DNA of 64,000 nucleotides from contig NZ_SZUA01000001.1 of NCBI RefSeq assembly GCF_005239095.1, forward strand, positions 1,159,049 to 1,223,048, given 5' to 3'. Shown here piece by piece: positions 1 to 64,000 of the stretch. Under the pieces are notes generated by a model. That model did not search any database. It worked only from the letters and a program-made list of their open reading frames with translations, and was not told the DNA's origin. Position 1 is the first letter of the stretch; every line of letters starts with the position of its first letter. Source of the stretch: Luteimonas gilva (GTDB lineage Bacteria; Pseudomonadota; Gammaproteobacteria; Xanthomonadales; Xanthomonadaceae). The translations under genes were made by a program, and so were the position numbers.

Positions 1-787
1 CGTGACGCGCCACCGGCTCGCGCAGCGGCCGGCCGGCGACGAGAATCAGCCGCGCGCCTTCGCTGCCGGCTTCGACCCTGAGCGCATCGCCGCCGCCGAG
101 GATGCCGAGTTCGTGCGTGGCGAGCGGACGCGCTTCTTCGCCCTGCCCCAGCGTCGCGGCGCCTTCGAACACGTAGGCGAAAGCGTTGTGGCCCGAGGGC
201 AATCCATACTCCCACGCCGCGTTCGGCGCCAAACCGATGTCGAGGTACACCGGCGATGTCGCCGGCTGTTCGATCGGCCCGCGCACGTCGCCGACTTCGC
301 CGGCGATGACCTTGACCGCGACGCCGGCAGCCGGCGTCGCGACGGGAATGCGCTCAGGCGCGAATTCCTGATAGCGCGGCTCGGTCATCTTGTCCTTGGC
401 GGGCAAGTTCACCCACAACTGGAAGCCGCGCATGCGGCCTTCCTGTTGCTCGGGCATTTCCGAGTGCACCAGGCCGCGGCCGGCGGTCATCCACTGCACG
501 CTGCCCGGCACCAGCAGGCCTTCGTTGCCGTGGTTGTCGCGGTGGCGCATGCGGCCGTCGAGCATGTAGGTGACGGTTTCGAAGCCGCGATGCGGATGCT
601 CCGGGAAGCCGGCGATGTAGTCCTCGGCGCGGTCGGTGCCGAATTCGTCGAGCAGCAGGAACGGATCCAGATCGGGCAGCACGTGCCCGCCGATCACGCG
701 GGTCAGTTTCACGCCGGCGCCGTCGGAAGCGGCCTGGCCGCGTACGACGCGGGCGATGCGGGCGGGGTGTTGGGTGGCGGCGGTCAT
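1..787 (-). CDS. Pirin family protein (3' end cut by window)
   Basis: Bicupin protein of the pirin family. Bacterial members include quercetin 2,3-dioxygenases and enzyme-binding regulators, so the substrate is open. The N-terminal cupin shows EHPHRGFETVTYML, giving His64 and His66, and GLVHSE, giving His108 and Glu110; these match the four metal ligands of the family. The 262 visible codons run off the left edge within the C-terminal cupin, so only a short tail is missing. The ATG at 787 has AGGAG five bases upstream. It follows the methyltransferase gene on the same strand after 76 bases and may share its transcript. Confidence 0.92.
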   Translation of the reverse strand, partial: MTAATQHPARIARVVRGQAASDGAGVKLTRVIGGHVLPDLDPFLLLDEFGTDRAEDYIAGFPEHPHRGFETVTYMLDGRMRHRDNHGNEGLLVPGSVQWMTAGRGLVHSEMPEQQEGRMRGFQLWVNLPAKDKMTEPRYQEFAPERIPVATPAAGVAVKVIAGEVGDVRGPIEQPATSPVYLDIGLAPNAAWEYGLPSGHNAFAYVFEGAATLGQGEEARPLATHELGILGGGDALRVEAGSEGARLILVAGRPLREPVARH

Positions 788-863
788 GGCGGCTCCTGTT
801 GCGGAATGCCGGATAAATGCGGCCGCAGGGCCGCGCCAACAGCGCCGCCGGTGGAACGCAGGG

Positions 864-1472
864 TTACGCGGTTCCGCTCGCCTTGCGGTAGACGTAGACC
901 GTCGCCGGCGGCACGTTGCGCAGCACGAAACCGCCGCGCTCGGCTTCCAGGCGCAGTTCGCGCGCCACCGAATCGGCCAAAGGCGGCTGCGGGCCGTAGG
1001 TGAATTGGATCAAGCGGCCGTCCGGACGCAGGCAATCGAAGGCGGCCGCGTAGATATCGCGCTGCAGCCAGCGCTCCATCGACAGCACGCCCAAGCCGGA
1101 AACGATGGCGTCGGCCGCGCCCTCGCCGGCGAAGCCCTCGGCCGCGGCGATTTCGCGCAGGCGCCGCGCGTCGCCGTGCACGACGTGCGTTTGCGGGAAG
1201 CGCCTGCGCAGGCGCGCGTGCATGGCGTCGTTCAATTCCAGCACCAGCAGATCCTGCGGCGCGATGCCGTGCGCCAGCAGCGCCTTGGTCAGGGCGCCGG
1301 TGCCGCCGCCGAGCTCGATCACCCGGCGCGCGTCCGCCGGCAGTTCCGCGACGATCGCGGTGGCCAGTTCGGGACTGGACGGCGCGATCGCCGCGGTGCG
1401 GCGCGGATGCTTCAGCCATTGCCGCAGCATCAGCATCCAGGGGGGCAGGACATCGCTAAGGTGGGTATTCAT
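864..1472 (-). CDS. Class I SAM-dependent methyltransferase, phospholipid N-methyltransferase-like
   Basis: A 202-residue Rossmann-fold methyltransferase. The SAM-binding motif I is VIELGGGTGALTKALL near residues 51-66, followed by an acidic end to strand 2 (LLVLELND) and HGDARRL. The N-terminus, with a basic stretch (QWLKHPRRTAAIAPSSPELA), resembles bacterial phospholipid N-methyltransferases and rRNA-adenine-dimethylase-like proteins, so it may act on membrane lipid head groups; that is inference. I chose the ATG at 1472 (MNTHLSDVL) rather than an open upstream extension, which reads as basic shadow sequence. It is divergent from the DUF6491 gene with 89 bases between them. Confidence 0.82.
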   Translation of the reverse strand: MNTHLSDVLPPWMLMLRQWLKHPRRTAAIAPSSPELATAIVAELPADARRVIELGGGTGALTKALLAHGIAPQDLLVLELNDAMHARLRRRFPQTHVVHGDARRLREIAAAEGFAGEGAADAIVSGLGVLSMERWLQRDIYAAAFDCLRPDGRLIQFTYGPQPPLADSVARELRLEAERGGFVLRNVPPATVYVYRKASGTA

Positions 1473-1561
1473 ACCTGCATCATGGCGCCTGGGATATTCC
1501 GGCTGCGTTAAGCGCCGCAGGCGGATCGTAACCCAGCCGTCCGGCCGCCGCGGTGATCGCC

Positions 1562-2092
1562 ATGAAAACGCCTCTTCTCGCCTTGCTCGCTTCGGCACTG
1601 GCATTGGGTGCCGGTGTTTCTACGGCCGCCGGCCCGACGCCGCGGACCCCGATCCGGCCCACCGGCGATTGCCTGGTCGCCCGGCAAGTATTGGACTGGG
1701 GCGTGGTCGACGACCGTCGCCTGGTGGTCAAAAGCCTGGGCAAGCGCTATTACGACATCCAGCTCGCGCACAGTTGCCGCGATTTGAACCGCCGCCCCTA
1801 TCTGACTTTCCGCGACGGCCTGCGGCCGACGCGGTTGGGCTCGGGCCTGGGCTATCGCCGCGGCACCGGCAGCGATCCGGTCACCTCCGACGGCCGCATC
1901 TGCGGCGACCTCGGCGATGCGGTGATCCCGGTCAGCGGCGTGCGCAACGGTCTGGAAATCCCGTGCCGCATCGGCAATATCCGCCGCATCGACGAAAACA
2001 CCTTCGAAAGCGTGTTCGGCCGCGATTCGCGTTCGGCGAACGCGTTGCTCGATTCGGCGCCGACGGTGAATCCGCGCGCGGTCTCGCGCTGA
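1562..2092 (+). CDS. DUF6491 family secreted protein
   Basis: A 176-residue protein with a signal peptide (MKTPLLALLASALALGAGVSTAAG, cleavage near residue 23). The mature part carries the pattern I associate with DUF6491 in Xanthomonadaceae: a DCL start, W..DDRRLVV, a Cys in LAHSCRDL, CGDLGDAV and a final PCRIGNI segment. Four Cys are spaced as if forming disulfides. Function is unknown and the location is probably periplasmic. ATG 1562 is preferred over an in-frame GTG at 1553 because it starts directly on the signal peptide. It converges on RlmKL, with a palindromic repeat between the two genes. Confidence 0.78.
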   Translation: MKTPLLALLASALALGAGVSTAAGPTPRTPIRPTGDCLVARQVLDWGVVDDRRLVVKSLGKRYYDIQLAHSCRDLNRRPYLTFRDGLRPTRLGSGLGYRRGTGSDPVTSDGRICGDLGDAVIPVSGVRNGLEIPCRIGNIRRIDENTFESVFGRDSRSANALLDSAPTVNPRAVSR

Positions 2093-2097
2093 CCCGC

Positions 2098-2187
2098 TTT
2101 TGTAGGAGCGGCTTTAGCGCGAGCTTTTTCCACAAAGTCGCTGCGACCCGATCGGAAAAGCTCGCGGCTAAAGCCGCTCCTACAAAA
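2098..2187. repeat. Paired GTAG palindrome (GGAGCGGCTTTAGCC type)
   Basis: Two inverted arms of about 33 bases, 2098-2131 and 2155-2187, each reading TGTAGGAGCGGCTTTAGC(C)GCGAGCT outward-in, around a unique spacer. Both ends carry GTAG. The right-hand GTAG (bases 2183-2180 on the minus strand) contains the TAG stop of RlmKL. Similar pairs recur at 14943, 26491, 31077, 53687 and 54506. Confidence 0.9.
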
Positions 2188-4330
2188 GAGCGGTAATGCG
2201 CCAAGCTTGATGGATCCGCGGATTGCGCGCGAAGTCCGGCGGAATGGTCTGCGCCGTGATGTCGGCGCAATCGGCGAATTGCGACACGGCCTGCGCGTCC
2301 AGCCGGAACCGGCGGAAATTGTTCGAGAAATACAGCGCGCCGCCGGGCGCCAGCCGCGCGACCGCGGCGCGCAATAGGCGCACGTGCTCGCGCTGCATGT
2401 CGAAATCGTCGGCACGCGCCGAATTCGAGAACGTGGGCGGGTCGCAGAAGATCAGATCGTATTGGCCGCGATCGGCTTCCAGCCAGGCCAGCGCATCCGC
2501 TTGCGCCAGGCGATGGGCGCCGCCGCCGAAGCCGTTCTCGCGCAGGTTGTCCGCGCACCATTGCAGATAAGTCGCCGACAGGTCCACAGTTGTCGTCTGG
2601 CGCGCACGGCCCGCGGCGGCATGCACCGTGGCCGCGCCGGTATAGCCGAACAGATTGAGGAAGCGCGCGTCTTCGGCTTCTTCGGCGATCCGCAGGCGCA
2701 GCGGACGGTGATCGAGGAACAAGCCCGTATCGAGATAATCGAACAGGTTCGCACGCAGGCGCACGCCGCCTTCGCGCACGACGATCCACTCGTCGCGGCG
2801 GTCGAAACGGCCGTATTTGCTGCCGCCTTTGCCCCGCTCGCGGGTCTTGGTCGCGATCCGCTCGCGCGGCAACGCGAACGCCTCCTGCGCCGCCGCCAGC
2901 AGTTCGCGGAAACGCCGGCGCGCGGCTTCTTCCGGGATTTCGGCCGGGGCCGCGTATTCCTGCACGTGCAGCCAGCGCCGTTCGGGATCGTCGGCTTCGG
3001 CGTAGACGTCGATAGCGGCGGCGTATTCGGGCAAGTCGGCGTCGTAGATCCTGTAACAGCTCACGCCTTCGCGCTCGCGCCAGCTTTTCGTATTCCTGAG
3101 GTTCTTGCGCAAGCGGTTGGCCACCATCTGCGCGCCTTCGGACAGTTCGCGCGGTTGCGCGGCTTCGCGCACGGGCGGTGCGATCGGGTCGCAGACGATC
3201 AACGCGCATTCCAAGGCGCCGTTGAACACTTGGTATTTCTTCTGCGCGCGCAGGCCGGTGGCGTGGGCGAGCTCTGCGTCGCCGCATAAAAGGCTTGCGC
3301 GCCAATGCGGCACGGCACGTTTCAAGGCGTCGCCGAGTCGGCGATACAAGGCGGCGTCCGCCGCGAGGCGGGCGTCGTAGGGAGGATTGCAGACGACCAG
3401 GCCGCGGTTGGTTTCCTCGGCTAAAGCAGGAGTGGCGAGCTGATCGACCGAAGACGCTTGCCAATGAACCAACTCGGATACGCCCGCCATCCACGCATTC
3501 TGTTCTGCGGAGCGGATCGCTTTGGCGTCCGAGTCGCTGCCGAAAAACCCCGGACGCAACTTCGCGCGGCCGTCGGCTTCACGTTGCCGCGCTTCTTCGA
3601 CGAGCTTCTTCCAGGCTGCCCCGTCGAAACCTAACCACCGACTCGGCGCGATGTCGCCGTGCCGCAGCAACCCCGGCGCGACGTCGGCCGCCATCAGCGC
3701 GCCTTCAATGACCAGCGTGCCGCTGCCGCACATCGGATCCAGCAGCGCGCCGCCTTCCGCATACGCCTTCGGCCAACCGCCGCGCATCAACACGGCCGCC
3801 GCCAAGGTTTCTTTCAACGGCGCTTCGCCCTGCGTCTGGCGCCAACCGCGGCGGTGCAGCGGCCCGCCGCCGAGATCGACCGACAGGATCGCCCTGCCCT
3901 TGCGCAGCACCAGATTCAAGCGCAAATCCGGCGCTTCGACATCCACCGACGGCCGCGCGCCGCTGGCGCTGCGCAGCACGTCGACCACCGCGTCCTTGGT
4001 CCGCTGCGCGGCGTAACGGGCGTGGGTGACCGCCGTGCCGGAAACGTGCGCGTCGACCGCGAGCGTCATCTCCGGCGTCAGATGCCGCGTCCAATCGATC
4101 GCGGCGACGCCGGCGTAGAGCGCGTGTTCGTCCGCGCAATCGAACTCGGCCAGCGGCCACAATACGCGGCTCGCCAAGCGCGACCACAACACTGCGCGCA
4201 ACGCATCGGCTTGTTCGCCTTCCGCGTTGACGCCGGCCGCGGCCGCGGTCGCCTTCGCGGCGCCGAGCGCGAGCAGCTCGTCGGCGAGCAGGTATTCCAG
4301 GCCTTTGGCGCAGCTGGCGAAGAATTTCAT
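2180..4330 (-). CDS. rlmL: Bifunctional 23S rRNA methyltransferase RlmK/RlmL
   Basis: Fused enzyme of 716 residues, the usual length for the family. The RlmL half makes m2G2445 and the RlmK half m7G2069 in 23S rRNA. An N-terminal THUMP-like region is followed by the RlmL methyltransferase with CNPPYDARL near residue 313, and a C-terminal Rossmann methyltransferase with [10 protein letters not shown] near residue 627. The start [15 protein letters not shown] is typical. It is the last gene of a minus-strand operon with the hydrolase (3-base gap) and MOSC genes. Its TAG stop lies inside the palindromic element at 2098-2187. Confidence 0.96.
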
Positions 4331-4333
4331 CGG

Positions 4334-4858
4334 CTACAGCGAACGCAGCAGTTCGGCGAAGGCCCGCGCCGAAGTTTCGACGTTCGCCGACAGCCGGTGC
4401 GAATCGTCGACCATCAACAGCCGCGCGCGGCGGCGATGCGCCCAGTCGACGACTTGTCGCGCGGGAATCAGTTCGTCGTTCCAGCCGTGCAGAATGCTTG
4501 TCGGGACGATGGCCGCATCGAGTTCGGGCGCTTCGCCCATGCGGATCGGCGGCGCCACCAGGAACAGGCCGGCGACCGGTACCTGCAGCGAGACCAGGCC
4601 CGAAACATAGGCGCCGAGGCTGGAGCCGGCCAAGACCAGCGGACCCCGCGCGGCGGCCGCTTGCGCCAAATCCAATAAACGCCGCAAGCGCGCGGGCACG
4701 TCGCCAAGTTCGGTGACTTCGCGCTTGGCGTCCAAGTCGGTGTAATCGGGCCGCTCGTGGGTCCAGCCGAGCGCTTGCGCGGCTTCGGCCAAGGCGGCGA
4801 CCTTGGTCGCGTCCGGACCGCTTTCGAAACCGTGGGAAAGTATGCAGTGGCCGCGCAT
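4334..4858 (-). CDS. Alpha/beta hydrolase (YcfP/RBBP9-like esterase)
   Basis: A small 174-residue alpha/beta hydrolase. The start CILSHGFESGPDATK holds the oxyanion-strand HG. The nucleophile elbow is GSSLG with Ser80. The acid is in ILHGWNDELIP and the His in VDDSHRL, giving a complete Ser-Asp-His triad. Compact size and lack of a cap resemble the YqiA/YcfP/RBBP9 serine hydrolases. The substrate is unknown. It sits between MOSC and rlmL on one strand, with a 3-base gap to rlmL. Confidence 0.85.
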   Translation of the reverse strand: MRGHCILSHGFESGPDATKVAALAEAAQALGWTHERPDYTDLDAKREVTELGDVPARLRRLLDLAQAAAARGPLVLAGSSLGAYVSGLVSLQVPVAGLFLVAPPIRMGEAPELDAAIVPTSILHGWNDELIPARQVVDWAHRRRARLLMVDDSHRLSANVETSARAFAELLRSL

Positions 4859-4888
4859 GTTCAGCGGGTCTCCGTGCCGGCGGCGGAA

Positions 4889-5395
4889 TCAGTCGTCAAC
4901 CGCCACCACCCCGTCGCCGACGCGCAGCGAACCGCTTTCGAGGATGCGCGCGCACAGGCCGCCATGGCCGCGCATCGCGTTGTAGCCGCCGGGGCCCAGC
5001 GCGGCTTCCATCCGCGAACAAGGGTCGCAACTGTCGGTGCCTTCGACCAGCACGTCGCCGATGCGGAATTTGCGGCCCTTCAATGCGATCAGCGGAATGC
5101 CGGCCACCACAACGTTGCGCCGGAGCAATGCGGGCGGCACGGCGTCGCGGCCGGCCAGCGCGGCGATCGCCGGCAAATGTTCGGCCTGGATCAAGGTGAT
5201 GCCGCGCTTGCCGCTGCCGCTGGCCTTCATATAGCGGTCGCCGACCAGGCCCTGGCCGGCGACGGCTTCGACCGAGGCGACGCTCTCCATGGCCACGTCG
5301 CGGGCCGGCCGCAGGCCGATCCAGTCGACCCGCCCGCCGCGCGGGAACTGCGACATCAACCGGTACAGCTCGGAATCGGGCGAAAGCGTGGCCAT
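4889..5395 (-). CDS. MOSC domain-containing protein
   Basis: A 168-residue stand-alone MOSC domain, the C-terminal domain type of Moco sulfurase and of YiiM/YcbX. Typical elements are GLVGDRYMKASGSGKRGITL near the start, the strand LRRNVVVAG, and CDPCSRMEAALGPGGYNAMRGHGG, which contains the conserved Cys thought to carry sulfur or bind molybdenum cofactor. A role in molybdenum-cofactor-dependent or sulfur-transfer chemistry is likely but unproven. It is first in the operon with the hydrolase and rlmL, and divergent from the amidase gene. Confidence 0.9.
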   Translation of the reverse strand: MATLSPDSELYRLMSQFPRGGRVDWIGLRPARDVAMESVASVEAVAGQGLVGDRYMKASGSGKRGITLIQAEHLPAIAALAGRDAVPPALLRRNVVVAGIPLIALKGRKFRIGDVLVEGTDSCDPCSRMEAALGPGGYNAMRGHGGLCARILESGSLRVGDGVVAVDD

Positions 5396-5405
5396 GCGCG
5401 AATGC

Positions 5406-5411
5406 TAGCAT
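5406..5411 (+). promoter_or_regulatory. Candidate -10 element for the amidase gene
   Basis: TAGCAT preceded by TGC, an extended -10 pattern. It would start transcription near 5418, leaving a leader of about 23 bases before the GTG at 5441. This favours GTG 5441 over the in-frame ATG at 5402. No clear -35 is visible. Confidence 0.35.
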
Positions 5412-5440
5412 CGCGCCTGGCTTCCCGCCCTGCCCGACCC

Positions 5441-6004
5441 GTGCCGATCGACCCTTTGCCCTACGAATCCAGGCTGGACGAACGCCCGTTGTCGGCGATC
5501 GATCTGGTGGTGATCCACTGCACCGAATTGCCGGATTTGGCCACGGCGCGGCGATACGGCGAACGCGTGCTGTACCCCGCGCCCGACGCGGCCGGCGGCA
5601 CCGGCAACAGCGGCCATTTCTACATCGACCGCGACGGCAGCGTGCACCGCTACGTGACGCCGGAGCGCGTCGCGCACCACACGCGCGGCTACAACCCGCG
5701 TTCGGTGGGCATCGAATTGGTCAACACCGGCCGCTATCCGCATTGGCTGGATTCGCGCCACCAAGCGATGGACGAGGCCTATGCGCCGGCGCAGATCGAA
5801 GCGCTGATCGGCCTGCTGAATTCGCTGCGCGCCGCTATTCCGAGCTTGACGACGATCGCGGGCCACGAAGATTTGGATACGGCCGAAGTCGAAGCCAGCG
5901 ACGATCCGACCCGCAAGGTGCGGCGCAAACGCGATCCGGGGCCGATGTTCCCGTGGAAGCGCGTCTTGGATGCGGTCCCGCTGGAGCGTTTGCGGCCCTT
6001 GTAG
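5441..6004 (+). CDS. N-acetylmuramoyl-L-alanine amidase (Amidase_2, AmpD/AmiD-like)
   Basis: A 187-residue zinc amidase that cleaves the amide between MurNAc and L-Ala in peptidoglycan or its turnover fragments. Candidate zinc ligands are His in VVIHCTEL, His in VAHHTRGYN and the late GHEDLDT / KRDPGPMFPW pair. GHFYIDRDGSVHRYV and SVGIELVNTGRY are classic Amidase_2 strands. There is no signal peptide from the GTG start, which suggests a cytoplasmic AmpD-like recycling role. An alternative ATG at 5402 would add 13 residues. The TAG stop is part of the GTAG element at 6001-6080. Confidence 0.9.
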   Translation: MPIDPLPYESRLDERPLSAIDLVVIHCTELPDLATARRYGERVLYPAPDAAGGTGNSGHFYIDRDGSVHRYVTPERVAHHTRGYNPRSVGIELVNTGRYPHWLDSRHQAMDEAYAPAQIEALIGLLNSLRAAIPSLTTIAGHEDLDTAEVEASDDPTRKVRRKRDPGPMFPWKRVLDAVPLERLRPL

Positions 6005-6080
6005 AGTCGAGCCTGCTCGACTGCTTTTGTCGGTCGGCCCGTAAATCAAGAGCAGTCGAGCAGGCTCGACTCTACAAAAG
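6001..6080. repeat. Paired GTAG palindrome (AGTCGAGC type)
   Basis: Left arm GTAGAGTCGAGCCTGCTCGA with a CTGCTTTT tail, and a right arm inverted at 6050-6080 ending CTACAAAAG. Each arm is itself a hairpin. The first GTAG holds the stop codon of the amidase gene. A single copy of the same unit lies at 37408. Confidence 0.9.
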
Positions 6081-6097
6081 CGCAGCGAGCGGGCCCG

Positions 6098-6103
6098 TAT
6101 AAT
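6098..6103 (+). promoter_or_regulatory. Candidate -10 element of tesB
   Basis: Consensus TATAAT between the palindromic repeat and tesB, 28 bases before the ATG. No convincing -35 is seen; the corresponding position lies at the end of the repeat. Confidence 0.45.
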
Positions 6104-6131
6104 CGAGGGCCAGCCGTAGGCCAGACCGCCC

Positions 6132-7028
6132 ATGACCTCCGCCGTCTCCGAACTGATCGAATTGCTCTCGCTCGAGCGCCTGGAGGACGACCTCTTCCGC
6201 GGGCAGAGCCGCGACATCGGCACCAAATACGTGTTCGGCGGCCAGGTGCTGGGGCAGGCCTTGTCGGCGGCGCAGGCGACGATGCAGCAGCCGCGCGAGG
6301 CGCATTCGCTGCACGCCTATTTTTTGCGCGCCGGCGACATCGACCATCCGATCGTGTACGACGTCGACCGCACGCGAGACGGCGGCAGTTTCTCGGTGCG
6401 CCGGGTCAGCGCGATCCAGCACGGCAAGGTCATTTTCTTCTGCGCGGCCTCGTTCCAGGAAAACGAACCCGGCGCCGAGCATCAGTTGTCGATGCCGGAA
6501 GTGCCCAAGCCGCACGACATCGAACCCGCGCACGCGGTGCCGCCGGAAGTGCTGGCCAAGCTGCCGACCAAGGTGCAGCGCTGGCTGAGCCGGATGGGGC
6601 CGTTCGAATTCCGCCACGTCTACCCGCGCGACGAACTGAATCCGCCCAAGCGCCCGCCGTTCCAGCAAGTCTGGTTCCGGCTGGCGGAAAAGGTCGGCGA
6701 TGCGCCGGAGCTGCATCGCGCCCTGCTCGCTTACGCTTCCGACTTCCATCTGCTCGGCACCGCGACTTTCCCGCACGGCATCAGCTACTACCAGCCGAAC
6801 GTGCAGATGGCTTCGCTCGATCATGCGCTGTGGTTCCACCGCCCGTTCCGCGCCGACGATTGGCTGCTGTATTCGATCGACAGCCCCAGCGCGCAGAATT
6901 CGCGCGGCCTGGCGCGGGGCATGATCTACGACCAGCAAGGGCGGCTGGTGGCCAGCACCGCGCAAGAGGGCTTGATCCGCGTGGTCGGCGATGCGGCGGC
7001 AGCGGCCCAGGTGCCGGCGAAGGAATGA
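6132..7028 (+). CDS. tesB: Acyl-CoA thioesterase II
   Basis: A 298-residue double-hotdog thioesterase that hydrolyses medium- and long-chain acyl-CoA to free fatty acid and CoA. The N-terminal hotdog has YVFGGQVLGQALSAA and HSLHAYFLRAGDID; the C-terminal one has YASDFHLLGTA, SLDHALWFHRPFRADDWLLY and SRGLARGMIYDQQG, holding the Asp/Gln catalytic network of TesB. Length and start are as in E. coli. The DUF2007 gene begins 4 bases after the stop, so the two are probably cotranscribed. Confidence 0.96.
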   Translation: MTSAVSELIELLSLERLEDDLFRGQSRDIGTKYVFGGQVLGQALSAAQATMQQPREAHSLHAYFLRAGDIDHPIVYDVDRTRDGGSFSVRRVSAIQHGKVIFFCAASFQENEPGAEHQLSMPEVPKPHDIEPAHAVPPEVLAKLPTKVQRWLSRMGPFEFRHVYPRDELNPPKRPPFQQVWFRLAEKVGDAPELHRALLAYASDFHLLGTATFPHGISYYQPNVQMASLDHALWFHRPFRADDWLLYSIDSPSAQNSRGLARGMIYDQQGRLVASTAQEGLIRVVGDAAAAAQVPAKE

Positions 7029-7032
7029 TCCG

Positions 7033-7857
7033 ATGAGACAGGTATTCAGCAGCGCGCGCCTGGAAAACGTGGAAAAAGTCGCGCAGATGCTCGAGGAAGA
7101 CGGCATCGAGGTGCGGATCACCAATGGCCGCTCGTACAAGGGCAAGGTGCGGCGCAATTTCAGCTACCGCGACGGCGGCAACGACGGTCCGCAGCCGGCG
7201 GTGTGGATCGTCAAATCCGAAGACCAGCCGCGCGCGCGCCAGATACTGCGCGAAGCCGGCTTGATCGACAGCACCCGCAGCCCCGGCGAGAGCTATCTGG
7301 CGCCGACCTTCATCGATGTCGAACCCGCGAAGGCGATGCGGACGCCGCAGAACAAGGTGTTCAAGCTGAAGGTGGGGATATTGCTGGCGATCGTCGCGAT
7401 CCTCGGCCTGATCATGTTCCAGACCTTGCACAAACCGTCGGCGCCCGCCTCCGTTGGCGGCCCGATCGGTCCCGCAGCGACGCCGGTCGCATTGGCGCAG
7501 GCCGTTTTCGCGGCCGAAATACAGCCCGGCGACGCCAAGGTCGCGTGCTTGACCATCGACGGCCGCGACGCGCCGGAATCGCTGATGCCCGCGTTGACGC
7601 GGCCGAACTTGGCGGTCGCGCCGGGATCCAGCTGCGTGCGCGTGGCCGCCGAAGGCAGCGGCAGCTATTCGCGCAGCAACCGCAGCCCGGCCGTGCTGGT
7701 CGACATCGACGGTTTCCGCCGCACTTCCGCCGACACCGCCGAGATCCGCTACAGCGCGTACCGGCATCGGTTGCGTGCGACCTACAAGACGCTGGAAGTG
7801 CAGCAAGTCGGCGGGCAGTGGCGGATCGTGCGTACGCTTAAACACGTCTCCGCGTGA
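7033..7857 (+). CDS. DUF2007-type signal-transducing membrane protein
   Basis: A 274-residue protein. Residues 1-75 (MRQVFSSARLENVEKVAQML to the PRARQILREAGL end) form a DUF2007 domain, a small alpha-beta fold called putative signal-transducing; the group is labelled pathogenicity-like in xanthomonads. One transmembrane helix is at about 112-130 (LKVGILLAIVAILGLIMF). The C-terminal 140 residues are a soluble, probably periplasmic, domain without a family I recognise. Function unknown. Confidence 0.75.
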   Translation: MRQVFSSARLENVEKVAQMLEEDGIEVRITNGRSYKGKVRRNFSYRDGGNDGPQPAVWIVKSEDQPRARQILREAGLIDSTRSPGESYLAPTFIDVEPAKAMRTPQNKVFKLKVGILLAIVAILGLIMFQTLHKPSAPASVGGPIGPAATPVALAQAVFAAEIQPGDAKVACLTIDGRDAPESLMPALTRPNLAVAPGSSCVRVAAEGSGSYSRSNRSPAVLVDIDGFRRTSADTAEIRYSAYRHRLRATYKTLEVQQVGGQWRIVRTLKHVSA

Positions 7858-7878
7858 CCGAACGCGGATCGCGCCTGA

Positions 7879-8109
7879 ATGGATCACGTCACGGCCGTCA
7901 AGCTCCAGCGCTGGCTCGTCGCCACCGCGGCGATCTTCGCGATATTGGTTCTCGCCGATAAATTCGGACTAGGGTTCCGCCCTCTCCGGCTGGGCTCGGT
8001 GGCCTCTTGGCAGGATGTCGGGAAGAATCTTCTCAGTCACTTTGCGTTATCGATATTCGCCGGCAGCCTTTTCTTTTTCTTCGGCAGGAATTCGAGTAAA
8101 GAGGGTTGA
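7879..8109 (+). CDS. Small hypothetical membrane protein
   Basis: A 76-residue protein with two predicted transmembrane helices: residues 11-29 (RWLVATAAIFAILVLADKF) and about 51-70 (LLSHFALSIFAGSLFFFF). The C-terminus is polar (GRNSSKEG). I recognise no family. It lies 22 bases after the DUF2007 gene on the same strand. Coding is supported by the clean hydrophobic pattern and position; no homologue could be checked. Confidence 0.5.
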   Translation: MDHVTAVKLQRWLVATAAIFAILVLADKFGLGFRPLRLGSVASWQDVGKNLLSHFALSIFAGSLFFFFGRNSSKEG

Positions 8110-8196
8110 GCCAGCCCTGCCTGCAAAACCAAGAACCGGCAGTCACATTGTCCGTCCCGCCGCGTCCTGGTATCTAGATCCCGCGAGCCGGACCCC

Positions 8197-9339
8197 ATGA
8201 ACGCCGAAAACATCGATCTGCTGATCCGCCACGAATTGCCCGCCGCGGCGGGCGGCGACCGCGACGCCTACGGCCGGATCGTCGCCGCTTGCCAGAACAC
8301 GGTGACCGCGGTCGCGCTGGCGATCACCCACGACGTGCCGACCAGCGAGGACATCGCCCAGGAAGCCTTCCTGTCGGCCTGGCAGCACCTCAAGCGGCTG
8401 CAGAATCCGGCCAGTTTCCTGCCCTGGCTGCGCCAGATCACCCGCAATCTGGCCCGCGACCATCTGCGCGCCAACCGCCAGCGGCCGCTGGACGGCGAAA
8501 CCGCCGAATTGGCCATCGCCCTGGCCGCCGATCCGGCGCCGACGCCCGCACAGAAGATCATCGAAGACGAACGCGAGCGGGCCGCCGCGGAATTGATCTC
8601 GGCTCTGCCCGAGGACAGCCGCGAAATCCTGCTGCTGTTCTATCGCGAAGGCCAAAGTTCGCAGCAAGTCGCCGCGCTGCTCGGCTTGTCCGACGCGGCC
8701 GTGCGCAAGCGCCTGTCGCGCGCGCGCCAGGACCTGCGCGAGGATCTGCTGAAACGCTTCGGCGAACTCGCGCGCAGCACCGCGCCCGGAGCGGCCTTCA
8801 CCGCGATCGTCGCCACCGCCTTGACCGTCGCCAGCCCGCCCGCCGCGGCCGCGGGCATCCTGTCCGCCGGCGCGGCGGTCGGCGCGAAGACGTTCGGCAA
8901 GATCCTGCTCGGCGCGGCGGGCAGCATCGGTTTCGCCGTCGTCGCCTCGTTCGCGGCGATCTACTTGGGCCTGCGCAGCCAATTGCGCGGCGCGATCGAC
9001 GAAGAAGAGCGGCGCGGCTTGATCCGCAGCGCCGCGATCAATGCGCTGGCTTCGATCGGTTTCGTGATCGCGTTGCTGGTCATCGCTTACGCCACCACGG
9101 GCTGGATGCCGGCTGTGCTGGCGACCGTCGGGTTCATGGGGATCATCTTCTACCAGAGCCTGGTCGTGCAGCCGCGCGTACTGGCGCGCCGGCACGCGTT
9201 GGAAGCGGCGCGCGACCCGGCCAAGGCCGCCCGCGATCGCCGCAGCGAAAAGATCAAATGCTGGATCGGCGTGTTTTTCGGCGTCGCCGGCGGACTCGGC
9301 GGCTTGATCGGCGGATTGATCACTTCGGGGCGGATCTAA
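8197..9339 (+). CDS. ECF sigma factor fused to a C-terminal membrane domain
   Basis: A 380-residue protein. Residues 1-190 are an ECF sigma-70 factor: region 2 includes SEDIAQEAFLSAWQHLKRL and FLPWLRQITRNLARDHLR; region 4 includes ALPEDSREILLLFYREGQ and LGLSDAAVRKRLSRARQDL. From about residue 195 the chain becomes hydrophobic, with four or five candidate helices (for example LGAAGSIGFAVVASFAAIYL, ALASIGFVIALLVIAYATTG, AVLATVGFMGIIFYQSLVV, WIGVFFGVAGGLGGLIGGLI). The membrane part probably tethers or restrains the sigma domain. No anti-sigma gene is adjacent, which fits a built-in regulator. Confidence 0.88.
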   Translation: MNAENIDLLIRHELPAAAGGDRDAYGRIVAACQNTVTAVALAITHDVPTSEDIAQEAFLSAWQHLKRLQNPASFLPWLRQITRNLARDHLRANRQRPLDGETAELAIALAADPAPTPAQKIIEDERERAAAELISALPEDSREILLLFYREGQSSQQVAALLGLSDAAVRKRLSRARQDLREDLLKRFGELARSTAPGAAFTAIVATALTVASPPAAAAGILSAGAAVGAKTFGKILLGAAGSIGFAVVASFAAIYLGLRSQLRGAIDEEERRGLIRSAAINALASIGFVIALLVIAYATTGWMPAVLATVGFMGIIFYQSLVVQPRVLARRHALEAARDPAKAARDRRSEKIKCWIGVFFGVAGGLGGLIGGLITSGRI

Positions 9340-9401
9340 TCCGGGAATCGAGCGTTTTTCGGCCAACATGCCAAGGCTCGAAACGCTTGTATCGTTTCGC
9401 T

Positions 9402-9577
9402 CCCTCTCCCGCTTGCGGGAGAGGGCTGGGGTGAGGGCGCGCAGACTGTCAGGCCGCGTCAAACCCTTGCTTACAACGATGCGATATTCGTTCGTAGCGC
9501 GAGAAACGTTCGTTCGCCGCTATCTTCCGGTTGCGCGTGCCCTCACCCAACCCTCTCCCGCAAGCGGGAGAGGGTTC
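9402..9577. repeat. Pair of inverted CCCTCTCCCGCTTGCGGG elements
   Basis: Copy 1 at 9402-9439 and copy 2 at 9538-9577 in inverted orientation. Each is a hairpin of CCTCTCCCGCTTGCGGGAGAGG followed by (T/C)TGGG(G)TGAGGGC. The 98 bases between have no gene I can support. The same element occurs at 52971-53006 and, degraded, at 60673-60727. Confidence 0.85.
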
Positions 9578-9581
9578 CGGG

Positions 9582-9971
9582 CTATTTGAGGCAACCCGGC
9601 GCGATGGGCTTCTTGCCGTAACCGGCGCAGAACTTGAAGCCTTCCGGCAAATCGGCGATCTCCCGAGACGCGCCGGCCTTCAGCGCGAAATCGGTCACCG
9701 GGATCGGCTTGCAAGCGCCCTTGCCGCTGCCCGCATCGCAATCGGCGAGGAATACGGCGAATTCGCAGCTGCCTGCGACGCTTTCGAGGCATTGGAATTT
9801 CGCCAAGGCTTTGCGGGCGGTGACGCGGACCGCGTTCGATCCGGCCGGCCCTTTCGACGACATCGTGGTCACTACGGTCTTCTCGCGCCCGTCGCAACCC
9901 AGCATGCTCAGGGTGACGGACAACACGCCGATGAGCAGGCGCACGAACCTTCCTTGCATAAACGAGCGCAT
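9582..9971 (-). CDS. Hypothetical lipoprotein or secreted protein
   Basis: A 129-residue protein. The N-terminus MRSFMQGRFVRLLIGVLSVT leads to SMLGCDG, a plausible though imperfect lipobox with Cys26. The mature domain has further Cys residues in FQCLES, GSCEF, LADCDAG, GACKP, FCAGY and PGCLK, suggesting disulfides and a periplasmic site. No family recognised. It starts 7 bases after the LytTR regulator, with GAGG before the ATG, so it is the third gene of the kinase-regulator operon and may be part of its signal or output. Confidence 0.6.
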   Translation of the reverse strand: MRSFMQGRFVRLLIGVLSVTLSMLGCDGREKTVVTTMSSKGPAGSNAVRVTARKALAKFQCLESVAGSCEFAVFLADCDAGSGKGACKPIPVTDFALKAGASREIADLPEGFKFCAGYGKKPIAPGCLK

Positions 9972-9978
9972 GGCGTCC

Positions 9979-10740
9979 TCACATGTTGCGGAACAGGGTC
10001 ATGAACGGCTGGCTGACGGTCAGGGTTTCGGGCCGGTTCTTCAAACGCAGCGTGCCCCTGCCGCTGTCGTCGCGCGAGACCGATGCGACCGCCTTCAGAT
10101 TGACGATGGTGGAACGGTGGATTTGCTTGAACGTAACCGGGTCCAAAGCGTCCAGCAGTTCGCGAATCGGCTTGCGCAGCAGCGATTCGCCCTCGGCGGT
10201 CATCACCACCGTGTATTTGTTGTCGGCGCGGAAATAAGCGACGTCGTCGACCATGATCAGGCGCGTTTCGCGGCCGGCGCTGGCGGTGATCCAGACCAGG
10301 GGCTCGGCGCTCTTGCGCTGCAGCCCCAATTTTTCGATCAGCGCGGCGATCACGCCGGCATCGTTCTGCCCGGCGACGGCGCGCGTCTGCAGGCGCTGCA
10401 CGGCGGCGGCCAGGCGCTCGCGCGCGACCGGCTTGAGCAGATAGTCGACTGCGCCGGTTTCGAAGGCGTCGATCGCGTACTGGTCGTAAGCGGTGACGAA
10501 CACCACCTGCGTCGCCGGGCTGATTTCGGCCATCGCCGCGGCCACTTCCAGGCCGGTCAGGCCGGGCATGCGGATGTCGAGGAAGGCCACGTCAGGCCGG
10601 TGCTCGGCGATGGCTTCCAGCGCTTCGCCGCCGTCTTCGCATTCGGCGACGATTTCCAACTGCGGCCAGGCTTCGCGCAGCATCGCCACCAGCGCATGGC
10701 GCAGCAAGGCTTCGTCTTCGGCGATTACGCATTTAGGCAT
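9979..10740 (-). CDS. LytTR-type response regulator
   Basis: A 253-residue response regulator. The receiver domain has acidic pocket AEDE near residue 8, phospho-acceptor Asp55 in VAFLDIRMPG, Thr in VFVTAYD and Lys in YLLKPV. The C-terminal LytTR DNA-binding domain (about 150-253) includes ADNKYTVVMT, RKPIRELLDAL and FKQIHRSTIVNL. It resembles the AlgR/LytR group controlling secreted products and motility. The start overlaps the end of the kinase gene by 8 bases, so the pair is translationally coupled. Confidence 0.94.
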   Translation of the reverse strand: MPKCVIAEDEALLRHALVAMLREAWPQLEIVAECEDGGEALEAIAEHRPDVAFLDIRMPGLTGLEVAAAMAEISPATQVVFVTAYDQYAIDAFETGAVDYLLKPVARERLAAAVQRLQTRAVAGQNDAGVIAALIEKLGLQRKSAEPLVWITASAGRETRLIMVDDVAYFRADNKYTVVMTAEGESLLRKPIRELLDALDPVTFKQIHRSTIVNLKAVASVSRDDSGRGTLRLKNRPETLTVSQPFMTLFRNM

Positions 10741-11992
10741 GGGCCTGGCCCTCGCCGATCGCGGTCGGCACGACGATGGTCGCCGCGACGCCGCTGGGGA
10801 AATTGGACACGATCGCGAACGAAGCCGACGAACCGTAAGCCAGGCGCAAACGTTCGCGCACGTTCTTCAAGCCGATGCCGGTGCCGCTGCTCTGGACGTT
10901 GAACCCTTGCCCGTCGTCGGCCACGGTCACCGCTACGCCTTGCTCGTGGTCGCGCGCCAAGATCCAGACCGTGCCGCCGCCGGATTTGGGCTCCAGGCCG
11001 TGCTTGATCGCGTTCTCCACCAGCGTCTGCAGCATCATCGCGGGAAACGGCACCGACTGCAGGCGTTCGGGCACGTCGATCTGCGTGTTGAGGCGCGCGC
11101 CCATCCGGATCTTCAGGATTTCGAGATAGGCGCGGGCCCGCTCCAATTCTTCGCCGAGCGTGGACGCCGAATTCTCCGCGCTTGGCAGCGAGTGGCGCAG
11201 ATAGGCGATGAGGTTGCCGAGCATCTCGTCGGCGCGCTGCGGATCGTTGCGGGTCAGGTACTGGGCGCTGGCCAAGGTGTTGTAGAGGAAGTGCGGCTCG
11301 ACCTGCGCATGCAGCAGACTCAACTTGGCGACGGTGAGCTCCTTCTCGGTGACGGTCTGCTCGGCCTTGGCCTGTTCGCTGCGGCGGCGCTCGGCCACGC
11401 GACGGGTGATGGCGCGGGTGATCGCTTCGGCGTTCTCCAGATTGGTGCCGTCGTCGACCTTGAACCAATCGCTCCAAGCCGGACTTTCCGGTTCGCAGAT
11501 CAGCAGCAAGCTGCCGGCGTCTTGGCCCGGCGTCACCGTGGCCAGGATCTGGTTGCGCTTGTTGCCCAGCCAAGCCAGCGGGTTGTAGCGGCTCGGCGAT
11601 TTGTTGCTGTACGGATCGATGCGTCCCACCTTGGCGCGGATCTGCAAACTGTCGCGCGCGCTTTCGACTTCCTCGGTGCGCGGCAGTTCGCGGACCGCGG
11701 CGTCGACCAGATCGAAAGCCTCGCCGGCCTCGAACGGAATCTCGACTTGGCGCCGCTGCCGGTTGGCCAACGTGGTCGCATCGACCTTGCCGGCGATCAG
11801 CCGCACTCGCCGCACGTGCGAAAAAGCGCCGGTGATCACCAAAGCCATGGTGACCACGAACAGCAGCACGAAAGGCCAAGGCGGGCCGTTCTGCATGCCG
11901 CCGAACAATCCGGTGATCAGCAGCGTCGCCAGGAAGAAGCCGAAGAACCAGGCCGCGGCGATGCGGAAGACGAAGAACAGACTGGCGATCAC
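10733..11992 (-). CDS. Sensor histidine kinase, LytS/AlgZ type
   Basis: A 419-residue kinase from a GTG start at 11992 (VIASLFFVFRIAAAWFFG), the first start that begins on the membrane segment. Two helices lie at about 2-30 and 43-65. A soluble region of about 130 residues follows, with RRQVEIPFEAGEAFDLVDAA at its start; it looks like a START/SRPBCC-type fold, which is inference. The His_kinase domain has HAQVEPHFLYNTLASAQ with phospho-accepting His and an ATPase with LVENAIKHGL and GTGIGLKNVRERL. It pairs with the overlapping LytTR regulator. Confidence 0.9.
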   Translation of the reverse strand: MIASLFFVFRIAAAWFFGFFLATLLITGLFGGMQNGPPWPFVLLFVVTMALVITGAFSHVRRVRLIAGKVDATTLANRQRRQVEIPFEAGEAFDLVDAAVRELPRTEEVESARDSLQIRAKVGRIDPYSNKSPSRYNPLAWLGNKRNQILATVTPGQDAGSLLLICEPESPAWSDWFKVDDGTNLENAEAITRAITRRVAERRRSEQAKAEQTVTEKELTVAKLSLLHAQVEPHFLYNTLASAQYLTRNDPQRADEMLGNLIAYLRHSLPSAENSASTLGEELERARAYLEILKIRMGARLNTQIDVPERLQSVPFPAMMLQTLVENAIKHGLEPKSGGGTVWILARDHEQGVAVTVADDGQGFNVQSSGTGIGLKNVRERLRLAYGSSASFAIVSNFPSGVAATIVVPTAIGEGQAHA

Positions 11993-12112
11993 GGCGGCAC
12001 CGGCATTCGGAGATTGCCGCGGAGCATAGCCGGGCCCTTGCGCGGCGTCGCCCGGCGAACGACGAAACCGGGGATCGGCCGATGGAACGGCCCAGGACGG
12101 CTGCGAAGCTTT

Positions 12113-12139
12113 GCTTCCCCTTTGAAGGGGGAGGAGCAG
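12113..12139. repeat. CCCCTTTGAAGGGG palindrome
   Basis: Short inverted repeat GCTTCCCCTTTGAAGGGGGAG just beyond the EF-hand terminator. A related palindrome, with TTGCTGTT/AACAGCAA outer arms, is at 38842-38880. Confidence 0.6.
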
Positions 12140-12141
12140 CC

Positions 12142-12172
12142 AAAAAAAAGCCCGGTCTTGGGGGCCGGGCTT
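12142..12172 (-). terminator. Rho-independent terminator of the EF-hand gene
   Basis: On the minus strand GAAGCCCGGC, a short loop, then GCCGGGCTT-type pairing closes into a run of eight T. The stem is about 8 G/C-rich pairs. It lies 38 bases past the EF-hand stop and before the kinase gene, separating the two units. Confidence 0.85.
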
Positions 12173-12210
12173 CCCACGAACTAGCGTAGGCGAAAGGGGA
12201 TGCGGTCGTT

Positions 12211-12840
12211 TCAGTTCCGCGGCGGGCGCGGCGCCTGCATTTCGTCGCGGCTGATGCTGCCGTCGCCGTTCTTGTCCATGCGCTGGAAACGCTCGGCGCC
12301 GCGCGCCTGCCATTTCTTCTGGAATTCGGCGCGGCGCTTGGCGTCGGCGGCGTCCATTTCGGCCTTGGACAACTTGCCGTCCCTGTTGGCGTCGGCCTCG
12401 GCGAACCATTTCTCGCGGCGTTCGCGGCCCATCTGCTCGCGGTCGCTGCGGTCGACGAAGCCGTCCTTGTTGACGTCCATCTTGTCGAAGCGTTCGGCGA
12501 ATTTCGGATCGGCGGCGGCCTCGGCCTTGCTGATCCGGCCGTCGCCGTCCTGGTCGGCCTGCATCATCCGGCCGCCGCGATGGCTGCCGTGGCGGCCGCG
12601 CCACTGCGGGCGTTCGTCGGCGGTGAGCCTGCCGTCCTTGTTCTTGTCCAATTGGTCGAAGCGGGCGGCGAAGCGCTCGGATTGGGCTGCTTCGCTGCGG
12701 TCGATCGCGCCGTCGCCGTTGGCATCGAGCTTGACGCGCGGCGCGCCCTGCGCGGCCGGGGCGGCGCTCTGCTGCGCGAAGGCGGTGCCGGCGGCGGCCA
12801 CCGCCAAGGTCAAAGCGGCGTACAGGATCTTGCGGTTCAT
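12211..12840 (-). CDS. Secreted EF-hand calcium-binding protein
   Basis: A 209-residue protein with a signal peptide (MNRKILYAALTLAVAAAGTAFA, cut near residue 22) and six EF-hand loops: DANGDGAIDRSE, DKNKDGRLTADE, DQDGDGRISKAE, DVNKDGFVDRSD, DANRDGKLSKAE and DKNGDGSISRDE. All keep the D-x-[DN]-x-D-G pattern. It probably buffers or senses Ca2+ in the periplasm. It is monocistronic, with its own terminator. Confidence 0.93.
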   Translation of the reverse strand: MNRKILYAALTLAVAAAGTAFAQQSAAPAAQGAPRVKLDANGDGAIDRSEAAQSERFAARFDQLDKNKDGRLTADERPQWRGRHGSHRGGRMMQADQDGDGRISKAEAAADPKFAERFDKMDVNKDGFVDRSDREQMGRERREKWFAEADANRDGKLSKAEMDAADAKRRAEFQKKWQARGAERFQRMDKNGDGSISRDEMQAPRPPRN

Positions 12841-12967
12841 CGGTATCTCCGGTTCCGGCGGCGCGGCGCCGCCATGCGTGGTTCAACGCACGGCCCGGCG
12901 TCCGGATGACACGCCGGCGGCCGTATTCAGGCTGCGGACAGTCGCGAAGGCTGCGATGGGCAGGCGC

Positions 12968-12973
12968 TATGCT
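12968..12973 (+). promoter_or_regulatory. Candidate -10 element of bpt (leaderless arrangement)
   Basis: TATGCT ends 6 bases before the ATG of bpt, so transcription would begin at the start codon itself. No Shine-Dalgarno sequence is present. Confidence 0.4.
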
Positions 12974-12979
12974 TGAGCG

Positions 12980-13717
12980 ATGGGAACCGACCCCCAACAC
13001 GACACCGAAGGCCTGCGCCTGTTCGACACCGGTGCGCATCCCTGCGGCTACTGGCCCGAGCGCACCGCCCGCGATCTGGTGCTGGACCCGCGCGATCCGC
13101 GCTTGGCCCAGCTTTATCCGCTGGCGCTGAGCTGGGGCTTCCGCCGCTCGGGCGACATCGTCTATCGCCCGCACTGCGGCGCGTGCCACGCCTGCGTGGC
13201 GGTGCGGGTGCCGGTGAACGATTTCGCGCCGAACCGCAGCCAGCGCCGCTGCTTGCGCCGCAACGCCGACGTCGAAATGCGCGTGGTCGCGACGATCCGC
13301 ACCGACGAGCAGTTGGCTCTCTATCAGCGCTATCTGGCGATGCGGCATCCGGCCGGCGGCATGGACGGCCACGGCGCGGCGGAATACGACCAATTCCTGG
13401 TCGGCGCCTGGGCCACCGGCCGCTTCCTCGAATTCCGTGCGGACGGACGGTTGTTGGCGGTCGCGGTCACCGACCGCGTCGAGAACGCGTTGTCGGCGGT
13501 CTACACCTTCTACGATCCGGAAGAAACCGCGCGCAGCCTAGGCACGCTGGCCGTGCTGCAGCAGATCGCTTGGGCCAAGCGCGAGCGGCTGCGCCATCTG
13601 TATTTGGGCTATTGGATCGAAGGCCACCGCAAGATGGACTACAAGCGCCGCTTCCAGCCGCTGGAAGCGTTCGACGGCCGCCAATGGCGGCGGATGGAGC
13701 CCGGAGAGGATGCATGA
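12980..13717 (+). CDS. bpt: Aspartate/glutamate leucyltransferase (N-degron pathway)
   Basis: A 245-residue tRNA-dependent aminoacyl-transferase of the ATE1/Bpt group. It transfers Leu to N-terminal Asp or Glu of proteins, making them substrates for ClpS-ClpAP. Visible hallmarks are the early Cys ([18 protein letters not shown]), the [18 protein letters not shown] Cys cluster with metal-binding or catalytic spacing, and the GNAT-like C-terminus with [19 protein letters not shown]. Length fits Bpt. The next gene overlaps by four bases (ATGA). Confidence 0.93.
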
Positions 13718-14931
13718 AGTTCCCGATCGCGGCCGCAGTGGCCGCGTTGCTGGCTTGCGCGGGCTGCGTGCGAGTCGTCGTGCACGGCGATCCCGCCGCC
13801 GTGGCCGCTGAAGGCGGGCATTCCTTGCGCATCGCCACCTACAACACGTCGCTGTACAGCGACGAGGACGGCGGGCTGATCCGGCGATTGCACGGCGACG
13901 ATCCGGCCGCGCGCAAGATCGCCGCCGTGCTGCAAAAAGTGCGGCCCGACCTGGTGCTGTTGAACGAATTCGACTACGACGACGCGCATCGCGCGGCCGA
14001 TCTGTTCCAACGCCGTTATCTCGAAGCCGCGCAACCCGGCGGCGGCGAAGCTTTGCGATATCCCTATCGTTACCTCGCTCCGGTCAATACCGGCGTGCCG
14101 AGCGGATTGGACCTGGACGGCAACGGCAAGATCGGCGGCGCGGGACGCGAGCGCGGCAACGACGCCTGGGGCTACGGGCTGCATCCGGGCCAATACGGCA
14201 TGCTGGTGCTGTCGCGCTATCCCATCGATGCGCAGGCCGTGCGCACTTTCCAAAAACTGCCGTGGAGCGCGCTGCCGGATGCGGCGCGCCCGGTCGACCC
14301 GGCGTCGCGCCGCTTCCACTATTCCGATGCGGTCTGGAAGCGGCTGCGCCTGTCTTCGAAATCGCATTGGGACGTGCCGGTGCGCACGCCGCTGGGCACC
14401 GTGCATTTCCTGGCGTCGCACCCTACTCCGCCCGTGTTCGACGGGCCCGAGGATCGCAACGGCGCGCGCAACGCGGACGAGATCCGTCTGTGGCGCGAAT
14501 ACGTCTCGCCCGGCGACAAACCCTGGCTCTGCGACGACCGCGGCCGCTGCGGCGGCTTAGCGGGAGATGCCTTGTTCGCGATCGCAGGCGATCTGAACAA
14601 CGATCCGGTCGACGGCGACGGCCGCCACGAAGCAATCGTCGAACTGCTGGAGCATCCGCGCGTGCTGCGCTACGCCACGCCCCGCAGCGAAGGCGCCGCG
14701 GCGGTCGCCGCCGCTTATGCCGCGACCGGCGTCCATCATCGCGGCTCGTCCGCGCACGCTACCGGCGATTTCGGGCCGAAGGCGGGGACGTTACGGCTGG
14801 ATTACGTGCTGCCGTCGGTCGGTTTCGCGCTGCAGGACAGCGGCGTGTTCTGGCCCGCAGAAAGCGATACGGATGCGGCCATCGCCGATGGCAGCGATCA
14901 TCATTTGGTGTGGGTGGACGTGGCCCGCTGA
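13714..14931 (+). CDS. Endonuclease/exonuclease/phosphatase-family lipoprotein
   Basis: A 405-residue protein with lipobox LLACAGC (Cys18), so probably a lipoprotein. The EEP fold is visible in [21 protein letters not shown] (metal Glu), [20 protein letters not shown] (catalytic Asp/Asn) and final [11 protein letters not shown] (His). The substrate could be nucleic acid, phospholipid or phosphoester. [20 protein letters not shown] is a typical EEP segment. It starts inside the bpt stop (ATGA), so it is coupled to bpt. Confidence 0.88.
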
Positions 14932-14942
14932 GGCTTGCTGTT

Positions 14943-15033
14943 CTTGTGGGAGCGGCTTCAGCCGCGAGCTCTTTTTTACAGCTCGCGACAAGCTAACCGT
15001 AAGACTTCGCGGCTGAAGCCGCTCCCACAAAAG
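14943..15033. repeat. Paired GGAGCGGCTTCAGCC palindrome
   Basis: Arms 14943-14971 and about 15004-15033, both reading TGTGGGAGCGGCTTCAGCCGCGA from the outside, around a spacer. Here the outer tetramer is GTGG rather than GTAG. It lies between convergent genes and does not form a stop codon. Confidence 0.88.
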
Positions 15034-15034
15034 A

Positions 15035-15364
15035 TCACGGTTTCGGCTTGTCGCTCGATGGCGCTTCCATCGGCGGCATCGCCGGCTTGGCGTTCGTCTG
15101 CGGCGCGAAGCCGAACGAACCGTCGCTGTGCGCGGACACGATCATCCGGACCATGCCGCTGGGCACCATCAATTCGATATCGACCGGATGGCCTTCCGCG
15201 TTCTTGCCGCGCAAAGTCATCTCGATCAAGGCGCCGCCGGTGTCGATTTCGTTGCACAGCACCCACGGCTCCGCGCCGGGCATCAGATAAGGCTTGATCG
15301 CCTCGCCCAACGCTTCCAACGCTTGCGGAAAGAAAAAGACAGCGTAGCCCTGGGTACCGTTCAT
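15035..15364 (-). CDS. Hypothetical protein
   Basis: A 109-residue soluble protein starting MNGTQGYAVFFFPQALEAL, with no signal peptide or membrane helix and a Pro-rich C-terminus (MPPMEAPSSDKPKP). The core reads as an alpha-beta domain (WVLCNEIDTGGALIEMTL, HPVDIELMVPSGMVRMIVS). I recognise no family. It lies just downstream of purT on the same strand, 40 bases after its stop. Confidence 0.65.
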   Translation of the reverse strand: MNGTQGYAVFFFPQALEALGEAIKPYLMPGAEPWVLCNEIDTGGALIEMTLRGKNAEGHPVDIELMVPSGMVRMIVSAHSDGSFGFAPQTNAKPAMPPMEAPSSDKPKP

Positions 15365-15404
15365 GCATCCGATCCTGGCAGTGGAAGTTGTACTGCGCGC
15401 CGGT

Positions 15405-16619
15405 TCAGTCGCGCAGTTCGATGGAGATCGCGGCCGCGGCTTCGCGCGCGATCGCGCGCGCCTGCTCGACGTCGTCGGCCTTGGCCAAGGTCACGCCGAC
15501 CCGGCGATGGCCTTCAACCCGCGGCTTGCCGAACAGACGCAAGGCGGTGTCCGGCGCGTGCAAAGCCGCTTCCAGCCCGGCGAACACCGGCACGCCGTGG
15601 CCGTGCGCCAGCAATGCGCACGACGCCGATGCGCCGAGCTGGTGGATCCGCGGAATCGGCAAGCCCAGGATCGCGCGCGCATGCAGCGCGAATTCGCTCA
15701 GGTCCTGCGACACCAGCGTGACCAGGCCGGTGTCGTGCGGCCGCGGCGACACCTCGCTGAACCAGACTTCGTCGCCCTTGATGAAGAATTCCATGCCGAA
15801 CACGCCCCAACCGCCGAGCTCGTCGCTCACCTGGCGGGCGATGCCCTGTGCCAGCGCCAGCGCGCGCGTCGACATCGGTTGCGGTTGCCAGCTCTCGCGA
15901 TAGTCGCCGTCGCGCTGCAGATGCCCGATCGGCTCGCAGAAACTGGTGCCGTCGTGGTGGCGCACGGTCAACAAGGTGATCTCGTAATCGAAATCGATGA
16001 AGCCTTCGACGATGGCGCGCCCCGCACCCGCGCGGCCGCCCTTCTGCGCGTAGTCCCAAGCGGCATCGACATCGTCTTGGGTGCGCACCAAACTCTGGCC
16101 CTTGCCCGAGGACGACATCACCGGCTTGACCACGCAAGGCAGGCCGAGCTCGGCGACCGCGGCGCGGTATTCCTCGTGCGTATCGACGAAACGGTAGGGG
16201 GAGGTCGGCAATTGCAGCGTTTCGGCGACCAGGCGGCGGATGCCTTCGCGATCCATGGTCAAGCGCGCGGCGCGCGCGGTCGGGATCACCCGCGGCGCGC
16301 TGCCTTGTTCGGCGAATTCGCGTTCCAGTTGCACCAGCGTCTCGGTGTGGATCGCTTCGATCTCGGGCACGATCAAGTGCGGCTTTTCCAGTTCGATCAG
16401 GGCGCGGATCGCGGCGCCGTCGAGCATGTCCAGGACGTGGCTGCGGTGCGCCACTTGCATGGCCGGCGCGTTCGCGTAGCGGTCGGCGGCGATCACCTCC
16501 ACGCCGAAGCGCTGCAGTTCGATCGCCACTTCCTTGCCCAATTCTCCCGAACCGAGCAGCAGCACGCGGGTGGCTTGCGGGGACAGCGGCGTGCCGAGGG
16601 AAAGCATCTTCGATTCCAT
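15405..16619 (-). CDS. purT: Formate-dependent phosphoribosylglycinamide formyltransferase
   Basis: ATP-grasp enzyme of 404 residues that makes formyl-GAR from GAR, formate and ATP in purine synthesis, the folate-independent alternative to PurN. The start region has [23 protein letters not shown]-grasp elements include [29 protein letters not shown] and [33 protein letters not shown] is PurT-specific. I chose the ATG at 16619 ([12 protein letters not shown]). A TTG at 16634 would add five residues but coincides with the likely -10 element. Confidence 0.96.
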
Positions 16620-16633
16620 AATGAGTCGCGCCA

Positions 16634-16639
16634 ATTCTA
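16634..16639 (-). promoter_or_regulatory. Candidate -10 element of purT
   Basis: TAGAAT on the minus strand, 14 bases before the purT ATG, giving a leader of about 7 bases. It lies beside the palindromic repeat at 16644-16702. Confidence 0.35.
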
Positions 16640-16643
16640 AGCT

Positions 16644-16702
16644 CTTGTGGGAGGGGCTTCAGCCCCGACCGCCATGTCGGGGCTGAAGCCCCTCCCACAA
16701 AA
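16644..16702. repeat. Palindrome, GGAGGGGCTTCAGCCCC type
   Basis: Near-perfect inverted repeat: TTGTGGGAGGGGCTTCAGCC, then CCGAC and a short spacer, and its reverse complement. Each arm is about 27 bases. It is the same family as the copy found inside minC at 29538-29611. Confidence 0.9.
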
Positions 16703-16755
16703 GCGCACGCAACGCCGGACTGTCGCGTTTCGGCCCGCCATGCCATCCTGAAAGC

Positions 16756-17664
16756 GTGAAGCCGCGACTGCGCCCCCTGCCGTTGGCCACGACGCTCGCA
16801 GCGCTGCTCGCGCTGGGCGCCTGCTCGCGCCCGCAGCAGCCGTTCGCGCAGCTGTCCGGACTATTGCTCGATTCCCAGCTCGACGAGGTCAGCGGCCTGG
16901 CCGCGTCGCGCCGCCACGGCGACGCGTTGTGGCTGCTGGACGACGGCGGCAATCCGGCCCGCCTGTTCGCGGTCAGCAAGCGCGGGCGCAAGCTGGCGAC
17001 GCTATCGGTGGAAGGCGTGGTCAAGACCGATTGGGAAGACTTGGCGGCATTCGAATTGGACGGCCGCCGCTACCTGCTGATCGCCGATACGGGCGACAAC
17101 GGCGGCTTGCGCAAAACGCTGCAGTTGCATGTGGTCGAAGAGCCCGAGCGGATCGCCGACGGCGCGGTGCGGCCGGCCTGGTCCATCGCGTTCCGCTGGC
17201 CGGACGGCCCGCGCGATTGCGAGGCGGTGGCGGTGGATGCGGCCCGCAACCAAGTGCTGCTGATCAGCAAGAAAAGGCAACCGCCGGAATTGTTCGCGCT
17301 GCGATTGCGGCCCGGACCGGAAAAAATGCAGACCGCCGCCCTGCTCGGCCATCTGGCGGGCGTGCCGCAAGCCAGCGCAGAAGAGTTGCGCGAGAACGAA
17401 ACGCTGGCGCGTCGGCGCAACCAAGTCACCGCAGCCGCGCTATCGCCCGACGGCAAGACCTTGGCGGTGATGACCTACAACGACCTGCTGCTTTATTCGC
17501 ATCGCGGCGATGAAACCTGGGCGCGCAGCGTCGCTCGGCGCCCGCGCCGTCACGAGCTGCCCTGGTTGCCGCAGGCCGAAGCCCTGGACTGGGCCCAGAA
17601 CGGGCGCAACCTGTTCGCCACCGGCGAGTTCTCGCCTGCCCCGCTGCTCTATCTCAGCCCGTAG
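16756..17664 (+). CDS. Hypothetical lipoprotein, beta-propeller-like
   Basis: A 302-residue protein with lipobox LLALGACS (Cys23). The body has repeated strand-turn units such as LDEVSGLAASRRHGDALWLL, DWEDLAAFELDGRRYLLIAD, RDCEAVAVDAARNQVLLIS and VTAAALSPDGKTLAVMTYND. This suggests a beta-propeller of the phytase-like or SdiA-regulated type; that is inference. Start is GTG 16756. The TAG stop lies in a GTAG element at 17661. Function unknown. Confidence 0.75.
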   Translation: MKPRLRPLPLATTLAALLALGACSRPQQPFAQLSGLLLDSQLDEVSGLAASRRHGDALWLLDDGGNPARLFAVSKRGRKLATLSVEGVVKTDWEDLAAFELDGRRYLLIADTGDNGGLRKTLQLHVVEEPERIADGAVRPAWSIAFRWPDGPRDCEAVAVDAARNQVLLISKKRQPPELFALRLRPGPEKMQTAALLGHLAGVPQASAEELRENETLARRRNQVTAAALSPDGKTLAVMTYNDLLLYSHRGDETWARSVARRPRRHELPWLPQAEALDWAQNGRNLFATGEFSPAPLLYLSP

Positions 17665-17686
17665 CCCGGGTCGAGCGAAGCGCTAC
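17661..17686. repeat. Single GTAG element (GTAGCCCGGG type)
   Basis: A 26-base element that begins GTAGCCCGGGTCGAGCG and ends GCTAC. The TAG stop of the upstream lipoprotein gene is bases 2-4 of the element. It is related to the elements at 37454 and 39360. Confidence 0.75.
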
Positions 17687-17749
17687 CGCGCCGCCGAGAT
17701 ATGCATCCCCAAGCTACTCAGCGCGCCGCCACGCGTGCGGAAGGCAACT

Positions 17750-17830
17750 CAATTGCGCTCAATTAATTGATTTAATTGGATATTTATAGACATCTTGCGC
17801 GTCTGATATCAATTTGATATCAATATCTCA
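17750..17830 (+). promoter_or_regulatory. AT-rich control region with tandem GATATC palindromes
   Basis: An unusually AT-rich stretch for this genome. It holds repeats of AATTGA/TCAATT (17755-17780) and two adjacent palindromes, TGATATCAAT (17804-17813) and TTGATATCAAT (17814-17824), ending 38 bases before the SPFH gene. The tandem symmetric sites look like an operator. The ribbon-helix-helix protein encoded two genes downstream is the obvious candidate binder; that link is inference. Confidence 0.5.
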
Positions 17831-17862
17831 CGGCCATCCGGCCGCACCGCCGAGAACGCGTC

Positions 17863-18726
17863 ATGAAAGAGAACCCGATCCGCTCCTCCGCTGGCATCCC
17901 GGTCCTGCTGGGCCTGCTCGCCGTCATCCTGTTCTGCGGTTGGCTGATATTCCATGGCGCGTCGACGCAGCAGCCGCTGTTCGCCGTGCTCGGCATCGCC
18001 CTCGGCATCGTCGCCGTGTTCTGCCAATTCGGCCTGTACATGGTCGAGCCCAATCAGGCCGCGGTGCTGAGCCTGTTCGGCAAGTACATCGGCACGGTCA
18101 AGGAAAACGGCCTGCGCTGGAACAACCCCTTCTACGGCAAGAAGAAGGTCAGCCAGCGCGTGCGCAACTTCGAAAGCGGCAAGCTCAAGGTCAACGAACT
18201 GGACGGCAGTCCCATCGAGATCGCCGCGGTCATCGTCTGGCAGGTCGTCGATTCGGCCGAAGCCGTGTACAACGTCGACGACTACGAAAGCTTCGTCCAC
18301 ATCCAATCCGAATCCGCGCTGCGCACGATGGCGACCAGCTATCCCTACGACCAGCACGAGGAAGGCCAAATCGCCCTGCGCAGCCACGCGGCCGAGATTT
18401 CGCTGCATCTGAAGAACGAACTGGCCGAGCGCCTGGCCGACGCCGGCGTGCAGGTCCTGGATGCGCGCATCAGCCACCTCGCCTACGCGCCCGAAATCGC
18501 GCAGGCGATGCTGCAGCGCCAGCAGGCGAACGCGATCATCGCCGCGCGCACCCGGATCGTGGCCGGCGCGGTCGGCATGGTCGAGATGGCACTGGCCGAG
18601 CTGCAAAAGAACGGCGTGGTGCATCTGGACGAAGAGCGCAAAGCGCAGATGGTCAGCAACTTGCTGGTGGTGCTGTGCGGCGAACGCGCCACGCAACCCA
18701 TCGTCAACGCCGGCACGTTGTATTAA
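17863..18726 (+). CDS. SPFH (band 7/stomatin) domain membrane protein
   Basis: A 287-residue protein with two N-terminal transmembrane helices (about 13-30, [18 protein letters not shown], and 40-58, [20 protein letters not shown]) followed by an SPFH domain: [76 protein letters not shown]. Family members form oligomeric membrane scaffolds that organise microdomains and proteases. It is first gene of a tight operon with an RHH regulator, a CPBP protease and an M15 peptidase. Confidence 0.93.
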
Positions 18727-18733
18727 GCGCGAC

Positions 18734-18919
18734 GTGGCCGACAAGAAAGCCTATCCGCTGCGCATCAACGCCGACGTGCTGGCCGCGGCGCAGCGCTGGG
18801 CCGACGATGAATTGCGCAGCTTGAACGCGCAGATCGAATACGTGCTGCGCGAGTCGTTGCGCAAGGCGGGCCGCCTGCCGAAGGCGCAAAGCGACGAAAA
18901 TCCGGAGAGCGAACCATGA
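18734..18919 (+). CDS. Arc-type ribbon-helix-helix DNA-binding protein
   Basis: A 61-residue protein from a GTG start: [20 protein letters not shown], then [20 protein letters not shown]. This is the strand-helix-helix pattern of the Arc/MetJ fold. A short acidic tail follows. It would bind DNA as a dimer of dimers. It starts 8 bases after the SPFH gene, and its stop overlaps the DUF4177 start (ATGA). It may autoregulate the operon through the tandem palindromes upstream; that is inference. Confidence 0.85.
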
Positions 18920-19092
18920 GCCGACGCTGGAAATATTTGACCGTGGAGGTAAGCGCTTCCTGGACCGGCGCGCTGAAGCCGCAAAAGATGCAGGAAGAAT
19001 TGGACAAACACGGCGCGCAGGGCTGGGAACTGGTCAACATCGTCGTTTCGACCGGTCACCCCGCGGTACTGGTGTTCAAGAAAGAAATCTGA
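18916..19092 (+). CDS. DUF4177 family small protein
   Basis: A 58-residue soluble protein. The first strand is [10 protein letters not shown], the helix holds [19 protein letters not shown], and the final strand is AVLVFKKEI. This is the DUF4177 pattern, with the GWELV core. Function unknown. It overlaps the RHH gene by four bases. Confidence 0.8.
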
Positions 19093-19115
19093 AACCCACT
19101 CCGGAGGAGATCGCC

Positions 19116-19238
19116 ATGCTGCACATCGTCCGTTTGGTCGAACGCCGCTTCCCGCAACATGCCGGACGCGTCGCGCCGCTGTTCATGGTGTTGTCGCTGC
19201 TCGCTCTGCTCGTCGGCGCGGGGCTGCGCCTGGCGTGA
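19116..19238 (+). CDS. 40-residue single-span membrane protein
   Basis: Begins MLHIVRLVERRFPQHAGRVA and has one helix (APLFMVLSLLALLVGAGLRL) to the C-terminus. A strong GGAGGAG ribosome binding site precedes the ATG. The stop overlaps the GTG start of the CPBP gene (GTGA). It may be a small accessory subunit of the SPFH or CPBP proteins; that is inference. Confidence 0.6.
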   Translation: MLHIVRLVERRFPQHAGRVAPLFMVLSLLALLVGAGLRLA

Positions 19239-20068
19239 ACAGCCGCGTTGTCCCTGCCGACAAAGCCGGATCCGCGGCGCCCCTTATCCCGCTCAAGCCG
19301 GATATGAAGCTCGCCGCGATCTGGGGCACGGCTGCGGGCATCGCCGCTGCGGCGTTGATTCCTTACGTCGCGCAATTGATGCCGGAAAAATTCGCCCGCT
19401 TGCCGGTATCGCTACCGGTGGTAGCCATCGCTCAAGGCGCGCAAGCGCTGGTGCTGATCGGCTTGATGGCCTTGCTCGGCTTGCGCATGGGCCATCGCGT
19501 CGGACTCGGCAGTCCTCTCCTCCACGGCTGGATCAATCTTCGGCGCAAGCCCAACTGGCGCGCGCTGCGGCCGCTGCAGGCGATCCTGATCGGCGTGGCC
19601 GCGGCCGTCCTCGTGGTCGCCGCGTCCGCGTTCCTCGATCCGATGCTGCCGAAGATGCTGCATCCTCCAGCGAAAGCCGGCGCCGCGGCGTCCGCGCTGA
19701 ACGGCTTCCTGGCCTCGTTCTACGGCGGTATCGCCGAGGAATTGCAGTTGCGTTTGTTCTTGATGACGCTGCTGGTGTGGCTTGTCGCGAAATTGCGCAA
19801 GACGGCGCCGTCCGACCCGGTCTATTGGGCCGCGATCGTCGCCGCCGCGCTCTTGTTCGGCGCCGGGCATCTGCCCGCTGCGCACCAAGTTTGGGGCCTG
19901 GACGCCATCGTGGTGTTCCGCACCGTCGTATTGAACGCCCTCGCCGGCCTGGCGTTCGGCTGGGTGTATTGGAAGCGCGGCTTGGAGATGGCGGTGCTGG
20001 CGCATTTCAGCGCCGATATCATCCTGCACGTGCTGGCGCCGCTGGTCCATTCGGGAGCCGTCGCATGA
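19235..20068 (+). CDS. CPBP family intramembrane protease
   Basis: A 277-residue polytopic protein of the CPBP/ABI (Rce1-like) family. The catalytic motifs are present: EExxxR as EELQLR, FxxxH as FGAGH, and HFSAD near the C-terminus. About seven helices. Prokaryotic members are involved in peptide processing, immunity and stress, but the substrate here is unknown. The GTG start overlaps the previous stop. A later ATG at 19304 would remove 23 polar residues. Confidence 0.9.
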   Translation: MNSRVVPADKAGSAAPLIPLKPDMKLAAIWGTAAGIAAAALIPYVAQLMPEKFARLPVSLPVVAIAQGAQALVLIGLMALLGLRMGHRVGLGSPLLHGWINLRRKPNWRALRPLQAILIGVAAAVLVVAASAFLDPMLPKMLHPPAKAGAAASALNGFLASFYGGIAEELQLRLFLMTLLVWLVAKLRKTAPSDPVYWAAIVAAALLFGAGHLPAAHQVWGLDAIVVFRTVVLNALAGLAFGWVYWKRGLEMAVLAHFSADIILHVLAPLVHSGAVA

Positions 20069-20589
20069 GCCAGGAATTCGCGATCCGCCCGGTGAGCCCT
20101 TATGCGTTTGCGCTGCCGGGCTTAGCGCTAGTCGCGGCGGCGGCCGGCGTGATCGTCGTCATGTACCGCGGCGATCCGAAAGTAGCCTGGGTGTTCCCCA
20201 TCATGCTGCTGTCCGCGGGCTTGATCACCTCCATCTTGCGGCGCAGGCGCGTGAGCTTGGAAGACGGCGTGTTGACCGTCGCCGCCGGTTTCAATACCCG
20301 CAGGGTCGGCATCGGCGAAATCGACGTGGACGGCGCCCGCATCGTGGATCTGGCCGAACACACAAGCCTGAAACCCGCACTCAAGGTGATGGGCAGCAGC
20401 CTGCCTGGCTACAACGCCGGCCATTTCCGTCTGCGCGATCGCAGCAAAGCCTTCCTCTTGCTCAGCAGTCGTTCGCGGGTGCTGGTGTTGCCGGAGAAAA
20501 ACGGCGCCAAGCTCCTGTTGAGCCTGGAACGGCCGCAAGCCTTGCTGGATGCGCTGCAACGCGTGGCGGAACGGCGCCCCGCCCGCTAA
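20065..20589 (+). CDS. Membrane protein with PH-like cytoplasmic domain
   Basis: A 174-residue protein with two N-terminal helices (about 11-33, YAFALPGLALVAAAAGVIVV, and 42-58, VFPIMLLSAGLITSIL), then a beta-rich domain with LEDGVLTVAAGFNTRRVGIG, LPGYNAGHFRLRDRSKAFLL and SRVLVLPEKNG. This resembles bacterial PH-like (bPH) domains. Function unknown. It overlaps the CPBP gene by four bases. Confidence 0.7.
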   Translation: MSQEFAIRPVSPYAFALPGLALVAAAAGVIVVMYRGDPKVAWVFPIMLLSAGLITSILRRRRVSLEDGVLTVAAGFNTRRVGIGEIDVDGARIVDLAEHTSLKPALKVMGSSLPGYNAGHFRLRDRSKAFLLLSSRSRVLVLPEKNGAKLLLSLERPQALLDALQRVAERRPAR

Positions 20590-20592
20590 TCT
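20587..20592 (+). promoter_or_regulatory. Candidate -10 element of the M15 peptidase gene
   Basis: TAATCT, overlapping the upstream stop codon and ending 6 bases before the ATG. This is the same leaderless spacing as at bpt and the Lrp gene, and suggests the peptidase can be transcribed separately from the SPFH operon. Confidence 0.35.
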
Positions 20593-20598
20593 GCGCGG

Positions 20599-21396
20599 AT
20601 GCGCACCGCCCGCCGATCGCTGATCAATACGCCGGACATCGAAATCTGGCCCGCAGGCCTGCTGCGCGCGCGCGCCAATCGCGACGCGCGCGCCCTCGCC
20701 CGCGCCGAGCACGTGCTGCGGCGCAAACGCGACGGCCGCTACCTGGCGGCGGATTTGCCCGAAGGCCTGCTGCCGCTGGTGCAGGGCTTGATGCGCGAGC
20801 CCGGCATCGACGAGGCATTGGATGCGCTCGACGCGATCGCCGAACGCCGCCGCTCCGGCTTGGACGTGATCGGCGAATTGCCGTTAGCGCGGCTGATCGA
20901 ACGCCTCGAATCGCTGGGTCTGGACGAAAGCTACGGCGAACGCACCGGCCTGCCCTTGGTTGCGGAACCGGACCAGCTGGCGTTGGCGGGATTCGATCGC
21001 TACCGCAGACCTTTGTGGCTGCGCCCGCTGGCCGCACGCCGCTGGAACGCGATGTGCGAAGCGGCGAGCCGCGACGGCATCGTGCTGGAAGCGATCTCCG
21101 GTTATCGCAGCCACGATTACCAACTCGGCATCTTCGAGCGCAAGCTCGCGCGCGGACAGACCGTCGACGAAATCATCCGCGTCAATGCCGCCCCCGGCTA
21201 TTCCGAGCACCATTCCGGCCTCGCCTTGGACATCGGCGCGCCGGACGAGCCGCCGGCCGAAGAATCGTTCGAAAACACCGCCGCGTTCGCCTGGCTCGCC
21301 GCCCGCGCGGGCACACACGGCTTCGCGATGAGCTATCCCCGCAACAATCCGCACGGCATCGTTTACGAGCCGTGGCATTGGCGCTGCATCTTGTAG
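20599..21396 (+). CDS. M15 family D-alanyl-D-alanine carboxypeptidase (VanY-like)
   Basis: A 265-residue protein with a C-terminal M15B zinc peptidase domain: RPLAARRWNAMCEAASRDGI, LEAISGYRSHDYQ, the ligand segment SEHHSGLALDIG (SxHxxGxAxD) and EPWHW with the third ligand. Such enzymes trim D-Ala from peptidoglycan stems. The N-terminal 120 residues are charged and helical with no clear signal peptide, which is odd for a cell-wall enzyme and suggests a cytoplasmic precursor target or unrecognised export. It is the last gene of the SPFH cluster. Confidence 0.85.
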   Translation: MRTARRSLINTPDIEIWPAGLLRARANRDARALARAEHVLRRKRDGRYLAADLPEGLLPLVQGLMREPGIDEALDALDAIAERRRSGLDVIGELPLARLIERLESLGLDESYGERTGLPLVAEPDQLALAGFDRYRRPLWLRPLAARRWNAMCEAASRDGIVLEAISGYRSHDYQLGIFERKLARGQTVDEIIRVNAAPGYSEHHSGLALDIGAPDEPPAEESFENTAAFAWLAARAGTHGFAMSYPRNNPHGIVYEPWHWRCIL

Positions 21397-21496
21397 CGAC
21401 CGCCCTGAGCTGCGACCGCTAGCTGCGGGAATCCGTAGCTGGCCACCTTTTTCGTCGCCTCACGTCCTTTCCAGCACTCATCGGCGGGGTGCGGAC

Positions 21497-23269
21497 ATGA
21501 AAGAATCAGCCAGCTTGGAATCCTGGTCGGGCGCCATCGATTTGCGCGCCCTGCGTCGCCGGTTTCCGGCGCCTACCTACGTGCTAGACGAGCGCCGGCT
21601 CCGCGACAATTTGAACGCTTGGGCCGGCGTCGTGGGCGACGCCGGGAACGTGTGCTATCCGGTGAAAGCCAACCCTTCGCCGGTCGTGCTGGAACTGCTC
21701 GCCGGTTGGGGAGCCCGCGCCGAATGCGCGTCCGGCGCCGAGATCCGGCTCGCGCGTCTGGCGGGCTTCCCATCGGACAAGATTCTCTACGGCACTCCCG
21801 CCCCGGACCTCGTCGCAGCCTGCGAACTGTTCGCGCAGGGCGGAACCGTCATCGCGGACTCCATCGAGTTCCTGCGCAAACTCGACGAGCATTTGCCTTG
21901 CGGCCCGCGCTCCGAAAGAGGCCGAGTGCTGCTTCGCGTCAACCCTTCCAAGCCGATCGCATACCAGGATAAAAAGGATTGGCAGGACTTGACCGCCCAC
22001 GCCGAGCAAACAGGCAAATTCGGCGTGCCCGCCGAAGAGGTGGTCGAAGCGCTTTCACTCTGCAGACGCATTCGCGTCTCGGGGTTGCATACGCACGTGG
22101 GCACGCAAATGGACCATGTGGAGCCGTACGTCGCGACGATGTCGCGGCTAACGGAACTAGCGGAAGACATCGGCCGCCGCACTCGGCACCGCGTCGAGAT
22201 CCTGGATCTGGGCGGAGGGCTGGGCATTCCTTTCACGCCGCACGACCGGTTCCCGAGTATCGAAGCACTGGGCCGCGCCATCCGGCCCGGTTTCGCGCAC
22301 GGTACGAGCTATTGGGTCGAACCCGGGCACGCGCTGATCGGCGACGCCGTCGGACTGCTGGCGGGCATCGTTGCCAAGAAGTGCGTGCGCGGGCGCCGTT
22401 GGGCGATCGCGGATGTCGGCACGGACCAACTCGCCAAAATCACGCTGCTCAAATGGTGGCACCAGGTGCGCGGACCCAACGGCGCGCCGTTGCCGATGGA
22501 AGGCGACGGCTCGCTAGGAGGGCCATTGTGCTTTTCTGGCGACATCTTGCTGCCCCATACGGATGTTTCCTCGCTTGAGGTCGGGGATCCGATCTTCATA
22601 CAACACACCGGCGCGTATTGCGCCGCGCTCGGCAACGGTTTCAACGGCCGCAGCTACGGAGGCATGGCTTTGCGCCGATGCGACGGCGAAATCGTGGCGG
22701 CCGCCAACGCGGAGAAAGAGGTCACCCAAGCCCCGCTCTCGACCCACGTGTGGGGAGCATCGAAAAAAGATTGGAAGGCTCCGGAATCCATCGACCTGGC
22801 TCGCGTCGACCGCCTGAGCAGCGCGGCCTTGAGAACGGGGATGAAAGACGATCGCTACGAATTCTCGTCGGCGGCCCGGCTGAGCGAGTCGTCCTTCGCG
22901 TTCGAAGTGGACGTCGATTCCGGAATTCCGTTCGTCACCATGCCTTTGCTGGTCCGCATCGCGGGGGACGCCAGCATCATCGCCGGTCTGATCGCGTTGG
23001 CGCAGGACGAAAAGCGCTTCCCGATTTGGGGGTGCAACCTCAGGCTCGATATGCCTGAAAACTTGCCATGCCAGGCGAAATTGTGTTTGCGGATCGATTT
23101 GTCGGCCGTGGCGAACCGGCGGAACGAATGCGAAAAACGGGTTATGGCTCGATTCGCCGTCGACGGAACGAAGGTCAGTGGCGCCTTCGACCTGAAATTC
23201 GAGATGGCGCCGGCCGATCTTGCCGAGGAAGCCGAAGGCGCCGCCATGCCAGAGGCAGCGGAAGCGTGA
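21497..23269 (+). CDS. Fold-type III PLP decarboxylase with extra C-terminal domain
   Basis: A 590-residue protein. Residues 1-440 form an alanine-racemase-fold barrel plus beta domain of the ornithine/diaminopimelate/BtrK decarboxylase type: YPVKANPSP with PLP Lys, GLHTHVGTQ, ILDLGGGLGIPF, EPGHALIGDAVGLLAGIV, FSGDILLPHTD and HTGAYCAAL. Residues 455-570 are an added domain (SESSFAFEVDVDSGIP, MPLLVRIAGDASIIAGLIAL, CNLRLDMPENLPCQAKLCLR) that looks hotdog-like; that part is inference. The tail is acidic and Ala-rich. Codon use is somewhat richer in A/T than the neighbours. The substrate may be carrier- or CoA-bound. Confidence 0.85.
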   Translation: MKESASLESWSGAIDLRALRRRFPAPTYVLDERRLRDNLNAWAGVVGDAGNVCYPVKANPSPVVLELLAGWGARAECASGAEIRLARLAGFPSDKILYGTPAPDLVAACELFAQGGTVIADSIEFLRKLDEHLPCGPRSERGRVLLRVNPSKPIAYQDKKDWQDLTAHAEQTGKFGVPAEEVVEALSLCRRIRVSGLHTHVGTQMDHVEPYVATMSRLTELAEDIGRRTRHRVEILDLGGGLGIPFTPHDRFPSIEALGRAIRPGFAHGTSYWVEPGHALIGDAVGLLAGIVAKKCVRGRRWAIADVGTDQLAKITLLKWWHQVRGPNGAPLPMEGDGSLGGPLCFSGDILLPHTDVSSLEVGDPIFIQHTGAYCAALGNGFNGRSYGGMALRRCDGEIVAAANAEKEVTQAPLSTHVWGASKKDWKAPESIDLARVDRLSSAALRTGMKDDRYEFSSAARLSESSFAFEVDVDSGIPFVTMPLLVRIAGDASIIAGLIALAQDEKRFPIWGCNLRLDMPENLPCQAKLCLRIDLSAVANRRNECEKRVMARFAVDGTKVSGAFDLKFEMAPADLAEEAEGAAMPEAAEA

Positions 23270-23362
23270 GGGATCGACAGCCCTCGCCGGAAGCCGGAGA
23301 AGCCTGGCCGTAGCGCAGCCGGCTTTCCGTCTATGTTCGTAACTCGAACGCAGGACGCTGCC

Positions 23363-23701
23363 ATGGTCTGCGAACACCTGTCCGGCGTGGAGACCGCGCT
23401 GGTCCAACGCGGCATCGGCGTGACCTTTCGCGGGCGATCCTGGTCGAAACGCAGCCGCGAATGGGTGTATTTCAATGCCTATCTGGATATCGCGCGCATA
23501 CGAAAAGTTTTTCCGTTGCCGGCATGCGTCCACGATTGCGCGCGGCTGGACGATCGAGAGCGCGGACTCTACTGCGAAGTATGCCGAGACGCGCTGATCG
23601 GCCTGCCGAGGCGGCTTGCCGGCAAACCTTCGTTTCCGGACGGCGGCGACGGCGATAGCCCCGTTAAGCCGCTCGGATCGGGCCACGAAAAAAAGAGATG
23701 A
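23363..23701 (+). CDS. Small Cys-containing hypothetical protein
   Basis: A 112-residue protein from MVCEHLSGVETALVQRGIGV. It continues GRSWSKRSREWVYFNAYLDI, then a cluster CVHDC and YCEVC that could bind a metal, and a polar tail. No family recognised. An alternative upstream start at 23333 adds ten residues. It lies 93 bases after the decarboxylase gene and 28 before a small membrane protein. Confidence 0.6.
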   Translation: MVCEHLSGVETALVQRGIGVTFRGRSWSKRSREWVYFNAYLDIARIRKVFPLPACVHDCARLDDRERGLYCEVCRDALIGLPRRLAGKPSFPDGGDGDSPVKPLGSGHEKKR

Positions 23702-23729
23702 GCGTCGCTATGCGGCGCAAGGTGGACAC

Positions 23730-23996
23730 ATGAGACATGCGGTGATGGTGCTGGTGGCTATCGAAGCCGTGCTGCTGGTACTCGGGGTGGCGAGGCTGAA
23801 GCTGGGCGGCGCCAGAAGCGATCTGGCCGGACAAGGCTTGGGTTATGCCTACGTCGCCATCGGCGTGGCGGCCGCCTTGTTGCTGATGGCGCCGGCGTTC
23901 GCGCTGGCCTATTTCAACAAACTGTTGTGGCTGGCATTGGGCTTGGTTGCGATCGCCGGATTCTTCGTATTGGCTGCCGTCGCGTCGAGCCTGTGA
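23730..23996 (+). CDS. Small hypothetical membrane protein (three helices)
   Basis: An 88-residue protein: helix 1 MRHAVMVLVAIEAVLLVLGV, helix 2 LGYAYVAIGVAAALLLMAPA, helix 3 LLWLALGLVAIAGFFVLAAV. No polar catalytic motif and no family recognised. It converges on the glycosylase gene, with 34 bases between stops. Confidence 0.6.
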   Translation: MRHAVMVLVAIEAVLLVLGVARLKLGGARSDLAGQGLGYAYVAIGVAAALLLMAPAFALAYFNKLLWLALGLVAIAGFFVLAAVASSL

Positions 23997-24030
23997 CGCA
24001 GCTCGAGCGGCGAACCGATATCGAACAGGA

Positions 24031-24705
24031 TCAATCCTGCGAACGTTTCGTCGGCGTTTTGGCCTGCACCGCCGCATCCGCGATCCGCCACAAATACATA
24101 CTGGCGTAGGTGCGGTACGGTCCCCAGCGTTCACCGCGTTCGATCAGTTCCTTCGGCGTCGGCATCTCGTCGAGCTTGTCGACTTTCTGCGCGCCTTTGC
24201 GGATGCCCAGATCGTCGACCGGCAGCACGTCCGGCCGGCCCAGCCGGAACATCAGCATCATTTCCACCGTCCAGCGGCCGATGCCGCGGATCGGCACCAG
24301 GGCGGCGACGATGTCGTCCTCGGCCATCGTCGACATCCGCTTCAGATCCGGGATTTCGCCGCGCGATTCGCGCAGCGCCAGGTCGCGCAGAGCGAGCGTT
24401 TTGTTGCCGGACACGCCGCAAGCGCGCAGCCCTGCGTCGTCGATGCGCGCCAACGTGTCGCAATGGAAACGGTCGCTGCCGATCGCCGTTTCGACCCGGC
24501 CGACGATCGTCGCTGCGGCCTTGCCGCTCAGCTGTTGGTACAGGATCGCGCGCGCCAGCGCATCGACCGGATCGAAGCGCTTGCGCCAGCGCGGATCGGC
24601 TTCGATCGGACCCAGCCGCTTCATCCAGGCGCCGAGCTTGCGGTCGCGCTTGCTCAGATGCTCGAACGCGGCTTGCGGATCGAATCCCCGGACGTGGCGC
24701 GGCAT
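24031..24705 (-). CDS. DNA-3-methyladenine glycosylase II family (AlkA-like)
   Basis: A 224-residue HhH-GPD glycosylase that removes alkylated bases from DNA. Visible elements are ARAILYQQLSGKAAATI, the helix-hairpin-helix VPIRGIGRWTVEMMLMF and catalytic Asp in LPVDDLGIRKG, followed by RWGPYRTYASMYLWRI. It is short, as in the yeast MAG1-like or single-domain AlkA group. It starts one base after the DUF423 stop, so the two form an operon. Confidence 0.93.
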   Translation of the reverse strand: MPRHVRGFDPQAAFEHLSKRDRKLGAWMKRLGPIEADPRWRKRFDPVDALARAILYQQLSGKAAATIVGRVETAIGSDRFHCDTLARIDDAGLRACGVSGNKTLALRDLALRESRGEIPDLKRMSTMAEDDIVAALVPIRGIGRWTVEMMLMFRLGRPDVLPVDDLGIRKGAQKVDKLDEMPTPKELIERGERWGPYRTYASMYLWRIADAAVQAKTPTKRSQD

Positions 24706-24706
24706 G

Positions 24707-25078
24707 TCATTTCCTCATCGCATCGATGGCGTACAGCACCCAACCGGCGATCAGCAGCGTGCCGCCCAACGGCGCCAAGGTCGTCGGCCATTGCGCCAGC
24801 ACTTTGAACACCAGGCTGCCGGAAAACAACAGCACGCCGAGCAGCAGCAGGGCCAATCCGGAACGGGCCAATCCGCGCGCAGCCGCCGGCGCCAGCGCCG
24901 CCAAAGCGACGCCGTGTCCGAAGGCGAAGAAGGCGGCGGTGTGCAATCGCGCCTGGTCTTCGCCTTGCGCGCCGTGCGCGGCGTAAGCGGACAGCGCGAC
25001 CGCGCAGGCGGCGAGCAAGGCGCCGCCGGCGGCGAGCCAAGAACGTCGGGGGCGAACGGCGGAGTTCGGGTCGGTCAT
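24707..25078 (-). CDS. DUF423 family membrane protein
   Basis: A 123-residue protein with four helices. The family hallmark is the first helix plus loop AVALSAYAAHGAQGEDQARL; the last helices are ALLLLGVLLFSGSLVFKVL and PLGGTLLIAGWVLYAI. Members such as YwdK are uncharacterised. ATG 25078 (MTDPNSAVRPRRSW) is preferred over an upstream in-frame start at 25111. Confidence 0.88.
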   Translation of the reverse strand: MTDPNSAVRPRRSWLAAGGALLAACAVALSAYAAHGAQGEDQARLHTAAFFAFGHGVALAALAPAAARGLARSGLALLLLGVLLFSGSLVFKVLAQWPTTLAPLGGTLLIAGWVLYAIDAMRK

Positions 25079-25106
25079 CGCTGCGGATATTTTCGGAGGC
25101 CGCAAA

Positions 25107-25136
25107 CGCAACGCGCCGCGGTAGCGCGGCGCGTGC
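25107..25136 (-). terminator. Possible terminator after the SRPBCC gene
   Basis: Strong G/C hairpin of the CGCGCCGCG / CGCGGCGCG type between the SRPBCC stop and DUF423, followed on the minus strand by TTGCGTTT. The T run is weak. Confidence 0.35.
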
Positions 25137-25159
25137 GGGAAAAACGTCGGCGGAACGGC

Positions 25160-26308
25160 TTACTTCAAACGCCAGTAGACGTCGAACTGGCCGTTTTCGG
25201 TGAACGAATTGGTCACGCCGCTCTTGTAGCTTTCGAAAGCGCGATCGGTGATTTCGTAGCCTTGGGTCACGGCCCAGGCGCGCATCGCGTTGCGCACCGT
25301 CTCCAGCTCGGCCATGTAGCCGGTGTAGGTGGCGTGGGCGAAACGGCCCGGAGGCGTACGCACGTACTTCACCGGTCCCTGCAGGGCGACCTTCAGCTCG
25401 GGCTGGCCACTGGCGTCGACGACCTCCGGCTGGGCGGGCGCCGCAGCGGCGGCGTCGGCATCGGGCTTGTCCGCATCGGCGGCGGCCGGCGCCGGACCGC
25501 CCTTGCGCACGACCTGGGCGATGTCGAAGTTGTAGGTGGTGCGGCCCAGCTCGTTGGTGATGATCCGCATCGGGCCGACCGGCTGCAGGCCGTTCGCCGC
25601 CATGGTGCGCTTGATCCACTCCATGTTGGCGTTCATGGAACCCTGGATCGCATCGTTGTTGCGCTCGATCGCGCCCGAGTTCACGAACAGGATGTCTTCC
25701 GCCGGCAGTTCGACCACGCCCAAATCGGCCATCTTGCTGCCCGACACGGCGTAGTCGACGTTGGGCACGGTGGCCAGCATATTGGTCAGGCGGCCCAGGC
25801 CGAGCTTCATGTCGTCGCCGATGTAGCGGCTGACGTACAGGCCGAAATAGCGGCCGAGGATGTTCCAGCCGTATTCGACGTCGTAGTACTGGGTGATTTC
25901 GACGTTGCGGTTGTTGCGGCCGGTGGGGTCGAGCTTGAAGGTGTAGCGCTTGTTGTCGCCGCGGTCCGGATTGGTCACCGCGTATTCGACCAGCTTCTTG
26001 GGCACGCTCTTGGTGATGGTCCAGCTGCCTTCGCCGATGCCCTTCTCTTGCGAAACGTAATCCAGGCGCGCGCCGACGCCCGATTCGGGGCCGGACAGCT
26101 TCAGCTGCACGCGCGGATCGCGCAGCGGCAGCGGGTTCCAATCGTCGAAGCGGCGCAGGCTGTTGATCGTGTCGAACACGATCGTCAGCTTGCGGTTGGT
26201 TTCGGCTTTTTCGACCAAATGGCGCGAGGACGGCAGCGCGATGCCGACCACCAGGAACAGTACGGCGACGATCGCCAGCGAAATCAGCAACTCGATAACA
26301 CGGGTCAT
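25160..26308 (-). CDS. Membrane-anchored SRPBCC (polyketide cyclase-like) protein
   Basis: A 382-residue protein with one N-terminal helix (VIELLISLAIVAVLFLVVGI). Then a START/SRPBCC domain with DTINSLRRFDDWNPLPLRDP, YVSQEKGIGEGSWTITKSVP and WNILGRYFGLYVSRYIGDDM, as in transcription-regulator-effector (SRPBCC plus GyrI-like) proteins. A low-complexity Ala/Pro/Asp linker (about residues 270-300) leads to a second domain ending NGQFDVYWRLK. Probably a periplasmic or membrane-associated small-molecule binder. The ligand is unknown. Confidence 0.8.
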   Translation of the reverse strand: MTRVIELLISLAIVAVLFLVVGIALPSSRHLVEKAETNRKLTIVFDTINSLRRFDDWNPLPLRDPRVQLKLSGPESGVGARLDYVSQEKGIGEGSWTITKSVPKKLVEYAVTNPDRGDNKRYTFKLDPTGRNNRNVEITQYYDVEYGWNILGRYFGLYVSRYIGDDMKLGLGRLTNMLATVPNVDYAVSGSKMADLGVVELPAEDILFVNSGAIERNNDAIQGSMNANMEWIKRTMAANGLQPVGPMRIITNELGRTTYNFDIAQVVRKGGPAPAAADADKPDADAAAAAPAQPEVVDASGQPELKVALQGPVKYVRTPPGRFAHATYTGYMAELETVRNAMRAWAVTQGYEITDRAFESYKSGVTNSFTENGQFDVYWRLK

Positions 26309-26426
26309 TCAGGGTTCTCCAGAGCTGGCTGGCGCCAGGCGCGGGTCGGGTCGAGAATTTCGCATCCTAACAAACAGACCCGCGATCCGGCGAGATGCGG
26401 AGCGGTCCGGCGGCATACCTGTGCCG

Positions 26427-26446
26427 CAAGGGGGCCGATTGGCCCC
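26427..26446. repeat. Short G/C hairpin upstream of the SRPBCC gene
   Basis: GGGGGCCGATTGGCCCC stem-loop in the 290-base gap between the response regulator and the SRPBCC gene. It may be a leader hairpin or a distal terminator. The rest of the gap up to 26308 shows no gene. Confidence 0.4.
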
Positions 26447-26490
26447 TGCGCTTTTCGAATTTTTAACTTGTGCGACAGCCGGCTTCGGCT

Positions 26491-26582
26491 TTTCTATAGG
26501 AGCGGCTTCAGCCGCGAGCTCTCCCATCAGATCGCCGCGACATGTGGGAAAGAGCTCGCGGCTGAAGCCGCTCCTATAAAAA
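26491..26582. repeat. Paired GGAGCGGCTTCAGCC palindrome
   Basis: Arms TATAGGAGCGGCTTCAGCC with GCGAGCTCT, at 26494-26523 and inverted at 26551-26580, around a spacer, just downstream of the NarL-type regulator. The outer tetramer here is ATAGG rather than GTAG. Confidence 0.88.
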
Positions 26583-26599
26583 GCCTGGCCAGGGCGCGA

Positions 26600-27241
26600 T
26601 CAGACCAGCTGCAGCTCGAAAGCCTTGAGCACGGCACGGGTGCGGTCGCGGACGCCGAGTTTCGACAAGATGTTCGAAACGTGGTTCTTGATCGTGCCTT
26701 CGGCCACGCCCAACGAATTGGCGATCTCTTTGTTGGAGAAGCCGCTGGCCATCAGCCGCAGGATCTCGGTCTCGCGGTCGGTCAGCGGGTCCGGGCGGTC
26801 CAGGCTGACGAATTCGTTGCGCATGTGCTCCAGCCCCGATAGCAGGCGCTGGGTGACCGCGGGCTGCACCAGCGAGCCGCCTTCGGACACGGTCTGGATC
26901 GCGCCGACCAGTTGCTCGAGCGACACGTCCTTCAGCAGATAGCCCTTGGCGCCGGCCTTGAGCCCCGCCAGCACCAGCTGATCGTCGTCGAACGTGGTCA
27001 GGATGATGGTCGGCGGCAGCGCGTTGAGGCGCGACAGGGCTTGCAGCGCTTCCAGGCCGGACATGGTCGGCATGCGCATGTCCATCAGCACGACGTCGGG
27101 CTTGATTTGCGGAATCATCTCGACCGCCTGCTTGCCGTCGGCGGCTTCGGCCACGACTTCGATGCCGTCGGCCAGCGCCAGCAGTGAACGGATGCCCTGG
27201 CGCACCAGGGTCTGGTCGTCGACCAGGCAGACACGGATCAT
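26600..27241 (-). CDS. NarL/FixJ-type response regulator
   Basis: A 213-residue regulator. The receiver has VDDQ, phospho-Asp in DVVLMDMRMP, Thr in IILTTFDDD and Lys in GYLLKDV. The LuxR-type HTH is LTDRETEILRLMASGFSN, then KEIANSLGVAEGTIKNHVSN. It is the partner of the overlapping kinase gene (ATGA overlap at 27238-27241) and probably activates nearby or envelope genes; targets are unknown. Confidence 0.95.
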   Translation of the reverse strand: MIRVCLVDDQTLVRQGIRSLLALADGIEVVAEAADGKQAVEMIPQIKPDVVLMDMRMPTMSGLEALQALSRLNALPPTIILTTFDDDQLVLAGLKAGAKGYLLKDVSLEQLVGAIQTVSEGGSLVQPAVTQRLLSGLEHMRNEFVSLDRPDPLTDRETEILRLMASGFSNKEIANSLGVAEGTIKNHVSNILSKLGVRDRTRAVLKAFELQLV

Positions 27242-28428
27242 GCGGCAACTCCTTGTTCGGCAATGGTCTGTACGGAATTTGCGGGCAACGACAGACGCAG
27301 TTTGAAGCCCTGGCCCGGGCGCGATTCGACCTGCAGCGTGCCCTGATACTGCTGCAAGCGCTCGCGCATGCCGCGCAGGCCGTTGCCGGGCAGGATGGTC
27401 TCGACGCCGTCGCCGTCGTCGCGCGCCTCGATCGAGATCCGCCCCTGCTCGCGGCGGATGCCGATCCACAGCTTGCCGGCATTGGCGTGGCGCACGGTAT
27501 TGGTGATGATTTCCTGGGTGCAGCGCAACAGCACGTGGGCGCGCTCCGGGTCGTCCATCGTCAGCGGCTCGTCGATCTGCATCTCGATGTCCAGCGCCGG
27601 CACGTTCTCGGCCAGCGGCCGCAGCGCGGCGCCGACGTCGATGGATCCGCCCTCGCGCAACTGGCTGACCGCTTCGCGCACGTCGGTCAGCAGCAAGCGG
27701 GCCAGCGTATGCGCCTGGCGGACGTGTTCCTGGGCCTTGCCTTCGGACAGGTGGCTGGCCACTTCCAGATTCAGGCTGAGCGCGGTCAGGTGATGCCCCA
27801 GCAGGTCGTGCAGCTCGCGCGAAATGCGGGTGCGCTCGTTGACCCGGGCGCTTTCGGCCAACAGGGCCCGGGTCGCGCGCAATTCGGAGTTCAAGCGGCG
27901 CTGGTCGTCGCGGGCCTGCGCCTGCTGGCGCGCGACCAGGCTGGTGACGAAGATGAAGCCGCAGAAGCCGGCGTAGAGCACCGATTGCATCAGCGCCGCG
28001 GCCAGGTCGAAATCCTGGCCCATCACGTACACCGGCGCGATCGCGAACTGGCTCAGGAGCAGCGCCGCGATGCCCAGCGACAGCGGCAGCAGCCACGGCA
28101 GCACGCAGGCCACCACCATCAGCAGGATGCTGCCCAGGCCGCTCAAGCTGTAGTAGCTCACCGCGATCGCCGAGCCCGTGAGCAGCACCAGCAGCAGGTA
28201 GTCCGCCGAACGGATGCGGCGGCCGTCCATCGCGCGGGTAAGCCACCAATACAGCAGGCCGAACAGGCCGTAGGCCAGCCAGCCTTGCCAGGTCATGCCG
28301 GGCGGCTGGCTGAGGTCCGGGCGACCGTCCAGCACGAACGAGGTGTAAGCCAGCGGCACGCCCACCAAAGCCCAGGTGAATAGGCCGGCGTAGCGCAACA
28401 GGCGGGTATGGCTGAGTCGGCCGAACAT
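27238..28428 (-). CDS. Sensor histidine kinase (HisKA_3, DesK/LiaS-like)
   Basis: A 396-residue membrane kinase with about six N-terminal helices (for example LLYWWLTRAM, YLLLVLLTGSAIAVSYYSL, ILLMVVACVLPWLLPLSLG), a dimerisation helix with ERTRISRELHDLLGHHLTAL carrying the phospho-His, and an HATPase domain with QEIITNTVRHANA, DDGDG and GNGLRGMRERLQQY. The sensor domain is buried in the membrane, as in DesK-type thermosensors or cell-envelope sensors. Confidence 0.94.
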   Translation of the reverse strand: MFGRLSHTRLLRYAGLFTWALVGVPLAYTSFVLDGRPDLSQPPGMTWQGWLAYGLFGLLYWWLTRAMDGRRIRSADYLLLVLLTGSAIAVSYYSLSGLGSILLMVVACVLPWLLPLSLGIAALLLSQFAIAPVYVMGQDFDLAAALMQSVLYAGFCGFIFVTSLVARQQAQARDDQRRLNSELRATRALLAESARVNERTRISRELHDLLGHHLTALSLNLEVASHLSEGKAQEHVRQAHTLARLLLTDVREAVSQLREGGSIDVGAALRPLAENVPALDIEMQIDEPLTMDDPERAHVLLRCTQEIITNTVRHANAGKLWIGIRREQGRISIEARDDGDGVETILPGNGLRGMRERLQQYQGTLQVESRPGQGFKLRLSLPANSVQTIAEQGVAA

Positions 28429-28578
28429 GGCGTCATCTTAGGCTCAAGCCATGCCGGCCGTACGCACCGAAAGTCATGTCCGGCGACCGGGGAAAGGCCC
28501 CGGGCCGGGGCGTCCCATGCGATAATCCGCCCAAGGCTGCGTCCGACGGCCGCGAACGAAGAACCAACGGAGTCAGGA

Positions 28579-29175
28579 ATGTCGATTGCTGTCCGCGACG
28601 TGCGCGAGCACGAGCTGGATTCCGTCCTTGCCCTCAACAACGCCGCCGGCCCCGCCATCCTGCCGCTCGATGCGGCCAAGCTGCGGCAGTTCTACGACTC
28701 CGCCGAATATTTCCGCGTCGCCGAACGCGACGGCAACCTGGCCGGTTTCCTGGTCGGCTTCGGCTCCGAAGCGGACCACGACAGCAGCAACTTCGCCTGG
28801 TTCCGCGAACGTTTTCCGAAGTTTTTCTACATCGACCGCATCGTGGTCGCCAGCCGCCGCCGCGGCGGCGGCGTCGGCCGCGCGCTGTACGCCGACGTGC
28901 AGAGCTACGCCGAGCTGCGTTGCCCGCAATTGGCTTGCGAGGTGTTCCTGGACCACGGCGCCGATCCGGCCCTGCTCTTCCACGGCAGCTTCGGCTTCCG
29001 CGAAGTCGGCCAGCACGTCATGCCCGGCGTCGACGTGCGCGCCAGCATGCTGATGAAAGAACTTTGCAGCTACGCTTGGGTGCGCGACACCTACGGCGAC
29101 GCCCTGCCCGACTTGCCCTGGGCCGGCCACGCGCGCCGCGCCGCCCGCACCGAACAACGGCCGACGGGCACCTGA
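28579..29175 (+). CDS. GNAT family N-acetyltransferase
   Basis: A 198-residue acetyltransferase. The acetyl-CoA loop is in YIDRIVVASRRRGGGVGRAL (R-x-x-G-x-G/A variant), with beta-4 strand FLVGFGSEAD before it and CEVFLDHGADPALLFHGSFG, then FREVG, after. The acceptor substrate is unknown. It lies one base before minC and is probably transcribed with minCDE. Confidence 0.9.
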   Translation: MSIAVRDVREHELDSVLALNNAAGPAILPLDAAKLRQFYDSAEYFRVAERDGNLAGFLVGFGSEADHDSSNFAWFRERFPKFFYIDRIVVASRRRGGGVGRALYADVQSYAELRCPQLACEVFLDHGADPALLFHGSFGFREVGQHVMPGVDVRASMLMKELCSYAWVRDTYGDALPDLPWAGHARRAARTEQRPTGT

Positions 29176-29176
29176 C

Positions 29177-29974
29177 ATGGCGGTCGCGCAGATCGACTAC
29201 TCCCAGGCCGGCGAACTGAAGATCGGCCAGGTCGGCATCGCCAACCTGCGCGTGCGCACGCTCGACGTCGCGCAGCTCGCGCAGGAAATGCGCGAACGCG
29301 TGCAGCGCGCGCCCAAACTGTTCGAACGCGCCGCGGTCATCGTCGATTTCGGCGGCCTGGCCCAGACCCCGGACGCGGCCACCGCGCGCGCGCTGATCGA
29401 TGCGCTGCGCGAAGCCGGCGTCATTCCCGTGGCCTTGGCTTACGGCAGCAGCGACAACGAAAAGCTCGCCGTCGAGATCGGATTGCCGCTGTTGGCCAAG
29501 TTCCGCGCCCAGTACGAACCTGCGGGTGGCTCGACTGTTGTGGGAGGGGCTTCAGCCCCGACAGCACGCAGCGAGCCTGTCGTCGGGGCTGAAGCCCCCC
29601 CTCCCACAAAAGCGGCTCCCGCAGCGCCCGTCGCCCACGGCGGCCAGCCGGGCCTCATCCAGACCGCGCCGGTGCGCTCGGGCCAGCAGATCTACGCCGA
29701 CAACCGCGACCTGACCGTCCTGTCCACCGTCGGCGCCGGCGCCGAAGTGCTGGCCGACGGTTCGATCCACATCTACGGCGCCTTGCGCGGGCGCGCGCTC
29801 GCCGGCGCGCAAGGCAACGAGAAGGCGCGCATTTTCTGCCGCGAATTCCACGCCGAACTGGTCGCCGTCGCCGGCCACTACAAGGTGTTGGAAGACATTC
29901 CCAAGGAATTGCGCGGCAAGCCCGCGCAGATCTGGCTCGAGAACGAGCAGCTCAACATCGCCGCGCTCGACTAG
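29177..29974 (+). CDS. minC: Septum site-determining protein MinC with repeat-encoded linker
   Basis: A 265-residue FtsZ inhibitor that, with MinD, blocks septation at the poles. The N-terminal domain is about 1-115 and the C-terminal beta-helix 160-265 ([39 protein letters not shown]-type repeats, [19 protein letters not shown]). Between them about 25 residues (121-145, starting near [11 protein letters not shown] and ending EAPPPTKAA) are encoded by a palindromic repeat that kept the frame. The linker is longer than usual; the folded domains look intact. Confidence 0.95.
29538..29611. repeat. Palindrome inserted in frame within minC
   Basis: Inverted repeat TTGTGGGAGGGGCTTCAGCC ... GGCTGAAGCCCCCCCTCCCA, same family as 16644-16702. 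It lies wholly inside the minC interdomain linker and is translated as an Ala/Pro/Gly-rich stretch. Confidence 0.92.
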
Positions 29975-29995
29975 CGCATCAAAGGAGAAATCATT

Positions 29996-30805
29996 TTGGC
30001 CGAAATCATCGTAGTCACATCGGGCAAGGGCGGCGTCGGCAAGACCACGACCAGCGCCAGCCTGGCCTGCGGCCTGGCGCGGCACGGCAAGCGGGTCGCC
30101 GTGATCGACTTCGACGTCGGTTTGCGCAACCTGGACCTGATCATGGGCTGCGAGCGGCGCGTGGTGTACGACTTCGTCAACGTGATCCAAGGCGAGGCGA
30201 CGCTGAAGCAGGCGCTGATCAAGGACAAGCGCTTCGACAACCTGCACGTGCTGGCCGCGTCGCAGACCCGCGACAAGGACGCGCTGACCAAGGAAGGCGT
30301 GCAGAAGGTGCTCGACGATTTGGCGGCCGACGGCTTCGAATACATCGTCTGCGATTCGCCGGCCGGCATCGAAAAGGGCGCGTTCCTGGCGATGTATTTC
30401 GCCGACCAGGCGGTGGTCGTGGTGAATCCCGAAGTGTCCTCGGTGCGCGATTCCGATCGCATCCTCGGCCTGCTGGCGAGCAAGACCCGCCGCGCCGAAG
30501 CCGGCGAGCGCGTCAAGGAACACCTGCTGCTCACCCGCTACAGCCCGGCGCGCGTGGAAGGCGGCGAAATGCTGTCGGTGACCGACGTCGAGGAAGTCCT
30601 GGGACTGAAGACGGTCGGCGTGATCCCCGAATCGCCCGACGTGCTCAACGCCTCCAACAAGGGCGAACCGGTGATCCTCGACATGGAATCGCCGGCCGGC
30701 CAGGCCTACGACGACGCGGTCGCGCGGCTGATGGGCGAAAGCAGACCCATGCGCTTCACCCAGTTCGAGAAGAAGGGCTTCTTCAGCAAGCTCTTCGGAG
30801 GCTGA
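29996..30805 (+). CDS. minD: Septum site-determining ATPase MinD
   Basis: A 269-residue deviant Walker ATPase that recruits MinC and MinE to the membrane. Walker A is [13 protein letters not shown], switch [14 protein letters not shown], Walker [18 protein letters not shown], and a C-terminal amphipathic helix ([16 protein letters not shown]) for membrane binding. The start is TTG at 29996, with AAAGGAG eight bases upstream. It lies 21 bases after minC and 2 before minE. Confidence 0.97.
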
Positions 30806-30807
30806 GC

Positions 30808-31071
30808 ATGGGACTCTTCGATTTCCTGAAAGCCAAGAAGAACACCGCCTCCATCGCCAAGGACCGCCTGCGCATCATCATCGCGCAGGAACGCAGCACG
30901 CTCGGCGGCCGCGACTACCTGCCGCTGCTGCGCCAGGAGCTGTTGGAAGTGATCCGCAAATACGTCAGCATCGACGCCGAAGCGGTCAAGGTAGACGTGG
31001 TCAAGGAAGGCGATCACGACATCCTCGACATCTCGGTGGCGCTGCCGGACGAACGCGCTTCGGCTGCTTGA
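30808..31071 (+). CDS. minE: Cell division topological specificity factor MinE
   Basis: An 87-residue protein. The N-terminal [20 protein letters not shown] carries the MinD-interaction and membrane segment, followed by [10 protein letters not shown]; the topological domain includes [17 protein letters not shown] and [19 protein letters not shown]. It drives MinD off the membrane at midcell. The stop overlaps a TTG that opens the downstream repeat-containing frame. Confidence 0.97.
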
Positions 31072-31076
31072 TCTTT

Positions 31077-31160
31077 CTTGTGGGAGCGGCTTCAGCCGCG
31101 AGCTCTTGTCCGCACATCGTCGTCATGGAAAAGCTCGCGGCCGAAGCCGCTCCCACAAAA
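31077..31160. repeat. Paired GGAGCGGCTTCAGCC palindrome after minE
   Basis: Arms at 31077-31104 and 31132-31160 reading TTGTGGGAGCGGCTTCAGCC and GCGAGCT, around a spacer. The whole element is open in the frame of the next gene. Confidence 0.88.
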
Positions 31161-31181
31161 GCCGCACCCGCAACAGATGTC

Positions 31182-31652
31182 ATGCGCCTGCAAGACATCG
31201 CGTTCGCCGATGCCGCCGCCCTGCTCGCCCGCTACGGCCTGAAACTCGAACGCGTCGCCGACGGCGCGCCGATCCCCGGCAGCTATTGGGGCGAACCGGA
31301 AGCTGGCCTGATCGGAGCGACCGTCTACGCCCGCGGCGACACGCCGGTGCATTCGCTGCTGCACGAAGCCGCGCACCTGATCGTGCTGCCGCCCGAACGC
31401 CGCGAGCAGGTGCACACCGACGCCACCGATTCGATCGAAGAAGAAGACGCGGTCTGCGTATTGCAATCGCTGCTCGGCGACGCTTTGCCCGGCGTCGGCG
31501 GCGAACGCGTGCTCGCCGATATGGATGTCTGGGGTTACACCTTCCGCCTCGGCAGCGCCAGCGCTTATGTTCGCCAAGACGCCGAAACCGCCTGGTCCTG
31601 GCTGATCGCGCGCGGCTTGGCTACTGCCGACCGCCGCCTGGCGCCTCGTTGA
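31182..31652 (+). CDS. Hypothetical HExxH-type metalloprotein
   Basis: A 156-residue protein, no signal peptide. A zinc-peptidase-like motif HEAAH lies in PVHSLLHEAAHLIVLPPERR, followed by an acidic segment (DATDSIEEEDAVCVLQSLL) that could give the third ligand, and MDVWGYTFRLGSASAYVRQD. Possibly a small metalloprotease; no family recognised. ATG 31182 is chosen because it follows the repeat. The frame is open back to TTG 31068, overlapping the minE stop. Confidence 0.7.
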   Translation: MRLQDIAFADAAALLARYGLKLERVADGAPIPGSYWGEPEAGLIGATVYARGDTPVHSLLHEAAHLIVLPPERREQVHTDATDSIEEEDAVCVLQSLLGDALPGVGGERVLADMDVWGYTFRLGSASAYVRQDAETAWSWLIARGLATADRRLAPR

Positions 31653-31664
31653 AGCGGCTTTATC

Positions 31665-31788
31665 TTTGTAGAGCGGGGCTTGCCCCGCTGCTTTGGCCGT
31701 TGCTTGTGTAGAGCGGAGCTTGCTCCGCTGCCCCTGGTTGCGAAAACCGATGCGCGAGAGCAGCGGAGCAAGCCTCGCTCCACAAAGC
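31665..31788. repeat. Cluster of GTAGAGCGG(G/A)GCTTGC elements
   Basis: Two direct units (GTAGAGCGGGGCTTGCCCCG, with tail CTGC, at 31668, and GTAGAGCGGAGCTTGCTCCG at about 31708) and one inverted unit at 31760-31788 ending CTCCACAAAG. A related single unit lies at 53043-53072. Confidence 0.88.
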
Positions 31789-31795
31789 CCAACCG

Positions 31796-32284
31796 TCAGC
31801 TATTGCGCTTGCGCGTGCGTGCCGCCTTCTTCGCGGCCGCCGACCGCGCCTTCGCGCCCTTGGTCCGTGCGGCTTTCTTGGCGGCGGCCGAACGGCTGGC
31901 GGCCGGGCGCTTTTTCGCCGCGGCGCGCGCCTGCCGCGACAACGCCGTCTTCGAAGCCGCGCTGCGGCCTTCGCGCTTCAGGGCTTTCTTGGTGGCGGTC
32001 GAGCGTTTCTTCGATGGCGCCTTGCGCTTCTTCGCCGCGGCGCTGTCCTGCGCCGCTTTCTTGCGGGTGGCTTTCTTCGCGCCTTTCTTGGCCGGCACCT
32101 TCACGCCGGCGCGGCGGGCCTTCGACAGGCCGATCGCGATCGCCTGCTTGGCCGAGCGCGCGCCGTGCTTGCCTTCGCGCACATGCTCGATTTCCTCATG
32201 GACGTATTCGCCCGCTTGGGTGCTGGGCGACTTGCCTTCGCGTTTGTCTTTCGCAGCGCGTTTTCGGGTCGTCTTGCTGGGCAT
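31796..32284 (-). CDS. DUF6496 family Lys/Ala-rich, histone-like protein
   Basis: A 162-residue basic protein. Residues 1-62 (KSPSTQAGEYVHEEIEHVRE, then GKHGARSAKQAIAIGLSKAR) are the DUF6496 domain. The remainder is Lys/Ala/Arg-rich, with repeats such as AAAKKAARTKGAKARS, resembling histone H1 tails, so it may bind DNA or RNA. ATG 32284 (MPSKTTRKRA) is preferred over longer in-frame starts. Function unproven. Confidence 0.8.
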   Translation of the reverse strand: MPSKTTRKRAAKDKREGKSPSTQAGEYVHEEIEHVREGKHGARSAKQAIAIGLSKARRAGVKVPAKKGAKKATRKKAAQDSAAAKKRKAPSKKRSTATKKALKREGRSAASKTALSRQARAAAKKRPAASRSAAAKKAARTKGAKARSAAAKKAARTRKRNS

Positions 32285-32459
32285 CGGGGACTCCTCTGCG
32301 GATGGCCATGGCTGCGTCCGCGCCGACCTCCCCCGCCGATCGGCCGATCGGCTTTCGCCGCGGACGAAGACTTCGCCCCGAATATCGCTCGCAACGCGTG
32401 GCGGCACGGTGAAACTTGCGGCCCCGCCCCGCGCGCACTAGCCTGCGCGTTCACGTCAC

Positions 32460-34478
32460 ATGGGGAAAACCGCCGTGAACCATCGCCAAGCCCTGCTCGC
32501 GCTGGCCGTCGCCGCTTGCCTGTTGCCGCTCGCCGCCTGCAAGAAATCGCCGTCGCCCGCGACGGATGCGGGCACGTCGCCCGCGCAAGCCGCACAGGAA
32601 GGCGAGACGGCCGACCAGTTCATCGCCCGGGTCAACGACGAGTACCGCAAGTCGTACCCGGAATTGAGCGCGGCGCAGTGGCTTTCCAACACCTATATCA
32701 ACGACGACAGCCAACTGCTGGCGTCGAAATCCAACGAACGCTGGTTGAGCCAGCTGAATAGCTGGATCGAGCAAGCCAAGCGCTTCGAAGGCCAGAAGAT
32801 GTCGCCCGAGACCGCGCGCGCCATCCAGCTGCTGAAACAGCAGACTTCGATGCCGCCGCCGCGCGATCCGGCCAAGCTGGAAGAGCTGACCAAGATCGCC
32901 ACGAAGCTGGAAGGCATGTACGGCGCCGGCACGTATTGCAAAGGCGAAGGCGGCGAGAAGAACTGCCGCCAGATCGGCGACTTGGAGGAAGTGCTGCGCA
33001 AGAGCCGCGACTACGACGAACAACTCGATGCCTGGCAGGGTTGGCATTCGATCGCTGCGCCGATGCGCAAGGATTACGTGCGTTTCGCCGAGCTGGCCAA
33101 CGAAGGCGCGCGCGACATGGGCTACGCCGACGCCGGCGAGATGTGGCGCTCGGGCTACGACATGGCGCCGGCCGAGATCGCCGCGGAAACCGATCGGCTG
33201 TGGAGCCAGGTCAAACCGTTGTACGAACAGCTGCATTGCTATGCCCGCACCAAGCTCGATGCGAAATACGGCAAGGACAAGGGCGAGGTCGCCGGCGGCC
33301 TGCTGCCCGCGCATCTGATGGGCAATTTGTGGCAGCAGGACTGGGGCAATCTGTGGGATCTGCTGGCGCCCTACGGCGAAGCGCAAGCGGGCAGCCTGGA
33401 CATCACCGGCGCGCTGCAAAATCAGTATCTGGAAGACTATCGCGAGCGGCAGCGCCAGTTCCCGAACGAACCCGAACCGGAAGAGCAAGTCGAGCTCGAA
33501 CACGGCGCGCAACTGGACATCGCCAAGCAGATGACCGAACGCGCCCAGGACTTCTACGTCTCGTTGGGCATGCCCAAGCTGCCGGAAAGCTATTGGCAGA
33601 AGACCCAGTTCATCAAACCGCGCGACCGCGACGTGGTCTGCCACGCCAGCGCCTGGGACATGAACATGGCCGGCGACGTGCGCACCAAGATGTGCACCAA
33701 GCCCAACGAGGAAGATTTCACCACCATCTACCACGAGCTGGGCCACGTCTATTACTACCTGGCCTACAACAAGCTGCCGCCGCTGTTCCAGACCGGCGCC
33801 AACGACGGTTTCCACGAAGCGATCGGCGACACCATCGTGCTGTCGATGACGCCGAAATACCTGAACTCGATCGGCCTGGTCGGCGTCCAGCAGCAGAGCC
33901 AGGAAGCGCTGATCAATTCTCAGATGCGGATGGCGCTGGCGAAGGTGGCCTTCCTCCCGTTCGGGCTGATGATCGACCGCTGGCGCTGGGGCGTGTTCGA
34001 TGGATCGATCAAACCCGACCAGTACAACAAGGCCTGGTGGGACCTGAAGGCCAAATACCAGGGCGTGGCGCCGGCGACTGCGCGCGGCGAAGAGTTCTTC
34101 GATCCGGGCGCCAAGTACCATGTGCCGGGCAACACGCCGTACACGCGTTACTTTTTGTCGCATGTGCTGCAGTTCCAGTTCTACAAGGCGCTGTGCGATG
34201 CGTCGGGCTACAAGGGCCCGCTGTACGAATGCAGCTTCTACGGCAACAAAGCCGCGGGCGAAAAGTTCTGGGCCATGCTCGGCAAGGGCGCCGGCCAGCC
34301 TTGGCAGAAGACCCTGCAAGAGCTTTCCGGCAGCCAGAAGATGGACGCCGCGCCAATGCTCGAATACTTCGCCCCGCTGCAAACGTGGCTGAAGCAGCAG
34401 AACGAAGGCCAGCAATGCGGCTGGCGCGCGCCGTCCACGGTTGCCGCGGAAAACAAGCCTGCGGGTGGGGGAAACTGA
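32460..34478 (+). CDS. M2 family peptidyl-dipeptidase A (bacterial ACE)
   Basis: A 672-residue zinc dipeptidyl-carboxypeptidase, homologous to angiotensin-converting enzyme and to the Xanthomonas enzyme XcACE. Zinc motif HELGH occurs in [20 protein letters not shown] near residue 424, third ligand Glu in [11 protein letters not shown], and C-terminal [18 protein letters not shown]. The N-terminus has lipobox LPLAACK (Cys27), so it is a lipoprotein. It is single, and releases C-terminal dipeptides, probably in the periplasm. Confidence 0.96.
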
Positions 34479-34636
34479 GCCTTCGTTCGTCCTGCGTTTC
34501 CTACGATTCGTCCCGCCGTCCGGGCCCGTTTGGGCGGCAACGTCGCACCGTGACTTCCGGCACGTATAACCGGGTTTTAGGCCTGGCCTACACTCGGTTT
34601 TCGCTGCGCATTCAGTCAACCACGAGAGACGGACGC

Positions 34637-34954
34637 ATGGACAGGGGAGCATTGGGCAAGACCATCAAATCCACCGCCGCGGCATTGGCCGTCGGCTTGT
34701 TTTTTTCCGCCGGCGCGGTCGCGCAGTCCAGTTCGGGCGCCATCATCGGCGAAGCCAAGATCGGCGACACCATAACCATCTACGGCACCGACAACGGCTT
34801 CAAACGCGAACTCAAGATCGATGAAGACGGCAAATTCCAGGTCCGCCGGGTGCCGACGGGGTACTACGACGTGTCGATCAAGCATGCCGACGGCACCGAA
34901 GAGCCGTCCAAGTCGGTAGTCGTCAAACCCGGCGGGGCGGCGCGCGTGCAGTAA
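34637..34954 (+). CDS. Orphan carboxypeptidase-regulatory-like (Oar-type) domain, secreted
   Basis: A 105-residue protein with a signal peptide (STAAALAVGLFFSAGAVAQ) and one beta-sandwich: GAIIGEAKIGDTITIYGTDN, KIDEDGKFQVRRVPTGYYDV, SVVVKPGGAARVQ. This is the domain that usually opens Oar-like TonB-dependent receptors, here ending before any plug or barrel. It may be a genuine small secreted protein or a receptor remnant. A terminator follows. Confidence 0.75.
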   Translation: MDRGALGKTIKSTAAALAVGLFFSAGAVAQSSSGAIIGEAKIGDTITIYGTDNGFKRELKIDEDGKFQVRRVPTGYYDVSIKHADGTEEPSKSVVVKPGGAARVQ

Positions 34955-34978
34955 CGGGCGTTTGCGGCCCGCGCATCC

Positions 34979-35008
34979 CAAAGGCCGGCATCGCCGGCCT
35001 TTTCTTTC
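34979..35008 (+). terminator. Rho-independent terminator
   Basis: AAAGGCCGGCATCGCCGGCC followed by TTTTCTTT: a seven-pair G/C stem with a 4-base loop and a T run, 25 bases after the stop of the Oar-type gene. Confidence 0.9.
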
Positions 35009-35033
35009 GCGCGACGGGGTTGGGCAAAAGCGG

Positions 35034-35039
35034 CATACT
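35034..35039 (+). promoter_or_regulatory. Candidate -10 element of the Rieske oxygenase gene
   Basis: CATACT ends 6 bases before the ATG; leaderless arrangement. Confidence 0.35.
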
Positions 35040-35045
35040 TTTGCC

Positions 35046-36137
35046 ATGAACCCGCCCTGGGCCCACGCCGAAACCGCGCCGCAGCCGCTGGCGACCGCCA
35101 CCGCCCTGCCCGCGCGCTTCTACGCCGATCCGGCGATGGCCGCCGCCGATCGCGATGCGATCTTCGACCGCAGCTGGCAATTGATCGCGCACGTCTGCCA
35201 ATTGCAGAACGCGGGCGACCACGTGGTGGCCGATCTCGCCGGCTTGCCGGTGATCGCCGTGCGCGGCGCCGACGGCGGCATCCGCGTCTTCCACAATGTG
35301 TGCCGCCACCGCGCCGGTCCGATCGCGCAATGCGACGGTCTGGCCGCCAAATCGCTGCGCTGCCGCTACCACGGCTGGACCTACGGCTTGGACGGCGTGC
35401 TGAAGTCGGCGCCGGAAATGCGCAACGTCGAAAACTTCGAAGTTTCCGACGTGCGCCTGCCGCAGTTGCGCACGCGGCTCTGGCAAGGATTGCTGTTCGC
35501 CTGCACCGGCGCGGATCCGATGCCGTTCGACGACTTGGTCGCCGGCATCGACGCCCGCATCGGCGGCGAACGCGGACTGGAAAATTACGGGCACCACCAG
35601 CGCGTCGGCTACGACGTGGCCTGCAATTGGAAGGTCTACATCGACAATTACCTCGAGGGCTACCACGTGCCGCACGTGCATCCGAAGTTGAACCGGATGC
35701 TCGACTACCGCAGCTACGTGACCGAAACCGCGCAGTGGCATTCGCTGCAATGGAGCCCGCTGGAAAGCAGCGACGGCTTGTACGGCAACGGCGACGCGCT
35801 GTACTACTGGCTGTGGCCGAACACCACGCTCAACATCCTACCCGGCCGGCTGCAAACCAACCGGGTGGTGCCTAAGGGCGTCGACCGCTGCCGAGTGGAA
35901 TTCGATTTCTACTACCCACAGGACGATTCCGGCGAAGCGCGCGCCAAGCGCGAGGCCGACCTGGAATTCAGCGACGAAGTGCAGCACGAGGACCTGGGCA
36001 TCTGCGAAGACGTGCAACGCGGTTTGGCGTCCGGCTCGTATGTGCCGGGAAGGCTGAACCCGCTGCGCGAAAACGCGGTGCACCACTTCCAGGAACTGTT
36101 GCGGCGGGCTTACCGGCAGGCGCAAGCGAGCGCATGA
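35046..36137 (+). CDS. Rieske non-haem iron oxygenase, alpha subunit
   Basis: A 363-residue aromatic-ring-hydroxylating-dioxygenase-like oxygenase. The Rieske [2Fe-2S] ligands are in NVCRHRAG and CRYHGWTYG. The mononuclear iron site is in YIDNYLEGYHVPHVHP, with the two His and, three residues before the first, Glu where many relatives have Asp. That Glu recalls the carnitine monooxygenase CntA group. Likely substrates are a quaternary amine or amino-acid derivative; inference. No reductase gene is adjacent. Its stop overlaps the permease start (ATGA). Confidence 0.9.
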   Translation: MNPPWAHAETAPQPLATATALPARFYADPAMAAADRDAIFDRSWQLIAHVCQLQNAGDHVVADLAGLPVIAVRGADGGIRVFHNVCRHRAGPIAQCDGLAAKSLRCRYHGWTYGLDGVLKSAPEMRNVENFEVSDVRLPQLRTRLWQGLLFACTGADPMPFDDLVAGIDARIGGERGLENYGHHQRVGYDVACNWKVYIDNYLEGYHVPHVHPKLNRMLDYRSYVTETAQWHSLQWSPLESSDGLYGNGDALYYWLWPNTTLNILPGRLQTNRVVPKGVDRCRVEFDFYYPQDDSGEARAKREADLEFSDEVQHEDLGICEDVQRGLASGSYVPGRLNPLRENAVHHFQELLRRAYRQAQASA

Positions 36138-37411
36138 ACCCGGCCAAGCCGCTCGGGCTGTTGGCCGCGACCGCACTGGTCGTCGGCAATATGATCGGCT
36201 CGGGCGTGTTCCTGCTGCCCGCCTCGCTGGCGCCGTACGGCGCCATCAGTTTGATCGGATGGGGCATCACCCTGGCCGGCGCCTTGTTGCTGGCGCTGAC
36301 CTTCGCGCGGCTGTCGGCGCATTGGCCGCAAACCGGCGGCCCGTATGCCTTCGCGCGCAACGCGTTCGGCGAAACCACCGGCTTCCTGATCGCCTGGAGC
36401 TATTGGATTTCGATCTGGTGCGCGACCGCGGCCATCGCGGTGGCGTTCGCCGGCAGCCTGGGCGCGATCTTCCCGAAGCTGGTCTCGACGCCGCTGCGCG
36501 GCGCGGCTTGCGCGCTGGCGGCGCTGTGGGCCTGCACGGCGATCAACCTGGCCGGCATCCGCGAAGCCGGACGCACCCAAATCGTAACCACTTTGCTCAA
36601 ATTGCTGCCGCTGCTGTTGTTCGGCGGCGTCGCGATCTGGTACGTGGACGCGCAGCATTTGTCGATGCCGCGACTCGCGTCCGACGAAACGCTGCCCGGC
36701 GCGATCCAGGCGACCGTGGCCTTGACCCTATGGGCTTTCCTCGGCTTGGAAGCGGCCACGATCCCGGCGGGATCGATCGAAGACGCCAAGCGCACGATCC
36801 CGCGCGCGACCGTGATCGGCACGCTGCTGGCCGGCGTCGCCACGATCCTGACCTGCACCGCCGTGCTCGGCCTGCTGCCGGCCGAACGCTTGAAGGATTC
36901 GGCCGCGCCGATGGCCGAAGCCGCGCACGCGTTGTGGGGGTCCGGCGCGGCGATCGGCGTGGCGATCGTCGCGATGGTGTCGTGCTTCGGCGCGCTGAAC
37001 GGCTGGGTGTTGCTGTCCGGCCAGATCCCGCTAGCCGCCGCGCGCGACGGCGTGCTGCCAGCGCGCTTCGCGCAATTGGACGCCGGCGGCACGCCGGCGT
37101 TCGGCGTGGTGATCAGCAGTCTGCTGGCCAGCGTGCTGGTGGTGTCGAACTACACGCGTTCCTTAGTGCAGCTGTTCACCTTCTCGATCCTGTTGTCGAC
37201 CGCCGCCTCGTTGCTGCCGTTCGTGGTCAGCAGCGCCGCATGGTTGCGGCGCGGCGAAGGCGGCAAGATCGTAGCGGCGCTCGCCTTGCTGTACGCGGCC
37301 TATGCGCTGGTCGGCACCGGCCGCGAAGCCTTGATCTGGGGCGCCGGGCTGCTGGCCGCCGGTTGGATCATGCATCTTTGGCGGCAACGCGCGCGCGCTG
37401 CCGCTCCGTAG
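36134..37411 (+). CDS. APC family amino-acid/polyamine permease
   Basis: A 425-residue transporter with 12 helices. The helix-1 signature VVGNMIGSGVFLLPASLAPY and AFLGLEAATIPAGSIEDAKR place it with AdiC/PotE-type APC antiporters. It is coupled to the Rieske oxygenase by a four-base overlap, so it probably imports that enzyme's substrate or exports a product. The TAG stop is inside a GTAG element. Confidence 0.93.
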   Translation: MNPAKPLGLLAATALVVGNMIGSGVFLLPASLAPYGAISLIGWGITLAGALLLALTFARLSAHWPQTGGPYAFARNAFGETTGFLIAWSYWISIWCATAAIAVAFAGSLGAIFPKLVSTPLRGAACALAALWACTAINLAGIREAGRTQIVTTLLKLLPLLLFGGVAIWYVDAQHLSMPRLASDETLPGAIQATVALTLWAFLGLEAATIPAGSIEDAKRTIPRATVIGTLLAGVATILTCTAVLGLLPAERLKDSAAPMAEAAHALWGSGAAIGVAIVAMVSCFGALNGWVLLSGQIPLAAARDGVLPARFAQLDAGGTPAFGVVISSLLASVLVVSNYTRSLVQLFTFSILLSTAASLLPFVVSSAAWLRRGEGGKIVAALALLYAAYALVGTGREALIWGAGLLAAGWIMHLWRQRARAAAP

Positions 37412-37436
37412 AGTCGAGCTTGCTCGACTGCTTTTC
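37408..37436. repeat. Single GTAG element (AGTCGAGC type)
   Basis: GTAGAGTCGAGCTTGCTCGA plus CTGCTTTT. Bases 2-4 are the permease stop codon. It is a half of the pair seen at 6001. Confidence 0.88.
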
Positions 37437-37453
37437 GGCTTCCTCAGAAATTA

Positions 37454-37527
37454 GTAGCCCGGGTAAGCGCAGCGCACCCCGGGGTCACGTCGCGGCGGCT
37501 CCCGGGTGCGCTGCTTACCCGGGCTAC
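37454..37527. repeat. Paired GTAGCCCGGGTAAGC palindrome
   Basis: Arms GTAGCCCGGGTAAGCGCAGC (37454) and the inverted copy ending CTAC at 37527. On the minus strand the right-hand GTAG supplies the TAG stop of the MFS gene. Confidence 0.9.
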
Positions 37528-38798
37528 AGTTGCGTGGGCTCCAACGCGGCCGCTTCGGGCTGCGCGCCTGGCAAGCGGCGTCCGGGCCGGTTTTCCCAGC
37601 GCCAGAACAACCATGCGATCAGGCTGAACGCCGCCCCGCCCAAGGCCAGGTGGATGCCGCGATGGCTCAACAACGGCGACAGCACGCCGGCCACGATCGC
37701 GTTCATCACCAAGCTAGTGAACGCCTGCAACGACGAAGCCGAACCGCGCTGGCGCGGATACATGTCGAGCACGGCCAGGGTCAGGATCGGGAACACGAGC
37801 GCGATGCCGAACGAGCCGATCGCCATCGGCAACACCGCCCACGGCACCGATGGCGTCGGCACGAACAGGTTGTAGAGCACGTTCGCCAAAGCGCCGAGCC
37901 CGCAGAACAGGAAGCCCGTATTGGCCAGGCGCGCGCCGCTGATCTTGCCGGCGCTGCGCCCGGAGGTGTACGCGCCGAGCATCATGCCGCCGATCATCGG
38001 CACGAAGAACCAGGCGAACTGGCGCTCGTTGAGTTTCAGCAGGTCCATTACGAACGCCGGCGCCGAGGCGATGTAGAGGAACAACGCGCCGAAATTGAAC
38101 GCACCCGACGCGGCCAAGCGCTGGAAACGCGGATTGACGAAGATCGCCCAGTAGTCGCGCAGCAAACGCCGCGGCGCCAGCGACAAACGCGCCTCGGGCG
38201 GATGCGTTTCCGGCAACGCGAACCACACCGCCAGCAACAGCAGCACGGCGAAGCCGACCAAGAACCAAAAGATGCCCGACCAATGGCTCCAGCCGAGGAT
38301 CCAGCCGCCGATGATCGGCGCGATCGCCGGCGCGATGCCGAAGATCATCGACACCTGGCTCATCAAGCGCTGCGCGTCGTGGCCGTGCAGCACGTCGCGG
38401 ATCAATGCGCGCCCGACGATCAAGCCGACGCCCGCCGACAAGCCCTGCAACGCGCGGAAGGCGAGCAAAGTCGGCAAATCGCGCGCCAGCGCGCAACCGG
38501 CCGAAGCGAACGCGAACACGACCAGGCCGCCCAGGATCACCTTGCGCCGGCCGATCGCGTCCGACAGCGGGCCGTGCACCACGCTCATCGCCGCATACGC
38601 GAGCAGGTAGACGCTGATCGTCTGCTGCATCGCCACCTTGTCGGCGCCGAGCTCGGCGCCGATGTGCTCGAACGCCGGGAAGATGGTGTCGATCGAGAAC
38701 GGGCCGAACATCGCCAGGCCGCCGAGCAGCAAGGCCAGCACGCGCAGGGAAATCGTCGTCGCCGAGGCCGTGTCGTGCGGAGGTTTCGGGTCGTTCAC
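37524..38798 (-). CDS. Bcr/CflA-type multidrug MFS exporter
   Basis: A 424-residue, 12-helix major facilitator. MFS motif A is GPLSDAIGRRKVILGG between helices 2 and 3, and the Bcr/CflA start is LLGGLAMFGPFSIDTIFPAF; RALQGLSAGVGLIVGRALIR is the helix-4 drug-antiporter segment. It exports drugs or small peptides by proton antiport. It is single, with its stop in the repeat at 37454-37527. Confidence 0.93.
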   Translation of the reverse strand: MNDPKPPHDTASATTISLRVLALLLGGLAMFGPFSIDTIFPAFEHIGAELGADKVAMQQTISVYLLAYAAMSVVHGPLSDAIGRRKVILGGLVVFAFASAGCALARDLPTLLAFRALQGLSAGVGLIVGRALIRDVLHGHDAQRLMSQVSMIFGIAPAIAPIIGGWILGWSHWSGIFWFLVGFAVLLLLAVWFALPETHPPEARLSLAPRRLLRDYWAIFVNPRFQRLAASGAFNFGALFLYIASAPAFVMDLLKLNERQFAWFFVPMIGGMMLGAYTSGRSAGKISGARLANTGFLFCGLGALANVLYNLFVPTPSVPWAVLPMAIGSFGIALVFPILTLAVLDMYPRQRGSASSLQAFTSLVMNAIVAGVLSPLLSHRGIHLALGGAAFSLIAWLFWRWENRPGRRLPGAQPEAAALEPTQL

Positions 38799-38841
38799 CG
38801 CATCAGCATAAAGCCATGCCGCTTACGGCGATAGCGGCTTT

Positions 38842-38880
38842 TTGCTGTTCCTCCCCCTTTTTCAAAGGGGAAACAGCAAG
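38842..38880. repeat. TTGCTGTT...AACAGCAA palindrome
   Basis: Outer arms TTGCTGTT/AACAGCAA enclosing CCCCCTTTTTCAAAGGGG, between the MFS start and the VOC stop. It is related to 12113-12139. Confidence 0.6.
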
Positions 38881-38896
38881 GGCATCGGCGCTGCGA

Positions 38897-39313
38897 TTAA
38901 TCCGGCGGACCTTTCAACTCGACCATATTGCCTTCCGGATCGAACAGGTATTGCGATGGTCCCTGCCCCTCCGCGCCGTAGCGCGAACCGAAATCGCCGA
39001 TGCGGACGCCGTGCGTCTGCAGGTGGGCGACGATCGCGTCGCGGTCGAACGGTTCCACGCGCAAGCACAGATGATCGACGTTGCGTCCCTCCGCACCGGG
39101 CGCCGCGCCGCCCATGCGGCCGAGCTTGCCGTCCACATCCACCAGGTCGATCAGCGAACGGCCGGCGCGCAACTGGACCATGCCGATCGCCTCCTGGCGG
39201 CGCTCGACGCCGCAGCCCAGTACGTCGCGATAGAACGCCTCCATCGCGGCGCTGTCGCTGACCCGCAAGACGATGTGGTCGATCTGCTGGACTTCGAAGG
39301 GCACGGCGGACAT
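38897..39313 (-). CDS. VOC family (glyoxalase/bleomycin-resistance) protein
   Basis: A 138-residue VOC metalloprotein with two beta-alpha-beta-beta-beta units: [29 protein letters not shown], and [20 protein letters not shown], ending [14 protein letters not shown]. His in IDHIVL, His in VDHLCL and Glu in MVELK are the likely metal ligands. The substrate is unknown. It faces the gcvP riboswitch divergently. Confidence 0.9.
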
Positions 39314-39359
39314 TGGAGACTCCACGAGGCGATCGAGCGATCTTAACCGGCCCGCATGC

Positions 39360-39493
39360 GTAGCCCGGGTGGAGGCCGCAGGCCGATACCCCGGGGGGCG
39401 CCATGCCTCGAAACGGGCCGCATGCCTCGGAAAAGGGCGTATCTCCGGGAGAAAGAGCCCCGGGTATCGGCCTGCGGCCTCCACCCGGGCTAC
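39360..39493. repeat. Long GTAG-ended inverted repeat upstream of gcvP
   Basis: Arms of about 36 bases (GTAGCCCGGGTGGAGGCCGC to 39396; inverted copy 39457-39493 ending CCACCCGGGCTAC) around a spacer. The terminal CTAC runs straight into AATGG, making TACAAT ahead of the glycine riboswitch. Confidence 0.88.
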
Positions 39494-39496
39494 AAT
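39491..39496 (+). promoter_or_regulatory. Candidate -10 element of the gcvP riboswitch transcript
   Basis: TACAAT, half formed by the last bases of the palindrome at 39360-39493. Transcription would begin near 39503, just before the first aptamer. No convincing -35. Confidence 0.4.
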
Positions 39497-39506
39497 GGCG
39501 CCGCAG

Positions 39507-39700
39507 CACGTGGTGGGAGAAGCGGCCGGCCGGCACCGGCAAGGCCGCTGCCGAAGGCGCAACGCCCGTAATCGCTCAGGCCCCGTAACCGCCGCGTGCA
39601 CACACTCTGGAGAGACCGGTTCAATCCGGCGCCGAAGGGGCAAGCAACGCGATCCTCCCCCCGCGTTGCCAAACTCTCAGGCAAAAGGACAGAGGGGCGC
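39507..39700 (+). ncRNA. Tandem glycine riboswitch
   Basis: Two glycine aptamers in series. Aptamer 1 covers about 39511-39592: GGTGGGAGAAGC, GCTGCCGAAGGCGCAA, ATCGCTCAGGC. Aptamer 2 covers about 39604-39697: ACTCTGGAGAGACC, GGCGCCGAAGGGGCAAGC and AAACTCTCAGGCAAAAGGAC. The paired GCCGAAGG / CTCAGGC blocks and the short linker are the hallmark of this class. Glycine binding normally turns on glycine cleavage genes, and gcvP starts about 50 bases later. Together with the palindrome it fills the 436-base gap between the VOC gene and gcvP. Confidence 0.93.
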
Positions 39701-39749
39701 CTTTCACCCACATGTTCCGTCGCATATGCGACCAACACGGCGCCCCGAC

Positions 39750-42629
39750 ATGACCCAGCCTTCGCTTCGCGATCTCGAACACCATTCCGCCTTCATCGAA
39801 CGCCACATCGGCCCCAACGACGCCGAGATCGCGCAGATGCTGCGCACGGTCGGCCATGCCTCGCTGGACGCGATGACCGATGCCATCGTTCCCGCCAAGA
39901 TCAAATCGCCCGCCGCGCTGGCCTTGCCCGATCCGATCACCGAAGTCGAAGCGCTGGCCAAGATCCGCGCCGTCGCCGACAAGAACCAAGTCTTCCGCAG
40001 CTTCATCGGCCAGGGCTATTACGGCACCCACACGCCGAACGTGATCCTGCGCAACATCCTCGAGAACCCGGCTTGGTACACGGCCTACACGCCCTACCAG
40101 GCGGAAATCTCGCAAGGCCGCATGGAAGCGCTGATCAACTTCCAGACGATGTGCGCCGATCTGACGGGCATGGAAATCGCCAACGCGTCGCTGCTGGACG
40201 AAGCCACCGCCGCGGCCGAAGCGATGACCCTGGCCAAGCGTTCGGCGAAATCGAAGTCGAACGTGTTCTTCGTTTCCAACGGCGTGCACCCGCAGACGCT
40301 TGAAGTGCTGCGCACCCGCGCCGACGGCCTGGACATCGAACTGAAGATCGGCGGCGACGAAGAAGCGGCCGACGCCGACAGCTTCGGCGTGCTGCTGCAG
40401 TATCCGGACACCTTCGGCCAGATCCACGACTACAAGGCGCTGGCCGAAAAAGTCCACGCGCGCGGCGCGCTGGTCGCGGTGGCCAGCGACCTGTTGGCGC
40501 TGACCCTGATCGCCTCGCCCGGCGAATGGGGCGCGGACATGGTGGTCGGCAATTCGCAGCGTTTCGGCGTGCCGTTCGGTTTCGGCGGTCCGCACGCGGG
40601 CTTCATGGCCTGCCGCGATGCGTTCAAGCGTTCGATGCCGGGCCGCCTGATCGGCGTGTCGATCGACGCCGAGGGCAAGAAGGCGTACCGCCTCACGCTG
40701 CAGACGCGCGAACAGCACATTCGCCGCGAGAAGGCGACCAGCAACATCTGCACCGCGCAGGTGCTGTTGGCGGTGATGGCCAGCATGTACGCGGTCTACC
40801 ACGGCCCCGAAGGCCTGGTCCGGATCGCGCGCCGAACCCATCGCTTGGCTGCGATCCTGGCCGCCGCGCTGGGCAAGGCCGGCGTCAACGTCGGTCCGGA
40901 TTTCTTCGACACGCTGCACGTCACCGGCATCGATGCCGCGGCCGTGCACGCCAAAGCGAAGGCGGCGCGGATCAACCTGCGCGCGATCGACGCGGGCAGC
41001 GTCGGCATCAGCCTGGACGAAACCGCCACGCGCGAGGATATCGTCGCCCTGGCCGGCCTGTTCGGCGCCCAAGCGGACGTCGACGCGCTCGACAAGGCCA
41101 CCGGCGACGCCCTGCCCGCCGGATTGCAGCGCAAGTCCGCGTTCCTGCAGCACCCGGTGTTCAACACCCACCACAGCGAACACGAACTGCTGCGTTACAT
41201 GCGCTCGCTGGCCGACAAGGACCTGGCGATGGATCGCACCATGATCCCGCTGGGTTCGTGCACGATGAAGCTCAACGCTACGGCCGAGATGATCCCGGTC
41301 ACCTGGCCGGAGTTCGGCAACATCCATCCGCTGGCGCCGGCCGAGCAGACCGTCGGCTACAAGCAGCTGATCGACGAGCTGGAAGCGATGCTGGTGGAAT
41401 GCACCGGCTACGACGCGGTCAGCCTGCAGCCCAACTCCGGCGCGCAGGGCGAATTCGCCGGCCTGCTGGCGATCCGCGCTTACCATCGTTCGCGCAACGA
41501 AGGCCATCGCGATATCTGCCTCATCCCCGAATCGGCGCACGGCACCAATCCGGCTTCGGCGCAGATGTGCGGCATGCAGGTCGTGGTCACCAAGTGCGAC
41601 GCCAACGGCAACGTCGACGTGGACGACATCCGCCGCGCGGCGGAGAAATACAGCGATCGCCTGGCCGCGATCATGATGACCTACCCGTCCACCCACGGCG
41701 TGTTCGAAGAGGACGTGGTCGAGATCTGCGAAATCGTGCACAAGCACGGCGGCCAGGTGTACACCGACGGCGCCAACATGAACGCGCTGGTCGGCGTGGC
41801 CAAGCCCGGCAAATGGGGCTCGGACGTCTCGCATCTGAACCTGCACAAGACCTTCTGCATTCCTCACGGCGGCGGCGGTCCGGGCGTCGGCCCGTGCGCG
41901 GTGAAATCGCACCTCGCCCCGTTCCTGCCTCGCACGCTCGGCGGCGAAGGCGATGTCGGCATGGTGTCCGCCGCGAGCTTCGGTTCGGCCAGCATCCTGC
42001 CGATCAGCTGGATGTACATCGCCATGATGGGCAACACCGGCCTGCGCAAGGCGACGCAGGTGGCGCTGCTCAACGCCAACTACATCGCCAAGCGCCTGGC
42101 GCCGCATTACGAGACGCTGTACACCGGCCGCAACGGCTTGGTGGCGCACGAGTGCATCTTGGACCTGCGCCCGATCAAGGACGCCACCGGCATCAGCGCC
42201 GAGGACGTCGCCAAGCGCCTGATCGATTTCGGCTTCCACGCCCCGACCCTGAGTTTCCCGGTCGCCGGCACGCTGATGGTGGAGCCGACCGAAAGCGAAT
42301 CGCTGCACGAACTGGACCGCTTCATCGACGCGATGATCCAGATCCGCGACGAGATCCGCGCCGTCGAAGAAGGCAAGCTGGACCGCGAAGACAACCCGCT
42401 CAAGCACGCCCCGCATACCGCGACTATGGTTGCCGCCAGCGAATGGACCCACGCCTATCCGCGCGAACTGGCCGCGTTCCCGCTACCGGTGCTCAAGCAG
42501 CAGAAGTACTGGCCGCCGGTGGCGCGCGTGGACAACGTCTACGGCGACAAGAACGTGTTCTGCAGTTGCGTGCCGATCGAAGCCTTCGCCGGCGAGATCG
42601 AAGCGTTCAGCGAACCGAACGTGATGTAA
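39750..42629 (+). CDS. gcvP: Glycine dehydrogenase (decarboxylating), P protein
   Basis: A 959-residue single-chain P protein of the glycine cleavage system; it decarboxylates glycine and passes the aminomethyl group to GcvH. The N-terminal half has [20 protein letters not shown]; the C-terminal half holds the PLP lysine in [21 protein letters not shown] chose ATG 39750 ([12 protein letters not shown]); the frame is open further up through the riboswitch. gcvT and gcvH are not in the window. A bidirectional terminator follows. Confidence 0.97.
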
Positions 42630-42630
42630 G

Positions 42631-42663
42631 AAAAAAGCCCCGCGAAATGCGGGGCTTTTTTTA
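42631..42663. terminator. Bidirectional Rho-independent terminator
   Basis: AAAAAAGCCCCGCGAAATGC followed by GGGGCTTTTTTT: a perfect GCCCCGC stem with an A run on one side and a T run on the other. It serves gcvP and the convergent DUF2846 gene. Confidence 0.95.
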
Positions 42664-42679
42664 TTCATGAGCTGCGGAT

Positions 42680-43294
42680 TTATTGCGCTTTTTCGAGCTT
42701 GGCCGCCATGCCGTTGAAGGTGGCCGCATCGGAGGGCGACAAATTCGGCCGGCCGACCAGGAAGCCCATGTTGATCGTGCCCTGCACGTAATAGGTTTCG
42801 CCAGCTTCGATTTCCATCGTCAGCACGTCCTCGGCTTCGGAATGCACCGTGTACTGGTGCTGGCCAGGGTCGACCGCGGCGACGAAATACTTCCCGCTGC
42901 GCAGCTTGCCCAGTTCGGTCTGCCCTTCGCGCACTTTGAAACCGACCGCGGCGCCGGCGAATTTCGACGGACGGAAGAAGACGATCTGCCCCTTGCCCGA
43001 CGGCGGCGCGCCGATCAAGCCATTGGCGGCGGCAGACGCGGGAGCGGCGGACGGCTCGGCAGCGGCGGCCGCTTGCGCTTCTTGCGCCGACGCGGCGGCC
43101 GGAGCGGGCTGCGCTTGCTGCGCCGGAGCCTCGGCGGACTGCGGCGACGCGGTCTGCGCGGCGGCGACTTGGACGCGCTTGGAGGGATCGAGTTCGCCCT
43201 TGTCCTTGCGCCAGGACAGGCTCCCATCGCCGGCGAAAGCGAAGGCGGGCAATAGGCTTAAAACGAAAACGGCATGGCGAATCGAACGGTTCAT
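42680..43294 (-). CDS. DUF2846 domain secreted protein
   Basis: A 204-residue protein with a signal peptide (VFVLSLLPAFAFAGDG), an Ala/Gln/Pro-rich linker (about 45-95) and a C-terminal DUF2846 domain: KGQIVFFRPSKFAGAAVGFK, LGKLRSGKYFVAAVDPGQHQ, MEIEAGETYYVQGTINMGFL. Probably periplasmic. Its start overlaps the preceding gene's stop by four bases. Confidence 0.85.
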   Translation of the reverse strand: MNRSIRHAVFVLSLLPAFAFAGDGSLSWRKDKGELDPSKRVQVAAAQTASPQSAEAPAQQAQPAPAAASAQEAQAAAAAEPSAAPASAAANGLIGAPPSGKGQIVFFRPSKFAGAAVGFKVREGQTELGKLRSGKYFVAAVDPGQHQYTVHSEAEDVLTMEIEAGETYYVQGTINMGFLVGRPNLSPSDAATFNGMAAKLEKAQ

Positions 43295-43902
43295 GGACTC
43301 TCTTCCGGTGAGGTGACGGTGGCGGTTGCGTGGTCGGTCGACGCAGGGGAATTCGGGGCGATCGGTACGGACGCCAAAGCGGTGTCTTGAGCGACGCGCG
43401 CTTCGCCGCGGGTGTGCGCGGGAATTTCGATTTCGCGGCCGCGGATGAACAACGCGAACGGCCCGGTCGCGAACGATGCGCCTAAGGCCAGTCCTGCATT
43501 GCTTTTGCCGGTGGCGCCGAGCTTGTACCCGCGCAATGGGATCCGCTGGCCGCCGATTTCGAGATAGCGCGCCGCCAGCAATAGCTCGCCCGGCGCGCCG
43601 CCGCCGTGCGCGGCTTGCGCATGGACCACCTCGCCCACGCCCTGCGTGCCGGCGGCGAGCGCCGGCGCGCCTTCGACGGGCCAAGGCTCGGCCAGCCGGA
43701 ATGCGAACTTGTCGCCGCGCTTGAGCGCGGACGAGCTTAGAGGTTCGAGCGTTTCGATCACGAGCACGGTTTCGGCTGGAATGCGCAGGCCTTGCGGATC
43801 CGCCGAAACGCTCGAAGACGTTTGCGCCGCTTCTGCAGCGGCGGTTTGCGCGGGCGCGCCGGCGAACGCCAGCGCGGCCCACAACGCGACCCCCATCCCC
43901 AT
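43291..43902 (-). CDS. Hypothetical secreted protein
   Basis: A 203-residue protein with a signal peptide (VALWAALAFAGAPAQTAAAE) and a beta-rich region: LRIPAETVLVIETLEPLSSS, KRGDKFAFRLAEPWPVEG, GELLLAARYLEIGGQRIPLR. A weak resemblance to TrbI/VirB10 or SAF-like barrels is inference. It is upstream of and coupled to the DUF2846 gene, which suggests joint function in the envelope. An alternative ATG lies two codons in. Confidence 0.65.
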   Translation of the reverse strand: MGMGVALWAALAFAGAPAQTAAAEAAQTSSSVSADPQGLRIPAETVLVIETLEPLSSSALKRGDKFAFRLAEPWPVEGAPALAAGTQGVGEVVHAQAAHGGGAPGELLLAARYLEIGGQRIPLRGYKLGATGKSNAGLALGASFATGPFALFIRGREIEIPAHTRGEARVAQDTALASVPIAPNSPASTDHATATVTSPEESP

Positions 43903-44007
43903 CCAGGCGGCCCCCCTGCCGTTCCTAGCGCGGCTACGCTAGCCGAACCACCTGACGCCGGCAATACCGTCGGCCCCAACGGATCGGCGTCGCCTTTCGA
44001 GAGGCCG

Positions 44008-46656
44008 TTACGCGCCGTTCTTCTTCAACCAGGCGTCGATTTCGGGCAACCGCTGCTCGCGCACCTTGGTCCGGTATTGGATGTTGGCGATCGAGGTTTC
44101 GGTGGCGCGGCGCGAGCCGGCGGCGATGTGGGCGTCGGCGAAAGACCGCAGTTTGCCGATCATCGCCGGATCGAACGAAGAGTTGCCCAAAGCCGGATAC
44201 CAGCCGGCGCGCGAAGTCGAATCGACCAGCTTGTCCACTTGCGGCAAGTGCGCCACGGCGTAATCGAAAGCCTGATCCGGATGGCGGAAAGCCACGATCG
44301 CGATCATGCCGGCGCTGTTGGTCGCGCCCGGCTCGTCGGTCAAGGCCAAATCCAGCGCGCGCTTGGCCAAGGCCTCGTCGTCGCTCGCCGACAGCAGCGA
44401 GTACAGCTGATCCTTGATCAACGGCGTCTTCTCGGCCTTGGCGGCGGCGTGCAGCTTGTCCCAGGTCGCGGCGTCGGCGTGCGAAGCGACCACGCCCAGC
44501 ACGGTCTTCTTCAGCTCGGCCGGCACCGCGTTCGGATCCTTCTCGAGCGAAGCGTAACGGCGCCGCGCTTCGGCGAGCACCTTCTCGTCGCCCAACGCGC
44601 CGAGCGTGCCGATCAGTTGGCTGCGCAGGATCGTGGTCGGGTCGCCTTCGTTCGGACGCGCTTCCCAACCGATCCGCTCGAACGCCGGCGCCAGCGTGGC
44701 GATGGCGAACTTGCGGAACGCGGCCTGCCGCGCTTTGTCGCCGCGATAGTAGTTGTCCAGGCTGCCGAGGCTATCGGCGATGTCGGCCCACAGCTGCGGA
44801 TCGGCGTCGGCCGGCGTCGCTTTGGCCAGGTCCAGGAAATTGGACGCGGGCTGCAAGCCGGCCATGCCCAGCGCCCAGGTGTCGTTGATCAAACCGAGCT
44901 GGTCGATCGGCGCCAGCTTGGCGAAGCCGTCGCGGATCGCGACGAACTGCTCCGGCGCGTACAGCGTGCGGTAGTAGCCGCTCTGCCCCGCGTTGACGAC
45001 GACCGCGCCGCAACCCGGCACCGTCATCTCGGCTTTGCCGCCGGTCACCATCGCGCGCACCGGCTCGCCGCCGGCGGCCTGCGCGATCACCGGCACGCGC
45101 CACGACAACGGTTGCTTGTTCGGGCGGTCCTTGGTGAATTCGCCCTGGCTCAGCTTGAGCGTGGTTTTGCCGCCGGCGCACTGCGCCGAATCGACCTTGA
45201 TCAGCGGCACGCCCGGCTGCAGGGTGAAATCGTGGGCGATGTCGAGGATCGGCTTGCCGGCCGCGGCCTGGATCTCGCGCCACAGATCGTCGGAGACCGT
45301 GTTGCCGTAAGCGTGCGCTTTCATATAGCGACGCACGCCTTCGCGCCAAGCGTCGGGACCGACGTAGCCTTCCAGCATGCGGATCACCGCTTCGCCCTTC
45401 GAATACGTGATCGCGTCGAAAGCTTGGCTGGCCTGCTCCACCGTCTCCACGTGCTGCACCACCGGATGCGTGGTCTCGACCGCGTCGCGGCTCATCGCCG
45501 CCTCGCGCGCTCCGACCGAGTACAGCTTGGTGTTCCATTCCGGATGCAGCTTCTCCATCGTCCGCGCGGCCATCCACGAGGCGAAGCCTTCGTTGAGCCA
45601 CAGGTCGTCCCACCAGCTCATCGTCACCAGATCGCCGAACCATTGGTGGGCGATTTCGTGCGCGGCGATCGAGAACACCGACTGCTTGTCGGCCGAGGTC
45701 GAAATCGACGGGTCGAGCAGCATCGCGTATTCGAAGGTGTAGATCGCGCCCCAGTTCTCCATCGCGCCGAAGAACTGGCTGCGTCCGGGCGAAGCGACGT
45801 TGTCCAGCTTGGGCAGCGGGTACGGCGTGCCGAAATAGTCGTTGTATTCGTTCAGCACGACTTTCGACGCTTCCAGCGCGAACTGCGCTTGCGACGACAA
45901 GCCCTTCTGGGTCACCACGCCCACTTCGGTCGCGCCGGCCTTGTCGGTGGTGCGGTCGAATTCGCCCAGGCCGAAGAACAGCAGATACGTCGACATCTTC
46001 GGCGAACGCTCGAAACGCACGCGTTTCAGGCCGTTGCCGGCGTCGGAAGTCTGCGCGGCGGGCATGTTGCTGACCGCCATCTGCGCGGACGGCACGGTGG
46101 CGGTCAGGTCGAAGGTGGCCTTGTAATTGGGTTCGTCCCAGGACGGGATGAATTTGCGCGCATCCGAATTCTCGAACTGGGTGTAGAGCGCGCGCTTCTT
46201 GCCTTCCTTGTTCTCGTAATCGATCGCGAACAGGCCGTTGGCCTGGGTGCCGATCTTGCCGCTGTAGTCCAGCGCCAATTTGTAGCTGCCGGGCTTCAGC
46301 GCTTGCGCGAAGGCGAAGGTCGCGGTTTGCGCCTGCGCGTCGACGCTCACTTTCGGCTCGAGCGCGGCGCCGGAAGCGGGCGTCAGCTTCGCCGACTTGA
46401 AGGTCATGTCGACCGCGTTCAGCACGATCTTGTCGGTCGCCTGCAGCACATCCAGCGTGATGGTCGCTTGGCCATCGAAGCTCAGCGATTCCGCATGCGG
46501 AACGAAGGCGAGTTCGTAATGGGTGGGGCGCACGTCGCGCGGCAACTGGGTGGTCGCCTGGCGCGCGGCCGAAGCCGGCGGGGCGTCTGCGGCGACGGCG
46601 GTGGCGGAAGCGGCGGCGAGCGCCAGCGCGATAGCGGAAACCAGGATGCGGCGCAT
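44008..46656 (-). CDS. M1 family aminopeptidase, secreted
   Basis: An 882-residue zinc aminopeptidase with signal peptide MRRILVSAIALALAAASATA. GAMENWGAIYTFEYA is the exopeptidase motif; zinc motif HEIAHQWFGDLVTMSWWDDL near residue 332 with NEGFASW supplying the third ligand. The C-terminal ERAP1-like helical domain ends in EIDAWLKKNGA. It removes N-terminal residues from periplasmic or external peptides. ATG 46656 is chosen because it begins the signal peptide. Confidence 0.95.
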   Translation of the reverse strand: MRRILVSAIALALAAASATAVAADAPPASAARQATTQLPRDVRPTHYELAFVPHAESLSFDGQATITLDVLQATDKIVLNAVDMTFKSAKLTPASGAALEPKVSVDAQAQTATFAFAQALKPGSYKLALDYSGKIGTQANGLFAIDYENKEGKKRALYTQFENSDARKFIPSWDEPNYKATFDLTATVPSAQMAVSNMPAAQTSDAGNGLKRVRFERSPKMSTYLLFFGLGEFDRTTDKAGATEVGVVTQKGLSSQAQFALEASKVVLNEYNDYFGTPYPLPKLDNVASPGRSQFFGAMENWGAIYTFEYAMLLDPSISTSADKQSVFSIAAHEIAHQWFGDLVTMSWWDDLWLNEGFASWMAARTMEKLHPEWNTKLYSVGAREAAMSRDAVETTHPVVQHVETVEQASQAFDAITYSKGEAVIRMLEGYVGPDAWREGVRRYMKAHAYGNTVSDDLWREIQAAAGKPILDIAHDFTLQPGVPLIKVDSAQCAGGKTTLKLSQGEFTKDRPNKQPLSWRVPVIAQAAGGEPVRAMVTGGKAEMTVPGCGAVVVNAGQSGYYRTLYAPEQFVAIRDGFAKLAPIDQLGLINDTWALGMAGLQPASNFLDLAKATPADADPQLWADIADSLGSLDNYYRGDKARQAAFRKFAIATLAPAFERIGWEARPNEGDPTTILRSQLIGTLGALGDEKVLAEARRRYASLEKDPNAVPAELKKTVLGVVASHADAATWDKLHAAAKAEKTPLIKDQLYSLLSASDDEALAKRALDLALTDEPGATNSAGMIAIVAFRHPDQAFDYAVAHLPQVDKLVDSTSRAGWYPALGNSSFDPAMIGKLRSFADAHIAAGSRRATETSIANIQYRTKVREQRLPEIDAWLKKNGA

Positions 46657-46829
46657 GGCCTGCCCTCGGAGGATAAAGCGGCATAGTGCGGCGCCGTTTC
46701 GGTCCGCAGACACCCCCGGAAGTCATGGATGGAAGGACGAAAAGCCTGGTTTTCCAGTGTCCGCATGCGCGGACGCGGACAGCGGACGGTCGGCGATCCG
46801 AAAAGCACACGTCGCTAACCGAAGGCGAG

Positions 46830-46835
46830 GACAAT
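46830..46835 (+). promoter_or_regulatory. Candidate -10 element of the second VOC gene
   Basis: GACAAT ends 6 bases before the ATG; leaderless arrangement. Confidence 0.35.
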
Positions 46836-46841
46836 AGCCCG

Positions 46842-47222
46842 ATGACCGCCGAACTGGACCACCTCATCGTCCCGACCCGCGACCCCGCAGAATCGGCGGC
46901 GTTCTACCGCCGCGTGCTCGGTTTCGCCCACGAGGGCCGCGCCGGCCCGTTCGAGATCCTGCGCGTCGGCCCCGCCCTCACGTTGGATTTGATGCGGCAA
47001 ACGCCGCACGACCGCATGCACTTGGCCTTCCGCCTGGCGCGCGCGGAGTTCGACCGCGTCTACCGTTTCTTGTGCGATTCCGGCATGGCCTTCGGCGGCG
47101 GCCCGTTCGATCGCAGCCGCCACGGCCCCGGCCAGACGTTCGGCGCGCAAGGCATGGCCGAGTCGCTATACTTCGACGACCCCGACGGGCACAACATCGA
47201 AGTGCGTTGCTACGAGGCGTAG
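46842..47222 (+). CDS. VOC family protein
   Basis: A 126-residue glyoxalase/fosfomycin-resistance-like protein: LDHLIVPTRDPAESAAFYRR, VLGFAHEGRAG, MHLAFRLARAEFDRVYRFLC, SLYFDDPDGHNIEVRCYE. Likely metal ligands are His in LDHL, His in MHLAF and Glu in IEVR. The substrate is unknown. Its TAG stop is bases 2-4 of the palindrome at 47219-47244. Confidence 0.9.
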   Translation: MTAELDHLIVPTRDPAESAAFYRRVLGFAHEGRAGPFEILRVGPALTLDLMRQTPHDRMHLAFRLARAEFDRVYRFLCDSGMAFGGGPFDRSRHGPGQTFGAQGMAESLYFDDPDGHNIEVRCYEA

Positions 47223-47244
47223 GGTGGGCCTTGGCCCACCCTAC
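47219..47244. repeat. Short GTAG...CTAC palindrome between convergent genes
   Basis: Perfect 26-base palindrome: GTAGGGTGGGCC, then TT, then GGCCCACCCTAC with a 2-base centre. The left GTAG holds the stop of the VOC gene, the right one the stop of the GST gene on the other strand. It may also act as a bidirectional terminator. Confidence 0.93.
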
Positions 47245-47861
47245 GTGTCGCGGGTTTCGCCCGACAACGGCGTCGCCCGCATCGAAGGGCGCGTTTCGAA
47301 AGCGTCGAACCAGGCCGTCAAACGCGGACGGCCTGCGCGGAAGTCCGGCAGCTCGCGGAACGCCAACCAGCTCAAGGCGGTCGCCACGGCGATGTGTCCC
47401 ACATGGACGGACGCATCGACGTCCAGCTCCCGTTCCAGCCAATCGTACGCGGCGACCAGTTTTTCGGTGTAGCCGTCGCGCAAGGGCGGATAGCGGAGCG
47501 CTTCGGGCCTGCGCACCGTCTCCCATCGCACCGCGATGCCGGCGTCGGCGAGTCCCTGCGCGACGGCCTGCACGCGCAAGGCCTGCCAACGCGCCTCGCC
47601 TTCGCGCGGGACCCGCGGACGGCCGCTGTGCAGCGTGTCGAAATAGGCGCAAATCACGTCCGAATCGAACAACGGCGCCTGGCCGGGACGGATCAGCACC
47701 GGCACTTTGCCGAGCGGATTCTGGGCGAAGACGCTTTCGTTGCGCAGCGTAGGGCTCGTTTCGTGATGCACGACCTCGACGCGGTCGGCCAGACCCGCTT
47801 CGTGAGCGAACACCAGGGCCTTGCGCGCATAGGGCGAATGGGTTTGGTAGAGAAGTTGCAT
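47241..47861 (-). CDS. Glutathione S-transferase family protein
   Basis: A 206-residue GST. The N-terminal thioredoxin-like domain is MQLLYQTHSPYARKALVFAH, with the active-site Ser/Tyr region HSPYARK, cis-Pro in GKVPVLIR and the glutathione gamma-Glu site FDSDVICAYF. The C-terminal helical domain follows (VGHIAVATALSWLAFRELPD). Likely a detoxification or dehalogenase-type GST. It converges on the VOC gene. Confidence 0.93.
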   Translation of the reverse strand: MQLLYQTHSPYARKALVFAHEAGLADRVEVVHHETSPTLRNESVFAQNPLGKVPVLIRPGQAPLFDSDVICAYFDTLHSGRPRVPREGEARWQALRVQAVAQGLADAGIAVRWETVRRPEALRYPPLRDGYTEKLVAAYDWLERELDVDASVHVGHIAVATALSWLAFRELPDFRAGRPRLTAWFDAFETRPSMRATPLSGETRDT

Positions 47862-47967
47862 GGGATTGCGAGCACCGAAATGGGATGGACGAATCCTAGC
47901 GGCGCGGCGGCGCGGTTCGGCCGCGATCCGGGCCGCGATCGCGCGTTTTTTCGGCGCCGAGGCGGCT

Positions 47968-47973
47968 TAGAAT
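47968..47973 (+). promoter_or_regulatory. Candidate -10 element of the Lrp-type gene
   Basis: TAGAAT ends 7 bases before the ATG, so the transcript would start at or one base from the start codon. Confidence 0.4.
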
Positions 47974-47980
47974 CCCAGCC

Positions 47981-48457
47981 ATGAACCTGGACCGCTTCGA
48001 CCGCCAATTGCTGAACCTGGTCCAGGAAGACGCCGGCCGCACCGCCGAGCAACTGGCCGAGCACGTCGCATTGTCGCCTTCGGCCATCCAGCGCCGGCTG
48101 CGGCGGATGCGCGAGGAAGGCGTGATCGTGCGCCACACCGCGATCGTCGACCCGCAACGCATCGGCCGCCCGACCTTCTTCATCGTGTCCTTGCAAGTGG
48201 AACGCGAGCGTCCGGAGCTGCTCACCCAATTGCGCAAATGGCTGGCGGCGCAGGAGCACGTGCAACAGGCCTTCTACGTGACCGGCGAAGCCGATTTCGT
48301 CCTGGTCGTTTCCGCGCCGGATACCGAAACCTACGATGCACTGATGGGCCGGCTGGTGGCCGAGAATCCGAACGTGTCGAAGTTCGTCACCAACGTCGCA
48401 TTGGGCGTGGTCAAGCGCGGATTGAGCGTGCCGATTCCTTTGCTAGAAGAGGAATGA
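47981..48457 (+). CDS. Lrp/AsnC family transcriptional regulator
   Basis: A 158-residue regulator: N-terminal winged HTH (DRFDRQLLNLVQEDAGRTAE, LSPSAIQRRLRRMREEGVI) and RAM/AsnC ligand domain (PTFFIVSLQVERERPELLTQ, QQAFYVTGEADFVLVVSAPD). Such proteins sense amino acids. It precedes the DpaL-like lyase on the same strand and probably controls it. The hairpin at 48465-48500 separates the two. Confidence 0.93.
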   Translation: MNLDRFDRQLLNLVQEDAGRTAEQLAEHVALSPSAIQRRLRRMREEGVIVRHTAIVDPQRIGRPTFFIVSLQVERERPELLTQLRKWLAAQEHVQQAFYVTGEADFVLVVSAPDTETYDALMGRLVAENPNVSKFVTNVALGVVKRGLSVPIPLLEEE

Positions 48458-48464
48458 TTTTTCT

Positions 48465-48500
48465 GCCGTCGTCCCGGCGAAAGCCGGGATGACGGCTTTT
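48465..48500 (+). terminator. Palindromic repeat acting as terminator
   Basis: GCCGTCGTCCCGGCGAAAGC continuing to CGGGATGACGGC then TTTT: a long stem with a GAAA loop, 8 bases past the Lrp stop. The sequence is the widespread CGTCCCGGCGAAAGCCGGG dispersed palindrome, here followed by four T. Confidence 0.6.
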
Positions 48501-48571
48501 CAGCGTAATTTCCGCGATCCGCAGACTACAAACGCGGCAAAAAACGACGCAGGAATGCGCACACTGCAGCC

Positions 48572-49615
48572 ATGAACAACGACTTCTTGTCCGATCCGTC
48601 CATGCTGTGGAGCGACTACCGCCCCACCCCGCTGCTCGATTTGCCCGCGCTCGGCCGCCTAGCCGGCGTAGCCCGCGTCTTCGCCAAATGGGAAGGCGTG
48701 CGGCCATTGGGCAATTTCAAGTCCCTCGGCGGCATGTTCGCGGGCTTGCGGATGCTCGCGCGCGCGACCGGCGCGGCTTCGATGGACGAATTGCAGGCCG
48801 CTTGCGCATCCGCCGCGAAACCGCCGCGGTTGATCACCGCCAGCGACGGCAACCACGGCTTGGCCGTCGCCGCCGCGGCGCGACGTGCGGGCGCGCAAGC
48901 CTCGATTTACTTGCCCGCCAGCGTCAACCGCGCGCGCGCAGATCGCATCGAAGCGGTCGGCGGCGGGATCGTCCGGATCGACGGCACCTACGACGAAGCG
49001 GTCGAGGAAGCCGCGGCCGCCGCGGCACGCGGAGAAGGCTTGCTGGTGCCCGACACTAGCCCGGATCCCGACGACGTCGCCGTCGCCGACGTGATGGCGG
49101 GATATGCATTGATGGCGCGCGAAATCCGCGCGCAGCTTCGCGACGAGTTGCGCGAGCGCCCCAGCCATCTTTTCGTCCAGGCCGGCGTCGGCACCTTGGC
49201 CGCGGCCATGGCCGAAGGCTTGCGCGACGCGATGCGCGAACCGCGGCGCATCGTCGTGGTCGAACCCGCAACGGCGGCCTGCGTGGCCCGCGCCCTCGAC
49301 GCCGGCCGTCCCGAGCGCTTGCCGGGCGACTTGCACACCGCGGCGGAAATGCTCGCCTGCGGCTTGGCCTCCGCTTCGGCCGTGGACATCCTGCAGCGCC
49401 ACGAAGCCATGGCGATCCGCGTCGACGACCAGCGCTTGCGCAGCGCCACCAGCGCCCTGCGCGATTTCGGCGGCTTGGACAGCACGCCTTCCGGCACGGC
49501 CGGCTTGGCCGGCTTGCTGCAGGTCGCCGCCGATCCGGCATCGGCGGAATCGCACGCGTTGAATGCGGACAGCCGGGTCCTGTTGATCGTCAGCGAAGCG
49601 GCCGTACCTCCATAA
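48572..49615 (+). CDS. Diaminopropionate ammonia-lyase-like PLP enzyme
   Basis: A 347-residue fold-type II PLP enzyme. The PLP Lys is in PLGNFKSLGG, SDGNHGLAVAAAARRAGAQA follows, LLVPDTS and FVQAGVGTLAAAMAEGL resemble DpaL (YgeX), as does LACGLASASAVDIL. It would eliminate ammonia from 2,3-diaminopropionate or a serine/threonine-like amino acid. It is shorter than E. coli DpaL. An Lrp-type regulator lies upstream. Confidence 0.85.
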   Translation: MNNDFLSDPSMLWSDYRPTPLLDLPALGRLAGVARVFAKWEGVRPLGNFKSLGGMFAGLRMLARATGAASMDELQAACASAAKPPRLITASDGNHGLAVAAAARRAGAQASIYLPASVNRARADRIEAVGGGIVRIDGTYDEAVEEAAAAAARGEGLLVPDTSPDPDDVAVADVMAGYALMAREIRAQLRDELRERPSHLFVQAGVGTLAAAMAEGLRDAMREPRRIVVVEPATAACVARALDAGRPERLPGDLHTAAEMLACGLASASAVDILQRHEAMAIRVDDQRLRSATSALRDFGGLDSTPSGTAGLAGLLQVAADPASAESHALNADSRVLLIVSEAAVPP

Positions 49616-49621
49616 TCCAGA

Positions 49622-50926
49622 TCATCCCGACGCACCGCGCTTGGCTTCGCGAGGCGCGACGGAACGCCCATGCTCGGGTTCCCAACCGAACACGCTGCGC
49701 CCGCCATAGCCGTGCGATTTTTCGAACTCCTCGGCGATCAGCGCTTCCACGGAAGGACCTCCGGCGCTGCGTTCCAACCTGCGCGCCTGATCGTCCAGGC
49801 GCTTCAGCGCGCCCAATTCTTCCTGTCGCCCTAACTTCGCATTGCGCACCGCCGACTTCAGCACGCCGATGGTCCGATCGTAGACCCGCGTCGGCACCGG
49901 AAAGGGATGCCGGTCCTTGCCGCCGTGGGCCAGCGAAAAGCGCGCCGGATCGTTGAAGCGGCAAGGCGCGCCGTGCAGCACTTCGGCCACCAACGCCAAA
50001 GCGCGCACGGTGCGCGCGCCCACGCCGGGCACCTGCAGCAACTCGGCGAAATCGCGCGGTCCGCACGCCTCCGCCGCCGCCAGATTGCCGTGCAAACGCC
50101 GCGTCACCACGTCTTTCGCACGGACGTCGTGGTGGTCGGGCAGCATCAAATGCGGCAGCAATCCGGGTTGCCAAGGCTCCTCGGGCTGGCGTGCGCGCGT
50201 TCGGCGGGCGGACGCATGTTCGGCCAGCTTGCTCCATTCGCGCGCCACGCCCTCCGCGCCGATGTCGCGCAGAAGCGCGGCTTGCGCCGTGCGCGACGCT
50301 TCCGCGCGGCGGTCGGCAAGATTGACGATCTCGCCCCGCTGCCGGCCTTCGATCGCCGCATGCGGCGCGTCGACGAAACTCTTCAGCCCTTCGGAAAGCC
50401 AGTGGTAGCGCCGCGCTTGGCGGTTGCTTTCGTTCATGCCCTGCTGCACCACGACCCAGCGTCCGTCGTCGGCGACGATGAATCCGTGCAGGTACAGCTC
50501 GAATCCGTCCTGCACCGCGGCACTGTCCACTTTGGCGACCATTTTGCTCGCGCGGGCCAAGGCGTCGCCGTCGAAGCCCACCCGTTGCCCGATCGCGATC
50601 AGTTCGCCGGGAGTGGCTCGCGAATGCCTGCCGCGACCGCCGCAAACGTGCAGGCCGAGTTCGCCCGATAGCGGAGCCAGTCCGCGTTTCAAAGCGCCTA
50701 TCACGCTGGTGGTGATGCCCGAGGAATGCCAATCCATGCCCATCACGGCGCCAAAAGATTGGAACCAGAACGGGTGCGCCAAGCGCCGCAGCAATTCGTC
50801 GCGGCCATACTCGTGGACGATCGCCTCGCAGATCACCGCTCCCAGCCGCGTCATGCGGTCGGCCAGCCAGCGCGGCACGCGGCCCCCGTGCAAGGGGAGA
50901 TCGGCGCTTCCGGATCGTCGGGTCAT
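49622..50926 (-). CDS. DUF763 domain protein with helix-hairpin-helix
   Basis: A 434-residue protein of the DUF763 family, found in archaea and some bacteria. The start region SADLPLHGGRVPRWLADRM and IVHEYGRDELLRRLAHPFWF, HSSGITTSVIGALKRGL and FIVADDGRWVVVQQGMNESN are characteristic. LLQVPGVGARTVRALALVAE is a helix-hairpin-helix, so DNA or RNA binding is likely. Function unknown. ATG 50926 (MTRRSGSADLPL) is preferred over in-frame starts up to 51109. It converges with the lyase gene and is divergent from the paralogue array. Confidence 0.87.
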   Translation of the reverse strand: MTRRSGSADLPLHGGRVPRWLADRMTRLGAVICEAIVHEYGRDELLRRLAHPFWFQSFGAVMGMDWHSSGITTSVIGALKRGLAPLSGELGLHVCGGRGRHSRATPGELIAIGQRVGFDGDALARASKMVAKVDSAAVQDGFELYLHGFIVADDGRWVVVQQGMNESNRQARRYHWLSEGLKSFVDAPHAAIEGRQRGEIVNLADRRAEASRTAQAALLRDIGAEGVAREWSKLAEHASARRTRARQPEEPWQPGLLPHLMLPDHHDVRAKDVVTRRLHGNLAAAEACGPRDFAELLQVPGVGARTVRALALVAEVLHGAPCRFNDPARFSLAHGGKDRHPFPVPTRVYDRTIGVLKSAVRNAKLGRQEELGALKRLDDQARRLERSAGGPSVEALIAEEFEKSHGYGGRSVFGWEPEHGRSVAPREAKRGASG

Positions 50927-51107
50927 GGCGCCATTTTCGCTGCGCGCGTCTCGTTGTTTGCGACCGGGCGGCGACGCATACGGTCCGACGCATGAACCGT
51001 TAAGCGATGCGTGCGTGCCGGTGGCCTTGCGTCCTGCGGGTAAATGGCTCTTGGCCGTCCTCCGCATCCGGCGCATTTTGGCTCCGTCTTCGATCGGGCC
51101 GTTACGC

Positions 51108-51689
51108 ATGAAGCCACCCTTTTCGCTCGCACGCCGGCGCCTATGGACCGACGCGCTCGCCGGCGCCGGCGTCGCGAGCCTTTTGACCGCCGCGAATACG
51201 GCCGCCGCTGCGGCCGAACCGGACGGCCTTCACGATTTCGACCTGTTCCCCGGCACTTGGCGCGCGCGCCATCGCAAGCTGAAAAAGCGGCTGGCCGGCA
51301 GTAACGACTGGTCCGAATTCGAAGGCACGCAATGGTTCCTGCCCATGCTCGGCGGCGCCGGCAATATGGACGACAACGTGTTCGACGTGCCCGGCGCGCC
51401 TTACCGCGGCGTCAGCCTGCGCTCGTTCGATCCGAAGACGCGGACTTGGGCGATTTGGTGGCTCGACGGACGCGATCCGCACAAGATCGACGTGCCGGTG
51501 ATCGGCCGTTTCGAAAACGGCGTCGGCACCTTCCTCGCCGACGATACCTTCGAAGGCAAGCCGATCAAGATGCGCTTCCTGTGGTCGAAGATCACCGCCC
51601 GTTCGCGCTATTGGGAACAGGCCTTCTCGCCCGACGGCGGCAAGACCTGGGAAACGAACTGGACCACCGAGTTCGAGAAGACCTCTTGA
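51108..51689 (+). CDS. Tandem paralogue 1 (type A): Tat-type secreted beta protein
   Basis: A 193-residue protein. The leader MKPPFSLARRRLWTDALAGA has a twin-arginine and a hydrophobic stretch ending near AAAAAEPDG. The mature domain begins HDFDLFPGTWRARHRKLKKR and contains GGAGNMDDN, FDPKTRTWAIWWLDG, PHKIDVPVIGRF, FLADDTFEGKPIK and WEQAFSPDGGKTWETNW. This resembles DUF1579-like single-domain beta-barrels (lipocalin-like); the family assignment is tentative. It is most like paralogue 3 (52336). Confidence 0.82.
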   Translation: MKPPFSLARRRLWTDALAGAGVASLLTAANTAAAAAEPDGLHDFDLFPGTWRARHRKLKKRLAGSNDWSEFEGTQWFLPMLGGAGNMDDNVFDVPGAPYRGVSLRSFDPKTRTWAIWWLDGRDPHKIDVPVIGRFENGVGTFLADDTFEGKPIKMRFLWSKITARSRYWEQAFSPDGGKTWETNWTTEFEKTS

Positions 51690-51712
51690 ACCGCGAACTT
51701 CGGGAACACGCG

Positions 51713-52297
51713 ATGCGACACGACCCAGAACGCCGCAAGGTCATGCACCTATCGCTGCTGGCCACGGCCGCCGGCTTGCTGCCGCTCGGCGATGCCCTCG
51801 CCGCGGTTCCGGAAGCGGCTGCGCCCGCCGGAAATGCGCACGATTTCGATTTCTTCGTCGGCAGTTGGTCGGTCAAGCACCGGCGCTTGAAACAGCGCCT
51901 GGTCGGCAGCCACGAATGGCAGGAATTCGACGGCACTTGCCGCTGCTGGTCGCTGCTCGGCGGCTTGGCCAACGTCAACGAACGCATCGCCTACCGGCCC
52001 GACGGCACTTCGCACGGCTTGGGCCTGCGCGCCTTCGACGCGAAAAGCGGCACCTGGGCCGATTGGAATCTGAGTTCGAAGGAGCCGCACAAGATCGACG
52101 TGCCGATCATCGGCCGCTTCGAGAACGGCGTGGGCACTTTCCTTTCCGACGACACCCACGAAGGCACCCCGGTCAAGGTGCGCGGCATGTTCTCCAAGAT
52201 CGCGCCGGCTTCCGCGCAATGGGAGCAGGCCTTCTCCACCGACGGCGGCGGCACTTGGGAAACGAATTGGGTGATGAATTACACCCGCACCGCTTGA
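51713..52297 (+). CDS. Tandem paralogue 2 (type B): Tat-type secreted beta protein
   Basis: A 194-residue protein. Leader MRHDPERRKVMHLSLLATAA with RR. The mature domain is HDFDFFVGSWSVKHRRLKQR, LLGGLANVNERI, GLGLRAFDAKSGTWADW, PHKIDVPIIGRF, FLSDDTHEGTPVK, FSKIAPASAQWEQAF and NWVMNYTRTA. The LLGGLAN, FDAK, WADW and SKIAP features match paralogue 4 rather than 1 or 3. Probable export and an unknown ligand. It starts 23 bases after paralogue 1. Confidence 0.82.
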   Translation: MRHDPERRKVMHLSLLATAAGLLPLGDALAAVPEAAAPAGNAHDFDFFVGSWSVKHRRLKQRLVGSHEWQEFDGTCRCWSLLGGLANVNERIAYRPDGTSHGLGLRAFDAKSGTWADWNLSSKEPHKIDVPIIGRFENGVGTFLSDDTHEGTPVKVRGMFSKIAPASAQWEQAFSTDGGGTWETNWVMNYTRTA

Positions 52298-52335
52298 AAC
52301 ATCCCGCGAACCGAATCCGGAATCCGACGAACACT

Positions 52336-52938
52336 ATGGACGCACCCGTTTCGCCTCTGCGCCGCCAGATTCTGCGCGATGCGCTGGCCGGCGCCAGCGC
52401 ATTGACCCTGCTCCCGATCGCCGATGCCTTCGCCTCGCCTGCGGGCAGCGACGGCATCCGGCTGCCGACCGGCGACGTGCACGACTTCGACATCTTCGTC
52501 GGCCGCTGGCGCACGCAACAGCGGCGCCTCAAAGAGCGACTCGTCGGCAGCACCGATTGGATCGAATTCGAAGGCGTCCAGGATTTCCGCCTGTTGCTGG
52601 GCGGCGCCGGCAACATGACCGACAACCTGTTCCAGCTGCCGGACGGACCCTATCGCGGCGTCACCGTGCGCGCTTTCGATCCGCAGACGAAATCGTGGGC
52701 GATCTGGTGGCTGGACGGCAATCGTCCGCACAAGATCGACGTGCCGGTGATCGGCCGCTTCGAGAACGGCAGCGGCGCGTTCTATGCCGACGACAAGTTC
52801 GACGGCAAGCCGATCAAGGTGCGATTCCTGTGGAAAGACATCAAAGCCGATTCGCGGCGCTGGGAGCAGGCCTTCTCGCCCGACGGCGGCAAGACCTGGG
52901 AGACCAATTGGACGGGCGATTTCTTCCGCATCACGTAG
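52336..52938 (+). CDS. Tandem paralogue 3 (type A): Tat-type secreted beta protein
   Basis: A 200-residue protein. Leader SPLRRQILRDALAGASALTL with RR. The mature domain is HDFDIFVGRWRTQQRRLKER, GGAGNMTDNLFQLP, FDPQTKSWAIWWLDG, PHKIDVPVIGRF, DGKPIKVRFLW and WEQAFSPDGGKTWETNW. It shares GGAGNM, WAIWWLDG and KPIK-RFLW with paralogue 1. It starts 38 bases after paralogue 2. Unknown function. Confidence 0.82.
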   Translation: MDAPVSPLRRQILRDALAGASALTLLPIADAFASPAGSDGIRLPTGDVHDFDIFVGRWRTQQRRLKERLVGSTDWIEFEGVQDFRLLLGGAGNMTDNLFQLPDGPYRGVTVRAFDPQTKSWAIWWLDGNRPHKIDVPVIGRFENGSGAFYADDKFDGKPIKVRFLWKDIKADSRRWEQAFSPDGGKTWETNWTGDFFRIT

Positions 52939-52970
52939 ATGGCGCCTCCTCTTCCGCTCGCGGATTGAAG

Positions 52971-53072
52971 CCCTCTCCCGCTTGCGGGAGAGGGTTGGGT
53001 GAGGGCAAGCACGCCGCGACCGAATACCCGTAACCCGACGAAAAGCAGCGGAGCAAGCTCCGCCCTACAAAG
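52971..53072. repeat. Two palindromic elements between paralogues 3 and 4
   Basis: CCCTCTCCCGCTTGCGGGAG element (52971-53006, as at 9402) followed by an inverted AGCGGAGCAAGCTCCGC unit with CTACAAAG end (53043-53072, as at 31665). Confidence 0.85.
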
Positions 53073-53088
53073 CAAGGCCGAGGTACCG

Positions 53089-53676
53089 ATGACGCACGAC
53101 CCCCATCGCCGCCTAATGATGCAGATGTCCCTGCTGGCCGCCGCTTCGGCCGCGCTGCCGATCGGCAAACTTCTCGCTCAATCCGCGGACCTCGTCGCGC
53201 CCGCCACCGGAGCGGCTCGCGACTTCGATTTTTTCATCGGCAGCTGGACGGTAAAACACCGCCGCTTGAAGAAGCGATTGGCGAACAACCACGATTGGGA
53301 AGAATTCGATGGTTCTTGCCACGTCCGCTCGTTGCTCGGCGGCTTGGCCAACATCGACGACAGCGCGGTGAACCTGCCCGGCGGCGCCTATCGCGGCATC
53401 GGCCTGCGCGCTTTCGACGCCAAGACCGGAAGCTGGGCGGATTGGTGGCTGGACGGCCGCAATCCGCACAAGATCGACGTGCCGATCATCGGCACTTTCG
53501 CCGGCGGCGTCGGCACTTTTCTTTCCGACGACACCTTCGAGAACGAGCCGATCAAAGTGCGCGGGCTATGGTCGAAGATCGCGCCGAAATCGCTGCAATG
53601 GGAACAAGCGTTCTCGCCCGACGGCGGCAAGACTTGGGAGACGAATTGGGTGATGCGCTACGCGCGCGCCGCTTAG
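53089..53676 (+). CDS. Tandem paralogue 4 (type B): Tat-type secreted beta protein
   Basis: A 195-residue protein. Leader MTHDPHRRLMMQMSLLAAAS, RR retained. The mature domain is RDFDFFIGSWTVKHRRLKKR, LLGGLANIDDSAVNLPGG, GLRAFDAKTGSWADWWLDG, PHKIDVPIIGTF, FLSDDTFENEPIK, LWSKIAPKSLQWEQAF and NWVMRYARAA. It is closest to paralogue 2. ATG 53089 is chosen because upstream codons run through the repeat. Confidence 0.82.
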   Translation: MTHDPHRRLMMQMSLLAAASAALPIGKLLAQSADLVAPATGAARDFDFFIGSWTVKHRRLKKRLANNHDWEEFDGSCHVRSLLGGLANIDDSAVNLPGGAYRGIGLRAFDAKTGSWADWWLDGRNPHKIDVPIIGTFAGGVGTFLSDDTFENEPIKVRGLWSKIAPKSLQWEQAFSPDGGKTWETNWVMRYARAA

Positions 53677-53686
53677 CCGGTTCCCG

Positions 53687-53777
53687 CTTTTGCAGGGGCG
53701 GCTTTAGCCGCGAGCTCTTTCCGGCAGATGCACGATCTGATTGAAGAGCTCGCGGCTAAAGCCGCTCCTACAAAAAA
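53687..53777. repeat. Paired GGAGCGGCTTTAGCC palindrome
   Basis: Arms around 53690-53719 and 53745-53777 (right end GCTCCTACAAAA), in the gap between paralogues 4 and 5. The left GTAG has mutated to GCAG. Confidence 0.85.
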
Positions 53778-53883
53778 ATCCGTTCCGCCATGAGTGGCAT
53801 CCATGGGGCCGAGTAAATGGCCCTTTCCGATTCGATCCTTCGCACCGCATCTTGCAGGGGCCAATCCGATGCGAGCCTGCACT

Positions 53884-54501
53884 ATGAACCGTCCCGTTTC
53901 GCTGTCCCGACGCCAATTGCTGGTCGATGCGCTGGCCGGCGCCGGCGCCGCCACCTTGCTGCCGTTCGCCAACGCCTTCGCCGGCGACGGCTTTCCAAAC
54001 TCGGTGAAAAGCGCGCCGCCCACCCACGCCAAACCGCCGACCGGCAGCGTCCGCGATTTCGACTTCTTCGTCGGCAAGTGGAACAGCGTCAACCGCCGCC
54101 TGAAGCGGCGTTGGGTCGGCAGCGACGATTGGGACGTGTTCCCGAACACGGTCGATTGCCATAGCCACATGGGCGGCGTGGTCAATATCGACGAGATCGT
54201 GTTCCCGACCAAGGGTTGGGAAGGCATGACGGTGCGCACGTTCAACATCGAAAAGAAGCAGTGGTCGCTGTACTGGATCAACAGCAAGACCGGCGAATTG
54301 TTCCCGCCCGTGGTCGGCGGCTTCGTCGGAGACGACGGCGAGTTCTACGGCGACGACACCGACGAGGGCAAGCCGATCAAGGTCGTGTTCAAGTGGACCC
54401 GGCTCGCTCCCGGCAAGGCGCGCTGGCAGCAGGCGTTTTCGCTGGACGGGAAGAACTGGGAAACCAACTGGGTCGTCGACCATACCCGCATCGACGCCTG
54501 A
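53884..54501 (+). CDS. Tandem paralogue 5 (type C): Tat-type secreted beta protein
   Basis: A 205-residue protein. Leader MNRPVSLSRRQLLVDALAGA is the clearest twin-arginine signal of the five (SRRQLL). The mature domain is RDFDFFVGKWNSVNRRLKRR, FPNTVDCHSHMGGVVNIDEI, FNIEKKQWSLYWINSKTG and WQQAFSLDGKNWETNWVVDH. It lacks the PHKIDVP(V/I)IGRF block of the other four, having GELFPPVVGGFVGDDG instead, so it is the divergent member. In-frame ATGs upstream (53794, 53869) are less likely. Confidence 0.8.
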   Translation: MNRPVSLSRRQLLVDALAGAGAATLLPFANAFAGDGFPNSVKSAPPTHAKPPTGSVRDFDFFVGKWNSVNRRLKRRWVGSDDWDVFPNTVDCHSHMGGVVNIDEIVFPTKGWEGMTVRTFNIEKKQWSLYWINSKTGELFPPVVGGFVGDDGEFYGDDTDEGKPIKVVFKWTRLAPGKARWQQAFSLDGKNWETNWVVDHTRIDA

Positions 54502-54505
54502 TCCG

Positions 54506-54607
54506 CTTTTTTGTAGGAACGGCTTAGCCGCGAGTTCTTGCCTTCAAATCGCGGCATTGCAGCAATTTGAGAGAGAAAGCTCGCGGCTGAAGCCGCTCCC
54601 ACAAAAA
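54506..54607. repeat. Paired GGA(G/A)CGGCTTAGCC palindrome after the array
   Basis: Left arm TTTTTTGTAGGAACGGCTTA (partly degenerate) and right arm GCTCGCGGCTGAAGCCGCTC plus CCACAAAA, around a spacer of about 45 bases. It lies between paralogue 5 and the MocR gene. Confidence 0.85.
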
Positions 54608-54623
54608 CAAAAGCAAAGCCCGC

Positions 54624-54629
54624 TAACAT
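54624..54629 (+). promoter_or_regulatory. Candidate -10 element of the MocR gene
   Basis: TAACAT ends 6 bases before the ATG; leaderless arrangement. Confidence 0.35.
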
Positions 54630-54635
54630 AGCCGC

Positions 54636-56132
54636 ATGGCCAAACATGCCGGTTCCGTCTTCTCCGTCGATGTCGAAGGCTTGGATTCGCTGGCCGGGCA
54701 GCCGGCCTACGCACGTATTTCCGAACGGATCCGCGCCGCCATCGTCAGCGGCGCGTTGGCGCCGAACGCGCGCCTGCCTTCCAGCCGCACGCTGGCCCAG
54801 GATCTGGGCGTGGCGCGCAACACGGTCGATTGGGCGCTCAGCCAATTGGTGGCCGACGGCTACATCGTCCGCCGCCGCGGCGCCGGCAGCTATGTCGCCG
54901 CGCATCTGCCCGAGCGCGACGAGCCGCCGCTGATCGCGCCGCGCGCCGCGCCGGCCAAGCGCGAACCCGAACAGCGGCGCCTGTCGCAACGCGCGCAGGC
55001 CTTGCGCGCTTACCCAGGCCACTACCGCGCGGCGACCGCGATACCGTTCACGCCTTCGTTGCCGCCGCTGGAATTGTTTCCGCGCAAAGTTTGGAACCGC
55101 TTGCTGGCGCGCGAAAGCGCGCGCCCCGGCAACGACGTCTGGGCCTACGGCGCGAGCAACGGTTTGCCCGCGCTGCGCGAGGCGATCGCCGCGCACGCGT
55201 CGGCGATGCGCGCGACGCGCTGTTCGCCCGAGCAAGTGATCGTGGTCACCGGCACCCAGCAAGCGGTGGAATTGGCGGCGAAAGTGGTCGGCGATCCGGG
55301 CGATCGCGCCTGGGTGGAATCGCCGGGCTACCAGCCCGTGCAGCACTGCCTGCGCGCGGCCGGCTTGGAAACGGTGCCGGTGCCGGTGGACGGCGAAGGT
55401 TTGGACGTCGCGGCCGGACGCGAACTCGCCGCGGACGCGCGCTTGGCCTACGTGACGCCGGCGCATCAATACCCGATGGGCTGCGAAATGTCGCTGCCGC
55501 GCCGCCGCGCGCTGCTGGGCTGGGCGCAGGAAGCCGATGCGTATGTGATCGAAGACGACTACGACGGCGACTACCGCTACGAAGGCCGCCCCATCGCCTC
55601 GCTGCAAGGCATGGACGACGGCGGTCGCGTCGTCTATGTGGGCAGCTTCAACAAGATCCTGTTCCCGGGCCTGCGCATCGCGTACGCCATCGTTCCCGAA
55701 CCGCTGGTCGCGCCTTTCGTCGACGCCAAGCACACCGCCGACGGCTTCACTTCGCTGCTGACCCAAAGCGTGCTGGCCGCGTTCATCCAGGAAGGCCACC
55801 TGGCGCGCCACATCCGCAAGACGCGGACGATCTACGACGAGCGCCGCGTGGCTTTCCTGGAAGAGGCCAAGGCGCTGCACGATCTGCTGGACTTCGGCCC
55901 GGCCCGCGCCGGAATGCACGTCGCCGCGATGTTCAAGCCGGCGTTGGCGGGACTCGACGATCGCGCCGTCGCCGCGGAATGCGCGCGCAACGGCGTGGAA
56001 GTGCATTCGCTGTCCAAATACGGCAACACGGGCCCCGGCGGCTTGGTGTTCGGCTTCGTCAGCGCCAGCCGCAGCATCGCGCGATCGCGGTTGTTGATCG
56101 TGCGCCGCGCCATCGAATCCGTTCGCGGCTAG
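54636..56132 (+). CDS. MocR family regulator (GntR HTH plus aminotransferase fold)
   Basis: A 498-residue protein. The N-terminal winged HTH is AYARISERIRAAIVSGALAP, LPSSRTLAQDLGVARNTV; the C-terminal aminotransferase fold has TGTQQAVELAAKVV, the YVTPAHQYPMG and EDDYDGDYRY motifs, and PLP Lys in YVGSFNKILFPGLRI near residue 338. It resembles PdxR/GabR, which use PLP or an amino compound as effector. Targets usually lie nearby and divergent; here both neighbours are separate, so the target is open. Confidence 0.95.
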   Translation: MAKHAGSVFSVDVEGLDSLAGQPAYARISERIRAAIVSGALAPNARLPSSRTLAQDLGVARNTVDWALSQLVADGYIVRRRGAGSYVAAHLPERDEPPLIAPRAAPAKREPEQRRLSQRAQALRAYPGHYRAATAIPFTPSLPPLELFPRKVWNRLLARESARPGNDVWAYGASNGLPALREAIAAHASAMRATRCSPEQVIVVTGTQQAVELAAKVVGDPGDRAWVESPGYQPVQHCLRAAGLETVPVPVDGEGLDVAAGRELAADARLAYVTPAHQYPMGCEMSLPRRRALLGWAQEADAYVIEDDYDGDYRYEGRPIASLQGMDDGGRVVYVGSFNKILFPGLRIAYAIVPEPLVAPFVDAKHTADGFTSLLTQSVLAAFIQEGHLARHIRKTRTIYDERRVAFLEEAKALHDLLDFGPARAGMHVAAMFKPALAGLDDRAVAAECARNGVEVHSLSKYGNTGPGGLVFGFVSASRSIARSRLLIVRRAIESVRG

Positions 56133-56144
56133 GCCGGCCCACCG

Positions 56145-59081
56145 TCACCAGGCGCGCAGCAAATCGGCGAGCGGCCCGGGAGCGCCGAAGTAATAGCCCT
56201 GCGCCTGGTCGCAACCGTGCTTGCGCAGCCAATCCAGTTGTTCGGCCGATTCCACGCCTTCGGCGATGATCTTCAGGCCCAGGCCGTGGCCCAACTCGAT
56301 CAATGCCCGGCAAATCGCGGCGTTGCGCTCCTCGCTATCCACTCCGGCGACGAAGGTGCGGTCGACTTTCAGGAAATCCAGCGGCAGGTCCTTCAAATAG
56401 GCCATGCTCGAGAAACCCGTGCCGAAATCGTCGATCGATATGCAAACGCCTTGCTCGCGCAATTCGTTCATCGTGGTCCGCGCCGATTCCGGGCTGCGCA
56501 GCACGGCGCTTTCCGTCAGTTCGATCTGCAGCGCGCCGCGCGGCAGCGCGTGCGTTTCGCGCAGCGCGCGCAGGGATTGCGGCAGCGTTTCCGAGAGGAA
56601 CTGCACCGCCGACACGTTGACCGCGATCGCCACCTCGCCGCGTCCTCGCTCCGCCAGCAGGCCATGGCAGCGCGCGGCTTCGGCCAGCGCCCATTCGCCG
56701 AGGGGCACGATCAATCCCGATTCCTCGCACAGCGGAATGAATTGCGACGGCGGCACGTAGCCTGCGTTGTCCGGCGACCAGCGGATGAGCGCTTCCAACG
56801 AAACGATCCGGCCGTCGCCGATATCGCGGATCGGCTGGAAATGCAGTTCGAACTCGCCGCGCTCAAGGGCCAGCCGCAAGCGCGCGGCCAGGGCCAGGCG
56901 CTCGGCGGCGCGGGCCGCCATCGCCGCATCGAAGCGCACGCTCGGTACGCCCTCCCGCCGCGCCTGCAGCGCCGCCAATGCGGCGTTGCCGATGGTTTGT
57001 TCGGCATCGTCGCCTTCCCGCGGCCCCACGGCGATGCCGATCCAAGCTTCGATCGGATGCAAATCGCCTTCGCCTCGCACCGGCGTCGACGTTTCCATCG
57101 CCAGGCGGGCCAGGAGCGCGTCCCGCCGCCCGGGATCCGTCGCGGCGATCACGAAAGTTTCCGCGGGCAAGTAGGCGGCCAAGCCGAATTCCTGGCCCAC
57201 GTCCCCGAAGCGTTCGGCGGCCGCGCGCAGGATGGCTTCGCTCGCCGAACGGCCCAAAGTCGGCGCGACCAACTCCAGATCGCGCAGCCTCACGTAAGCG
57301 ATGGCGTAAGCGGGCCCCGTCGCAGGCCGCGGCAACGCGTCGAGCTGGGCGACCAGCGCCTGCAGGTTGAGCAGGCCCGTGGTGGCATCATGGGTCGCGC
57401 GCCAGGCCAGATCGCGTTCGTACGCGACCCGTTCGCTGACGTCCTCGGCCAGCACCAGCCTCGCGGAGCGGCCGGCGAATTCGATGCCGCTGCTGTGGAT
57501 GCGCACGAAAAGCCGCCGCCCGTCGCGGGTCAGATGGATCCAGACGCGGCCGTCGTGCTCGTACGGTTTCACGTCCTGCATCGATGCGCGCACCGATTCC
57601 ACGTCTTCGTCGGGGCGGATATCGAGGATGCTCATCGTCAGGAATTGCGCGCGGGTGTAGCCGTAGGTCTGGACCGCGGCTTCGTTGACCGCGAGAAATC
57701 GCAACGTTTCCACGTCGAACACCCAGAACGGCAACGGATTGCGTTCGAACAGTTCGCGGAACTGCGTTTCGGCCCGTTGAATCCGCGCCAGCGCCTCACG
57801 CCGCTCGGTGATGTCGACGATGGTGCCGGTCATGCGCTCCTGATTGCGCCCGTCCGTGGCCAACGCGCCGCGCGCGCTGATCCAGCGTATGCGGTCGCCC
57901 GGCAGCACGATCCGGTATTCGGACGCGAACGGTTGCCGCAATTGACGCGCCTGCGCGAACTCCTGCTCCACGCGCGGGCGGTCTTCCGGGTGCATGCGTT
58001 CGAAAAAGCGTTCGATGGGTATCGTTCCTCCGCCGGGAGCGAAACCGAACAGGGCAGCGGCTTGTTCCGATGCGCGCACATGGCCTTCGTCGGCCTCGAT
58101 CCGCCAGACGCCGCTGCGCGCGGCCAGTTGCGCCTGGCGCAGCCAGTCGGCCTGCGCGCCGATTTCTTCGAGCATGGCTTCGCGGGTCGCCTCCGCTCCC
58201 GCCATGCGCCTGACCAGGAACCATAGACCCAACCAATACAGCGCGATCAGCGCCGTAGCGGTGGTCGCATAGACGATCCACGGCGCCAGCGCTTCGCGCA
58301 TACCGATGCCGACGGCCACCAATACGGGGTAGCCGCTGTTAGCGCTGAAACTGGTCAGGCGCTGCACGCCGTCGAGTTCGCTCACGATATGCCGGGTGAG
58401 CGTGCCGCCGCTCACATCGGGCAACGGCACGCGCCGGCCGACGTAGACGCGGGCGACGCTGCTGCGCGCGAGCACCACGCCGCGGCGGTCGAGCACGACC
58501 ACGCTGCCCTCGCGGCCGATGTCGAGACCGTCGATCATCCGCTGGAATTCCGAAGTACGCAGGCGCGCCACCAGCCAATTGCCGCTGTCGGTGCGAAGAG
58601 CGATCGGCACTGTCCATCCCTCGTGCAATCCGCGTCGCAGCGGACCGAAGATCAGCGGTTGCCGCGTCCGCGGCGCACCGGCGATCCAAAGGGGCAATTC
58701 GGGATCGGAGTCGCCCACGCTGAGGGCTTTGCCGGCCGGATCGAACAGCACGACCGACTCCAATTCCGGGTGGCGGAATACCACACCGGCGACGGTATCG
58801 GACAACAGCGCCGCAGCTTGACCGGGCGTGGTACGGAAATAAGTTTCGCCGTCGGCGGCGATGCCCGTCAGAGCGCGCTCGAGGTTGCGCAATTCGTATC
58901 CGAGCAGCCGGTCGGTGCCGGTCGCCAAGGTCGTGCTTTGGCGCCGGGCGGCGTCCAACCGCGCGCTGCGGTCGTACAGGATCGCAACCAGCAAGCCGGC
59001 GGTGAGCGCCAGGCCCAGGGCCAATCCCACGACTCGCACGGTACGCGCGGAGCCTAGCGGCACGCGGCCATCCTCGCCCAT
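56145..59081 (-). CDS. Membrane PAS-GGDEF-EAL protein, probable c-di-GMP phosphodiesterase
   Basis: A 978-residue protein: helix at about 15-35, periplasmic Cache-like sensor to about 265, helix about 268-292, two PAS domains (about 320-440 and 445-560), a GGDEF-like domain (570-720) and an EAL domain (730-978). The GGDEF signature is lost (AAYLPAETFVIAA), so no cyclase activity is expected. The EAL domain keeps EALIRWS, NVSAVQF, ELTESAVL, IDDFGTGFSSMAYLKDL and EGVES, so it should hydrolyse c-di-GMP in response to an external and a cytosolic signal. Confidence 0.93.
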   Translation of the reverse strand: MGEDGRVPLGSARTVRVVGLALGLALTAGLLVAILYDRSARLDAARRQSTTLATGTDRLLGYELRNLERALTGIAADGETYFRTTPGQAAALLSDTVAGVVFRHPELESVVLFDPAGKALSVGDSDPELPLWIAGAPRTRQPLIFGPLRRGLHEGWTVPIALRTDSGNWLVARLRTSEFQRMIDGLDIGREGSVVVLDRRGVVLARSSVARVYVGRRVPLPDVSGGTLTRHIVSELDGVQRLTSFSANSGYPVLVAVGIGMREALAPWIVYATTATALIALYWLGLWFLVRRMAGAEATREAMLEEIGAQADWLRQAQLAARSGVWRIEADEGHVRASEQAAALFGFAPGGGTIPIERFFERMHPEDRPRVEQEFAQARQLRQPFASEYRIVLPGDRIRWISARGALATDGRNQERMTGTIVDITERREALARIQRAETQFRELFERNPLPFWVFDVETLRFLAVNEAAVQTYGYTRAQFLTMSILDIRPDEDVESVRASMQDVKPYEHDGRVWIHLTRDGRRLFVRIHSSGIEFAGRSARLVLAEDVSERVAYERDLAWRATHDATTGLLNLQALVAQLDALPRPATGPAYAIAYVRLRDLELVAPTLGRSASEAILRAAAERFGDVGQEFGLAAYLPAETFVIAATDPGRRDALLARLAMETSTPVRGEGDLHPIEAWIGIAVGPREGDDAEQTIGNAALAALQARREGVPSVRFDAAMAARAAERLALAARLRLALERGEFELHFQPIRDIGDGRIVSLEALIRWSPDNAGYVPPSQFIPLCEESGLIVPLGEWALAEAARCHGLLAERGRGEVAIAVNVSAVQFLSETLPQSLRALRETHALPRGALQIELTESAVLRSPESARTTMNELREQGVCISIDDFGTGFSSMAYLKDLPLDFLKVDRTFVAGVDSEERNAAICRALIELGHGLGLKIIAEGVESAEQLDWLRKHGCDQAQGYYFGAPGPLADLLRAW

Positions 59082-59284
59082 TGATCAGAATCCTTCCGTC
59101 GGCGCTGGAAGATAACCAAGGGACGAAAACTGCAGTGCGACCGCGTATAGGAAATGTGATGCCGGCTGGGTTTTGCGGGTACTCCAGCGGCGAAGACCGC
59201 AACGCGAGGCGATGCGGTCGCGTGACCGGCGTTTCATCGCCGCAACGTTTCAGGCGACCGCCCGCGTGCGGCGCCCGGCCGGCG

Positions 59285-60832
<1,548 letters not shown>

Positions 60833-60835
60833 GCA

Positions 60836-61021
60836 TTAATGCCGGACCAGATAAAGTGAGATCAGTCCCACGATCAGCACGATCCCGCCGATCGCCCGCA
60901 ATTGCCGATCCGGCATCGCCAGCAATTGCGATATCGCCCGCTTCCACGCTCCGGGCGCCGCGAACAGCCACAGACCTTCGAGCACCGCGACCAAGCACAG
61001 TGCGCACAGCAGATCCCGCAC
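60836..61021 (-). CDS. DUF2065 small membrane protein (YjeT-like)
   Basis: A 61-residue protein with two helices: DLLCALCLVAVLEGLWLFAA and LRAIGGIVLIVGLISLYLVR. This is the usual DUF2065/YjeT gene found after hflC. It starts 3 bases after hflC. It may help the HflKC complex; function unproven. Confidence 0.92.
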   Translation of the reverse strand: MRDLLCALCLVAVLEGLWLFAAPGAWKRAISQLLAMPDRQLRAIGGIVLIVGLISLYLVRH

Positions 61022-61024
61022 GGC

Positions 61025-61888
61025 TCAGCGGTCGTCGCGCAGGTATTGCAGGAACGGGTCGTTCTTGTCGAGCACGATCACCGCATTGCCGTCGGCGAAG
61101 GAGCGACGGTACGCGTCCAGGCTGCGCTGGAAGGCGAAGAACGCCGGATCCTTGTTGGCCGCCTCGCTGAAGATGCGGGCCGCTTCGGCGTCGCCCTCGC
61201 CGCGCAGCTTCTGCGCGTCGCGATCGGCCTCGGCGTCGATCACGTTCTTGTCGCGATCGGCATTGCCGCGCACCGTGCGGGCTTGTTCTTCGCCCTCGGC
61301 GCGCAAACGGCTGGCCACCTGCTGGCGCTCGGCGCGCATGCGGTTGTAGACCTGGCCGATCACTTCGCTGTCGGTGGGCAGGTCGATCTGCTTGAAGCGG
61401 ATGTCCACGATGTGGATGCCCAGCGATTCGGCCGCCTTGTTGATCGCCGGCAGCTGCTTGGCGATGAAGGCGTTGCGGTCGCCCGACACCAGCTGGGTCA
61501 GGGTGAGCGCGTTGATCTCGTTGCGCAGCGAGTTCTTGACGATGGGCTCCAACCGATCGGTGGTGACCTTCTCGTCGCCGCCGGTGGCGCGGTAGAAGGC
61601 GCGCACGTCGGCGATGTAGCCGATGGCGACGAAATCGACGCTGACGTCCTTGCGCTCGGACGTCAGCGAGCGTTCGGGCGAGAAGGCGTTGGCGCTGAAA
61701 CGCTTGTCGAAGATGCGCGCGCTTTCGACCAGCGGCACCTTGAAATGCAGGCCGGGACCGATATCGGTGCGCGATACGCGGCCCAGATTCAGGACCAGGG
61801 CGACTTGTCCTTCGCGGACTACGAACACCGAGCCGAGCAACCCCAGCAGGACGACGGCGAGGAGTGCGGCGATCAGACCGGGCTTCAT
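61025..61888 (-). CDS. hflC: HflC, SPFH regulator of FtsH
   Basis: A 287-residue SPFH protein with one N-terminal helix (LIAALLAVVLLGLLGSVFVV) and periplasmic domain: VREGQVALVLNLGRVSRTDI, PGLHFKVPLVESARIFDKR, DVSVDFVAIGYIADVRAFYR, EAARIFSEAANKDPAFFAFQ. With HflK it forms a cage around FtsH and modulates its proteolysis. It overlaps hflK by four bases. Confidence 0.96.
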   Translation of the reverse strand: MKPGLIAALLAVVLLGLLGSVFVVREGQVALVLNLGRVSRTDIGPGLHFKVPLVESARIFDKRFSANAFSPERSLTSERKDVSVDFVAIGYIADVRAFYRATGGDEKVTTDRLEPIVKNSLRNEINALTLTQLVSGDRNAFIAKQLPAINKAAESLGIHIVDIRFKQIDLPTDSEVIGQVYNRMRAERQQVASRLRAEGEEQARTVRGNADRDKNVIDAEADRDAQKLRGEGDAEAARIFSEAANKDPAFFAFQRSLDAYRRSFADGNAVIVLDKNDPFLQYLRDDR

Positions 61889-63003
61889 CGGGTGGCTCCG
61901 TCACGGGTGGGGCGCGGTTCGCGTTCGGGCCGCGGCTCGGTGGACATCGGGATCGCGTTGACGGTCGGCGCGATGGTCTCGGGCGGCAACAGCGGCGGAT
62001 TGGAGGTCGAGCCCGTCGCGCCGGACATCGGCACGTAGATCAGTTGGCGACCGTCGCCGCCGATGACTTTGCGGTTGTCGGCCAGCACCTGTTGCACGGT
62101 ATCCAGCCACAAGCGCTTGCGGGTGACTTCGGGCGATTTTTTGTATTCGTCGACCAGCAACGAGAAGCGGGTCGCATCGCCCGTGGCGCGGGCGATCACC
62201 GCGGTCTTGTAGCCTTCGGCCACGCTGCGGGTGCGCGCCGCTTCGCCGCGCGCTTCGGGCACGATCTTGGCGGCATAGGCGCGCGCTTCGTTGACCAGGC
62301 GCTCGTTGGTCTGCTGGGCGCTGTTCACTTCGTCGAAGGCCGGCTTCACTTCTTCCGGCGGACGCGCGTCCTGCAGGTTCAATTCGGTGACCACCAAACC
62401 GGTGCGGTAGGCGTCCAAAGACACTTGCAGCGCTTTTTCCGCGGCGCTGGACAGCGGGCCGCGTGCGTTGAGCGCCGTATCCAATGTGGAGCGGCCGATC
62501 TGCTCGCGGACGGTGCTGAGCGCCGTTTGCTCCAGCACTTCCTCGGCGTCGCGCGTGCCGAACAGGAACTGGCGCGGATCGCCGACCCGGTACTGCACGT
62601 TGAAGGAGACGGTGACGATGTTCTCGTCGCGGGTCAGCACCGGCACGGTGTTGCTGTAGGTGCGCACGCCGGTGGCGTTGACCTTGATCACCCGCTCCAG
62701 CGGCCAGGGCAGCTTGAAGTTGGGGCCGGGCTGCATGGTGCGGGCGTACTGGCCGAAGCGCAGCACCACGCCGCGCTGCTGTTCGGCGATCAGGGTGAAG
62801 GTGGTGAAGGCCAGCCACAGCAGCACCAGGATGCCGATCCAGCGCATCGCGCCGCCGCCGCCCATGCCGCCGAACAGGCCGCGCAGCGCGTCGCCGACCG
62901 CGTCCAGCGGATTGCCGCCGCGGCCGCCGCCAGGCCGACCGCCCTGCCCCTGTCCGTTGCCGTTTTTTCCAGAACCGCCGCTACCGGGAATATTCCAGGC
63001 CAT
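61885..63003 (-). CDS. hflK: HflK, SPFH regulator of FtsH
   Basis: A 372-residue protein. The Gly/Asn/Gln-rich N-terminus (NIPGSGGSGKNGNGQGQGGR) is typical of HflK, then a helix at about 54-73 (RWIGILVLLWLAFTTFTLIA) and the SPFH domain (AEQQRGVVLRFGQYARTMQP, FNVQYRVGDPRQFLFGTRDA, ALNARGPLSS, AFDEVNSAQQTNERLVNEA). The C-terminus is Pro/Arg-rich. It partners HflC. Confidence 0.96.
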   Translation of the reverse strand: MAWNIPGSGGSGKNGNGQGQGGRPGGGRGGNPLDAVGDALRGLFGGMGGGGAMRWIGILVLLWLAFTTFTLIAEQQRGVVLRFGQYARTMQPGPNFKLPWPLERVIKVNATGVRTYSNTVPVLTRDENIVTVSFNVQYRVGDPRQFLFGTRDAEEVLEQTALSTVREQIGRSTLDTALNARGPLSSAAEKALQVSLDAYRTGLVVTELNLQDARPPEEVKPAFDEVNSAQQTNERLVNEARAYAAKIVPEARGEAARTRSVAEGYKTAVIARATGDATRFSLLVDEYKKSPEVTRKRLWLDTVQQVLADNRKVIGGDGRQLIYVPMSGATGSTSNPPLLPPETIAPTVNAIPMSTEPRPEREPRPTRDGATR

Positions 63004-63101
63004 GCCTGCTCCACATCCGAAAGGTATACGCCCACCGTCCCGGCCAGGGCGCGAAATCGCTGGGCGCCGATCTTAAACGACCGGACGCGCACGACCCGAT
63101 T

Positions 63102-64000
63102 CTACAAGGTGGGGTTGGCCCCCTCGCCGGGCAAGAGCCCTCGCAGGGCTTCGCCGCCCTCGCCCGCGGCCAACCGCGCCGCGTCGCTGGCGGCCAGGTC
63201 CACGCTCAGCCGCCAGCCGTCCTCGTCGTGGCTCTCGGCGCGCACCGCATCCAAGTCGTGCAGGCGCGAACGCAGCCGGGCGGCATGGTTGGGCAACAGG
63301 ACCTCGCCGACGACGCGGCGCAGATCCAGCGCTTCGCCCAGCGCTTGGCGCAACAGATCCAGGCCCAGGCCGTTTTGCGCGGAAAGCCAGACGCGGGCGC
63401 GCCCTTCGTTCGGTTTTTCGTAGCGCGCCTCGGCGCCTTCGACCCGATCGATCTTGTTGTAGACCAGCACCTGCGGCAGATCGCCGGCGCCGATCTCGGC
63501 CAGCACCGCATCCACTTGCGCCACGCGTTCGTTGCGCAGCGGATCGGCGGCGTCGATCACGTGCAGCAGCAGATCGGCCTCGCGCGCTTCGGACAAGGTC
63601 GAACGGAACGCGGCGACCAGTTCGTGCGGCAAGTCGCGCACGAAACCGACCGTGTCGGCCAACAGCACGGCGCCGCCGGGCAAAGCGAGACGGCGCACGG
63701 TGGGGTCGAGCGTGGCGAACAACTGGTCGGCGGCGTAGGCCTCGGCGCCGGTCAGCGCATTGAACAGGGTCGATTTGCCGGCGTTGGTGTAGCCGACCAG
63801 CGCCACCCGCGGCACTTCGCTGCGCACTCGCGCGCGGCGCATCTGGGTGTGCTGCACCTCGACTTTTTCCAGCCGCTTCTGCAACTGGTCGACGCGCTTC
63901 TGCAGCAGCCGGCGGTCGGTTTCCAACTGGGTTTCGCCGGGGCCGCGCATGCCGATCGCGCTGCGTTGGCGTTCCAAGTGGGTCCAGCCGCGAACCAGGC
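63102..64000 (-). CDS. hflX: GTPase HflX (5' end cut by window)
   Basis: The visible 299 codons cover the end of the HflX N-terminal domain (IGMRGPGETQLETDRR, then coiled coil LLQKRVDQLQKRLEKVEVQH) and the G domain: G1 GYTNAGKST, G3 DTVGF, G4 NKID, then a C-terminal domain. HflX binds 50S subunits and rescues or splits stalled ribosomes under heat stress. Its start lies beyond the right edge. It is followed by hflK after 98 bases. Confidence 0.96.
   Translation of the reverse strand, partial: LVRGWTHLERQRSAIGMRGPGETQLETDRRLLQKRVDQLQKRLEKVEVQHTQMRRARVRSEVPRVALVGYTNAGKSTLFNALTGAEAYAADQLFATLDPTVRRLALPGGAVLLADTVGFVRDLPHELVAAFRSTLSEAREADLLLHVIDAADPLRNERVAQVDAVLAEIGAGDLPQVLVYNKIDRVEGAEARYEKPNEGRARVWLSAQNGLGLDLLRQALGEALDLRRVVGEVLLPNHAARLRSRLHDLDAVRAESHDEDGWRLSVDLAASDAARLAAGEGGEALRGLLPGEGANPTL

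Follow-up and report, generated by a model that had tools for sequence, protein, structure and literature searches.

Tandem genes for predicted exported beta-barrels in Luteimonas gilva, a candidate MocR-type regulon

The array

We examined 64,000 nucleotides of the Luteimonas gilva genome (the window) and found at 51108-54501 five + strand ORFs that bear out the run of tandem paralogues described by a sequence-only reading (Table 1); the alignment of c1-c5 has 48 invariant columns. Aligned identity to c1 is 49% for c2, 64% for c3, 53% for c4 and 42% for c5, far above chance. The motifs cited in that reading occur in the copies, and PHKIDVP is absent from c5 as stated there, with TGELFPP in its place.

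Table 1. Genes and other features of the array region, in window positions
Feature	Position	Strand	Description
c1	51108-51689	+	type A barrel (A1), RR leader
c2	51713-52297	+	type B barrel (B1), RR leader; 23 nt past c1
c3	52336-52938	+	type A barrel (A2), RR leader; 38 nt past c2; mature part modelled as a ten-stranded barrel
c4	53089-53676	+	type B barrel (B2), RR leader; sole copy exceeding the Pfam DUF1579 cut-off
c5	53869 or 53884-54501	+	type C barrel, two candidate starts, RR leader; mature part modelled as a ten-stranded barrel
MocR/GabR-type regulator	54636-56132	+	GntR DNA-binding and class I/II aminotransferase domains; next gene past c5; likely binder of the repeats
Direct-repeat operator 1 (TGGCCTTGCGTCCTGCGGGTAAATGGCTCTT)	51022-51052	+	putative; 55 nt ahead of the c1 start
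Direct-repeat operator 2 (TGGCATCCATGGGGCCGAGTAAATGGCCCTT)	53795-53825	+	putative; upstream of c5
Dispersed inverted repeat	53688-53775	.	c4-c5 gap; arms 53688-53719/53744-53775
Second palindrome	54526-54588		arms 54526-54556/54558-54588

Palindromic repeats had been reported in the later gaps and are present there: a shorter stem, seen by eye, in the c3-c4 gap and the inverted repeat of the c4-c5 gap, with another palindrome at 54526-54588. The core of the palindromes at 53688-53775 and 54526-54588 has 9 matches in the window (up to one mismatch) against 0.02 expected, and both are therefore dispersed repeats rather than features specific to the array.

Types and duplication history

In the tree, c1 and c3 belong to one supported clade (type A, 99/95) and c2 and c4 to another (type B, 99/96). 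The fifth copy had been called a divergent extra member, and it does fall in a separate divergent clade (type C, 100/99). The proposed A/B pairing survives in that both types form clades, but the exclusive pairs are rejected (p-AU 0.011 for c1+c3 alone and 1.2e-5 for c2+c4 alone), which contradicts a recent and local origin for the duplicated two-gene unit suggested earlier. Two congeners have an A gene that groups with c3, one congener has different B genes that group with c2 and c4, and Dyella members lie inside the A clade. A congener array reads B1-A2-B2-C, that is, the window order without the first gene. To judge by these comparisons, the A1-B1-A2-B2-C order is old. dS among copies and orthologues is 0.58-0.80 with no increase with age, and was taken as saturated and left unused for dating. 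Rows whose domains fell short of 110-135 residues or scored weakly were left out, as were loci L099, L156, L164 and L171, which are copies of other contigs.

It has been suggested that the A and B products of a duplicated two-gene unit form a heterodimer. Types A and B are genuine clades, and 11 of 13 B-clade rows lie directly past another family gene, the exceptions being B1 of genomes G002 and G003. That preceding gene is of type A in the window, in G002 and at Dyella loci L100 and L102, but B stands as readily past other types: a Sec-type gene at Caulobacter L133 and L146 and at Luteimonas L176 and L185-L186, and another type at L184. Dyella L101 has an A gene and no B in the locus. Fused two-barrel proteins exist and were considered as A-B fusions, a reading dropped when the tree placed both of their domains in clades of their own, neither A nor B; for that reason they are no proof of an A-B complex. 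With the exclusive pairs also rejected, we regard the heterodimer as unlikely.

Leaders and export

The twin-arginine leaders proposed earlier were found by eye in all five copies, as RR ahead of a hydrophobic stretch. The leader end, also by eye, is clearly of AxA type in four of the five, with c4 ending in LLAQ; the RR motifs of c2 (ERRKVM) and c4 (HRRLMM) are less typical. The Tat profile TIGR01409 gave a weak match to c5 (E 0.033, 14.6 bits, below the cut-off of 16.7) and none to c1-c4. From their sequences, the five array proteins are probably exported.

Family partners that lack a leader might leave via Tat by hitchhiking on a leader-bearing partner, such loci making exported complexes. 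A second locus in the four genomes of the genus has a leaderless gene no more than about 30 nt after a leader-bearing one, and B1 of G002 and G003 is leaderless and still constrained (dN/dS 0.13). However, a double NIPSNAP domain comes right after the leaderless partner or is fused to it, as would suit a cytosolic enzyme, and hitchhiking lost weight on this account. Leaderless single genes occur besides in Mesorhizobium and Leisingera, and each of the five copies in the window has its own leader. Hitchhiking is thus very improbable.

Fold and structural relatives

Both modelled copies, c3 and c5, are predicted to fold as ten-stranded barrels, so that the earlier guess of a lipocalin-like barrel appears right at the level of fold. 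The family is a distant offshoot of Pfam DUF1579 (PF07617), which 55 of the 95 mature domains hit with E no higher than 0.01. Against the gathering score of 25.2 bits, c4 lies above (27.3), c3 (20.8), c2 (14.8) and c1 (14.7) lie below, and c5 has no match; of the 155 profile positions, the array copies that match cover roughly 11-82. DUF1579-like proteins occur in Proteobacteria and in MAGs labelled Acidobacteria, Verrucomicrobia, Chloroflexi and others. A literature search returned no paper with the words DUF1579 or PF07617.

The top structural neighbours of the barrel models are the OlmO/OssO spirocyclases (7sfn, 7sfp), which have the same predicted fold; OlmO compares with the c3 model at Z 18.3 (rmsd 2.0, 140 residues) and with the c5 model at Z 19.5 (rmsd 1.8, 139 residues). 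Identity to the barrels is however 11-14%, and OlmO/OssO are absent among the 41 PDB sequences matched by the family profile (E up to 10). These enzymes are described as part of Streptomyces polyketide clusters (PMC6490886), whereas the array barrels have leaders, and the genes noted beside them encode DUF763, a PLP enzyme and MocR. A sequence search of solved structures yielded designed or kelch proteins, sialidases (through an Asp-box stretch) and a scatter of weak matches; no hit was accepted as a relative.

Nitrobindins (2a13 and relatives), likewise ten-stranded barrels, compare with the models at Z about 14-15 and rank second among the structural matches (Z 14.8, rmsd 3.2, 142 aligned), yet identity is 7-10%. 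The barrels could on this ground be nitrobindin-like heme or NO proteins, and histidine is common at alignment positions 7 (74%) and 20 (79%). The heme ligand of nitrobindin is a histidine near the C-terminus, which we took as family-defining. The array family, in contrast, has no conserved histidine column in the last two strands, 9-10 (best 32%, at position 133), and c3 has glutamine at position 20, making a heme or NO protein a most improbable reading. The titles of nitrobindin structures name H158.

Direct repeats and the regulator

The domains of the regulator match PF00392 (E 1.1e-16) and PF00155 (E 1.1e-19). Of its 498 residues, 22-477 align with a GabR-like protein of solved structure and 24-475 with GabR. 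The lysine of its GSFNK motif aligns with the GAFSK lysine of 7pq9, which we take to be the PLP-binding lysine. A direct repeat of 23 bp, approximately RTGGCCY-N13-TAAATGGCYCT, is present in two copies, one preceding the c1-c4 run and the other c5. These putative operator repeats are additions to the sequence-only reading, as is the regulator, which lies just outside the region it described.

The repeat with its 19-base spacer occurs at 31 sites in 1.415 Mb (the window and 145 loci), 24 of them on the strand of a family domain and no more than 500 bp ahead of it (23 of 30 without the duplicate locus L099, dropped because it is on the same contig as L042); the sites stem from related genomes and hence are not independent. 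Twenty other spacers, from 10 to 30, served as controls and gave 4-30 sites each, 0-3 of these near a family gene (14 of 231 in total). A matrix trained without the window sites ranked both of them top in the window, at 31.6 and 29.3, the third scoring 9.3. In the 297 family genomes a strict pattern turns up 5 times (2 in the backward control), four times before family genes and once before an exported metallo-beta-lactamase-fold protein. With one mismatch allowed, TAAATGGCYCTT was not enriched (8 sites vs 12 in the backward control), so only the exact or two-box form is informative.

A regulator orthologue (E 1e-120) is found in 12 of the 297 family genomes. It comes after a C-type gene in 8 of them, and likewise in three Dyella genomes; in most genomes with an orthologue, the gene adjoins family members, chiefly of type C. 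A relaxed site is present in 8 of the 12 regulator genomes vs 11 of the 285 others (backward control 1; Fisher p 2.4e-8, with kinship of genomes ignored). Two further regulator genomes (G002 and G251) lack the relaxed site but have variants of it, and in G137 and G091 there is neither a relaxed site nor a family gene within the surrounding 6.5-7 kb. In the three Dyella genomes the site stands before an A gene with no regulator in that locus, and a 74-79% orthologue lies elsewhere, right after a C-type gene. In Caulobacter, where the regulators are merely 38-39% identical, repeats of 24 bp were seen by eye; the matrix fails to detect them. Much of the wider family lacks a site of this kind, with different regulators close by (WYL at 53 of 134 loci). 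Together with the Caulobacter case, genomes G137 and G091 and a further relaxed site of the L. gilva genome itself (C2:854247), this counts against the regulon reading.

From these patterns the repeats are likely bound by the 54636-56132 regulator. They might instead be a promoter part or the site of another regulator. TAAAT appears in the second box of part of the sites, a search of the region gave no sigma-70-like promoter, and the congener G001, with no close regulator (best 37%), yet retains a site before one family gene (L048), the one among the 11 relaxed sites of regulator-less genomes known to precede a family gene. Against this, TGGC is fixed in both boxes (sites were selected by TGGC) and the A/T stretch ahead of it is variable, reverse-orientation repeats precede the second pair at L035 and L043, and regulator and site co-occur, in trans too in Dyella. 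A promoter or foreign site is accordingly doubtful.

Among MocR regulons, direct repeats are reported in 27% and direct plus inverted boxes in 32%; known MocR direct repeats are spaced by two or three turns, and TGT or TGG is part of most motifs (PMC5320631). The words xanthomonad, caulobacter and DUF1579 are absent from the main text of that paper, as far as it was available, and a literature search for MocR with Lysobacter, judged by titles, returned nothing on this regulator. The described MocR/GabR regulons (GabR, PdxR, TauR, EutR) have in common with the array a GntR plus aminotransferase regulator and a repeat operator with a TGG core. They differ in their described targets, which concern PLP, GABA, taurine or ectoine, whereas the predicted targets here are mostly one family of exported barrels.

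A candidate regulon

We read the array as a small MocR-type regulon of exported single-domain beta-barrels, at a probability of about 0.68. The regulator would bind the repeats as a head-to-tail dimer and would sense a small amino compound or PLP. On induction c1-c4 and c5 would be made, folded in the cytosol and exported through Tat, and in the envelope the barrels would bind or convert a small ligand inside the barrel, as do spirocyclases, nitrobindins and FABP-like proteins. Types A, B and C may have been kept for different ligands or steps, rather than as fresh copies.

More speculatively, and with the odds well against it, a PLP-dependent MocR-type sensor may run mostly exported barrels of spirocyclase fold, with A, B and C acting in the periplasm on an amino-bearing natural product, in succession or in parallel, as cyclases, isomerases or scavengers. 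We know of no described counterpart for an envelope pathway of this kind; if true, it would give the DUF1579-like family its first physiological role. For the regulon reading itself, a candidate operator together with its regulator makes this uncharacterised, widespread family a testable regulon, in which the compound that induces the regulator is expected to be close to the barrels' own ligand.

Predicted direct-repeat operator

The 3.63 Mb genome has just two exact copies of the box TAAATGGCYCTT, one about 67 nt ahead of c1 and the other about 70 nt ahead of c5, the first and last of the five tandem barrel genes. With one mismatch allowed it has 8 sites against 12 for the backward control, so a single box says little. 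In aligned upstream regions of this genome, the congeners G002 and G003, Luteimonas, Steroidobacter and Dyella, a second TGGC lies 23 bp ahead of the first (one Dyella C gene has 24 instead of 23 between boxes). Caulobacter pairs have a 24-bp version of the repeat, seen by eye and missed by the matrix described below. Because the loci were picked for holding family genes, we compare spacings with one another as the control. When the spacer is 19 bases, 24 of 31 sites, which come from related genomes and are not independent, precede a family gene (23 of 30 once the duplicate locus L099 is excluded); the 20 other spacers have 0–3 such sites each, 14 of 231 together. This spacing test is our strongest result.

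A matrix built without the window sites scores both of them far above the remainder of the window. Across all loci, at score 22, every one of the 25 sites it finds is near a family gene; 21 of these had served in its training, and the remaining four comprise the two window sites and those of the C genes of genomes G002 and G251. In the 297 genomes of the taxonomic family a strict pattern has five matches against two in the control. The exported metallo-beta-lactamase-fold protein encoded downstream of one of these has no match in three congeners at E 1e-20. The operator there is flanked by the gene for this protein and by an acetyltransferase-like gene, identified by eye.

Regulator

The gene directly after c5 encodes a MocR/GabR-type regulator, with orthologues (71–80%) in 12 of the 297 genomes, the window's own included. 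A family gene adjoins it in 10 of the 12: a C gene in eight (G000, the window's own, and G002, G172, G204, G251, G272, G282 and G292), A2 in G003, and a gene of another, divergent type in G156; among these 12 regulator loci, those of G137 and G091 have no family gene beside the regulator. In three Dyella genomes the regulator comes after a C gene that is 69–77% identical to c5 and within the C clade, and the operator-bearing A or A-B genes are located elsewhere, apart from the regulator.

A relaxed site is found in 8 of 12 genomes with the regulator versus 11 of 285 without (backward control, 1; Fisher p 2.4e-8, uncorrected for relatedness). Nine of the ten relaxed sites in regulator genomes are ahead of family genes, the remaining one being G000:C2:854247-854277. 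Of the 11 sites in genomes without it, that of the congener G001 precedes a family gene, and five, from genus g30, are nearly one sequence. PMC5320631 describes MocR regulators as binding direct repeats, alone or with an additional inverted box, and TGT or TGG as present in most of their motifs. Co-occurrence suggests a link between repeat and regulator.

Array and its age

The five ORFs lie where the sequence-only reading had placed them, with gaps of 23, 38 and 150 nt from c1 to c4 and of at least 192 nt between c4 and c5. Alignment of the five copies also bore out the A motifs of c1 and c3, the B motifs of c2 and c4, and the divergence of c5. The palindromes noted in the array are present, as members of a repeat that matches nine times across the window. 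The array, its types and the repeat-family link are well supported by sequence.

That reading had paired c1 with c3 and c2 with c4 as copies arising from duplication of a two-gene unit; tree testing rejected both as exclusive pairs. In our careful tree (64 rows) the A clade (99/95) unites c1 and c3 with three Dyella genes and with the A genes of the congeners G002 and G003; the B clade (99/96) has 13 rows and the C clade (100/99) 11. Within these, G002 and G003 contribute the A gene that groups with c3 (99/92) and the B1 that groups with c2 (100/98), and c4 groups with B2 of G002 (95/88), a group inside which the long row L184 falls. Since the copies group with congener genes and the exclusive pairs are rejected, the array is old.

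Gene order in G002 is B1-A2-B2-C-regulator, that of the window without A1, and in G003 B1-A2-regulator. In both, B1 is leaderless and the operator lies 77–84 bp ahead of its domain, versus 153–238 at other near sites, as if a single deletion had taken A1 and the leader of B1. The two B1 genes compare at dN/dS 0.13.

Fold and spread of the family

AlphaFold2 models of mature c3 and c5 are ten-stranded barrels (pLDDT 96.1 and 94.7, pTM 0.89 and 0.88). The closest structural neighbor of both is OlmO (Z 18.3, rmsd 2.0 over 140; Z 19.5, rmsd 1.8 over 139), followed by OssO and then nitrobindins near Z 14.7. PDB titles and PMC6490886 give OlmO and OssO as spirocyclases from polyketide clusters. Among the residues conserved in 95% or more of 95 rows are, in model numbering, W16, W33, R70, W79, R121, Q136, S139, D141, W146, E147, N149 and W150. 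Leaders, read by eye, are of twin-arginine (RR) type, Sec type or absent. Export of the barrels is likely; they may have a ligand and a chemistry, and A may pair with B.

Matches to Pfam DUF1579 are weak; 55 of 95 domains reach E 0.01 or lower. Beyond the array this genome has four family matches. Relatives at E 1e-10 occur in 82 of the 297 genomes (24 of 54 genera). A named-genome scan found 422; we retained the best 80, which are from Dyella, Mesorhizobium, Leisingera, Caulobacter, Luteimonas, Rhodanobacter and MAGs of several phyla.

Other branches

A second kind of locus, present in this genome too as L035, consists of a gene with a leader, one without a leader, a double NIPSNAP gene and a WYL regulator; upstream of it is a reverse-oriented 23-bp direct repeat (matrix score 18.3). 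Fusion of the barrel with a NIPSNAP stretch at the C-terminus occurs in 22 loci (15 from genus g16), and the fusions of L103 and L151 carry an RR leader. WYL regulators are found in 53 of 134 loci (four duplicate contigs included), 49 of them no more than 1 kb from a family ORF. A third kind is a single two-barrel protein with one RR leader, whose domains, where sampled in the tree, form clades of their own; a LysR gene is present in 5 of 9 such loci read. A GNAT acetyltransferase gene directly follows the Caulobacter pair in L133:6054-6503 (Pfam) and L146:5941-6513 (by similarity). What we take to be a class-A beta-lactamase-like gene recurs in 5 of the 134 loci (L116, L133, L135, L150, L155).

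Features of the barrel family and its predicted operator
Feature	Position or loci	Remark
Strict-pattern matches	c1; c5; B1 of G003; C of G172; metallo-beta-lactamase-fold gene, own genome	
Third strict operator, own genome	L208:1501-1530 (C2:721698)	Metallo-beta-lactamase-fold gene L208:1644-2513
Dispersed palindromic repeat, core matches	Window 2162, 14953, 15007, 26503, 26556, 31087, 53699, 53750, 54581	n=9 in window
Leaderless B1, unusually close operator	L038:9447-9986; L042 about 4311-4796	Two congeners
Own-genome family matches	C2:99603-100702; C1:667245; C2:761956	Second tandem pair; single gene; weak match (28% identity)
Second family locus	L035:7571-10218 (own genome C2, about 99570-102217)	First gene with RR leader
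Barrel-NIPSNAP fusion loci	L179-L183, L187-L194, L080, L085, L093, L097, L098, L103, L114, L151, L172	
Two-barrel fused proteins	L047:7266-8876; L079, L082-L084, L086, L092, L195, L196	

The kind of regulator found nearby (WYL, LysR or MocR) thus tends to differ by branch. We consider the regulon aspect of the finding more interesting than the tandem array.
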